From contig CAJWYM010000029.1 in NCBI GenBank assembly GCA_913049555.1, forward strand, positions 1 to 41,496: a stretch of 41,496 nucleotides of DNA, read 5' to 3'. Every line of letters begins with the position of its first letter. Position 1 is the stretch's first letter. Positions 1 through 41,496 of the stretch are shown here, piece after piece. Made by a program: the position numbers and the translations under genes. Below the pieces are notes generated by a model. That model was not told the DNA's origin. It did no database searches and saw nothing but the letters and a program-made list of their open reading frames with translations. The stretch is from an uncultured Opitutia bacterium (GTDB lineage: Bacteria; Verrucomicrobiota; Verrucomicrobiia; Opitutales; CAJWYM01).

Positions 1-1
1 A

Positions 2-727
2 GAGGGCCCTGAGGGAGAGGATCCGGGAGCTGAAGGTGAAGAATCTGCAGATGGAGAACCGACTGTTGAAGAGGAGGAAGGTTCCTCGGAGGGTGAGATG
101 AGTGAGGACGAGGCTGGCGGTGAGGAAGAGGCTGCGGCTGAAGAAGAATCTGGCGCTGAAGAGGAAGCAGGAGAAGAGGCTAGCGAGGAAGAGGCCAGTG
201 GAGAAGAGGAAGCAGAAGGGGAAGAAGCTACTGAAGAAGAAGCCACTGAAGAGGAGGCTAGCGAAGACGAATCAGAAGGAGAAGCTACTGAAGAAGAAGG
301 CAGTGAGGAAGAAGGCAGTGAAGAGGAGGAAGCCACCGCAGTGGATACTGGAGAACCTGTGGATGGAACGGACACGAGTTCGGACGATCAGGTGATGTTG
401 CCTGGCGAAACCATCAGTATAGGCGGAGCCGATGCAGGCCCACCGCCAGTCACTTTGAATACAGCCACTACACCAGAGGTTCGATCCGGTCTTGGCAATA
501 CGAACACCGCCACTGCCGATGTGCCTCCACCTCCAGCCACTCCGGTTCCGCCTCCGGTTGCTCCAGCTCCGCCAGCACTGGATGTGATGCGAGCCGTTTC
601 CGGTCAAACCATGGGTCTAAATTTTGGAGGGCCCCCTGTGGTGCCTCCCCCTCAAATTCAAGTGAAGTTGGATTTCAGCACGGGCCCCAATGTGATGAAT
701 GCCCTCGGATCCCTTCCCGGATTTTAG
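2..727 (+). CDS. Acidic Glu/Ala-rich protein with proline-rich tail, 5'-truncated
   Basis: The reading frame is open from the window edge, so this is the 3' end (241 residues) of a longer gene; the ATG at 98 is internal. Roughly the first 120 visible residues are almost all Glu, Ala, Ser, Gly and Thr, in repeats of the type EEEA/EEAT/EEGS. A Pro/Val/Ala-rich stretch follows (about residues 150-225), and the protein ends in GSLPGF. No catalytic motif or membrane segment is visible in this part. The codons are mostly GAA/GAG, making the + strand very purine-rich over about 340 bp. Low-complexity acidic tails occur in surface or DNA/metal-interacting proteins, but nothing here fixes a function; the missing N-terminus would decide it. 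Confidence 0.75.
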   Translation, partial: EGPEGEDPGAEGEESADGEPTVEEEEGSSEGEMSEDEAGGEEEAAAEEESGAEEEAGEEASEEEASGEEEAEGEEATEEEATEEEASEDESEGEATEEEGSEEEGSEEEEATAVDTGEPVDGTDTSSDDQVMLPGETISIGGADAGPPPVTLNTATTPEVRSGLGNTNTATADVPPPPATPVPPPVAPAPPALDVMRAVSGQTMGLNFGGPPVVPPPQIQVKLDFSTGPNVMNALGSLPGF

Positions 728-905
728 GCTGGAATTCCTCAAGAGTGATTGGACTTCAATCTCTGTTATTAGCTTGCGATGACTCATAGAGATCATAAAT
801 AGCTCTAGGTATTTCTTAGCGATCCAAGAATGTTCTTCTTTTCTGTATACATCTTTAGGGTGGATCCTTCTTGCCCTAATTGGACCTTGGTTTCATTATT
901 ATTTT

Positions 906-1898
906 ATGTTACCTACTCTGAAAATTTGTTCGGAAATATTGAATCAAGCGACTAAAAAGAAGCTTTTAGTGATTGGGGATATTATGCTAGACCATTACGT
1001 TTGGGGTGATGCTACCAGAATCTCTCCGGAAGCTCCAGTGCCAGTCGTTTCTGTCTTTAAAGACAACTACATTGCCGGAGGAGCTGCAAATGTAGCTTTA
1101 AATATTGCTCATCTGAATGCAGGTAGAATTTCATTATGTGGATGGATGGGTCGGGATGATGGAGGGAAGATTCTCCTTGAGTTATTGAAAAAAAATCGAA
1201 TTGAAATTCTTTCTGATTTTGTTGCTGAGGAAATCGCTACTATTCTGAAAGCCCGGGTTATGGTTCAAACCCAACAACTTTGCCGGATCGATCGTGAAAA
1301 CCCACCCAAACATTATGCAGTGCCTGAGGGGTCTGCTAGGTCGGGAATGATGGAGGCGGTTCGCCAAGCGGATGGTGTGATTCTTTCAGACTATGGAAAA
1401 GGAATGATTGATGCGTCTATGATCGCTGAAATTCGCTCCATCACAAATGAAACTGGAGCGGTTCTTAGCATGGATCCCAAACCTCGTAGAAAAATGGTTT
1501 TTTCTGATTTAGATATTATGACCCCGAACCGATCCGAATCTTTAGAGCTTGCAGGCATTCAGTGTGGGAGTCATGACCCTTTCCCTGCCGAGGCTGTTTG
1601 CAAAGCCATTTGGGAAAAGCACCATCCTCGTTCGTTGTTGATCACTCTCGGGGCCGAGGGAATGGTCCTTTGTGAGGAGGGAAGGGTTTTGGAACGTATT
1701 TCTACGACTGCTAAGGAGGTGTTTGATGTTTCTGGTGCTGGGGATACTGTAATTTCTGCCTTAACGCTTGCCTTGACTGTTGGGATCCCTCTTGTAGATG
1801 CCGCTAAGTTTGCCAACTTTTGCGCTGGGATCGTGGTTGCAAAAATTGGTACTGCTACTTTGAGCAGTGAGGAAATTCTTTCAAAATTAGAGGGATGA
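906..1898 (+). CDS. rfaE1: D-glycero-beta-D-manno-heptose-7-phosphate kinase (RfaE/HldE domain I)
   Basis: Phosphorylates D-manno-heptose 7-phosphate to the 1,7-bisphosphate in ADP-heptose synthesis for LPS inner core. It is a PfkB/ribokinase-fold protein of 330 aa. The family stretch GDIMLDHYVWGDATRIS lies at residues 24-40, GGAANVALNIAHL at 58-70, and the ATP/anion-hole motif DVSGAGDT with the catalytic Asp at 274-281. The length matches the kinase domain alone: the C-terminal cytidylyl/adenylyltransferase half of E. coli HldE is absent, so that activity must be encoded elsewhere. The stop overlaps the start of the next gene by 4 bp, and that gene encodes the next pathway step. Family assignment is strong; the substrate is inferred from family and context. 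Confidence 0.93.
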   Translation: MLPTLKICSEILNQATKKKLLVIGDIMLDHYVWGDATRISPEAPVPVVSVFKDNYIAGGAANVALNIAHLNAGRISLCGWMGRDDGGKILLELLKKNRIEILSDFVAEEIATILKARVMVQTQQLCRIDRENPPKHYAVPEGSARSGMMEAVRQADGVILSDYGKGMIDASMIAEIRSITNETGAVLSMDPKPRRKMVFSDLDIMTPNRSESLELAGIQCGSHDPFPAEAVCKAIWEKHHPRSLLITLGAEGMVLCEEGRVLERISTTAKEVFDVSGAGDTVISALTLALTVGIPLVDAAKFANFCAGIVVAKIGTATLSSEEILSKLEG

Positions 1899-2446
1899 AA
1901 GGGGCGGTATTTTTAGATCGAGATGGAACTCTTATCTTTGATAAAGATTATTTACACGATCCGGCATTAGTTGAGCTTATCCCAAGAGTAGTCGAGGGAT
2001 TGCAAAAATTATCAGAGGCGGGCTACTTATTGTTTTTATTGACCAATCAATCGGGGGTCGGTCGCGGTTATTTCAGACTTGAGGATGCAGTGGCTTGCAA
2101 TCAAAAAATGATGGAGCTTTTAGGAGACGAAATTGTCTTTCAGGAAATTTGCATTGCGCCCGAGGCTCCAGGAGAAAGCAGTCTTTATCGAAAACCTTCT
2201 CCCTTATTTATTGAAGAGATGTTGGTTCAATACAATTTGTTAGCTCAGGAATGCTTTATGGTTGGAGATCGACAATCAGATATTGAATCAGGACTCAGAG
2301 CCGGGGTCCGGTCTATTCTTTTAGAATGCGGAAAAGAGATTCCAGATTCCACTTCTGTCTATGCCAGTGAAAAGAAAGTGGCTCGATCTAGAGATTTGTT
2401 CGATGCGGTGGAAGAAGTTATTTTAAAATCCAATTCCATCTCATAA
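1895..2446 (+). CDS. gmhB: D-glycero-D-manno-heptose 1,7-bisphosphate 7-phosphatase (HAD family)
   Basis: Removes the 7-phosphate of heptose 1,7-bisphosphate, the step after the kinase encoded immediately upstream (4-bp ATGA overlap, likely translational coupling). It is a HAD-superfamily hydrolase of 183 aa. The nucleophile motif FLDRDGT is at residues 6-12 (Asp8 nucleophile, Asp10 acid/base), TNQSG at 50-54, RKP at 99-101, and the Mg-binding motif GDRQSD at 124-129. Oddity: GmhB and HisB phosphatases normally carry a structural zinc site of the form C-x-H then C-x-C just before RKP. Here only Cys86 remains; the His is replaced, and SLYRKP stands where CxCRKP is expected. Family membership is clear, and the function is supported by the neighbour. 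Confidence 0.88.
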   Translation: MKGAVFLDRDGTLIFDKDYLHDPALVELIPRVVEGLQKLSEAGYLLFLLTNQSGVGRGYFRLEDAVACNQKMMELLGDEIVFQEICIAPEAPGESSLYRKPSPLFIEEMLVQYNLLAQECFMVGDRQSDIESGLRAGVRSILLECGKEIPDSTSVYASEKKVARSRDLFDAVEEVILKSNSIS

Positions 2447-2485
2447 CCAACAAGCAGAGCTTTGGTTTAAAATAAAAGAATAGGT

Positions 2486-3274
2486 CTATAAGAGCGTTAT
2501 TTTTTCTGGAACCAAATGGATTTGAGGCTTATCAATTATCTGTCCGGAACTGTGGATGACGCTTCGAGGTGTAATATAGTCAAAGAGACTTTTTCTTTTG
2601 CTAATATGGAGTTTGATCCCTGCATATTGGTAAGCAGCCACAACCAGTGTGGAGCAGATGTAATCATTGGAAACTTGGGATTTATTTTTGGGAAACAAAC
2701 CGACTTCAGTGAGACCAATAATCCCAGAGAATCCAGAGGGTTCCCATTTCTTCATGAATTCCTGAGTGGCAGAAACAAAGTAGAGCAAGTTCCTAATATC
2801 TAGTTCTTTAGAGGTTTTGATTCGATAAAGGCGAATCCATGAATCTTGGTAATTGTTGAGGGGTTTTAATGCAATTCCAACCTTGGGTTCTGTTGTGAAA
2901 ACCGCTTTATTACCCGTTTTTTTATCAGGAATGATAATCCCAAGGTGCAGATGATTAGAATTGGTGATTGAAACTAAGTCTCCAACTTTTGCTGTCTCTT
3001 CAATGGTCTTGGAGGCTTCGGAGTTTTCGGGTGAAAAATTCTGAATCCACTCGAAATGGACTCTTTCTTTTTGAATCTCTTTGGAATTTACAGTCGAAGA
3101 ATAGTCCACAATTCTGAGAAAAAAAGGGGCATCAATTTTCTCTCTGGGCTTGAGATAGTCATTCGCTCCCATTGCATTGGGAGAATTCTCAGGGCTTGTT
3201 TCACAAGAGTAAAATAGGGTAGATAGTAATAAAAAGCTTACTAAAGATTGGATTGATATGGGACGGTTCTTCAT
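2486..3274 (-). CDS. YiiX/YaeF-like permuted papain (NlpC/P60 superfamily) lipoprotein
   Basis: 262 aa. The N-terminus is a signal peptide with a hydrophobic core at residues 11-22, ending in FYSC (Cys24), an imperfect lipobox, so it is probably a lipoprotein. The rest fits the circularly permuted papain-like group of NlpC/P60 proteins. A VGDLVSI strand (97-103) leads into HLHLGI (His108/His110), the usual site of the catalytic His. Cys207 in YICSTLVVAAYQYAG resembles the family's CSELVxxAY motif and is the expected nucleophile. Such enzymes cleave amide or ester bonds in peptidoglycan peptides or lipids; the substrate cannot be read from sequence. It is convergent with gmhB, separated by 39 bp, and shares no operon with it. 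Confidence 0.7.
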   Translation of the reverse strand: MKNRPISIQSLVSFLLLSTLFYSCETSPENSPNAMGANDYLKPREKIDAPFFLRIVDYSSTVNSKEIQKERVHFEWIQNFSPENSEASKTIEETAKVGDLVSITNSNHLHLGIIIPDKKTGNKAVFTTEPKVGIALKPLNNYQDSWIRLYRIKTSKELDIRNLLYFVSATQEFMKKWEPSGFSGIIGLTEVGLFPKNKSQVSNDYICSTLVVAAYQYAGIKLHISKRKSLFDYITPRSVIHSSGQIIDKPQIHLVPEKITLL

Positions 3275-3767
3275 AGGCAGCTCATCGTTCGCTTATAGAT
3301 AGCATTCAGGGATAGTCTTGAACATACCAACGAACCCTAAAAAAGCAACCCCAAGTAGAGTGGTTTTATGAAAATAGGTACTCTAAAGTGGGATTTTTAT
3401 AAGCCGGATGATGCAAGCAGAAAATGAGATTCAAGTATAAGTCTTAAAGCTGAATGAGATGCTACCCCTAAAAAGTGAAGCCTCTGCTTCCTTGAAGGGT
3501 TTTATAAATCATTGCAGCCGAATCCGAGAAACTTGAAATCATCGTTCTAATGAAGGTATACAGGTTTGAAATAAAAAGGAATAAGAGAAGCCTCCAATGG
3601 AATCTAAAATTCAGAGTATTATAGAAGATTCAATCATCGTTTTGGCTCAAATAAAACCAGAGGAACTTAAATTCGTTAGGGGAGTCCCAACCGGTTTTAA
3701 AAAAAACTTGATTTAAAGGAGTGAGTCTATCGGTTGTCTATTGTTTTAATAGGGTAGCATCCATCCA
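3275..3767. other. Non-coding spacer of about 490 bp with no conserved gene
   Basis: No ORF of convincing length on either strand. It lies upstream of the papain-like lipoprotein gene (minus strand) and downstream of the small exported-protein gene. Contents: a probable 5' region for the lipoprotein gene, a 10-bp inverted repeat (see 3458..3761), and a 39-codon ORF at 3597-3716 (+). The ORF's end reads VRGVPTGFKK, reminiscent of the DnaB helicase linker/Walker-region approach, directly before an A8 run. It looks like degraded sequence, but the similarity is short. Confidence 0.5.
3458..3761. repeat. Candidate small inverted-repeat-bounded element (MITE-like), weak
   Basis: GATGCTACCC at 3458-3467 is the exact reverse complement of GGGTAGCATC at 3752-3761, bounding about 304 bp of AT-rich non-coding sequence. 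No clear target-site duplication flanks it and the match does not extend beyond 10 bp. A chance pair in a spacer of this size is quite possible (order of one in ten). Confidence 0.2.
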
Positions 3768-4172
3768 TTATTTTTTAAATTTCTCCAATTCATAAATGTT
3801 ATTGACTAAAAATTCGTAATGCATTCCACCCCCTTTTCCAGCAACTCTAAGATCTCCAGTAACTACAATCTTTACTCTCTTACCTTTTAAATTTTTCAAT
3901 TCATCTGCACCGTAAAGATCGACGATTTGATCGTTCAACTTTAAATGCAAGGATTGGTTTTTGGGAATAAGCCCGTCTTTTTTAAATAGCTCAAGAGATT
4001 CACCATCTTTGACAGATACTTTGTAAAGATAATAACCACTTGCGGAGACATCTACAAGGTTGCCTACGAATTCGTAGTCACCTGGAACAACGATTTTTCT
4101 TTGATCCCCTTGAAGGAAGGGTGCGGCGGATAATAAAACAGCAAGAAATAGGGATTGGATTCTTATATTCAT
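3768..4172 (-). CDS. Small exported protein of unknown function
   Basis: 134 aa from the ATG at 4172. The open frame extends further upstream into the sulfatase gene, but this ATG gives a clean signal peptide (hydrophobic core SLFLAVLLSAAPFLQG, residues 7-22) and begins 11 nt after the sulfatase stop. The mature part is Lys-rich with alternating hydrophobic residues (VRVKIVVTG-type strands), suggesting a small beta-rich periplasmic or secreted domain that I do not recognise. The spacing suggests co-transcription with the sulfatase gene and possibly a shared role outside the cytoplasm, but no functional motif supports more than that. Confidence 0.65.
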   Translation of the reverse strand: MNIRIQSLFLAVLLSAAPFLQGDQRKIVVPGDYEFVGNLVDVSASGYYLYKVSVKDGESLELFKKDGLIPKNQSLHLKLNDQIVDLYGADELKNLKGKRVKIVVTGDLRVAGKGGGMHYEFLVNNIYELEKFKK

Positions 4173-4183
4173 ATTTACGAGGG

Positions 4184-5602
4184 TTAATTTTTGTTGAGTT
4201 TTTGTTTGAGCCATTGGGCAACATGATCCATGGCTTCTAATTCTGTTTGTCTGCCTTTGTCCCCTTGTGATTGCATCCAATCATCTAGCTCAAGGGATAA
4301 AGACTTCATGATTTTGTTGTATTCAGGGTTTTCAGCTAAGTTGTTTTCGCAGTAGGGATCTTGAATTATGTCATACAATTCATGGGCTGGACGTTTCATA
4401 TATTTTTTGATGAAAGAAACGGCATCCGGTCCCTGTCTTTGGGCTGCTTTGACGGCTCTTCTGGAGCTAGGAATACTGAAATTATTTTCAGGAAATAAGT
4501 TTCGAATATATCGATACCGATTGTTGACAACCGTTCTAATTCCGTAAGGATCTTTAGCTCCATTGACTGCTAAAGTGGTGTGTTCGCTGTAGGCAAATTT
4601 TTTGGGTTCTATTTTCTGGCCCAATAGCATGGGCTTGATGGAGCGACCATCCAATCCATCTTTTGATTTGCCACCCGCAACGTCTATGAAAGTTGGAACA
4701 ATATCCACATACTCTACAATGGAATTTTCTTGGGATCCTCTAGCAATTTTGCCAGGCCATCTTGCTACCATACCGCTTGCAACTCCCATTTCATAGCAAG
4801 TCCATTTGCCATAAGGAAAAGCACTTCCTTGTTCGGTAGAAACGATCAATAGAGTGTTGTCTTCTAGGTCGAGTGTTTTGAGCATTTCCATAATTTCTCC
4901 AACCTGTCCGTCAAAGTAGGTAATCTCCGCCAGATACTTGCAATAAGCTTCAAAGTGAGTGTCTAACAATTGAGGACTCATTTTGACTTGGCTTTTGGGG
5001 TATTTAGAAGCATCTCCTTTGTTGTAAGGGCCATGGGGTTCGTTGGAACACAAAAACATACAGACTGGGGATGCTTCTTTGGTAGATTCAAGGGCATTAT
5101 AAATCTGGGGGTATCTCCAGCCGTTTACAGGAACGACATCGCTTTTCTCAGGTTCAGCAAATTCATCGAAGTGCTCGAATGGAAAAACAGAGTCTGGGCC
5201 GATATGTTGCTTTCCTGCGAGAATCACTCGGTAATCCAAGTCAGATAGATAATGAGCAACGCTTTTCACATGAGAGTATGCATTGGCGTGGTTTGGGTAG
5301 GCACCGCTTTTGACAGGATGCAACCCCGTGTAAAGGGCATGTCTTGTAGGACTACACATCGCTGCAGATTGGTACACTCTGGTAAATTTCATACCCTCTT
5401 TAGAGAGTTGATTCATGAAGGGAGTTTTGGCTTGGCCTCCGTACAATTCTAGATCCTTGTAGGTGCAGTCGTCTGCTAAAATAAAAATCAGATTGGGTCG
5501 TTTGTTATCGATTCCTAAGAGCCAGCTTGGGTTGCCAAAAATTAGCAATCCAACACAAATAATTGAAATCAATCGCAATTGTTTTTTAATAGGAATTCGC
5601 AT
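4184..5602 (-). CDS. Sulfatase (arylsulfatase family, Cys-type)
   Basis: 472 aa exported sulfatase of the alkaline-phosphatase superfamily. A signal peptide covers about residues 1-30. NLIFILADD follows at 37-45 (Asp44/Asp45, metal ligands). The sulfatase signature CSPTR lies at 83-87; its Cys83 is the residue converted to formylglycine by a sulfatase-maturing enzyme, none of which is in this window. AGKQHIG corresponds to the family's GKWHLG, and STEQGSAFPYGKWTCYE to the second metal/substrate block. It probably hydrolyses sulfate esters of polysaccharides or small molecules; the substrate is not predictable. A small exported protein gene follows 11 bp downstream. Secreted sulfatases are characteristic of marine PVC bacteria. 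Confidence 0.92.
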   Translation of the reverse strand: MRIPIKKQLRLISIICVGLLIFGNPSWLLGIDNKRPNLIFILADDCTYKDLELYGGQAKTPFMNQLSKEGMKFTRVYQSAAMCSPTRHALYTGLHPVKSGAYPNHANAYSHVKSVAHYLSDLDYRVILAGKQHIGPDSVFPFEHFDEFAEPEKSDVVPVNGWRYPQIYNALESTKEASPVCMFLCSNEPHGPYNKGDASKYPKSQVKMSPQLLDTHFEAYCKYLAEITYFDGQVGEIMEMLKTLDLEDNTLLIVSTEQGSAFPYGKWTCYEMGVASGMVARWPGKIARGSQENSIVEYVDIVPTFIDVAGGKSKDGLDGRSIKPMLLGQKIEPKKFAYSEHTTLAVNGAKDPYGIRTVVNNRYRYIRNLFPENNFSIPSSRRAVKAAQRQGPDAVSFIKKYMKRPAHELYDIIQDPYCENNLAENPEYNKIMKSLSLELDDWMQSQGDKGRQTELEAMDHVAQWLKQKLNKN

Positions 5603-5668
5603 GGATAATAATTAACCATAAAAGAGTATTCAGCGGAATATGGATTATTGAAAAGGGGTGATTAGAAA

Positions 5669-5776
5669 ATGAAAAAAATATTTAAGGATTGGGTCTATAA
5701 AAGTTTGAAGAGTGTAGGGGACTACTTGAGGTGGGAAAATGATTTGAATGATCTCAGAAAAACGGGGATATTGTAA
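5669..5776 (+). CDS. Possible 35-residue small protein
   Basis: ATG at 5669 preceded by AAGGGGTGATTAGAAA, a reasonable Shine-Dalgarno-like purine stretch. The 35 codons give a basic/aromatic peptide starting MKKIFKDWVYKSLKSV and ending TGIL. It could form an amphipathic helix; no family is recognised. It lies in the 411-bp spacer (5603-6013) between the divergent sulfatase and lipA genes, which otherwise shows only AT-rich sequence. It may equally be a chance ORF. Confidence 0.25.
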   Translation: MKKIFKDWVYKSLKSVGDYLRWENDLNDLRKTGIL

Positions 5777-6013
5777 GAATTTTGTAAGAGAAATTAAAAC
5801 TGTTGGGTTCTGAAAAGTAAAAATAAAGATTGCAAAATTAAAATGTCCAATAACAAAAAAGGTCTATTCGTTTAAAAATAGAATATTAAAGGGTTTTAAT
5901 AATATACTCTAGGTTCCGTTGTTTTTCAAATTTGGATGGAGTTTTTCTATTCGATTTTCTGTGGATTCTTTAAAATAGTTGTAAAAATTTCAAAGTCGGA
6001 ATAGAAAGATTGT

Positions 6014-6895
6014 ATGGCTGATAGAAAACCAAAATGGCTCAGAGCAAAGTTGCCCGCGGGACCGACTTACAATGCCGTGCGTGAAATGGTCGATAAGAAT
6101 GAACTCAATACGGTTTGTCACAGTGCTCAGTGCCCTAATATGGGGGAGTGTTGGTCAAGAGGAACGGCCACGTTGATGATTCTTGGGAACGTTTGCACTC
6201 GCTCCTGTACATTTTGTAATATCCAAACAGGTCGACCTGCTGAACTCGATTTTGGGGAACCGGCACGGGTTGCCGACGCCGTTGCTAAAATGAAACTTAG
6301 GCATTGCGTCATTACTTCTGTTGCCAGAGATGATTTAGAGGATGGAGGGGCCTCTATTTGGGCTGCAACCATTCGGGCAATCCGATACAGAAATCCGGGC
6401 GTGGGGATTGAAATTTTAACTGCTGATTTCAGAGGCGTTGCGGATCACCTAGATATTGTTTTGAATGCTAAGCCGGATATTTTCAATCATAACATGGAAA
6501 CCGTCGAACGTTTACAAAGGCCGATTCGCAGAACAGCCACCTACAAGGGGTCTTTATGGACTTTAAACCATGCTAAGAGTCGTGGATTTACTACTAAATC
6601 AGGATTGATGCTGGGGATCGGTGAGAGGGAGAGTGAAATTGCTCAAACTCTGGAAGACTTACGTAAGATTGACGTGAATATCCTGACAATAGGCCAATAT
6701 TTGCAACCCACTCAAAAGCATGAACCGATCGATCGTTGGGTAACCCCAGAGGAGTTCGAAGAATGGAAAGAATTTGCTTTGGATCTTGGGTTCGGAGTTG
6801 TTGAATCTGGACCTTTGGTTCGTTCTTCTTACCATGCTGAGGAACAATCAGAGCGATTCGGTATTGAGGAATCTGTTGCATCCGAAGTCGCTTGA
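6014..6895 (+). CDS. lipA: Lipoyl synthase (radical SAM)
   Basis: Inserts two sulfurs into octanoyl groups on lipoate-dependent enzymes (PDH, OGDH, GcvH). 293 aa, normal family length. Both iron-sulfur sites are complete: the auxiliary cluster CX4CX5C (Cys35, Cys40, Cys46) and the radical-SAM motif CTRSCTFC (Cys61, Cys65, Cys68). The C-terminal motif GPLVRSSYHAEE carries the conserved RSSY serine that ligates the auxiliary cluster. The ATG at 6014 gives the normal N-terminus KPKWLRAKLP. No lipB is adjacent. The next gene (fba) is 79 bp downstream on the same strand with no terminator seen between them. Confidence 0.97.
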   Translation: MADRKPKWLRAKLPAGPTYNAVREMVDKNELNTVCHSAQCPNMGECWSRGTATLMILGNVCTRSCTFCNIQTGRPAELDFGEPARVADAVAKMKLRHCVITSVARDDLEDGGASIWAATIRAIRYRNPGVGIEILTADFRGVADHLDIVLNAKPDIFNHNMETVERLQRPIRRTATYKGSLWTLNHAKSRGFTTKSGLMLGIGERESEIAQTLEDLRKIDVNILTIGQYLQPTQKHEPIDRWVTPEEFEEWKEFALDLGFGVVESGPLVRSSYHAEEQSERFGIEESVASEVA

Positions 6896-6974
6896 TAGAA
6901 TCCTCTTGTGACGAACTCTCAAAAAAACTAATTTTAAATCTTTAACTGTATCCAAAACAAGGAATCAAAAAATC

Positions 6975-8048
6975 ATGGCAATGACGTTTAAACCCGGTGT
7001 CGTAACAGGAGACGACCTACAATCTTTATTTAGCTTTGCAAAGGAGAAATCTTTTGCAATGCCTGCAGTGAATTGCGTGAACACAAGTTCTGTAAATTGT
7101 GTGATGGAAGCCGCTGCCTCATTGAATGCGCCCGCAATGATTCAATTCTCTAACGGAGGTGGAGTTTTTTACGCTGGAAAGGGTATGAGCAATGAAAACC
7201 AACAAGCTGCAATTGCGGGTTCTGTTTCCGGTGCCAAACACATTCATGACATGGCAGAGAAGTATGGAGCCGTGATTGTTTTACATACGGACCATTGCGC
7301 TCGTAAATTACTCCCTTGGATGGATGGTATGTTGGATGAGGGTGAAAAGTTTTACCAATCAACTGGGAAGCCTCTTTTTAGCTCCCATATGATTGATCTT
7401 TCTGAGGAGCCGATCGAAGATAATATTGATACTTGTAAGAGTTACCTAGAGCGCATGAGCAAAATGGGAATGACTCTTGAAATTGAATTAGGAGTTACTG
7501 GGGGTGAGGAAGATGGCGTAGACAATACGGATATTGATTCTTCCAAATTATACACCCAACCTGAGGAGGTCGACTATGCATATACGGAGTTGATGAAAGT
7601 GAGCGATAAGTTTACGGTTGCGGCTGCTTTTGGGAATGTTCATGGGGTCTACAAACCTGGGAATGTTCAATTGACTCCGGTAATTCTTAAAAACTCTCAG
7701 GAGTATGTAAAAGCCAAACACAACATTGCAGAGCACAACCCAATAAATTTTGTATTTCATGGCGGTTCTGGCTCTACAGTCGAAGAAATTCGTGAAGGAA
7801 TCAGCTACGGTTCCATCAAGATGAATATCGATACCGACCAACAATGGGCAATGTGGGAAGGGGTTTTAGATTATTATAAGACAAACGAAGCCTATTTACA
7901 GGGACAAATTGGCAATCCAGATGGAGACGACAAGCCCAATAAAAAATACTACGATCCTCGCGTTTGGCTAAGAGCGGGTGAAAATACATTCATCGCCCGT
8001 CTGAAAAAAGCGTTTGAAGATTTGAATAACGTGAACACTCTTTCTTAG
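6975..8048 (+). CDS. fbaA: Class II fructose-bisphosphate aldolase
   Basis: Zn-dependent cleavage/condensation of fructose 1,6-bisphosphate in glycolysis and gluconeogenesis. 357 aa, the length of the E. coli FbaA subtype (class IIA) rather than the shorter IIB forms. VLHTDHCARKLLPW (from residue 102) carries the catalytic Asp106 and zinc-ligand His107. AAFGNVHGVYKPGN (near 220) and VFHGGSGS (near 262) supply further zinc and phosphate ligands. A second glycolytic gene, pgi, lies far away at 36.5 kb. Transcription ends at a strong hairpin just downstream. Confidence 0.97.
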   Translation: MAMTFKPGVVTGDDLQSLFSFAKEKSFAMPAVNCVNTSSVNCVMEAAASLNAPAMIQFSNGGGVFYAGKGMSNENQQAAIAGSVSGAKHIHDMAEKYGAVIVLHTDHCARKLLPWMDGMLDEGEKFYQSTGKPLFSSHMIDLSEEPIEDNIDTCKSYLERMSKMGMTLEIELGVTGGEEDGVDNTDIDSSKLYTQPEEVDYAYTELMKVSDKFTVAAAFGNVHGVYKPGNVQLTPVILKNSQEYVKAKHNIAEHNPINFVFHGGSGSTVEEIREGISYGSIKMNIDTDQQWAMWEGVLDYYKTNEAYLQGQIGNPDGDDKPNKKYYDPRVWLRAGENTFIARLKKAFEDLNNVNTLS

Positions 8049-8072
8049 TTTATAATACCAAGAAAGTTTTTA

Positions 8073-8101
8073 AAAACGGTCTTATCTAGACCGTTTTTTT
8101 T
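8073..8101. terminator. Bidirectional intrinsic terminator between fbaA and the oleA-like gene
   Basis: Stem AACGGTCT (8075-8082) pairs with AGACCGTT (8088-8095) across a 5-nt loop. A run of T follows on the + strand and a run of A precedes it, giving a U-tract on the minus strand too. It sits between two convergent genes, 25 bp after the fbaA stop. Confidence 0.85.
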
Positions 8102-8193
8102 ATGCCTAATGAGCGCTTGTGCCTGGACTCTTTTGCTCCGAATTCCTCATGAGTTTTATGCTTGAATCTTATTTTCTATTGCCTCAACTGGGT

Positions 8194-9237
8194 CTACTGT
8201 TCGACGCTTGCAGAAACCATGATAGAACTTAGACCACTGCCGATTCCGAGTAAAGCTGCTTTGCTTCCTACTTGGATGACTTCTTTCTCCCAACCCATCG
8301 CTAAAGTAATGGGAACGGATACGGATCCGACGTTGCCTAGCGTTTCAAAGGTTGAAAAATCTTTTGAAACCTCGAGATTGAGGCCTTCATAGAGTTTGTT
8401 GCGGTGAGTTTTGCCGACTTGATGGCAGAAAATCTTATCAGGGGTCTGGCTGGTCCATCCGGAAACCCTCTCAAATCTTTTCCAGGCTCTCTGGGCTGTC
8501 TGGATCCCTGCGACTAAAAGTTCTTCAGAATCCGTCTGCATAGCGAGTTCCTCTTGATTTGCAGAATCTCCCTCGCACAGATGATTGAAGGAAGAATCTG
8601 TCTCATTAACTATATGGTGTAGTCGGATCCATTCTTTTGTTGTTACCACGGATTCATGACAGAGCGTGGCTGCAACGCAGCCAGCACCAATGGTCAGATT
8701 TGCAAAGAATGGTTTGATTTGTTTGCGATTGAGGTCAGAAGTTAAGAGTTGATGGATTGTATTTTGAACAAGGGGTTTTCCATTCTCACCAGCCACGATC
8801 AAGATGCGTTTTGCTTGTCCAGATTCAATCAAACCTGCACCCAGACAGATTGCATTTAGAAAGCCTAAGCATGCATTGGAAATGTCTAAAATTTGTGTTT
8901 TTCCACTTAATTTAAGATTTCTATGCACATAAGAGGCGGTGGCGGGCTCTAGACGATCTCTACAAACTGAGGAATGAATGACTGCATCGATCTCCTCTTT
9001 TTGGATGGGTAGTTTTTCTAAAAGTTTTTTGCCTGCTAGAGAACTAGCCTCTGAGGGTCGGATCGCTTCACTCCAAAACCTCCGAGACTTAATTCCTGTC
9101 ATGAGCTCTAGTCTGCCCTCAGGAAGACGAAGCCTTTCATAAAGAGGTCTTAATTGTTCTTCTAAGTAACTAGAGGTCCAAACCTCATCCGGAAGATCAT
9201 AATCCATGGACTCAATGACGACATTTTTAAAATTCAT
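8194..9237 (-). CDS. OleA-like thiolase / 3-oxoacyl-ACP synthase III homologue
   Basis: 347 aa thiolase-superfamily condensing enzyme. The triad is visible: Cys123 in NACLGF, His272 in CHQVGKTH and Asn302 in LGNVGSVSVP. It resembles OleA, which joins two acyl-CoAs head to head by Claisen condensation, more than FabH. The N-terminus (LRPLYERLRLPEGR, then GIKSRRFW) and CRDRLEPATAS match my recollection of Xanthomonas OleA, including the Glu (Glu97 here) that corresponds to OleA Glu117, brought in from the partner subunit. No oleB, oleC or oleD is adjacent. It lies 136 bp downstream of ribF and may be read through from that cluster. The alternative is a FabH-like synthase of unknown product; the OleA assignment is by motif, not alignment. 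Confidence 0.72.
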   Translation of the reverse strand: MNFKNVVIESMDYDLPDEVWTSSYLEEQLRPLYERLRLPEGRLELMTGIKSRRFWSEAIRPSEASSLAGKKLLEKLPIQKEEIDAVIHSSVCRDRLEPATASYVHRNLKLSGKTQILDISNACLGFLNAICLGAGLIESGQAKRILIVAGENGKPLVQNTIHQLLTSDLNRKQIKPFFANLTIGAGCVAATLCHESVVTTKEWIRLHHIVNETDSSFNHLCEGDSANQEELAMQTDSEELLVAGIQTAQRAWKRFERVSGWTSQTPDKIFCHQVGKTHRNKLYEGLNLEVSKDFSTFETLGNVGSVSVPITLAMGWEKEVIQVGSKAALLGIGSGLSSIMVSASVEQ

Positions 9238-9373
9238 TTTTTTTGGAGGCTAGAGGTTTAGTGAATCTCTTTAAAAGTATTGGATCTTTAATCCTTCCTC
9301 CTAATTCTAGTCGATCCTATTTTTGGAAAGATTGAATGGGACTGAAAGGGAATTTTGATGAATTTTAGGATCC

Positions 9374-10336
9374 TTAGATTATGAGTGGTGGGATTTTCAT
9401 TTTGAGGAGGAACTTTTTTGAATCTTCCAAATCTAATTTTATCTGCTGTTTGAGATCGTCTAGAGATGCAAATTTTTGTTCGCTTCTAATAAATTGAATC
9501 CAATCAATTTTTAATTCTTTGCCAGTGGTCCATGAGCAGGAATCCTCTAAAACATGAATTTCTAAGAGGGGTTTGTTGGTCTCAGAATTAACCGTCGGAC
9601 GAAGTCCAAAATTGGCAACTCCCCAAGCGGAATCGCTTTCGGAGTGAACTCTTACCAAATAAACTCCAAATCGAGGTCTTTTCTCGGGATCATAGGCGAT
9701 GTTGAGAGTCGGAAATCCAATCGTTCGTCCCAGTTGTTTTCCAGTGATTACTTTTCCCGAGCAAGCATAAGGCCTGTTTAACATAAAGTTGACTTCACTC
9801 AAATTTCCATCTGCCAATTCTTTTCTTATTCTGGAAGAGCTGATCGGTTGCCCTTTATAAAGTTTTCTGGGCAATCCGTGTATTTGAATCCCTAGTTTTT
9901 TTCCTTGCGAGCTCAGAAGCTGTAAGTCACCGATTCTTTTTTTCCCAAAGCGGAAGTTTTCTCCTACAAAGAGGGACTTCAGGGAATGAATCTTGGAGTG
10001 TAGGAGAGGTAGAAACTGGTCTGCCTCAATGGCTGCAAAGGAACGAGTGAATTCAATTTCAATTAAAAGTTGTATTCCAATGTTTTCTAGTAAATCTTTT
10101 TTATGAACAATATTTTGGATCATTTGAGTGGGGTCATCAGGACGAATCAAATGGCTAGGATGGGGCCAGAAAGTCAAAACAGCCGGAGTTAGATTTTCTG
10201 CTTTGGCAAATTCAATACAACGGTTTAAGACGGCTCTGTGGCCTAGATGAACTCCATCAAACATTCCAAGCGCAAGTGCAATCGGAGTCTGCATTCCTTC
10301 CCATTCCTCCAAGGACTGTATTTTTTTGATGGCCAT
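9374..10336 (-). CDS. ribF: Bifunctional riboflavin kinase / FAD synthetase
   Basis: Converts riboflavin to FMN and then FAD. 320 aa, normal length. The N-terminal nucleotidyltransferase domain carries GMFDGVHLGH (about 24-33) and FWPHPS. The short FAD-synthetase block SSSRIRKEL precedes the C-terminal flavokinase domain, marked by GKQLGRTIGFPTLNI (about 199-213). It is the usual last member of the nusA-infB-rbfA-truB group and starts 17 bp after the truB stop. Confidence 0.96.
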   Translation of the reverse strand: MAIKKIQSLEEWEGMQTPIALALGMFDGVHLGHRAVLNRCIEFAKAENLTPAVLTFWPHPSHLIRPDDPTQMIQNIVHKKDLLENIGIQLLIEIEFTRSFAAIEADQFLPLLHSKIHSLKSLFVGENFRFGKKRIGDLQLLSSQGKKLGIQIHGLPRKLYKGQPISSSRIRKELADGNLSEVNFMLNRPYACSGKVITGKQLGRTIGFPTLNIAYDPEKRPRFGVYLVRVHSESDSAWGVANFGLRPTVNSETNKPLLEIHVLEDSCSWTTGKELKIDWIQFIRSEQKFASLDDLKQQIKLDLEDSKKFLLKMKIPPLII

Positions 10337-10353
10337 TCTATTTCTTCAGATTT

Positions 10354-11085
10354 TTAAAGGACATAAGAGGGGACTGCTTTGTAGACAGGGAGGAGAAGCT
10401 CTTTAATTTCATTTTCTGAAAGAGTCAGAATCTTGTCTAAAGTATGCGCTTGATCAATCTTCATCGATCCAATTGCAGTTCTTCGCAGGGCCGAAAGATG
10501 AGCACCACATTGCAACTTTTCCCCTGTATCATGAGCCAAAGTCCTTACATAGGTTCCTTTGCTGCAATGAACCTTGAAGTCAAAAGAGGGAGACTCATAG
10601 TGGGTAAGTTGAAAACTGGTAACATTAATTATGCGAGGCTCTCGTTCTACTTCTTTCCCTTTTCTCGCTTGCTTGTAAAGAGGTTGGCCGTTGATTTTTT
10701 TGGCGGAAAACATGGGGGGTAATTGGTATTGGTCGCCTTTAAAAGTGTTGAGAGTGGATTGGATGGTCGCTGCTTCAAGGTCTTCGGGCAAAGGTCTTTC
10801 TTCAATCACTTGTCCGTCCGCATCTTGAGAATCCGTTTTAATCCCTAGCAGAACGGTGCCTGTATAAATTTTATCCTGGCTCATGAGGTATTGAGAAACT
10901 TTCGTTGCTTTTCCAATCATTATAATTAGAAGGCCAGTCGCCATTGGATCTAAGGTTCCAGCGTGACCGGTCTTTTTGACTTTTAAATAATTGCGCAATT
11001 TTGCCACTACATCATGGGAAGTCCACTCTTTTGGTTTGTCTACCAGTAATATTCCTTCTAAATCGCTATTTCTTGGGTTCGGCAT
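10354..11085 (-). CDS. truB: tRNA pseudouridine-55 synthase
   Basis: Makes pseudouridine at position 55 of the tRNA T-loop. 243 aa. [17 protein letters not shown] (from residue 11), [17 protein letters not shown] with the catalytic Asp46, and the later [14 protein letters not shown] block are typical. The C-terminal region is shorter than E. coli TruB, so the PUA domain is reduced or absent. It overlaps the preceding nrnA-like gene by 20 bp, implying tight coupling in the operon. Confidence 0.96.
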
Positions 11086-12079
11086 GGTTTTTTTCTAGTA
11101 TTAAAGCTAATTTTTCTACCACTTCAGCTATAAATTCATCTTCTGAAAGAGTAGCAGTTCCTCCGGCTGCTTGTGGATGTCCTCCACCTCCATAGGAGAG
11201 GGCAATTTCATGAATTGGATATCTATGATCGTTGCTCCTTAAGCTGAATTTGAGAAGGTTGTTTTTCACTTTCTCAATATAAACAGAGAGAACCACTCCT
11301 GACAATCTTTGCAGTAATTCAGCACACTCTCGGTTGGCCGGAAAAGGGTTTGTGTCTGGGGGTAAATGAAGCAGATCCAAGATTCCAATCGCAACTCTTT
11401 CGTCAAGCTCGAGACGAATTGTTTCTAGAAATTGGGTTTGAATTCTGTAATGAGAAAGGGTGTTTCGATTTAAAATTGAAAGGGCGATTTTTTCAGGATT
11501 CACTCCTTTTTTGCAAAGCCAGCTGCAGGTATCAAAGACACTGCTGTTGGTTCGTGAGTATTTGAACTGTCCGCTGTCGGTATAAATTCCAAGGTAAAGT
11601 GCATTTGCTGAGGTCGGATCGATTTCAATTTTTAAACGATTGAAAACTTCAGCAAGTAAATGAGAGGTAGAGCAAGCCTCGGGTTTCAAAAATTGCTTTT
11701 TGCCAAATCTTGAGTTGGTCTCGTGGTGGTCGATGTTTAACAAAATTTCTCGATTTTTTAATTTCGGGGCGTAGCAAAAAACACGCTCACAATCGCTACA
11801 ATCTAAGATTATGACAGGGCTGGGGTTTTCTGTAATCTTAGCAATGGGTGTGTCCCCTACAAACTCTAATAAGTGTTCTGGTATCTCTGGAGTCAACAGC
11901 ATGGATGCTGGAATACCTAATTGCCTCAGCGTTCGAACTAGTGCTATTTGAGAACCGATACTGTCACCGTCTGGCCGAATGTGAGAACAAACAATGATTT
12001 CGGAATGGGATTTTAAACTTTTAAAGCTGTTTGAGAAATCTATTAAAGTTTCCTCATCAATATTCAGCAGTCTACTCAT
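11066..12079 (-). CDS. nrnA: DHH/DHHA1 phosphoesterase (NrnA-like oligoribonuclease / pAp phosphatase)
   Basis: DHH-family phosphoesterase, 337 aa from the ATG at 12079, which lies in GAAGAAAATG and overlaps the rbfA stop by 8 bp. An upstream TTG at 12094 is less likely. HIRPDGDS (33-40) and IDHHETN (about 119) are the metal-binding DHH motifs, and [11 protein letters not shown] near the C-terminus is the DHHA1 signature. Family members degrade short oligoribonucleotides and/or 3'-phosphoadenosine 5'-phosphate. The location between rbfA and truB is the classical one for this family. Which substrate dominates cannot be read from sequence. Confidence 0.9.
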
Positions 12080-12419
12080 TTTCTTCGGACTCAATCTCGT
12101 CCATTAATTCCACCAATTCAGATCCTTTTTCAAGTGAATTATCGATATAATATTTTAAGAAGGGGATGTATTTGAGGACAATCCGTTTTCCTAATTGAAA
12201 ACGGATTTCTTTGGCAACTTTTCGAAAGAATTTTCTGGAATTTTCTTTTTCGACCTCGTTTCCGAGCACCGAATAAAAAACAGAGGCATTTCTGAGATCT
12301 GGGGCTGTTTTGATCTCAATCACAGTGTAAGCAACGGCTTCTGAGCGAAATTTAGTTCTTAGAATATCGTTGATTTCGCGGCGAATCAGTTCATTGATTC
12401 GGACCATTCGTTGACTCAT
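12072..12419 (-). CDS. rbfA: Ribosome-binding factor A
   Basis: 30S maturation factor, 115 aa with a single type-II KH-like domain. The N-terminus RMVRINELIRREINDIL and the pattern TVIEIKTAPDLRNASVFYSVLG, followed by LRFP-like strands ending in PFLKYYIDNSLEKG, are typical of RbfA. It lies 40 bp downstream of infB and overlaps nrnA, in the standard order. The acidic tail [10 protein letters not shown] is common in the family. Confidence 0.93.
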   Translation of the reverse strand: MSQRMVRINELIRREINDILRTKFRSEAVAYTVIEIKTAPDLRNASVFYSVLGNEVEKENSRKFFRKVAKEIRFQLGKRIVLKYIPFLKYYIDNSLEKGSELVELMDEIESEENE

Positions 12420-12459
12420 TAGGATCTAGGTTTGGGTGGCGGTTTCTAAGTCAAGCCCA

Positions 12460-14958
12460 TTACAGGGACGGACGTTTCTTTTCAATTTGAATCACTTCTA
12501 TGAAATCGCCTTCTTGATAATCGTTGAAACCTTTGATTCTAATTCCACACTCATAACCGGCTCGGACTTCATTCACATCCTCTTTAAATCTCTTGAGGGT
12601 ATCAACTGTACTTTCGTGAATGAATTGTCCTTTACGAACAATGCGGGCCTTGATGTCACGATTGATTTTGCCTTCCGTAACCATACAACCAGAAACATTG
12701 AGACCTTTTCCAATTCCAAAAATAGCCCGAACTTCTGCTGCACCGATTTTTTTCTCAATGATTTCAGGCTCCAAAAGATCTGCCATGGCATCTTTCACAA
12801 TGTCAATGAGTTCGTAAATTATATTGTGTTGGTAAATATTAATATCATGGTGTTTGGCAAGGCCTTGAACCCCATTTTCAAGTTTTACATTGAATCCAAT
12901 TAAGGAGGCTCCGGCGGCACTAGCCATTGAAATGTCACTTTTGCTTACTTGACCAATCCCTGCTTGAACGATATCCAATTCTACTTTGTCGCTTTTTATT
13001 TCCTTCAGAGCGCCAATCAAAGCTTCTACAGAGCCTTGAACATCTCCTCGAATGATAATTTTTAGGGCGCTTTTTTTAGATTGACTGATGGCATCAAAAA
13101 GGGCGTCTAAACCAGCGGATGCAGAAGCTGTTTCTGCCGCAGATTGTTTGGCGATGTCCAACAATTCTTGTTGTTCTTTTTTGTAGGTTTCCAGATTTTC
13201 AGCAGCCAGTTTCTTGGCGGCCTTTTCGTTTTTAACATACGTGAAAGTGTTTCCTACTTCAGGGGCTTCAGACCAACCTATTAATTTGACAGGTGTGGAT
13301 GGGCTGGCGGATTTTATGTTTTCACCAAAATCGTTCAGCATAGCTTTTACTTTACAGGATGCGGTTCCGCAAACGATAGCATCTCCAATTTTGAGAGTTC
13401 CTTTCTGGACAATGACAGATGCAGTGGGGCCTCTTCCTTGCTCAATTTGTGCCTCTATCACAACCCCCATGGCAATCCCTTTGGGGTTTGCTTTAAGCTC
13501 CATGATCTCGGTTTGCAAATGTATTTGCTCGAGAAGGTCGTCAATGCCATCCCCCTTAAGAGCCGAAATGCCTTGGGTCAAAATTTCCCCGCCCCAGTCT
13601 TCAGATGCAATGCCTCGTTCTTGCATTTGAGTTTTTACGCGATCGATGTTGGCACCTTTGGTGTCGCACTTGTTAATTGCTACAACGATGCTACCTTGAG
13701 ATCTTTTAGCAAATTTTAGAGCTTCATCTGTCTGAGGCATAAAACCATCATCGGCCGCTACTACGATCACAGAAACGTCCGTTAAGTTTGCTCCTCGTTC
13801 TCTCATTGCAGAGAACGCAGCATGACCAGGTGTGTCTAAAAAGGTAACTTTGCTTTTGTTGTGCTCAATTTGATAAGCAGCAACATGCTGAGTGATTCCA
13901 CCGGCTTCTCCGCTGACGACGTTTGTTTTTCGAATAGCGTCTAAAAGAGTTGTTTTGCCGTGATCTACATGGCCCAAAATACAGATAACAGGAGGTCGTG
14001 GACTCAGATTTTTATCATCGTCCTCTTCTACTACTTGTTTTTTCTTTTTCTTACCGGATGCTTCTCCTCTTCGCTGAATTTCAAGGACAAATCCATGTTT
14101 GAGGGCTAACTCGGTAGCTGTGTTTTCCTCAAGGGTTTGATTCATAGAAGCAAAAATTCCCATTTCCATGAGTTGAGAAATGAGGTGGAAAGGTTTTAAA
14201 CCTATCAATGTTGCAAACTCTCGAACCACGATTGGGGTTTTAACCTTCAGTTCTTTAATTTCTTTGCTTCCCTCATCAGATTCAGTGGAGGGTTTTGTCT
14301 TGGGCAAGGCAACGGCACCAGGTTTACTAGAATCTATTGAAGGGCTTTCCATCTTCTCTTTCGCATCTTCAACGGATTGTTTGCTTTTGACAACGGAGAT
14401 TCCGGGCATAGCTGGTGCTTTTGGAGCCGCTCCTCCTGGCATCGAAGGAGTTTTTGGGGCCAATGATCTCGATGCATTGGCAGAGTTGGGTAAAGGGGGT
14501 GCTTTGGGGGCTGATCCTCCTGGCATAGGGGGCAACTTGGGTGCGGAACTCTTATTCAAATCGGAAGTGGGTTCTGGCGCTTTGGTATCTTTCTCCACTT
14601 TTATATCTACCTTTGGATTAGAAGCATCCACCTTCAATGCAGATTCCGCTTTTTTTGCAGCTTCCTCTTGTTCTTTGGCATCTTCACGCTCTTTTTCAAC
14701 ATCGGATCTGGATCGGACAATGGCTCCAATCGGAAGCTTGGGAGCTGCATTTGCTCTCTCCTTTTCCTGTGCCACTTGTTTCGCCTTGAGTTCTTCTTGT
14801 GACTTAAGTTTGAATTCCTCTATGATTGATTCTCCGGAAATATTGTCGATGGTGTTGGAGGCGCTTTTAACGTCGAAACCACGCTCACGAAGGATTGTCA
14901 GGAGTTCTTTATTCTCCATTCCTATTTCTTTTGCAATGATGTGGATTCTAATACTCAT
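12460..14958 (-). CDS. infB: Translation initiation factor IF-2
   Basis: GTPase that brings fMet-tRNA to the 30S subunit. 832 aa. The IF2_N domain begins at MSIRIHIIAKEIG. A charged coil (about 50-130) and a Pro/Ala/Met-rich linker (140-187), with two copies of an MPGGxAPKAPxxP unit, follow. A second IF2_N-like domain occupies about 240-295. The G domain has G1 GHVDHGKTT (329-337), DTPGH (375-379) and NKCD (429-432), followed by beta-barrel domains II and IV. The linker is low in complexity, as in other IF-2s. It lies 52 bp after nusA. Confidence 0.98.
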   Translation of the reverse strand: MSIRIHIIAKEIGMENKELLTILRERGFDVKSASNTIDNISGESIIEEFKLKSQEELKAKQVAQEKERANAAPKLPIGAIVRSRSDVEKEREDAKEQEEAAKKAESALKVDASNPKVDIKVEKDTKAPEPTSDLNKSSAPKLPPMPGGSAPKAPPLPNSANASRSLAPKTPSMPGGAAPKAPAMPGISVVKSKQSVEDAKEKMESPSIDSSKPGAVALPKTKPSTESDEGSKEIKELKVKTPIVVREFATLIGLKPFHLISQLMEMGIFASMNQTLEENTATELALKHGFVLEIQRRGEASGKKKKKQVVEEDDDKNLSPRPPVICILGHVDHGKTTLLDAIRKTNVVSGEAGGITQHVAAYQIEHNKSKVTFLDTPGHAAFSAMRERGANLTDVSVIVVAADDGFMPQTDEALKFAKRSQGSIVVAINKCDTKGANIDRVKTQMQERGIASEDWGGEILTQGISALKGDGIDDLLEQIHLQTEIMELKANPKGIAMGVVIEAQIEQGRGPTASVIVQKGTLKIGDAIVCGTASCKVKAMLNDFGENIKSASPSTPVKLIGWSEAPEVGNTFTYVKNEKAAKKLAAENLETYKKEQQELLDIAKQSAAETASASAGLDALFDAISQSKKSALKIIIRGDVQGSVEALIGALKEIKSDKVELDIVQAGIGQVSKSDISMASAAGASLIGFNVKLENGVQGLAKHHDINIYQHNIIYELIDIVKDAMADLLEPEIIEKKIGAAEVRAIFGIGKGLNVSGCMVTEGKINRDIKARIVRKGQFIHESTVDTLKRFKEDVNEVRAGYECGIRIKGFNDYQEGDFIEVIQIEKKRPSL

Positions 14959-15010
14959 TTGTGGATCTTTTGCTTCAGGATGATTTACTGGGTAATTTAT
15001 GTTTGGGGAT

Positions 15011-16249
15011 TTAGGCTTTTGCTGTATTTACGGAGTTCATAATGGAAGCAGCTTCGCTTTCGCTAAAACCTGCATCGACCAAGTCGGACTCCATCACACC
15101 ATCAAATGCCTCTGGGCTAACAATACCAGATTCTACCAAGCGTTTTGAAAGTTCGGGATTGATTCCTAGGTTGGAAGTCAATGCACGAGAAGCACGCTCC
15201 AGTTTGGTCTCAAAATTGTCAGATTTTTGTTCTTTTTTCTCAATATCTAATTTCCAACCGAGCAACTTGGAGGTCAGGCGTGCATTTTGTCCCTTTTTAC
15301 CAATCGCCACAGCTAAGTCAGATTCATCCACTTCAAAGTAAATCCTTCTTTTAGCTTTATCGATCTTAATATTGTGAGGAACTGCAGGTTTCAAGGCTTC
15401 ATCGAGAAGAATTTCTGGGTCCTCATGGTAGCGGATAATGTCCATTTTTTCACCACCAAGCTCGCGAACAATGGATTTGACTCTGGCACCTCTGGCTCCA
15501 ACACATGATCCGACAGGATCTACCTTCGGGTCTGTGCTACTGACACAAATTTTACTTCGATACCCAGGCTCTCTTGCCATCCCCTCAATGCGAACGGTTC
15601 CATCGGCAATCTCAGTGACTTCTAGTTCAAATAATTTTTGAACGAATTTCAAACAAGACCTACTGAGAGTCAGTTCAGGTCCCCTGTTTGCAACATCAAT
15701 ATCTAATAATATACAACGAATCCGTTCACCGGGTGAGTAATCCTCTCCAGGTATTCTCTCTCTGCCGGGAAGGATCGCTTCCGCCTTTCCGATTTCTACG
15801 ATCAGATCATTTCGTTCTCTGCGACGAACTACTCCTGTAACTATCGTGCCTATTTGATCTTTAAAGTCGTTATAGATTAACTCTTTTTCAAATTGTCTTA
15901 CACGCTGTTTGATCGCTTGCCTAGCTGCTTGGGCCGCAATTCTACCGAGAATAGTTGGGTCAAATTCTCGTCTGACAGATTCACCAAGAGAAGGATTTTC
16001 GGCATATTCTCCAGCTTTTTCAATATGAATTTCAGCCTTGGGATCACTCACTGAGTCCACCACTTCGAGGATTTCCCAAGCTTTCATTTTCCCATTTCGT
16101 GGGTTGATCTCAACGTCTATTTCAACGCTTTCATAAGCTTTCTGTGCTGCATTTTTTATCGCATTGGAAATGGTAACGATCATATCATCACGACCGATTC
16201 CCTTTTCTTTTTCCATATATTCTAGGACGGATAAGATGTCTGAGTTCAT
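15011..16249 (-). CDS. nusA: Transcription termination/antitermination factor NusA
   Basis: RNA-polymerase-associated elongation factor, 412 aa. An N-terminal RNAP-binding domain (1-about 130) is followed by an S1 domain ([21 protein letters not shown], from about 133) and KH1/KH2 ([33 protein letters not shown]). A single C-terminal helix-hairpin-helix-like repeat (about 355-412) ends in [10 protein letters not shown]. It heads the translation cluster. The usual upstream neighbour rimP is missing; hemB runs divergently 93 bp away instead. Confidence 0.97.
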
Positions 16250-16297
16250 ATTTTGAAAGCAAAAAAAAGCAGGTCGAGACCCACTTCCTTATTAAAG

Positions 16298-16325
16298 TTG
16301 AGTTAATATTAAGATTTGCTAATAA
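16298..16325 (+). promoter_or_regulatory. Possible sigma-70-type promoter for hemB
   Basis: TTGAGT (16298-16303) and TAATAA (16320-16325) are separated by 16 bp in the nusA/hemB divergent spacer. If used, transcription starts near 16332. That would rule out the upstream TTG at 16316 as a start codon and leave the ATGs at 16343 or 16355. Both hexamers are only partial matches. Confidence 0.3.
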
Positions 16326-16342
16326 AAAAAATATCCGTTGGA

Positions 16343-17359
16343 ATGTCAAGGATTATGACTGAGCACGTTCAAGTAAACACGAGGTTTCGACCTCGAAGAT
16401 TAAGACAAAACATTGCAATTAGACAGCTTGTTGAGGAGATTCAAGTCTCTTCCAATGACTTGGTTCAACCTTTATTTATTTTACCTGGTAATTCAGATCC
16501 AACGGAGGTGAGTTCCATGCCAGGTATCTTTCGAAGGGACTTGCAGGACACTCTAAAAGAGTGTGAACAGCTATTAAAGCTTGGAATCAAGGCGATTGCT
16601 CCCTTCCCGCAAATTGACTCCTCTTTCAAAACAGCGGAGGGGCTTCATGCTGTAGAGGATGGTTGTTTTCTTTATGAAGCTTTATCGACGATTAAAAAAG
16701 AGTTCCCTGAATTAATTGTATTTTCAGATTTGGCTTTAGACCCATACACGACTCATGGGCATGATGGGTTGCTTGGAGAGGATGGAACTGTTTTGAATGA
16801 TGAAACTGTGAATCTATTGTCCCAAATGGCATTGAAGGTCGCAGAAACAGGTGTCGATTTTGTTGCACCCTCCGATATGATGGATGGTCGGGTCGGTGCA
16901 ATCCGTGATTTATTAGATCAGTCCAATTTTATAAATACAGGCATATTGTCTTATTGCGTTAAATATAATTCCGCTTTTTATGGACCTTTTAGAGATGCCG
17001 TTGGCAGTAAAATGAAAAGTGGGTATGTAGACAAAGGGACTTATCAAATGAATCCTGCTAATATTCGTGACATTCTTAGAGAGGTCAAGTTGGATGAATC
17101 TGAAGGAGCTGATATCTTAATGGTGAAACCAGCGGGTGCTTATCTTGATGTGATAAAGGAAGTTTCTAATTGTTCAGATTTGCCCATATCTGCTTATCAG
17201 GTCTCTGGTGAATATGCACAGCTCTATGCTGCTCATATGAATGGTTGGTTGGACCTGGAATCGTGTGTGCGTGAATCTTTGCTTGGAATCAAACGAGCTG
17301 GAGCTCAGTTAATATTGACCTATTTTGCAAAATCATTTGCTTCAGGTAAATTTGGATGA
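16343..17359 (+). CDS. hemB: Delta-aminolevulinic acid dehydratase (porphobilinogen synthase), Asp-type metal site
   Basis: Condenses two 5-aminolevulinate molecules to porphobilinogen in heme synthesis. 338 aa from the first ATG; a second ATG at 16355, preceded by AAGGA, is equally plausible, while the open frame back to a TTG at 16316 is unlikely. RPRRLR near the N-terminus, VKYNSAFYGPFRDA and LMVKPAGAYLDVI carry the two active-site lysines. The metal loop reads DLALDPYTTHGHDG: aspartate and alanine occupy the cysteine positions of zinc-type enzymes. This is therefore the Mg-dependent, cysteine-less class. Confidence 0.95.
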   Translation: MSRIMTEHVQVNTRFRPRRLRQNIAIRQLVEEIQVSSNDLVQPLFILPGNSDPTEVSSMPGIFRRDLQDTLKECEQLLKLGIKAIAPFPQIDSSFKTAEGLHAVEDGCFLYEALSTIKKEFPELIVFSDLALDPYTTHGHDGLLGEDGTVLNDETVNLLSQMALKVAETGVDFVAPSDMMDGRVGAIRDLLDQSNFINTGILSYCVKYNSAFYGPFRDAVGSKMKSGYVDKGTYQMNPANIRDILREVKLDESEGADILMVKPAGAYLDVIKEVSNCSDLPISAYQVSGEYAQLYAAHMNGWLDLESCVRESLLGIKRAGAQLILTYFAKSFASGKFG

Positions 17360-17381
17360 TTGTGATTTTCCGTCTTGTAAT

Positions 17382-17855
17382 CTAGCTTAAAATATAGTCA
17401 CTTTTACCACCGGTTTTTTCGATGAGTTCTACCGTTTGGATGGTAATGGCTTTGGAGAAGGCTTTACACATGTCGTAGATTGTTAGAGCAGCAACGGTCG
17501 CGCCAGTCATAGCTTCCATTTCGACCCCTGTTTTGTGCTCTGCTTTTACTACACAATCAATGATGACCTCATTTCCCTCCGAATGTATTTTAAATTTGGC
17601 ACTGTTAAGAGGAATGGTATGACAGAGAGGGATTAGCTCGGGTGTTTTTTTAGTCGCCATTGTTCCTGCTATCATTGCAGTATGAAATACGGGGCCTTTT
17701 TTTGTTTGAATCTCATTGTCATTGATTTGGCAAGCGACTTCTGGCGGGAGTTTTAGTTTACAGCGAGCGTGTGCAGTTCGCAGGGTTGTTTTTTTGGCTC
17801 CAACATCCACCATTTCAGGTTGATTGTTAGAATTTATATGGGTGAAATTGCTCAT
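17382..17855 (-). CDS. moaC: Cyclic pyranopterin monophosphate synthase
   Basis: Second step of molybdenum-cofactor synthesis: converts the MoaA product to cPMP. 157 aa. PEMVDVGAKKTTLRTA at the N-terminus, MAGTMATKKTPELIPLCHTIPL, and GVEMEAMTGATVAALTIYDMCKA are all hallmark blocks with the active-site Lys/His residues. No other moa gene is in the window. The start overlaps the upstream secreted-protein gene by 4 bp (ATGA), so translation may be coupled. It is convergent with hemB, 22 bp apart. Confidence 0.97.
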   Translation of the reverse strand: MSNFTHINSNNQPEMVDVGAKKTTLRTAHARCKLKLPPEVACQINDNEIQTKKGPVFHTAMIAGTMATKKTPELIPLCHTIPLNSAKFKIHSEGNEVIIDCVVKAEHKTGVEMEAMTGATVAALTIYDMCKAFSKAITIQTVELIEKTGGKSDYILS

Positions 17856-18400
17856 TTTTTAGATCCGGCCTGGACCGTTGGTAAACCGGGTTTGTCGGAT
17901 CTTATAACTAGAGGGATGTCTTTGTTAATATCTCGGAGCGAGGATTGATTGGGAGATTTATTATATTTTGCCGCCAGTTGATCGATTCGGATCAAAACTG
18001 GATTCTTAGTGATTGCAGCTTCTTTGTGTTTGTTTGTTTTCTGGGAAAATTTAGATTTTTTTCCGTCTTGCCGGTATTTTTTATGTTCTAGATTTTTAAA
18101 ATCTTTTTGCTTGTTGCTAAAAAGAGCGTCGCTTTTCCTTGAATCAAAGTCTTTGGAAGTGAATTTTTTACCTTGATAAGAATTCTTTTTTAAGTCTATG
18201 ATTTTACCATTAAAAGACTGATCGTTAAAACGATGCATAGAATTCAATTTTAAAGATTCAGTTTTGAAAGTCTGATTTTCCTCTTTGTATCTTTTTTCAA
18301 ACTGAATAGGCCGGATTCCTTTTGCAAAAGATAAGGTTGAGGCAATGCATAGAAAAATAAAAAAAAGTCTGACTGAACTCATATTTTTCATGTTAAACAT
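17852..18400 (-). CDS. Lys-rich exported protein of unknown function
   Basis: 182 aa. ATG at 18400 or 18391. A signal peptide is evident (RLFFIFLCIASTLSFA, residues 11-26). The mature part is strongly basic, dominated by Lys/Ser/Phe/Asp with repeated KSxF/KKSKFS-like phrases, and probably largely disordered until a short ordered end (VLIRIDQLAAKYN, then LVIRSDKPGLPTVQAGSKK). No domain is recognised. Its TGA overlaps the moaC ATG, an unexpected partnership for a cytosolic cofactor enzyme. Confidence 0.65.
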   Translation of the reverse strand: MFNMKNMSSVRLFFIFLCIASTLSFAKGIRPIQFEKRYKEENQTFKTESLKLNSMHRFNDQSFNGKIIDLKKNSYQGKKFTSKDFDSRKSDALFSNKQKDFKNLEHKKYRQDGKKSKFSQKTNKHKEAAITKNPVLIRIDQLAAKYNKSPNQSSLRDINKDIPLVIRSDKPGLPTVQAGSKK

Positions 18401-18600
18401 ATTTTAGCTGAGTTCCATCCTTAAATATTTCAAATGGAGAATGAAAGTTACATTTCCCATTTTGAAATAAATTCCTAATTTTTTATTGTCTTTGTCCGTG
18501 TCTTTTTAAAACCAAATCCTTTGTAAAATTGTGATCGTAAGTTTCACAAGATCGGTCGCAATGATTAACGAAAACCTTCATGGAACCAAAAAGGTTCTAT

Positions 18601-19689
18601 TCAGAGAGATTCGAACAACTCCATCTGAGTGGATGGAATTTTACTCCACTCCTCTTGGAATCTTATTCCTAATCCTATCAGTCTAACTCCTCTGTTCTTT
18701 CCTCGACTCCATGCGGTTTCCAACAAGGGATAAAAGGGTTTTGCGGAAATCGGTTCGGTTAATATACTTTCAGCCGTGGTGGTTGAAAAGTCTTCAAATT
18801 TAAGCTTTATAAACACCTTCCATGGCTTATCGACCTCGAGGTCTTTTTTTAATAAATCCTTTTCAAGCTCTGAAAACAGCTCAGGAATCTGTTCAATACA
18901 ACCTTCAATCTTTTTGAAGTCATGCGGGTAGGTGCGCTCATTGCTAAGGCTTTTACGGGGTCTCTTATTATTTACAGGTCTATTATCTATTCCTCTTGAG
19001 AGTTGCCACAACTCTATGCCTAAGCTGCCAAAATCATAAACCAACTCCTCTTTGGTTTTTTTCTGAATGTCGCCACATGTTTGAATTCCTCTGTTGTAGA
19101 GTCTGTTGGCAGTTACTTTGCCCACTCCCCATATTTTAGAGATAGGCAATTCCTTTAAGAATTCCTCTTGTTCGCTGGGCTGAATTGTCAATTGACCATC
19201 GGGCTTATTCCAATCACTGGCTATTTTTGCAAGAAATTTACTAGCGGCAATTCCGGCAGAGGCTGACAAGCCCGTCTCCTTTAGAATGGTGTTGCGGATT
19301 TCTTTAGCAATTATGGATGCATATCTTTTTTGGTGACTGACATCCAAGTAGGCCTCATCTAGAGAAAGGGGTTCTATGAGCTCGGTGTATCTTTGATAAA
19401 TTTCATTTACTTGTTGGGAGACTTCCCTGTAAAGATCAAAGCGCACAGGAAGGACAATCAAGTCTGGGCATTTCTGGAGTGCTAAAAATGTGGGCATCGC
19501 AGATCGAACCCCGTACTTTCTTGCTTCATAGTTGCATGTGCACAAAACCCCTCTTCGGTTTTCGGAATTTCCTCCTACAGCGATTGGTTTGCCAAAAAGA
19601 TGAGGATTTTCTCTCATTTCGACGGCTGCGTAGAAACAGTCCATGTCGATATGAATGATCTTTTTGTATGGCAGACTGTTATCCACCAT
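18601..19689 (-). CDS. dinB: DNA polymerase IV (Y-family translesion polymerase)
   Basis: Error-prone lesion-bypass polymerase, 362 aa. The catalytic acidic residues are present: IDMDCFYAAVE (Asp15, Asp17) and SLDEAYLDV (Asp111, Glu112). A helix-hairpin-helix thumb (ISKIWGVGKVTANRLYNRGI) and little-finger domain follow. The C-terminal QMELF (355-359) fits the beta-clamp-binding pentapeptide. No LexA-type SOS box is obvious just upstream; the gene starts inside the end of the prephenate dehydrogenase gene (11-bp overlap), so it is probably co-transcribed. Confidence 0.96.
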   Translation of the reverse strand: MVDNSLPYKKIIHIDMDCFYAAVEMRENPHLFGKPIAVGGNSENRRGVLCTCNYEARKYGVRSAMPTFLALQKCPDLIVLPVRFDLYREVSQQVNEIYQRYTELIEPLSLDEAYLDVSHQKRYASIIAKEIRNTILKETGLSASAGIAASKFLAKIASDWNKPDGQLTIQPSEQEEFLKELPISKIWGVGKVTANRLYNRGIQTCGDIQKKTKEELVYDFGSLGIELWQLSRGIDNRPVNNKRPRKSLSNERTYPHDFKKIEGCIEQIPELFSELEKDLLKKDLEVDKPWKVFIKLKFEDFSTTTAESILTEPISAKPFYPLLETAWSRGKNRGVRLIGLGIRFQEEWSKIPSTQMELFESL

Positions 19690-20554
19690 TTTTTTTTGAA
19701 TCCAACGACGCTTCCAGTGTTTTTCTAAATATTTGGCCCTGCTGTAAAAATAAAAAGGCGGCTTCTTCGTCCTTGTGAACGATTATGTCTTCTAATTTTG
19801 AAAAATGATGTTTAAAAGCTTGTATTTTTTTTAGGATCTCAGGCCTGTTTTGATCGATTATATCTTGCCACATTTTTGGGTCTCCGCCGGCTATTCGTGT
19901 TGTGTCCCATAAGCCTTGGCCTGAAAAAGGAAGCCAATCTTTCTCGACAGAATCGTTCATTTCATGACAAATAGCCGTGGATACCAGATGGGGCAAATGG
20001 CTCACAGATGCCACTACTTTGTCATGGGTTTCAGGGGTAAATATTCCTAATCTCATTCCTATAGAAGTCCAGAAATTTTTAATAAATTCTAAGTTTTTAT
20101 CCGAAGATTTAGAAGTTGGAGTAAGAATGCAAGACCGGTCTTCGTATAAATTGGGGCAGGCGTTTTGGTAGCCAGATTTGTCAGATCCTGCCATTGGGTG
20201 GGATCCAATAAATTGACTAGCTAGACCCAATGAATCCGCAAAGTTGCAGATTTTAGCTTTTGTGCTTCCCACATCAGTGACGATTGAATCTTTAGATAGG
20301 TGAGGCGCTATAGAGGCAAGGGTTCGGCATATATGATTTACAGGGGTGCACAGAACAATCAAGTCGCTTTCCTGAACGGCTCTTGAAATCTCAGGGTCTA
20401 TTTCATCGCACCAATCCTGTTGCAAACAATGGGATAATTTTTGTAAATTTCTTCCCCAAAATCTTACTTTTCTTGATAAGTGATGCCTTTTTATTGCAAT
20501 TGCTAATGAGGCTCCCAATAGACCAGGTCCAATGATCGTTATTCTATCGATCAT
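19679..20554 (-). CDS. tyrA: Prephenate dehydrogenase (TyrA family)
   Basis: NAD(P)-dependent oxidative decarboxylation of prephenate (or arogenate) to the tyrosine precursor. 291 aa. Rossmann motif IIGPGLLGASLA (7-18), then VTDVGSTKAKI and GSHPMAGSDKSGY with the active-site Ser/His residues, then the helical dimerisation domain with SHLPHLVSTA and AGGDPKMWQDI. No ACT domain or fused chorismate mutase. It lies downstream of the YmdB-type gene and overlaps dinB. Confidence 0.93.
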   Translation of the reverse strand: MIDRITIIGPGLLGASLAIAIKRHHLSRKVRFWGRNLQKLSHCLQQDWCDEIDPEISRAVQESDLIVLCTPVNHICRTLASIAPHLSKDSIVTDVGSTKAKICNFADSLGLASQFIGSHPMAGSDKSGYQNACPNLYEDRSCILTPTSKSSDKNLEFIKNFWTSIGMRLGIFTPETHDKVVASVSHLPHLVSTAICHEMNDSVEKDWLPFSGQGLWDTTRIAGGDPKMWQDIIDQNRPEILKKIQAFKHHFSKLEDIIVHKDEEAAFLFLQQGQIFRKTLEASLDSKKNGG

Positions 20555-20612
20555 TTTCAGTCAGGAGGAAGAGAAAATAATTTTGCATGCAATTGATTAT
20601 TAGGATGGGTTT

Positions 20613-21404
20613 CTATAAGTCAATTTTCTGCTGAAAGGGTTTTATGTTTAAAGCAATTTTTTGCATGGAATCTAGCTCTATGTAACAGCCGGATACACGA
20701 ACGTCTTTATCTGCTACTGGACATTTCCTAGGCAATCCATCTTGAAAGCGTTGGATTATGGGATCCACCTCTCTGCCCAGAACAGATCTGTGGGGTCCAC
20801 ACATACCCACATCTGTTAAATAGGCGGTTCCTTGATCTAATATTTCACCATCTGCAGTCTGGACATGCGTATGCGTTCCTACAACCGCAGAGGCTCTCCC
20901 ATTGACATGCCAACCAAAAGCAATTTTTTCAGCAGTGGTTTCTGCGTGCATTTCTACAAATAGGAAATCGGCAGTTTCAACCACCTCTTGGTAAAAAAGA
21001 TCGAATTTTTTAAATGGACAATCGGATTGAATCTTCATGAAGCTTCTTCCTAAAAAAGTCGCCACTGCGATGGTTTTGTCAGTTTGAGGAATTTTGTGCA
21101 ATAAATATTTTTTGCCTGGATTCTCAAGCGGCAAGTTATAGGGTCTGCAAACATTTTCTAGGGTGCTGATTTCATTTTGAAAGTTCTTTTGGTCCCACAC
21201 ATGATCGCCCAAGGTCAATAAATCACATCCGCTTTTTTTAAGTTCTAGGGATATTTTGGATGTTAAACCATTCCCACCCGCAGAGTTTTCTGCATTTGCA
21301 ATGACTAAAGCAGTGTCCGTATCCAGGGATTCTTTTAAAAAATGAGCAACCCCATGTCTGCCAGGCCTGCCTACAATATCTCCAAGAAATAAAATCTTTA
21401 GCAT
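20613..21404 (-). CDS. ymdB: YmdB-type metallophosphoesterase (TIGR00282 family)
   Basis: 263 aa calcineurin-like phosphoesterase of the YmdB group, shown in Bacillus to cleave 2',3'-cyclic nucleotides and to affect RNA decay and biofilm decisions. The metal ligands are in place: ILFLGDIVGRPGR (Asp9), NAENSAGGNG (Glu39, Asn40), GDHVWDQKN (Asp67, His68), VEMHAETTAEK, and GTHTHVQTADGEIL near 176. The length is the family's usual one. It sits 31 bp after the Sel1-repeat gene. Confidence 0.93.
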   Translation of the reverse strand: MLKILFLGDIVGRPGRHGVAHFLKESLDTDTALVIANAENSAGGNGLTSKISLELKKSGCDLLTLGDHVWDQKNFQNEISTLENVCRPYNLPLENPGKKYLLHKIPQTDKTIAVATFLGRSFMKIQSDCPFKKFDLFYQEVVETADFLFVEMHAETTAEKIAFGWHVNGRASAVVGTHTHVQTADGEILDQGTAYLTDVGMCGPHRSVLGREVDPIIQRFQDGLPRKCPVADKDVRVSGCYIELDSMQKIALNIKPFQQKIDL

Positions 21405-21435
21405 GAATGAATAAAACTAAAGTTTTAAGGCAATT

Positions 21436-22902
21436 TTACTGAAAGACACGCTTGAATATTTTGAGCTGCCTTTTAGCTTCGTTGTCCCCTTGATTAGCAG
21501 CTTTGGTGAGCCATTTTCTGGCAACATTGTAGTCTGTTTCTGGGCCATTGCCTATAAAAAACATCATCCCTACATAACGCTGAGCTAGGACATCCCCCTG
21601 AGTCGCTGCTTTTTCTAACCATTCATAAGCCAGATCTGTGTTCGGTGTGCGCTGGTTTTCTGATGAAAAATAGAGTTCACCTAGATTTCTTTGTGCCACT
21701 GGATCTCCTTGCAAGGCAAGATTTCTTAGCAGCTTTTCAGCAAGGGCAAAATCTTTTTCAACGAGCATGGCTTTGGTCGCTTCTTCTATCTTTCCTTGAA
21801 CGAAAGGACTTTTGGAGGGTTTTCCTACGGTCTCATACTCCGGAATTTCACCGGGAGAGATGCGAGCATCTTCTAATTTTGGGATATTTAAGGTGAAGGA
21901 GACAAAGTCTTGTTCAAATTCTTTGCCGGTTTTGCGAATATCAATTCCCTCTAATTTGGAAGCGGGAGCAATTGTTTCACTTTTTTGGGCTGTTTGAACG
22001 GATGGCTTGTAGGGGTCTTGGCCTAAAACTTGTTTCAACTCGTCTTCGCTGACAAAGATACTGTACTTCATTAAGGGACCTTTAGCCTCTATCATGCCAT
22101 TGGATAAAGCCGTTTTGAACCATTTCAAAGCTTGCATATAGTCTTGATCGACCCCATGGGCCTTGACATATTTCATACCTAGAGTCAATTGGGCTTGGGC
22201 AAACCCTTTTTCTGCAGATGTTTTCAGGTATTGAAATGCCTTTTTTAAATCCTTGTCGACTCCTTGGCCTAATGAATAAGCGATCCCAAGGTTGAAGTAA
22301 GCATTTGCAGTTCCTCTTTCCATGGCAAGTTCAGACCATTGTAGTGCTTTCTCTGGGTTGCTGCTTATTCCCATACCCACAAAATACATTGTGGACAATT
22401 GAGCCTGAGCAGATCCAAGACCTTCTTCCGCTGCGATTGTGAAGTAGCGGATTGCTTTTCCGTAGTTTTTGGGGTTGGACTCTGAATATACAATCCCAAG
22501 ACAATACGCGGCAATTGGATCACCGTTTTCTGCCCAGCGCAATAATTGACTGTCCATGAAAGCTTCTTGGTAGTAGTAATTGGCTTGAGCGATGTTGCGC
22601 CGATCCATCTCAATACTCCCCATGTTTGTCATTGCAACTGGGTGTTTTTTATCCAGGGCTTTATTCGTCCATTGCAAAGATTTTTCTGCATCGATCGGGA
22701 AGTCTAATTCTCCAGTTCTGTAAAAGATACCCACTAAACTTTCAGCATAGCCCTCTCCAGAATGAGCTCTTTCCAGTAATTCCGATTTGGACATTCTGAG
22801 CAATTTGGCACCTTCATTGTTCAAATAATTATAATCTGCAAATCCGCTGAGCAACAAACCCATGAACAGGGTGAAGGCTAAGATGGATTGCTTGGAGCTC
22901 AT
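21436..22902 (-). CDS. Exported Sel1-like repeat protein
   Basis: 488 aa with a signal peptide (about 1-22, LFMGLLLSGFA core). At least eight Sel1/TPR-like helical repeats follow in two blocks: residues about 40-285 (AYCLGIVY, AQLSTMYFVGMG, AYFNLGIAYSLGQGV, AQLTLGMKY) and about 395-480 (AQRNLGELYF, AQRYVGMMFFIGNG). A linker of about 100 residues without repeats separates them (290-390). Sel1 repeats mediate protein-protein contacts; targets are unknown. It lies between dnaE and the ymdB-type gene. Confidence 0.85.
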   Translation of the reverse strand: MSSKQSILAFTLFMGLLLSGFADYNYLNNEGAKLLRMSKSELLERAHSGEGYAESLVGIFYRTGELDFPIDAEKSLQWTNKALDKKHPVAMTNMGSIEMDRRNIAQANYYYQEAFMDSQLLRWAENGDPIAAYCLGIVYSESNPKNYGKAIRYFTIAAEEGLGSAQAQLSTMYFVGMGISSNPEKALQWSELAMERGTANAYFNLGIAYSLGQGVDKDLKKAFQYLKTSAEKGFAQAQLTLGMKYVKAHGVDQDYMQALKWFKTALSNGMIEAKGPLMKYSIFVSEDELKQVLGQDPYKPSVQTAQKSETIAPASKLEGIDIRKTGKEFEQDFVSFTLNIPKLEDARISPGEIPEYETVGKPSKSPFVQGKIEEATKAMLVEKDFALAEKLLRNLALQGDPVAQRNLGELYFSSENQRTPNTDLAYEWLEKAATQGDVLAQRYVGMMFFIGNGPETDYNVARKWLTKAANQGDNEAKRQLKIFKRVFQ

Positions 22903-23059
22903 AAATGCGTGGATAGATTGGATACGAATGCCGTTTCTAAGATTTTAAATAGATTTTTGAATAATTAACTAACTTCAGCTTCAAAGATTAGTCAATACAT
23001 TCTTGGCAAGTAGTTTAATAAATAAAACTAAAGTCGATACACTCAGACTTTTTGGAGTT

Positions 23060-26000
23060 CTAATTTCTTGCCCATCTTCTAGCTTTAGGCTCAGGAATTG
23101 GCTCCGTTTTGAGGATGGTATCCAAAATTGCTGGATGCTTACAAAGTCTTTTGTAAACATTGCCTTGTAGGTGAATCGACAGGGATCCAGCAAGCTCTGA
23201 AATTAGGACCTGATTTTCTATTAAAAATCCGATATGAATTTTGCAATCTCCCATATTTTGATTGAGGACCTCTCTTAGTTCAGAGAGAAAGTCTTCTCCG
23301 CTTTCATTGGGTTGAAGAATCCAAGTAATTTCTTTTATTATAGATGGAAGATAAGTATCGAGGCGATGAATGTCCCTTATATTGATCCTGGTTTCGTCCT
23401 CTTTGTGGATTACGGATCCGTGTAAAACCGCAACTTGATCATTGTCTAGGTTTTCACCGTATTGTTCATAACAATCTGGGAACATGTTGAGATTGAATGT
23501 ATGAAACTGAGTTCCCAATGTAAAACTTGCCCAAGGACGATTGTCTTTTTTGGTGAGTCTTTTGGATACATTGCCAATGACGCCGCAAATACGAATCCGT
23601 TTTTGATCTTCTACATCTTCAATTTTATCAGGAGTCAGATTGTTCAGTTGTTTTTCAATTCCCTTGTAAGCATCTAATGGATGCCCAGAGAGGTAAAAGC
23701 CCAACAAGTCTTTTTCGAACTGAAGCTTTTCTGACATCTTCATCTTAGGGGTTTTTTTAAACACTTTTGCCGTGGATGCAGATTGTCCGTCTGAAGTGTC
23801 TTCTTTATTAAATAGGTCATCAAACATTGTAGACTGGCCTTTTGCCGCATCTCTTGCCTCAGAGGCTACCTCGGCAAGTATAGGTTCCATTTCCTCAAGC
23901 AAGTGGGAACGATCTTCACCGCAGGAGTCAAAGGCTCCTGTTTTAATGAGGCATTCGATTACTTTTTTATTTACGACTCCCTTCATGCGCTTGACGAAGG
24001 CTCTAAAACTTGGGAACAAACCATGATCTCGTCTTTCATCTAAAACGGAGCGGATAATTTCATCTCCGACTCCTTTGATGGCTGCAAGCCCAAAGCGCAT
24101 ACTGTTTGTCTCCTCTCTATCAATCATAACTGGAGCAAAATGAACCCTGGACTCATTGATATCGGGACCTAGAATTGCAATCTTCATCTCCAAGCATTCG
24201 CTGATAAAGTGGGATACCTTATCCGCGTTTCCGAGTTCGTTGGAAAGTACGGCGGCCATAAATTCTACTGGATAGTTTGCTTTCAGATATCCGGTTCTAT
24301 AGCTGAGCATGGCATAAGCTGCAGAGTGAGATTTATTAAAACCGTATTGAGCAAACTTTTCTAAAATCCCAAAGATCTCTTCAGCTGTCTTGCGATGGAT
24401 CTGATTGGTTTCGAAGGCTCCCTTCACAAAGATCTCTTTTTGTTGATCCATGACTGATTTGATCTTTTTGCCCATGGCTCGTCTTAAAACATCGGCCCCT
24501 CCTAAAGTATATCCTGCAATGATTTGAGCAGATTGCATGACTTGTTCTTGGTAGACTAAAACGCCATAGGTTTCAGAAACGAGTTCCTTTAAAAGAGGGT
24601 GTGGAATCTCTAAGGTTGAGGGATCTTTTTTTCCTTTTATAAACTGTGGAATGAATTGCATAGGGCCGGGACGGTAGAGTGCAATCAATGCAACGATTTC
24701 GTCTATATTAGCAACCTCCAGTTTGCGACAAAGATCCTGCATGCCCCCTGACTCCAACTGGAAGACTCCCACTGTTTTTCCTTGATTTAGCAGCTCAAAG
24801 GTCTTGGCATCTTCAAGCGAGATTTTTTCAATATCAAAGTCCGGTAGGTTTCGACCTATGCGAACATTGTCTTGGGCGTCAGAAATAACAGTCAAAGTTT
24901 TAAGACCGAGAAAATCCATCTTTAAGAGTCCTAAATCTTCAACGGGTCCTTTTGCGTATTGGGTGGTCATAGCTCCCTCCTGCATGGTAACCGGAACCAA
25001 ATTAGTGATTGGTTGGTCTGCAATAATGATCCCACAAGCATGCTTTCCAGTATTGCGAACCATGCCCTCAATCACCTTCCCGTGATCCATGATTTTTTTT
25101 GCAATTGGATTGTTCCTTACCTCAGACCTTAGGTCTCCTGATTTTTCAACCGATTCTTCCAATGAAATATTGAGTTCGTCTGGAATCATTTTAGCAATTT
25201 TATCCGCTTGGCTGTATTCGACTCCATTCACCCGTGCTAAGTCTCGAACAACCATTTTTGCCCCAAAGGTTCCATAGGTAATGATATTTGCAACTGCATC
25301 TTTACCATATTTATCTCGTACGTAGCTCACGACATCATCGCGGCGCCTCATACAGAAGTCTACGTCGAAGTCAGGGGGAGAAACCCGTTCGAGATTCAGC
25401 ATCCGCTCGAAGAGCAGGCCAAATCGAAAGGGATCAATGTCTGTAATCTTGAGAACGTAAGCCACCATGCAGCCGGCTCCAGATCCTCTCCCTGGTCCGA
25501 CAGGAATGTCTCTTTTTCTGGCCCAGTCTATAAAGTCCCAAACAATTAGAAAATAGTCTACAAAGCCAGTTCCAATGATGATCGCCAACTCATATTCTAA
25601 TTGATCGCAAATTTTTTTAGCGTAGTCTCGATCGGTTCCCTCAGGAATTTTACCGCTGATATAATGGTCATAATCCACTTGGTATCTTTGTCGCAACCCA
25701 TCTTTGCAAGCTTCAAATAGAAAGAGCCCGTTGGTTTCAAATTGGGCTCTTTGCTCAGAACTCAATCGGATTTTTTCTTTTCCATCTCGAATTTGAATTG
25801 TGTTTTTACTTTGTTCGAACAGGTCAAGGATGCGGCTAAAATTCTCTTTGTCTTTGTTTGAATAGATCTCAATGGGTTTTTCAAAAAGTGGATAATGATC
25901 TTGCCCAAAGTCAAATTCCATATCCACCATTTCGGCAACTTCCAAAGTGTTATCCAAAGATTCAGGAACTTCATGGAAAATCCTTTCCATCTCCTCTCTG

Positions 26001-26815
26001 CTTTTAAGGTAGAATTGCTGAGAGGGATATTTCATTCTATTTTCATCCGCAATAATTTTACCGGTTTGGATACAAAGCAAAGCATCATGGGGTTGGTGGT
26101 CTTCTTTTAAAACGTAATGCACGTCGTTTGCGCAGACTACTTTAAGGTCAAATTCTTTCCCTAATTTTAGTAAGTGGGGAAGGATTTTTTGTTGCACGGA
26201 CATTCCATGATTCTGGATTTCGATAAAATAGTTCTCTTTACCGAAAATATCTATGAAGTTGGCGGTGACCTCTCTTGCTTTTTTGTAATTATTGTAGATG
26301 AGGTGTTGGGCAGCGACGCCATTGATACAACCAGATAGACCTAGGATCCCTTCGGAGTATTGAGCTAATTTTTCCATATCCGTCCTTGGACGATAATACT
26401 GTCCATTCAAGTGCGCATCAGAAATTAATTTTATCAAATTTTGATAGCCTGTAAAATTTTTAGCAATCAGGGTCTTGTGATGAATTTGGTTCTTGGGAAA
26501 GTCTTCAGGTCCTAATTCTTCTTCAGGGATATCATCAATATCATCGGAGCGCTTCCTTTCTCTTTTTGGGCGATCAGACCTTTTATGATCATGGACGAGA
26601 TAAATCTCACATCCTATGAGTGGTTTGACTCCAGCTGCTTTGGCTTTTCTGTAAAAATCGATCGCCCCAAACAGATTCCCGTGGTCTGTCATGGCTAATG
26701 CAGGCATGTTTAAGTCTGAGGCTCGGGATACCAATCGATCAATTCGGCAGCATCCATCTAATAGGCTATAATCTGTGTGAACGTGTAAATGAACAAAAGG
26801 TTTAGAAGTCGACAT
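23060..26815 (-). CDS. dnaE: DNA polymerase III alpha subunit
   Basis: Replicative polymerase catalytic subunit, 1251 aa, somewhat longer than E. coli DnaE. The N-terminal PHP domain has [12 protein letters not shown] and [10 protein letters not shown] metal-binding motifs. A highly charged insertion of about 35 residues interrupts it at about 73-108 (Arg/Lys-rich, then Asp/Glu-rich). The C-family core has [14 protein letters not shown], and PDFDVDF near residue 480 holds two catalytic Asp; the fingers include [11 protein letters not shown]. The C-terminal OB fold and tail (ISVGN-like [10 protein letters not shown]) follow. The arrangement is that of DnaE1, with no proofreading exonuclease fused. 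Confidence 0.97.
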
Positions 26816-26955
26816 TCTAATAACTATTGAGCGGAACTTTCAGCGGTTCAAACTTAAAGATTTCAATTTTATTTTTACAAGCGATTGCGCTTTGATTTTT
26901 TCCCAAAATATTGAAACGAGAGACGCCAATTTTTGAATTTTTTCTTGTTTAAAAA

Positions 26956-26985
26956 CAAAAAAAGCCGATTCACAAGAATCGGCTT
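26956..26985 (-). terminator. Intrinsic terminator downstream of the phosphate porin gene
   Basis: Perfect 10-bp stem AAGCCGATTC (26962-26971) / GAATCGGCTT (26976-26985) with a 4-nt loop. On the minus strand it is followed by seven T residues. It lies about 25 bp after the porin stop codon and isolates the Pho block from dnaE. Confidence 0.9.
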
Positions 26986-27008
26986 CAAGATTTTAATAAA
27001 GGGTTCGT

Positions 27009-28097
27009 TTAAAATAAAAGCTGTAACCTTGCACGGAGTCCACTTACATCCGCGTCTCCAGCATCGGCTTGATATTCAGCCATTTCATAACCGGCAGTGA
27101 CCTTTAAATTATGCCCATCTATATACCAGTTGCCGCCAAAATAATAAGAGTTTGCTTCTACATAGTCTCCAGCAGATCCATCAGGAGCTTTTCTGGAGGT
27201 ATCACTGATGTCTATGTCTTTTGCACTATCTCCATCCAAGTGAGCATAACGCGCAACAATATCAAAATGGTCATTTATTTTTAATGAGGGCATGATGTGG
27301 TAGCCAATTGGACTTGAATCCGTGGATCCATTGTCAAAATTCCCGCTCATGACCTCTGCCTCTAGTCCGAATACACCAAAACTAAGATCCGCGTAGGCTC
27401 CGAAAGTGATTGTTTCATCCTCTGATGCTTTTGTTTCATCTCCAAAACGAGCTCCATAAACTCCAGCATCGTATTTGAAGCTTTCAGTACTCCCTTTGAT
27501 TCCTGCACGACCAGACACTGCAAATACATTGTCCTCAGCACCTGTATTTCCAGAAACTGATTTCTGGGTATCGTTAGTGATGGAACCCTTTAAATACAAA
27601 GGACCAGCACCAGTGGAATAATGAATACCTAGATGATGACCACCAAGATCTAGTTGCTCATGAAAATAACGAGTCACAATGGATCGTTCGACCGTATGAA
27701 TCTCAGAGGAGGAAGTGGTTTCTTCATACCCTACTGGTAGTTTCGTATAACCAAAGGAAAGTTTTCCTCCCTCATGAGGTTTTACTGTGATGATTGCTTT
27801 ATTCAATGAAGCCTCCCCTTTGCTACCAGAAAATTGAGTATTAATTTCTCCGGTTACACCACTCATCAAAGTTCCTTTGGCTCCCAAATAAATTCGTCGC
27901 ATCATAAAATGATTTACGGTTGCTGGATCTGCGGCTGCAGAATCTTCAGTTTTAAGATTTTCAAACTGTGCTTGAATTCTTCCATTCAAACGAATTTTCT
28001 CAGTGCTTTTACCTTTTGCAGAAAATTCAGCTCCGATTAAAACAAGAGATCCGCAAAGCAGTGCTGAAGTAATGATTCCTAATTTTAATGATTTCAT
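27009..28097 (-). CDS. Phosphate-selective porin (OprO/OprP-like)
   Basis: Outer-membrane beta-barrel, 362 aa. The signal peptide ends around residue 23-24 (LVLIGA-EF). The mature chain is an alternation of short amphipathic strands: RLNGRIQAQFENL, FMMRRIYLGAKGTL, GEINTQFSGSKG, GGKLSFGYTKLPVGYE, GGHHLGIHYSTG. It ends in LRARLQLLF with the C-terminal Phe expected for BamA-recognised barrels. RRIYLGAKG and the GKLSFGYTKLP block are typical of the O/P porin family. It is the last gene of the pst-phoU block and has its own Pho-box-like site upstream, supporting an anion/phosphate role; selectivity is inferred. Confidence 0.85.
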   Translation of the reverse strand: MKSLKLGIITSALLCGSLVLIGAEFSAKGKSTEKIRLNGRIQAQFENLKTEDSAAADPATVNHFMMRRIYLGAKGTLMSGVTGEINTQFSGSKGEASLNKAIITVKPHEGGKLSFGYTKLPVGYEETTSSSEIHTVERSIVTRYFHEQLDLGGHHLGIHYSTGAGPLYLKGSITNDTQKSVSGNTGAEDNVFAVSGRAGIKGSTESFKYDAGVYGARFGDETKASEDETITFGAYADLSFGVFGLEAEVMSGNFDNGSTDSSPIGYHIMPSLKINDHFDIVARYAHLDGDSAKDIDISDTSRKAPDGSAGDYVEANSYYFGGNWYIDGHNLKVTAGYEMAEYQADAGDADVSGLRARLQLLF

Positions 28098-28182
28098 AGT
28101 TTTTGTATTGTTTGATTTTTATGCTTAAAGCTAAGCGGATAGATCCAAAAAACTTAAAGCAAATTAACTATAAAAAAGATTT

Positions 28183-28200
28183 GTTACAATTGAATGACAT
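28183..28200 (-). promoter_or_regulatory. Pho-box-like PhoB site upstream of the porin gene
   Basis: Minus strand reads ATGTCATTCAATTGTAAC: two 7-mers (ATGTCAT, TTGTAAC) separated by 4 bp, compared with the E. coli CTGTCAT-4-CTGTCAT consensus. Ten nt downstream lies TATAGT (28172-28167), a -10-like hexamer, the classical spacing for PhoB-activated promoters. The second half-site is degenerate, but it matches the equivalent half of the pstS site. Confidence 0.6.
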
Positions 28201-28237
28201 CTATGTAAAAAAACAGGAGAATCCAGAGAATCTAAAA

Positions 28238-28903
28238 TCATTTATCTGCAATTCCATGATGTCTCAAGTCCTTCGCTTCTAATAAGTAATAGACTTCTAC
28301 GGCAATATTTGAAGCGTGATCTCCGATTCTTTCCAAAGACTTAGAGGCTAAAATCAACTCTACGAATTGAGCACTGAATTCAGAGTTTTGAGAAATCAAC
28401 TCTGTAAATCCGTCGTAGTTTTTACGGTGCAATCGATCCAGTTCTTTGTCCTGACCTGGTAAATCTTTAGCTAGAACTGCATCCCCTTCTATATAAGATT
28501 CTAAAGAAAGTCGGAGGGCCTTCACCGCCAATTCTGATAAAATTCCAAGTTCTAAGAAAGAGTTGGGTGGTTTCTGCCTGCCAAGTTTTAAAACTCTCTT
28601 GGCAATACTGGTTGCTTCATCTCCAATTCGTTCGAGATTGTTGGAGATTTTCATACAAATAGTTACAATTCGGACATCTTTAGCAACGGGTGCCCGAAGA
28701 GATATATAGCGGACCGCATCATTGTCGATCTCGACTTCTAAATTGTCTACTTCATCATCGGTGCCAATGACTTTTTTGGCGAGGTCTACATTTCCCTCTA
28801 TTAAAGCCGTGATGGCTTCATTGGTCATTTCGGTGACTTTGTCACCCATCAATATGATCTTAGACCTAAGATCTTTTATTTCATCATCAAAAAAACGTTT
28901 CAT
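28238..28903 (-). CDS. phoU: Phosphate transport regulator PhoU
   Basis: Links the Pst transporter to the PhoR/PhoB signalling pair and keeps Pho genes off when phosphate is plentiful. 221 aa, two PhoU three-helix bundles. The metal-binding patterns are seen in EVDNLEVEIDND and LERIGDEATSIAKR in the first repeat, and KELDRLHRKNY and LERIGDHASNIAVEVYYL in the second. It follows pstB by 22 bp. phoB and phoR are not in the window. Confidence 0.96.
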   Translation of the reverse strand: MKRFFDDEIKDLRSKIILMGDKVTEMTNEAITALIEGNVDLAKKVIGTDDEVDNLEVEIDNDAVRYISLRAPVAKDVRIVTICMKISNNLERIGDEATSIAKRVLKLGRQKPPNSFLELGILSELAVKALRLSLESYIEGDAVLAKDLPGQDKELDRLHRKNYDGFTELISQNSEFSAQFVELILASKSLERIGDHASNIAVEVYYLLEAKDLRHHGIADK

Positions 28904-28925
28904 GGAATCTCCTTTTTTTATAAAA

Positions 28926-29765
28926 TCATCCGAACTTACCTGAAATATAAGCTTCCGTTTGGGATTGCTTTGGATTCATAAAGATATCGTCGGTTTTGCC
29001 TAATTCTATCAATTTACCCATATAAAAGAATGCAGTCTTATCAGACACGCGAGCAGCCTGTTGCATATTATGAGTGACAATGACAATTGTATATTTAGTT
29101 TTTAATTCATGGATCAACTCTTCTACTTTAGCAGTTGCGATTGGATCCAATGCGGAGCACGGTTCATCCATTAAAATAATGTTTGGAGAAACTGCCATCG
29201 TTCTAGCAATACAAAGCCTTTGTTGTTGCCCCCCCGACATGCCAAGAGCATTTTCATTCAAACGATCTTTTACCTCCTCCCACAAAGCCGCGCCACGCAG
29301 ACACTTTTCAACCACTTCATCTAGAATTTGTTTATCTTTTACGCCCTGAATCTTAAGACCATAGGCAATGTTTTCGTAAATAGACTTTGGGAACGGGTTC
29401 GATTTTTGAAAAACCATGCCTACTTTTTTCCGCAGTTCAATTATATCGATCTCTTCGCTGTTAATGTCATGCCCATGAATATGAATGGTTCCATTTTCAA
29501 TCCTAGCAATATCCACCAAGTCATTCATGCGGTTGAAGCATCGCAACAAAGTGCTTTTTCCGCAACCGGAGGGTCCTATAAAAGCAGTGACTTCTTTCTC
29601 AAGCATATTTAAATTGATATTAAATAGGGCTTGTTTTGACCCGTAAAAAAAATCAAGATCTTTAATTTGAATCAATGAAGAACTGGCAGCTGCCTCTTGT
29701 TTGCTATTACTCATGTTGTTTGTCTCGACTTTTGCACCAGTTGGCTCCTCTTTTGTCTTAGTCAT
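28926..29765 (-). CDS. pstB: Phosphate ABC transporter ATP-binding protein
   Basis: ATPase of the high-affinity phosphate importer. 279 aa. Walker [10 protein letters not shown] (64-72), Q-loop [16 protein letters not shown], signature [10 protein letters not shown] and Walker [14 protein letters not shown] are all intact, with the H-loop in [11 protein letters not shown]. The first ~30 residues form a polar extension absent from shorter PstB proteins; an internal Met at residue 18 is an alternative start. It lies 26 bp after pstA. Confidence 0.97.
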
Positions 29766-29791
29766 TTTTCTTATAATTTAAATTTTGCGTT

Positions 29792-30985
29792 TTACCACTT
29801 ATATTTTTTACGCATTTTAATCCGTAAAACAATAGAAGTGAGTGCAATCCCCAATACGATCCCCATAAAAACTAAGGCGGTTCCGTATTGCATGCTTTGA
29901 GTGTATTCATTTTGAGGAATTTTGGAACTCACTACATAAATATGATAGGGCAGAGCCATCACTCCTTGAAAAAAGAAATCTTGAATGTTTTCCAAATCTT
30001 CCCAAGGCAATTGATCTCTGAGCGCATAGGCAGCTGTAAACATTATGGGAGCGGTTTCACCGGCAACTCGAGCAATCCCCAGAACAGAGGAGGTCAGGAT
30101 CCCCGGCAATGCATAGGGAATTACGTTGGTTCGGATCATCGTCCATTTGGATGCTCCCAAAGCGAGAGAGGCTTCTCTAAATCCAGTGGGGATTGACTTT
30201 AAGGATTCCTCACTGGCAGCAATTATGATCGGTAAAACCATGAAGGCCAAAGTGAAACAGCCGGCTAACAAGGAAACATTCCAATCTAGAAAAATTACAA
30301 ATAAACCAAAACCAAACAAACCAAAAACGATGGAGGGAACCCCGGCTAAATTAATAATGGAGAGTCGAATCAGGTTTAAGGTAGTTCCCGGCTTGCTGTA
30401 TTCACTCATGAAAATTGCGCTTGAAACTCCCAAGGTCAAGGCAATTGTCATAGAGCCGATCACGAGTAGAAGAGTGCCTGCAATTGCTGGAAAGATACCG
30501 CCTCCACTGTATGCGTAGGTGGAATGTTTGTAGAGTTTTTTGTTGGGGGGTTCTTCTAATTCGCGGAAGTCGTCATTGTCATACAAAAAGCGAGTTTCTT
30601 TTCTTTTTTTGTCTAAAACTTTAATTTCTTTTTGCCAAGCTAGGATCTTTGAATTCAATCCATTTAGAATTTCTGGAGAGGGCTTATCGTCTTCAATAAT
30701 AATTTCAGCATCTTCAATTTCATACTTCAAATCATCGATCTGATACATGATCTCTTTTTTCTCAAATACATGGAGAGTTTGGGGAGACTTTGTTAAGAAA
30801 GTCGTATTGATAAATGGAAAATCAGGTTTGAAAATAGTCTTTGATCCTTTAACTAAAATATCTCCAAAAAGATAAGTTGCACATAATATTATAAAGTAGG
30901 TTGCAAACCGAAAGATCCAAGTCCATGTGGATTCCAAGACCTTGTTTTTACTAAATTTTTTCTTGTATGGATTTTGAGTGCTCAT
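29792..30985 (-). CDS. pstA: Phosphate ABC transporter permease PstA with enlarged periplasmic loop
   Basis: Inner-membrane permease, 397 aa versus about 300 in E. coli. TM1 lies at about 25-42, then a periplasmic segment of about 100 residues (60-158) rich in Asp/Glu/Lys, with helical, coiled-coil-like character. The conserved permease core begins at [14 protein letters not shown] (160 onward). The EAA loop is [28 protein letters not shown], and [16 protein letters not shown] is a PstA signature. It lies 13 bp downstream of pstC. Confidence 0.95.
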
Positions 30986-30998
30986 GTTTATTCTTCAA

Positions 30999-32777
30999 TC
31001 ACCCGTTTGAGACTTTGTATTTTCTGACGATCCATTGAGACAAATAATTGACTAGCAGGGATATGAAAAAGAGGCAAATCCCAACAATAAATAAGGCCCT
31101 GTAGTGAATGCTTCCATTCACAACCTCGCCCATTTCTTGGGCTACAATTCCAGTCATGGTGTGGACAGGATCAAATATAGTTCCTACTCCATTTGTAAAA
31201 TCTGGGATTTTAATCCGATTGCCCGCACAAAGGAGAACGACCATAGTTTCACCGATCACCCGACCGAAACCTAGAAGAATCGCGGATACAATCCCAGACA
31301 ATGCACAGGGAAAAATGACTTTAAAAATAGTTTGCAATCGGTTGCCTCCAAGTGCGAAAGAAGCCTCTTTGAAAGATTTAGGAACGTTGTTCAAAGCATC
31401 TTCGCACAGTGTGAAGATGGTGGGAATGGCCATCAAGGCCAACAAGCCTCCAGCAGTAAAAGCATTCAAGCGTTCGCTGATCGGGAAAAAAGGAACCCAA
31501 GATAAGAAATCGATTCCAGAAAAGTCTCGAAGGAATTTTCCAAATACAGCAATTCCAAAAAAACCAATGACAACGGATGGAATGGCAGAAATAAATTCGA
31601 TGTATGGTTTGATTAAGTTTTGTTCCTTGAGACTGGCCAGTTGGTTTACATAAATGGCAGCACCCACTCCGAAAGGAATTGCAAACAATAGAGCAATCCC
31701 GGAGACCAGCAAAGATCCAGTCAAAAGTGGTAACAGACCATATACATCCTGCCAATCAGAGGCAGTTGTCCAATCCTTCCCAGTTATAAAAGCAGTGAAT
31801 GCTGTATGAGGAGCGATCGGCTTGTTAGGACTCCATTGGTCTAGGGATTCTTTGGTTTGAGCAAAACTCGAAAGAAAGAGATAAATTAATTCTAGAAAAC
31901 GATCCGAACTTTTTTGTAATTCAGGATATTTTGAGAATACCAATGGATTTTTTAGGACTTTCTGTAAATTTTCCTCCATTGTAGAGCTTAAATGGTAAAA
32001 TTCACCGCTTCGAGCGATCACTTTTGCAACTTCAGTTTCAAAATCTACCGGTGTGATAGCGATTTTCGATTTGTCCGTTTGGAGAAAATCAATGAATTGA
32101 TTCAAATCCTCTTGATTCCAAATATTTTTTTGGATCGCTTCAGACCTAAGTCTTAAAGACTCTGCTTTTTCTGGATGGGAGCGGTAGGTATTGGATAACT
32201 GGACTAATTTCTGGGAAAGTTCAAAACGGTCGGAATCGTTCAACTTCTTTTTTTTACGAAGTCGCTTGATTTTGTCATCAATAAAGTCTGATTTTTCTTT
32301 TAAATTTATATTGATTACAGCCTGTTCTCTTATGCCTACTGCTTGTTCGGCAATAGAGGCAATAAATTGGGACATCTCCTTGTTGAGGCGGCTGAAATTT
32401 TGGTAAAAAGCTTGGTCTTTTTTTATTTCTTTTTGAATTTCAGAAAAGGTATAGCCCTCTTCATCTAGAATTTTGCTTTGTTGAGTTCGAATCGAATTTA
32501 AGTATCTGTTAAGGGCCAAAAAGCCCTCATTTTGAGAGCGGATAATGTCCACATATTCTAGAGCGGATGCCCTGTAAAGTTTAAGACTTTGATAATTTTG
32601 TCCAAAAAAACCAATGCCCTCCTTAAACAAAAAAATAGTAATCAATGAGAGAATTAAAATAGAAACCAAAGCACTGTTGCCAAAATAAGATTTTATCAAC
32701 TGTCCTCCATCCAGCCCTAAAAGCTTCCTTCTTTTATTGGCGAATATGTGGTTCTTGTATTTCTTAATTGTACTCAT
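30999..32777 (-). CDS. pstC: Phosphate ABC transporter permease PstC with very large periplasmic insertion
   Basis: Inner-membrane permease, 592 aa, nearly twice the E. coli length. TM1 is at 33-52. Residues about 53-343 form an almost entirely polar, helix-prone segment with several coiled-coil stretches (FSRLNKEMSQFIASIAEQAVG; KIKRLRKKKKLNDSDRFELSQKL is one long basic helix). The permease core runs from about 344 and includes the EAA loop FKEASFALGGNRLQTIFKVIFPCALSGI and the signature GRVIGETMVVLLCAGN. Extended PstC forms are known from some gammaproteobacteria; the role of the domain is unknown. Confidence 0.95.
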   Translation of the reverse strand: MSTIKKYKNHIFANKRRKLLGLDGGQLIKSYFGNSALVSILILSLITIFLFKEGIGFFGQNYQSLKLYRASALEYVDIIRSQNEGFLALNRYLNSIRTQQSKILDEEGYTFSEIQKEIKKDQAFYQNFSRLNKEMSQFIASIAEQAVGIREQAVININLKEKSDFIDDKIKRLRKKKKLNDSDRFELSQKLVQLSNTYRSHPEKAESLRLRSEAIQKNIWNQEDLNQFIDFLQTDKSKIAITPVDFETEVAKVIARSGEFYHLSSTMEENLQKVLKNPLVFSKYPELQKSSDRFLELIYLFLSSFAQTKESLDQWSPNKPIAPHTAFTAFITGKDWTTASDWQDVYGLLPLLTGSLLVSGIALLFAIPFGVGAAIYVNQLASLKEQNLIKPYIEFISAIPSVVIGFFGIAVFGKFLRDFSGIDFLSWVPFFPISERLNAFTAGGLLALMAIPTIFTLCEDALNNVPKSFKEASFALGGNRLQTIFKVIFPCALSGIVSAILLGFGRVIGETMVVLLCAGNRIKIPDFTNGVGTIFDPVHTMTGIVAQEMGEVVNGSIHYRALFIVGICLFFISLLVNYLSQWIVRKYKVSNG

Positions 32778-32824
32778 TTAGTTCATTAACATAAAGAGCC
32801 TTTTCCGATCATTCAAACACTAAT

Positions 32825-32856
32825 AAAAAAGGGGGGCTCAATGTCGGGCCCCCCTT
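32825..32856 (-). terminator. Intrinsic terminator/attenuator between pstS and pstC
   Basis: GGGGGGC (32831-32837) pairs with GCCCCCC (32848-32854) across a 10-nt loop; on the minus strand it is followed by TTTTTT. It lies between the pstS stop (32880) and the pstC start (32777). It would let pstS be made in excess over the membrane subunits, as expected for a periplasmic binding protein. Confidence 0.85.
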
Positions 32857-32879
32857 CACTCATAGTATGGATCGTAAAA

Positions 32880-33719
32880 TCAGTATAGAGGCAAGAAATG
32901 AACTTGTTGGGTAATTGCTTGAGCTTTTGGACTCAAACAAAACCCAAGAAACAGATTGGCCGCTTCGCTTAGAGGCTTGTTTTTATCAATTAAAAAGTAA
33001 AGTTCTCTAGCTATCGGGTAGGTGGACTCATCCGGGGAAATACCGTTTACGGGTAGAACCTTGACTCCTTCGGTATATATGTATGCTAAACCCACATAGC
33101 CAATGCCATTTCTGTTATTAGCAACTTCTTGAGCAATTTGTTCGTTGCCAGCCATTTTTTGGGAATCTGGACCATAATCTCTTTTGTTTAGGGCCATAGA
33201 TTGAAAAACCTTGTAAGTTCCTGATGAGGTATTGCGAGTGTAAGCAGAAATATCCCCGCGTTTTCCCCCCACAGAGCTCCAGTTAGAAATATCTCCAGTA
33301 AAAATTTGTTCGACTTGCTCTAAGGTGATTTCAGTTATAGGATTTCTTTCGTTGACTATGATTGCGATCCCATCCAGTGCACCCGCAATTTTTGTCATTT
33401 TCACTCCTTTAGATTCCGCTTTAGAATATTCTTTGTCTTTCACATCTCGAGAAGACATTCCTATATCTGCGGTTCCATCGATTACTGCCGCCACCCCAGT
33501 GGAGGATCCTTCAGCAGCAATTTCAAAAGTTACATCCATTCCTTTTGCTTTCATAACTCCTTTAAACTCTTCAGCCAATTGAGGAACCCACTTGGCACCA
33601 AGGGTGTCAGATCCTTTTAGGACGATTTTTTCTGCCGCACCGACAGATCCTGTTAGAAGAAGGCCCGCTGCAACAAACGCATGCCAATTTTTTCTAAGAA
33701 TTAGTGTTAGTGATTTCAT
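32880..33719 (-). CDS. pstS: Phosphate ABC transporter periplasmic binding protein
   Basis: Captures phosphate in the periplasm for PstCAB. 279 aa with a signal peptide (about 1-28, ending SVGAAE). The ligand loops are visible: [29 protein letters not shown] and [12 protein letters not shown]. It is the short PstS type, with no lipobox. It is the first gene of the block, with a Pho-box-like site about 83 bp upstream of the start and an intrinsic hairpin after the stop. Confidence 0.96.
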
Positions 33720-33801
33720 TTTATTTATTTGTTTGGTTTTACTAGGTAATTAAAAGTGACTAAGAAAGATTCTCAAATCAGTTTCTATTATTCATAGGAT
33801 T

Positions 33802-33819
33802 GTTACAGCTTTGTGACGA
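33802..33819 (-). promoter_or_regulatory. Pho-box-like PhoB site upstream of pstS
   Basis: Minus strand reads TCGTCACAAAGCTGTAAC: 7-mers TCGTCAC and CTGTAAC with a 4-bp spacer. Nine nt downstream lies AATAAT (33792-33787), five of six matches to the -10 consensus. The second half (TGTAACAA/T) is shared with the porin promoter site, which supports a common regulator. Confidence 0.6.
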
Positions 33820-33984
33820 ACAAGAAAAAAGTTAAACGAACAGAAAAGATCTTTTAGCCTTTGAATCTATTGACAATGGTTTTGAGAAATGGATTTTCAA
33901 TGTTTTTTAGAATCAGAGGGATTGTTCATTCAGCTTTGTAGCATTTATTTTCCTTAAAATTATATGAGCCATCCTCAATAATCT

Positions 33985-34680
33985 TTAATAAAAAGGGAGA
34001 TTGAGTTGTCTTTCCTCATCTCGATGACCATCTTCTCTCATCCATTGATCGAGTTGATCTTTGGCAATGATTTCCGACTGAGGAAGTTCATGAATACTGG
34101 AAATCCCGCAAAATTCTAAAAACTTATCCGTAGTTCCATAGAGGTGAGGGCGTCCAGGTAAATCAGATCGCCCACAATTGTATATCAATTCTAAATCCAA
34201 TAATTTATGGATAGGAGTGTCCACTGAAACGCCTCTTATATTTTCCATTTCACTTCTTGTAACTGGTTGCCTGTATGCAATAATAGCCAAAGTCTCCAAG
34301 GAAGGCTGACTTAGTTTTGAAGGTTTGGGATCCTTCCTTAAAATCCGTACCCAATCAGAATATTCGGAAGCAATTACAATAGTGTAGCCCATGGGCGATT
34401 TACTCAAACGATACACATCCTCGGATTCTATCAGATCTTTTTCTAATGCTTGGATTTCTTGTCGGATCAACGAGGCAGGAAGTAGTTGAGGAACATGCTT
34501 AAAGATTCCATAAGTTTGAATCAAAGAATCGGCCTTTTTTTCTGAATGAACGACATCCAAGGCTTGTTCCTGAGACCAGTGGTTGTATTTTTTTATGAGA
34601 ATTTGAATCTTTTCAATCGTGAGTGGTTGATCACTTGAAAAAAGCAGAGCTTTTAAAGTTTTTCTTAAATTAAATTCCAT
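33985..34680 (-). CDS. scpB: Segregation and condensation protein B
   Basis: Winged-helix partner of the SMC-ScpA condensin complex. 231 aa. The N-terminal WHD begins LRKTLKALLFSSDQPLTIEKIQ. The family block LSQPSLETLAIIAYRQPVTRSEMENIRGVSVDTPIHKLLD is followed by GRSDLPGRPHLYGTTDKFLEFCGI. The length is normal. The usual neighbour scpA is not adjacent. It is divergent from ilvD across an 85-bp shared promoter region. Confidence 0.95.
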   Translation of the reverse strand: MEFNLRKTLKALLFSSDQPLTIEKIQILIKKYNHWSQEQALDVVHSEKKADSLIQTYGIFKHVPQLLPASLIRQEIQALEKDLIESEDVYRLSKSPMGYTIVIASEYSDWVRILRKDPKPSKLSQPSLETLAIIAYRQPVTRSEMENIRGVSVDTPIHKLLDLELIYNCGRSDLPGRPHLYGTTDKFLEFCGISSIHELPQSEIIAKDQLDQWMREDGHRDEERQLNLPFY

Positions 34681-34765
34681 AAAGATCTACTATTTTCAGC
34701 AAATAAACTAAAAATTCGCAAGCTTTTCGCTAGACCCTTGAGTAAAAGTTTATTTATATCATGAA

Positions 34766-36454
34766 ATGGAAAATTGTTCTACACGTCCTTATTCATCCAT
34801 TATAAATGATGGTTCTGACCGCGCGCCCAATCGATCTATGTTACGTGCCGTTGGTTTCAATGATGAAGATTTTAAGAAGCCAGTTGTTGGTGTAGCCTCT
34901 ACTTGGAGTATGGTCACTCCTTGTAATATGCACATAGATAAGTTAGCCGAGCAGGCTGGAGAGGGGATTGATGGCAATGACGGTAAATCTATTATTTTTG
35001 GAACAATTACAGTTTCAGATGGGATTTCGATGGGAACTCCAGGGATGAGGTATTCTTTAGTTTCTCGTGAAGTGATTGCAGACTCAATAGAGACAGTTAC
35101 AGGAGCTCAAGGATTTGATGGGGTGGTCGCAATCGGTGGTTGCGATAAAAATATGCCCGGCTGTATGATGGCGATTGCTCGGATGGATAGGCCTGCGGTT
35201 TTTGTTTATGGTGGAACTATTTTACCGGGTTTGCACAACGACAAACCCATGGATATTGTATCAGTTTTTGAGGCAGTTGGAAGGCATGCAAACAAACAGA
35301 TTGACGATGAGGAATTGAAAAAGATTGAGTCTTGTTCGATTCCGGGTGCAGGTTCGTGTGGGGGTATGTATACAGCTAATACGATGGCATCTTCAATCGA
35401 AGCTCTTGGGATGAGTCTGCCCGATAGTTCTGCTCAATTAGCAGTCTCCAAGGATAAGGCAGAGGATGCCAGACTGGCTGGAGATGCAGTAATGGACTTG
35501 ATTAAAAAAGGGATCAAACCCCGGGATATTATGACCCGTGAAGCCTTTGAAAATGCAATTACAGTCACCATCGCATTGGGGGGATCTACCAATGCTGTTT
35601 TGCACCTTTTAGCAATCGCTCATAGTGCAGAGGTAGAACTTTCTATCGATGATTTTACCGAAATTGGGAAGCGCGTTCCAGTGTTAGCAGATTTGAAACC
35701 AAGCGGAAAGTACAACATGTCTCATTTTTGCAGAATTGGTGGGTTGCAACCTTTGTTGAAGCGGTTGTTAGATGCTGGCTTATTGCATGGAAATTGTATG
35801 ACTGTAACTGGGAAAACGATGGCGGAAAATTTGAATGGTGTGAAAGATTATAGCTCCAATCAAGATCTCGTTCATTCGATCGACAATCCCATCAAGAAGG
35901 ATTCCCATCTACGAATCCTCTACGGGAATCTGGCTAAGAATGGATCGGTTGCTAAAATTTCTGGTAAGGAGGGCTTGAAGTTCTCTGGGAAAGCAATTGT
36001 TTATGAATCTGAAGAAACTGCTTTGAATGGAATTTTAGAGGGTGAAGTTGAGAAAGGGCACGTAGTCGTTGTTAGAAATGAGGGGCCCAAGGGGGGACCG
36101 GGTATGAGAGAAATGCTCGCACCAACTGCGGCTGTGATGGGAAAGGGGCTTGGGAAAGAAGTTGCACTGATCACGGATGGAAGATTTTCGGGAGGAAGTC
36201 ACGGTTTCGTTGTTGGACACATCACTCCTGAGGCCGCTGAAGGCGGAGTGATTGGAGTTCTTAAAAATGGAGACCCAATCACGATTGATGCAGAAATCAA
36301 TGAAATAAACTTGGATTTACCTACTTCCGAGATTGATTCAAGGTTGGCAGGTTTTGTAAAACCTGCCTGTAAAGAGAGTAGAGGTATTCTTGCTAAGTAT
36401 GCCAAATTAGTAAATTCAGCTTCATTGGGAGCGGTCACAGATGCAGATTTATAA
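34766..36454 (+). CDS. ilvD: Dihydroxy-acid dehydratase
   Basis: Fe-S dehydratase of the valine/isoleucine pathway. 562 aa. The cluster ligands are Cys53 (VTPCNMH), Cys126 ([10 protein letters not shown]) and a third Cys in [14 protein letters not shown] near 197. The C-terminal region has [15 protein letters not shown] and [23 protein letters not shown] with the conserved catalytic Ser. An ATG 5 bp upstream (34761) is out of frame and opens only a short ORF. No ilvC or ilvB is nearby; pgi follows in 20 bp. Confidence 0.97.
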
Positions 36455-36474
36455 ATTGTAAGAGAAAGAAAAAA

Positions 36475-38052
36475 ATGAGTTGGAATCGTTATAAAGAGAA
36501 TTATTTAGAACTCCCTTCTGTTGGATTTTCCATGGATATTAGCCGTGTGAAATTCCCAGAAGATTTTTTTGCATCCATGAGTGGCAAGATGTCCACTGCC
36601 TATTTAGATATGAATGCATTAGAAGGTGGATCGATTGCTAATCCGGATGAAAATCGAATGGTGGGTCACTACTGGTTGCGCAATTCCTCTTTGGCTCCGA
36701 GTTTAGAATTGAAAGGCGACATCGATTCAGCATTGGAACAAATCCATAGCTTTACCAAAAAGATTCATTCTGGGGATATTCAAGGAGCTCACGGAGTTTT
36801 TAAAAATTTATTAGTGATTGGCATTGGAGGATCTGCATTGGGACCTCAATTTGTAAGCCAAGCTCTCGGCTCTGCAAAGACCGATCCATTGAAAGTTTTC
36901 TTCTTTGACAACACGGATCCAGACGGCATGGCTCAAGTGATCGATTCCATTGGGGAGGAGCTTGGGCAGACCATTTCGATCGTTATTTCTAAAAGTGGCA
37001 GCACCCCAGAAACTCGCAATGGGATGGTCGAAGCAAGAGCCGTCTATGAAAAAGCTGGATTAGATTTTGGAAAACACGCAGTTGCTGTCACTGGATCTGG
37101 AAGTCAATTGGATCAGGTCGCGATTCGGGACGGATGGTTGGATCGCTTTCCTATGTGGGACTGGATTGGAGGCAGAACGAGTGAGTTGTGTGCCGTTGGT
37201 TTACTTCCTGCTGCCTTGCAGGGTCTAGATATAGATGGCATGTTGAAAGGGGCTTCAGAGATGGATGCTTTTACTCGGGTTCAGGATACGTCTAAAAATC
37301 CGGCTGCTTTGCTTGCGTTGATGTGGTATTATTGTACCAACGGTAAAGGGGATAAAGACATGGTGGTTTTACCCTACAAAGATCGCTTGATGTTATTTTC
37401 CAGATATTTGCAACAATTGGTTATGGAATCTCTTGGAAAAGAAACAGATTTAGAGGGCAATGTAGTCAATCAAGGAATAGCAGTGTATGGAAACAAGGGT
37501 TCTACAGATCAACATGCCTATGTTCAACAATTGAGGGAAGGTGTAAACAATTTTTTCGCTGTTTTCGTTGAAGTTCTCGAAGATGGTCTATTGGTTGCCA
37601 GAGAGGTCGAACCCGGCTTCACTTCTGGAGATTATTTAAAAGGATTTTTCTTAGGAACTCGGGAGGCCTTGACCGGAAATGATCGGGAATCCATCACTCT
37701 CACCATAGGAAAAGTGAATGCTTACTCGGTCGGTGTGTTGATTGCTCTATTCGAGCGTGCTGTGGGTCTTTATGCATCTTTAGTGGGTATAAATGCTTAC
37801 CATCAGCCTGGTGTAGAAGCTGGTAAAAAAGCAGCAGCTACCATTCTGGAAATCCAGAAGAAGACGTACGATTTCTTGAAAGAAAATAAGGGTTCAAGCT
37901 ACACTGTAGAGGAAATTGCTGCTGGAATGGATTCTGAAAAAGATACTGAAATTATTTTTAAATTATTAGAAAATTTTGTCGTGAACAGGAGCGATGAAAT
38001 TAATAAATCTTGCCAAACCCCCTTTTACCTTTCAAAATATACTTTTAAGTAA
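36475..38052 (+). CDS. pgi: Glucose-6-phosphate isomerase
   Basis: Interconverts glucose 6-phosphate and fructose 6-phosphate. 525 aa. The SIS domain has [27 protein letters not shown] and [14 protein letters not shown]. The active-site block [15 protein letters not shown] with its conserved His lies in the second half, and [13 protein letters not shown] with the catalytic Lys near the C-terminus. It follows ilvD by 20 bp with a purine-rich leader before the ATG. Confidence 0.97.
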
Positions 38053-38082
38053 TAATCCCCCAGATTAATAAGGTTTATTTTT

Positions 38083-39006
38083 ATGAAAGTTGTTACCATA
38101 CTCTCCATTTTAATTCGTGTAATTGCAATCGCCGGTGCCGGGATTGCTTTTTGGTTTTTTGATGAAACCAACGGCAAACTAGAACAAAAACACGCGGATT
38201 ACATGGAGGAGAAGGGGATTCGTGAGGATACGGAGCAGAAGCTAGAAACTGAAGAGGGCAAGGTGAAAGCATTGCGGAACAATGTTGCTAATCTCGAACA
38301 AGATGTTCGGGAGAAAATTTCCATAATTGCTGCCAAGGACGATTCAATTCGCAACAAAAGCTCAGAAATAAAAAATCTTCAGTCCGAGAAAAAGACCCTC
38401 AAAGAAACTACGGACGACCAGATTGCTGAGCTTTCCAAGCAAAAAAGAAATCTGCAAGGTGAAGTGGATTCCTTCAGAAACCAGTTGGATGAGATGCAGG
38501 ATGAAATGGATCAGAAGATCGCCGAAAAAGACGATCAAATTGCCGAAAAGGAAGACGAGATTGCTCAATTAGAAGTGGATGTGGAGTCTAAAATTCTTGA
38601 GGTTGAAGCGATCAAAGAAAAGTATGAAACAGGTTCGGTTGGTGGCGGTCCAGCCGTGGCCATGAATACTAACAGCGCTTCCTCTGAAACCGAATCTAAA
38701 GCGAATGTCCTACCTTCTGAAAATATTTCATCCAAATCACCAATGGGTCTTCCTGATGCTGCTGGTAATGAGATTGAAACTTCTATTGTGAAGGTGAATA
38801 AAAGTAGAAGTCTACTTGTTATCCCTGTGGGAACGGTTGAAAGTATGGCAGCGGGTAAGAAACTCTATGTGCACAATGGTGGGAAAGAAATTGCACTTTT
38901 ACACGTCATTGAAGCAGGGATTGATTACAGTGTAGCCAGTATTCATCCAAGTTTTGGATCCCCAAGGAGTTTGTCTGCAGGAGATTCTATTAAGTTGGTA
39001 TTTTGA
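38083..39006 (+). CDS. Membrane-anchored coiled-coil protein with C-terminal beta domain
   Basis: 307 aa. One hydrophobic segment at about 7-26 anchors the protein (N-in, or an uncleaved signal). A long heptad-like coiled coil covers about 32-185, with repeats of the kind KDDQIAEKEDEIAQLE. A Ser/Asn/Pro-rich linker (about 188-228) leads to a compact Val/Leu-rich C-terminal domain (about 230-307), with the pattern IVKVNKSRSLLVIPVGT, GKKLYVHNGG and LSAGDSIKLVF. That pattern recalls the small beta domains found at the ends of MreC-like coiled-coil proteins. The architecture suggests an envelope scaffold, but no named family is recognised. A tiny lipoprotein gene follows 20 bp downstream. Confidence 0.75.
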   Translation: MKVVTILSILIRVIAIAGAGIAFWFFDETNGKLEQKHADYMEEKGIREDTEQKLETEEGKVKALRNNVANLEQDVREKISIIAAKDDSIRNKSSEIKNLQSEKKTLKETTDDQIAELSKQKRNLQGEVDSFRNQLDEMQDEMDQKIAEKDDQIAEKEDEIAQLEVDVESKILEVEAIKEKYETGSVGGGPAVAMNTNSASSETESKANVLPSENISSKSPMGLPDAAGNEIETSIVKVNKSRSLLVIPVGTVESMAAGKKLYVHNGGKEIALLHVIEAGIDYSVASIHPSFGSPRSLSAGDSIKLVF

Positions 39007-39026
39007 TTTCATAAGCGTATTTTTTA

Positions 39027-39206
39027 ATGAGACGATTGATTCAAACCTTTTTCCTATTTTTAATGATACTTTTCGCCAGTTCTTTGTCGGGTTGTTTTAC
39101 TGCTACAGAGGATGAATCCTCTCTCCCTTGGGGCAGGCCAGCTTCTTGGGAAAACTCAATGCCGGGTATGCCAGGTATGCCAGGTATGGGGGGTGGATAT
39201 CGCTGA
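39027..39206 (+). CDS. 59-residue lipoprotein with MPG-repeat tail
   Basis: 59 aa from the ATG at 39027. Two Arg after the start, a hydrophobic core (TFFLFLMILFASSL) and a textbook lipobox LSGC (Cys23) give a convincing lipoprotein signal. The mature peptide is only 37 residues: TATEDESSLPWGRPASWENS, then MPGMPGMPGMGGGYR. It lies 20 bp after the coiled-coil membrane protein gene and 26 bp before an intrinsic terminator. The quality of the signal and the position argue that it is real. Function unknown. Confidence 0.7.
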   Translation: MRRLIQTFFLFLMILFASSLSGCFTATEDESSLPWGRPASWENSMPGMPGMPGMGGGYR

Positions 39207-39225
39207 TTTTTGTATTTTTTAGTTT

Positions 39226-39942
39226 TTAACGAGTCTCAAATAAATCTTTTTTTATTTGAGACATTTTTTTGTCCATAGGGCTCACACATTTGAGTATTTT
39301 TTTTGTTCTTGGATGTTCAAATTCAATGGAATGGGCGTGCAGTAGCAAACGATAACAGTCATAATATTTTCTAAAAAGTCGGTTGTATTCTCCATCTCCA
39401 TGACGAGTGTCTCCAATAATTGGATGGCGAATATGCGCAAGGTGGCGACGCAATTGATGCTTGCGGCCAGTTGTAGGCTTTAATTCTAAATAGGAGTATC
39501 TAGTTTGTGGGTAGCGCCGGGAAGCTATTTCAGAAACAGACTTTTCTATTGTGAGGTAACTGCTGATTGCTTCTTGCTTTTGATTTTTAGTATTATTGGG
39601 GAATCTCTTATCCCATTCTTTGATGAGTGGGTAATCAATGGTCTCCGAATCAAGTGTATGTCCCCGAACGATTGCGTGGTAAGATTTGATTACTTTTCTA
39701 TTTTCAAAAAGAGTGTTTAGCTTGGGCGTAATTTCTCGATTTAAAGAGAAGAGTAGGCAACCAGAGGTAGGTTTATCCAGTCGATGAACAGGAAAAACCC
39801 ATTGACCTATCTGATCTCTGAGCAGAAGCATAGCGCTCGACTTCTCCGAGGGATCTAAATCACTTTTATGGACGAGTAGTCCACTGGGTTTGTTAATAAT
39901 AAGGAGGTCCTTGTCTTGGTATAAAATTTCTAAATTCTCCAT
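39226..39942 (-). CDS. truC: tRNA pseudouridine-65 synthase-like (RluA family, TruC type)
   Basis: 238 aa. The N-terminus LEILYQDKDLLIINKPSGLLVHKS and VFPVHRLDKPTSGCLL, with the catalytic Asp56, match the TruC branch. So do the KSYHAIVRG and YPQTRYSYLELKPTTGRKHQLRRHLAHIRHPIIGD blocks, the latter nearly as in E. coli TruC. TruC modifies U65 of tRNA-Ile and tRNA-Asp. The last codons of the gene (MSQIKKDLFETR) overlap a terminator hairpin that serves the opposite strand. Confidence 0.93.
   Translation of the reverse strand: MENLEILYQDKDLLIINKPSGLLVHKSDLDPSEKSSAMLLLRDQIGQWVFPVHRLDKPTSGCLLFSLNREITPKLNTLFENRKVIKSYHAIVRGHTLDSETIDYPLIKEWDKRFPNNTKNQKQEAISSYLTIEKSVSEIASRRYPQTRYSYLELKPTTGRKHQLRRHLAHIRHPIIGDTRHGDGEYNRLFRKYYDCYRLLLHAHSIEFEHPRTKKILKCVSPMDKKMSQIKKDLFETR
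39233..39270 (+). terminator. Intrinsic terminator for the pgi-lipoprotein cluster, inside the truC coding end
   Basis: Perfect 12-bp stem GTCTCAAATAAA (39233-39244) / TTTATTTGAGAC (39251-39262) with a 6-nt loop, followed by ATTTTTTT. It lies 26 bp after the small lipoprotein stop on the + strand and entirely within the final codons of the convergent truC gene. Confidence 0.85.
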
Positions 39943-40046
39943 GAATTTGGATCTAAATAAATTGAGCTTCTATCTATAACCTACAAACACTTATAATATC
40001 TTCAAGTGCTGAATTTAGGTTGAAATGACTTATGATTTAAGGGATT

Positions 40047-40853
40047 ATGATATTAGATCCTATGGAAAAAACCGGCAAAGCAACGACCCAGACAATTTTA
40101 CAGTTAAAAAACAATCGCCCAATTGTGTCTGTGACTGCCTATGATTTTTTAACGGCTAAGATTGCGAACGCTGCCCAAGTGGATATGATTCTTGTAGGGG
40201 ATTCTGTGGGAACCACACATTTGGGCTTTGATAGTACAGTTCCTGTTACCTTGGATATGATGACGCATCATTGTCGAGCGGTTACACGAGCGAAGCCTTC
40301 TGCCTTAGTAGTTGGCGACATTCCATTTGGGGAAATGGCAAAATCTTCTGATTCTATTGTTGAAGCTTGTTGTCGGCTGATTCAAGAGGGGCAAGTGGAT
40401 GCGGTTAAAGTAGAGGCCTCTTTTGAGGATGCTCCTATCATTGAGAAATTAGTGAAGGCTGGAATTCCCGTTTTGGGACACATCGGTTTGCTGCCCCAGA
40501 CCGTTCAAGTCTTGGGGAAGTATCGGAAATTCGGGAAGGTCAAGGGGGAGCAAGAGCAATTGTTGAAGGATGCGATTGCCCTTGAGTCCGCAGGATGTTT
40601 TGGTTTGATTGGTGAAATGATCGATGCTGATTGGACTAAAAGACTGACTCAAGAATTAAAAATACCCCTTATTGGAATTGGATGTGGTCCTGCTTGTGAT
40701 GGTCAAATTTTGGTTTCTTCAGATTTGCTCGGTTTGGACCTCGATCAAAAACCCCCTTCTTTTGTTAAAGTTTATGATAAAATCGGTGAACAAATTCACT
40801 CCGCCTTTGTCCAATATAGAGACGAAGTCATAAATAGAAATTTTCCTAAATAA
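40047..40853 (+). CDS. panB: 3-methyl-2-oxobutanoate hydroxymethyltransferase
   Basis: First committed step of pantothenate/CoA synthesis, making ketopantoate. 268 aa. VSVTAYDFLTAKIA, ILVGDSVGTTHLGFDSTVPVTLDMM (Mg/substrate site) and VKVEASFED are typical. So are VLGHIGLLPQTV, CFGLIGEMIDADWTKRL with its catalytic Glu, and PLIGIGCGPACDGQILVSSDLLG. The ATG at 40047 is used here; an internal Met at 40062 is possible. Its TAA overlaps the gpsA ATG by 1 bp (TAATG). Confidence 0.97.
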   Translation: MILDPMEKTGKATTQTILQLKNNRPIVSVTAYDFLTAKIANAAQVDMILVGDSVGTTHLGFDSTVPVTLDMMTHHCRAVTRAKPSALVVGDIPFGEMAKSSDSIVEACCRLIQEGQVDAVKVEASFEDAPIIEKLVKAGIPVLGHIGLLPQTVQVLGKYRKFGKVKGEQEQLLKDAIALESAGCFGLIGEMIDADWTKRLTQELKIPLIGIGCGPACDGQILVSSDLLGLDLDQKPPSFVKVYDKIGEQIHSAFVQYRDEVINRNFPK

Positions 40854-41496
40854 TGAATATTTGTATCTTAGGTGCTGGAGCATGGGGAACTGCAATGGCG
40901 ATCCATTTAAATAAAGGGGGACATTCTGTTTCTTTAGTGCCAAGGCGACTGAAGCATGCCATGGAAATTGCCCAGACAAGAAATAACCAAGATTATTTGC
41001 CAGATGTAGAACTGCCGCTCTCAATCCAAATTGGTTATGAGGTCGGTCCAGCTATTATGGAATCCGATATGATTTTGTTGGCTTGTCCCTCTAAGGGATT
41101 GAAAGCTTTGTTACCTGAGATTAAAAAACACGCTAAAACGTCTCTAAGACTGAAAATGATTTTAACGCTTTGCAAGGGATTGGATCCAGATACCCTTCAA
41201 TTTCCTGTTGAAATCTGTCATGATTTTTTTGGAGATACTTATCTTTCGGGTTGTTTTTCTGGGCCAACCAACGCACTAGAGGTAGCCAATTCTAAGCCAG
41301 CAGCAGCTGTGATCGCTGCAAAATGCTCTCAGGATGAAATTCTTCCTTTTCAGAAGGCTCTCCACAGCGACTCTCTTCGCGTTTATTGGTCTGAGGATGT
41401 AGCGGGAATTGAACTGGGAGCTTGTTTGAAAAATGTATATGCCATTGCTGCTGGAATCTCGGATGGATTAGGCCTTGGCGACAATGCTAGAGCTGC
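40853..41496 (+). CDS. gpsA: NAD(P)-dependent glycerol-3-phosphate dehydrogenase, 3'-truncated by the window end
   Basis: Supplies glycerol 3-phosphate for phospholipid synthesis. The first 214 codons are visible, beginning MNICILGAGAWGTAMA, a Rossmann GxGxWG motif. Further blocks are CKGLDPDT, FSGPTNALEVANSKPAAAV (usually GPSFA), and VAGIELGACLKNVYAIAAGISDGLGLGDNARA with the catalytic Lys, which is where the window ends. The FSGPTNA form is a small deviation from the usual GPS/TFA. It is translationally coupled to panB. Confidence 0.95.
   Translation, partial: MNICILGAGAWGTAMAIHLNKGGHSVSLVPRRLKHAMEIAQTRNNQDYLPDVELPLSIQIGYEVGPAIMESDMILLACPSKGLKALLPEIKKHAKTSLRLKMILTLCKGLDPDTLQFPVEICHDFFGDTYLSGCFSGPTNALEVANSKPAAAVIAAKCSQDEILPFQKALHSDSLRVYWSEDVAGIELGACLKNVYAIAAGISDGLGLGDNARA

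Follow-up and report, generated by a model that had tools for sequence, protein, structure and literature searches.

A thiolase gene next to the nusA-ribF cluster of a bacterium from the order Opitutales (phylum Verrucomicrobiota) raises the question of whether its product condenses two acyl-CoAs head to head, as OleA does, or performs the chemistry of FabH, and whether it works alone. The DNA analysed here, hereafter the window, comprises 41,496 bases and is the entire contig C29 of a draft genome (3.10 Mb, 102 contigs, 95.3% complete, 0.84% contamination). Open reading frame analysis reveals an uninterrupted frame of 347 residues on the minus strand at 8194-9237, where the plus strand is crowded with stops, and this is a real gene (Table 1). 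One flank carries fbaA and lipA, the other ribF, truB, a DHH protein gene, rbfA, infB and nusA (nusA, truB and ribF were identified by search; infB, rbfA and the DHH protein were named from their translations), which confirms the adjacency to the nusA-ribF cluster described in the initial annotation.

A link between oleA and ribF or nusA was rejected, since none of the named oleA loci compared (80, the best matches out of 570 relatives) has ribF in its available flanks. No relative of oleA was found among viral contigs in a search sensitive to close relatives only, and a viral origin was likewise rejected. A scan of positions 7900-10500 returned one promoter-like and no terminator-like site, both lower than the means for shuffled sequence (4.0 and 2.8, respectively). 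Elsewhere in the window, a plus-strand frame at 98-727 encodes 209 residues, with much Glu, Ala, Ser and Gly in the first part and much Pro in a later one; at E 1e-3 it matches nothing in Pfam or NCBIfam.

Table 1. Features of the oleA locus and candidate partner genes in the same draft genome (positions refer to the window unless a contig is given).
Feature	Position	Strand	Basis
oleA, OleA-type thiolase (predicted non-decarboxylative Claisen condensation of two acyl-CoAs)	8194-9237	-	NF006720/PRK09258, tree, folds
Glu97 codon, counterpart of OleA Glu117	8947-8949	-	Alignments, codon read
Cys123 codon, catalytic cysteine (OleA Cys143)	8869-8871	-	Invariant; also in FabH
His272 codon (OleA His285)	8422-8424	-	Invariant; also in FabH
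Asn302 codon	8332-8334	-	Invariant; also in FabH
ribF, upstream neighbour, end gene of the nusA-infB-rbfA-DHH-truB-ribF run, outside the pathway	9374-10336	-	Profile match
Inverted repeat with A/T runs, resembling a two-way terminator; possible shared terminator of the converging oleA and fbaA	8071-8098		By eye; automatic scan lists none
oleC candidate	C5:79925-81559	-	NF006754, 545 bits (cut-off 478)
oleD candidate	C48:27966-28949	+	OleD models best
oleB candidate	C33:30890-31768	-	Haloalkane-dehalogenase-like

Family models, phylogeny and predicted structure all place the window protein with OleA. Its best curated NCBIfam model is NF006720 (PRK09258), on which it scores 391 bits (cut-off 285), and it fails both FabH models tried (101 bits, cut-off 249; 87 bits, cut-off 292); a control, the OleA of Xanthomonas campestris, scores 468 bits on NF006720 and 128 and 113 bits on the two FabH models. 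The window protein is only about 32% identical to this characterised enzyme. Its 12 best matches among PDB sequences, all with E values near 1e-48 or lower, comprise eleven X. campestris OleA entries and the X. oryzae entry 3fk5; the best sequence after these is at 7e-16. We also built the thiolase tree proposed in the initial annotation from OleA and FabH rows only (46 in all: 6 FabHs and 40 OleA-like proteins, one of them X. campestris OleA). The protein falls outside FabH, in an OleA clade of 40 that includes X. campestris OleA, and this clade and the FabH clade of 6 are each supported at 100/100, with the caveat that X. campestris OleA, the sole characterised OleA in the tree, sits on a long branch (2.9) and is flagged by the program as unsure in its placement.

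The predicted single-chain structure, modelled with 26 sequences (pLDDT 91.6, pTM 0.91), leads to the same family. Among its 28 best chains in Foldseek, 27 are X. campestris OleA and the other is 3fk5, from X. oryzae and titled FabH. Structural comparison with the top eleven OleA entries gives Z scores of 46.6-47.2 at 1.6-1.7 Å; for X. campestris OleA (PDB 3row and its mutants), Z is about 47 at 1.6 Å, with 337 residues aligned. The best chain outside OleA is StlD (Z 37.8), followed by FabH (Z 37.4), which has the same fold, and PqsD (Z 37.1), which shares the superfamily fold but lies nearly ten Z units under OleA.

The active-site residues were invoked in the initial annotation as evidence for OleA. 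All four are where they had been placed, and Cys123, Glu97, His272 and Asn302 are invariant across 12 relatives from the order and X. campestris OleA. The equivalence of Glu97 with OleA Glu117 also holds, as in the same alignment column 3row_A carries Glu and 5vxh_A, titled E117D, carries Asp. Their diagnostic value differs: the Cys-His-Asn triad is common to all six FabHs examined, so that of the residues cited only Glu97 discriminates, being Glu in 40/40 OleAs and Phe in 6/6 FabHs of the tree alignment. Glu117 is said, in the title of Jensen 2017, to be key to OleA condensation. Glu97, which in an OleA would be expected to reach the active site of the partner subunit, falls in the second least certain block of the predicted single chain (residues 91-100, mean pLDDT 65). 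PMC7064751 describes prediction of thiolase function from sequence alone as currently impractical; as judged by family model, tree, predicted fold and the Glu97/Phe difference, the window protein is an OleA and not a FabH, as first proposed.

The initial annotation further described this oleA as a lone gene without oleBCD, allowing as its last alternative that other pathway genes lie elsewhere. Within the window the absence stands, since tblastn with the genome's own candidates found none of oleB, oleC and oleD in the 41,496 bases at E 1e-3. It does not extend to the genome: the search for the three genes that had been suggested found likely copies of all of them on three other contigs, which makes oleA no longer alone at the genome level and bears out that last alternative. 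The OleC candidate passes NF006754, and its next two matches, both olefin beta-lactone synthetase models, fall below their cut-offs (412 bits against 900; 401 against 850); a search of PDB sequences with OleC gave no match at E 1e-30. The OleD candidate has the OleD model NF042422 as its best family (390 bits) and scores 382 on a second OleD model, both under the cut-off of 580, and it retains YxxxK and GGxGFxG. In eight-row alignments with relatives, D113, W114 and H273 of OleB, Y136 and K140 of OleD, and TSGSTG of OleC are invariant, which we take to be the catalytic motifs.

The family assignment of oleB is the weakest of the four. Its product scores under every haloalkane dehalogenase cut-off (151 bits against 241, 134 against 466 and 132 against 265), no dedicated OleB model is among its matches, and the PDB sequences that it matches best, 8ckp and 8ooh, are named alpha/beta fold hydrolases. 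X. campestris OleB is itself assigned putatively, in PMC10503415, to subfamily III of the haloalkane dehalogenases. The likely identification as OleB comes mainly from homologues that adjoin oleA in relatives (76 of the 80 named loci, best 80 of 570). Family membership is established for oleA and oleC, and oleB and oleD likely belong to theirs. Other long frames lie on both sides of each ole gene, on C29, C33, C5 and C48 alike, and the separation is therefore not an effect of contig ends.

To place this arrangement in context, we compared gene layout across relatives. The named oleA loci, again the best 80 of 570, carry titles of Opitutales, Opitutia, Puniceicoccaceae, Opitutaceae, a few genera, plain Verrucomicrobia, one 'bacterium' and one Akkermansia. 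In 76 of these 80, oleB follows directly 3' of oleA on the same strand with a gap of 0-363 bases, encoding proteins 39-58% identical to the OleB of the window genome; for the remaining four, the available sequence stops 413 bases, 4.8 kb, 10 kb and 10 kb past oleA. Two gut Opitutales loci (L115 and L125) have oleA without oleB in the 10 kb downstream. Cultured strains in which oleA and oleB are neighbours include Cerasicoccus maritimus and IMCC26134. Neither oleC nor oleD was detected in the available flanks of any of the 80 loci, which cover about 10 kb on both sides in 29 and at least 5 kb in 42; the same queries recover oleC and oleD in loci known to contain them. Weak OleD matches in 16 of the 80 loci, 24-30% identical, were taken as other reductases. 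To learn whether oleA had moved away from the present neighbours of its partners, we searched the same best 80 of 570 for the reading frames flanking oleB and oleC and for the hydrolase that follows oleD: dgt gave one match, the hydrolase one and the others none, an outcome that points neither way.

The second half of the pathway is grouped more loosely. The 40 best OleD rows from other genomes (217 in all), less G036 and G230, for which no oleC place is listed, were compared by hand. In 31 of these 38 genomes no more than 5 kb separates oleC from oleD, and in the other seven the two genes occupy different contigs. Lower-scoring genomes are looser still, with oleC and oleD about 8 to 58 kb apart on the same contig in G211, G243, G235, G113 and G251. 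Eight genomes (G019, G034, G089, G093, G113, G125, G134 and G211) have all four places on one contig. There, oleA and oleB always lie within 0.25 kb of each other, and oleC and oleD do so in five, the others being 3.4 kb (G019), 7.9 kb (G211) and 35 kb (G113) apart; oleAB is separated from oleC by about 0.37 to 3.3 Mb by coordinates, a distance that is shorter for some when measured round the circle. Taken together, these adjacency and distance data indicate that the common layout is a tight oleAB pair distant from a looser oleCD pair, and that both pairs are broken in the window genome.

Across the order, the four genes tend to occur together. We searched 273 Opitutales genomes, a set holding no second genome from the family of the window organism, for oleA at E 1e-25 and for oleB, oleC and oleD at E 1e-40, and detected oleA in 212, oleC in 217, oleD in 218 and oleB in 228. 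All four are present in 192 of the 273, a figure that is unaffected when 16 weak OleB matches (families f7 and f28, E 1e-43 to 1e-56) are excluded; none of the four is found in 28 genomes, or in 44 with those 16 set aside. No genome of the 273 has oleA as its only ole gene, and 208 of the 212 with oleA also have oleB. Partial sets include oleC and oleD only (11 genomes) and oleA and oleB only (4 genomes). Because the genomes are related, Fisher values for this co-occurrence are not independent evidence. Three small-genome families (about 0.6-1.1 Mb) have 27 listed members, of which 16 carry four genes and 11 three; these are the strains with at least one ole match, and matchless members may exist. 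Listed members of family f16 are without all four ole genes, and those of families f7 and f28 (0.7-1.0 Mb) are without oleA, oleC and oleD and keep a distant OleB-like hydrolase. In G064 (6 contigs, 99% complete), oleC and oleD were found and oleA and oleB were not, as if one locus had been lost.

Beyond the order, oleA was detected in 77 of 288 sampled Verrucomicrobiota genomes: 42 belong to Opitutales and 35 to other classes, with the remaining orders of its own class yielding none. Of these 35, 26 have a strong OleC (E 1e-90 or better), eight have none at E 1e-40 and one has only a weak match. Seven of the nine genomes without a strong OleC belong to a single family, f54, other members of which do have OleC; draft gaps may explain some of the nine absences, and one of them, G509, has oleB beside oleA (locus L176). 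Six f54 loci (L177, L178, L179, L183, L185 and L186) encode OleA-like proteins with the diagnostic Glu, in genomes (G466, G419, G499, G461, G480 and G445) with no OleC at E 1e-40, and the frame next to oleA in L178 resembles an aconitase, judging from its first residues. Among 20 of the 35 loci from other classes that were examined, oleB is adjacent in six, and neither oleC nor oleD occurs in the flanks of any of the 20, most of which have about 8 kb.

From family membership, motif conservation and order-wide co-occurrence, we consider it highly probable that the window gene encodes the OleA that begins a complete, known olefin pathway whose genes sit at four separate loci. By analogy with the ole reactions set out in PMC7064751, OleA would condense a pair of long-chain acyl-CoAs head to head, and the resulting 2-alkyl-3-oxoalkanoate, a beta-keto acid, would be reduced to a beta-hydroxy acid by OleD, encoded on contig C48; OleC (contig C5) would then close a beta-lactone, and its decarboxylation by OleB (contig C33) would yield an internal olefin with long chains. 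The known pathway is the source of these reactions, chain lengths and product, and the olefin would probably be a membrane component.

Several other readings of the gene were weighed. A role as a diverged FabH, or as some other KAS III enzyme, condensing acyl-CoA with malonyl-ACP in ordinary fatty acid synthesis, appears exceedingly improbable: the shared fold and Cys-His-Asn triad are compatible with it, as is the NCBIfam description of NF006720 as '3-oxoacyl-ACP synthase III', but X. campestris OleA passes that model too, the FabH models are far under cut-off, tree, Glu97 and fold all agree on OleA, and the genome encodes a separate true FabH elsewhere (456 bits on PRK09352). The FabH, PqsD and lone-enzyme readings were set aside on the evidence described. 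A polyunsaturated C31 hydrocarbon made through a PUFA synthase was also rejected, as the three ketosynthase frames in the draft are only 418-431 residues long and no large Pfa synthase was found in the draft genome.

The remaining two alternatives concern the partners. In a 102-contig draft with four genes on four contigs, the partner contigs might be contamination and the organism might have oleA without the pathway; we regard this as very unlikely, given a contamination estimate of only 0.84%, a G+C fraction of 0.39-0.44 for the four ole genes against 0.36-0.42 for seven stretches of the same genome, and the fact that each ole gene has a single match in the genome at the search thresholds and homologues throughout the order. 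It is somewhat easier to imagine, though still unlikely, that OleA acts by itself, or has just OleC and OleD as partners, so that synthesis ends with a long-chain ketone, a keto acid or a beta-lactone instead of an olefin. Clusters of oleA, oleC and oleD without oleB make secreted beta-lactones, according to PMC7064751, and oleB in the window genome is apart from oleA and the least firmly assigned; its likely presence, however, together with the homologues adjoining oleA in relatives and the near-constant company of oleB across oleA-bearing genomes, argues for the olefin pathway. In sum, the window gene encodes a typical OleA in an uncommon location, most likely serving the known olefin pathway from dispersed genes.

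This arrangement differs from those described elsewhere. While the genome holds likely members of all four families of the oleABCD pathway known from other bacteria (PMC7064751, PMC7158056), the former source describes clusters with 0 to 3 intervening genes (Fig. 6 legend), a spacing at odds with four genes on four contigs, and even relatives keep oleAB adjacent and oleC near oleD in most cases. X. campestris, where PMC7064751 reports that OleA, OleC and OleD are coexpressed with OleB, contrasts with the window genome, in which oleA is unlinked to the other three. Ole genes in Verrucomicrobia and Opitutae are known already: freshwater metagenome-assembled genomes of the same class, large and small, are reported in PMC5673642 to carry an 'oleABCD operon', for which carbon storage is suggested, whereas in the relatives analysed in this work the layout is split. 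What is modestly new is this split layout and its retention in genomes of about 0.6-1.1 Mb. Our literature search yielded no published description of a split ole layout; Sukovich 2010, reportedly a cited source on the oleABCD olefin pathway, lay outside that search.

These findings have consequences for how ole pathways are counted and for the cells that carry them. PMC7158056 found ole clusters, Verrucomicrobia among them, through the neighbourhood of OleA hits, and the 235 OleA homologues displayed in PMC7064751 are those with flanking oleCD; neighbourhood-based surveys of this kind could miss lineages with a split pathway. Long-chain olefin synthesis may be a core membrane trait of Opitutales, and perhaps of much of Verrucomicrobiota, encoded at unlinked loci, kept in genomes of about 0.6-1.1 Mb and under-counted by surveys that need ole genes beside oleA, a generalisation that we hold with evenly divided confidence; in a minority (the nine of 35 oleA genomes outside the order without a strong OleC, seven of them in one family), some may make a different product. 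The Ole enzymes of Xanthomonas work as large multi-enzyme assemblies (PMC10503415), and should the split pathway operate, the products of four unlinked genes would have to be balanced for such assemblies. That the pathway is kept in very small genomes suggests that olefins are of importance to the cells.
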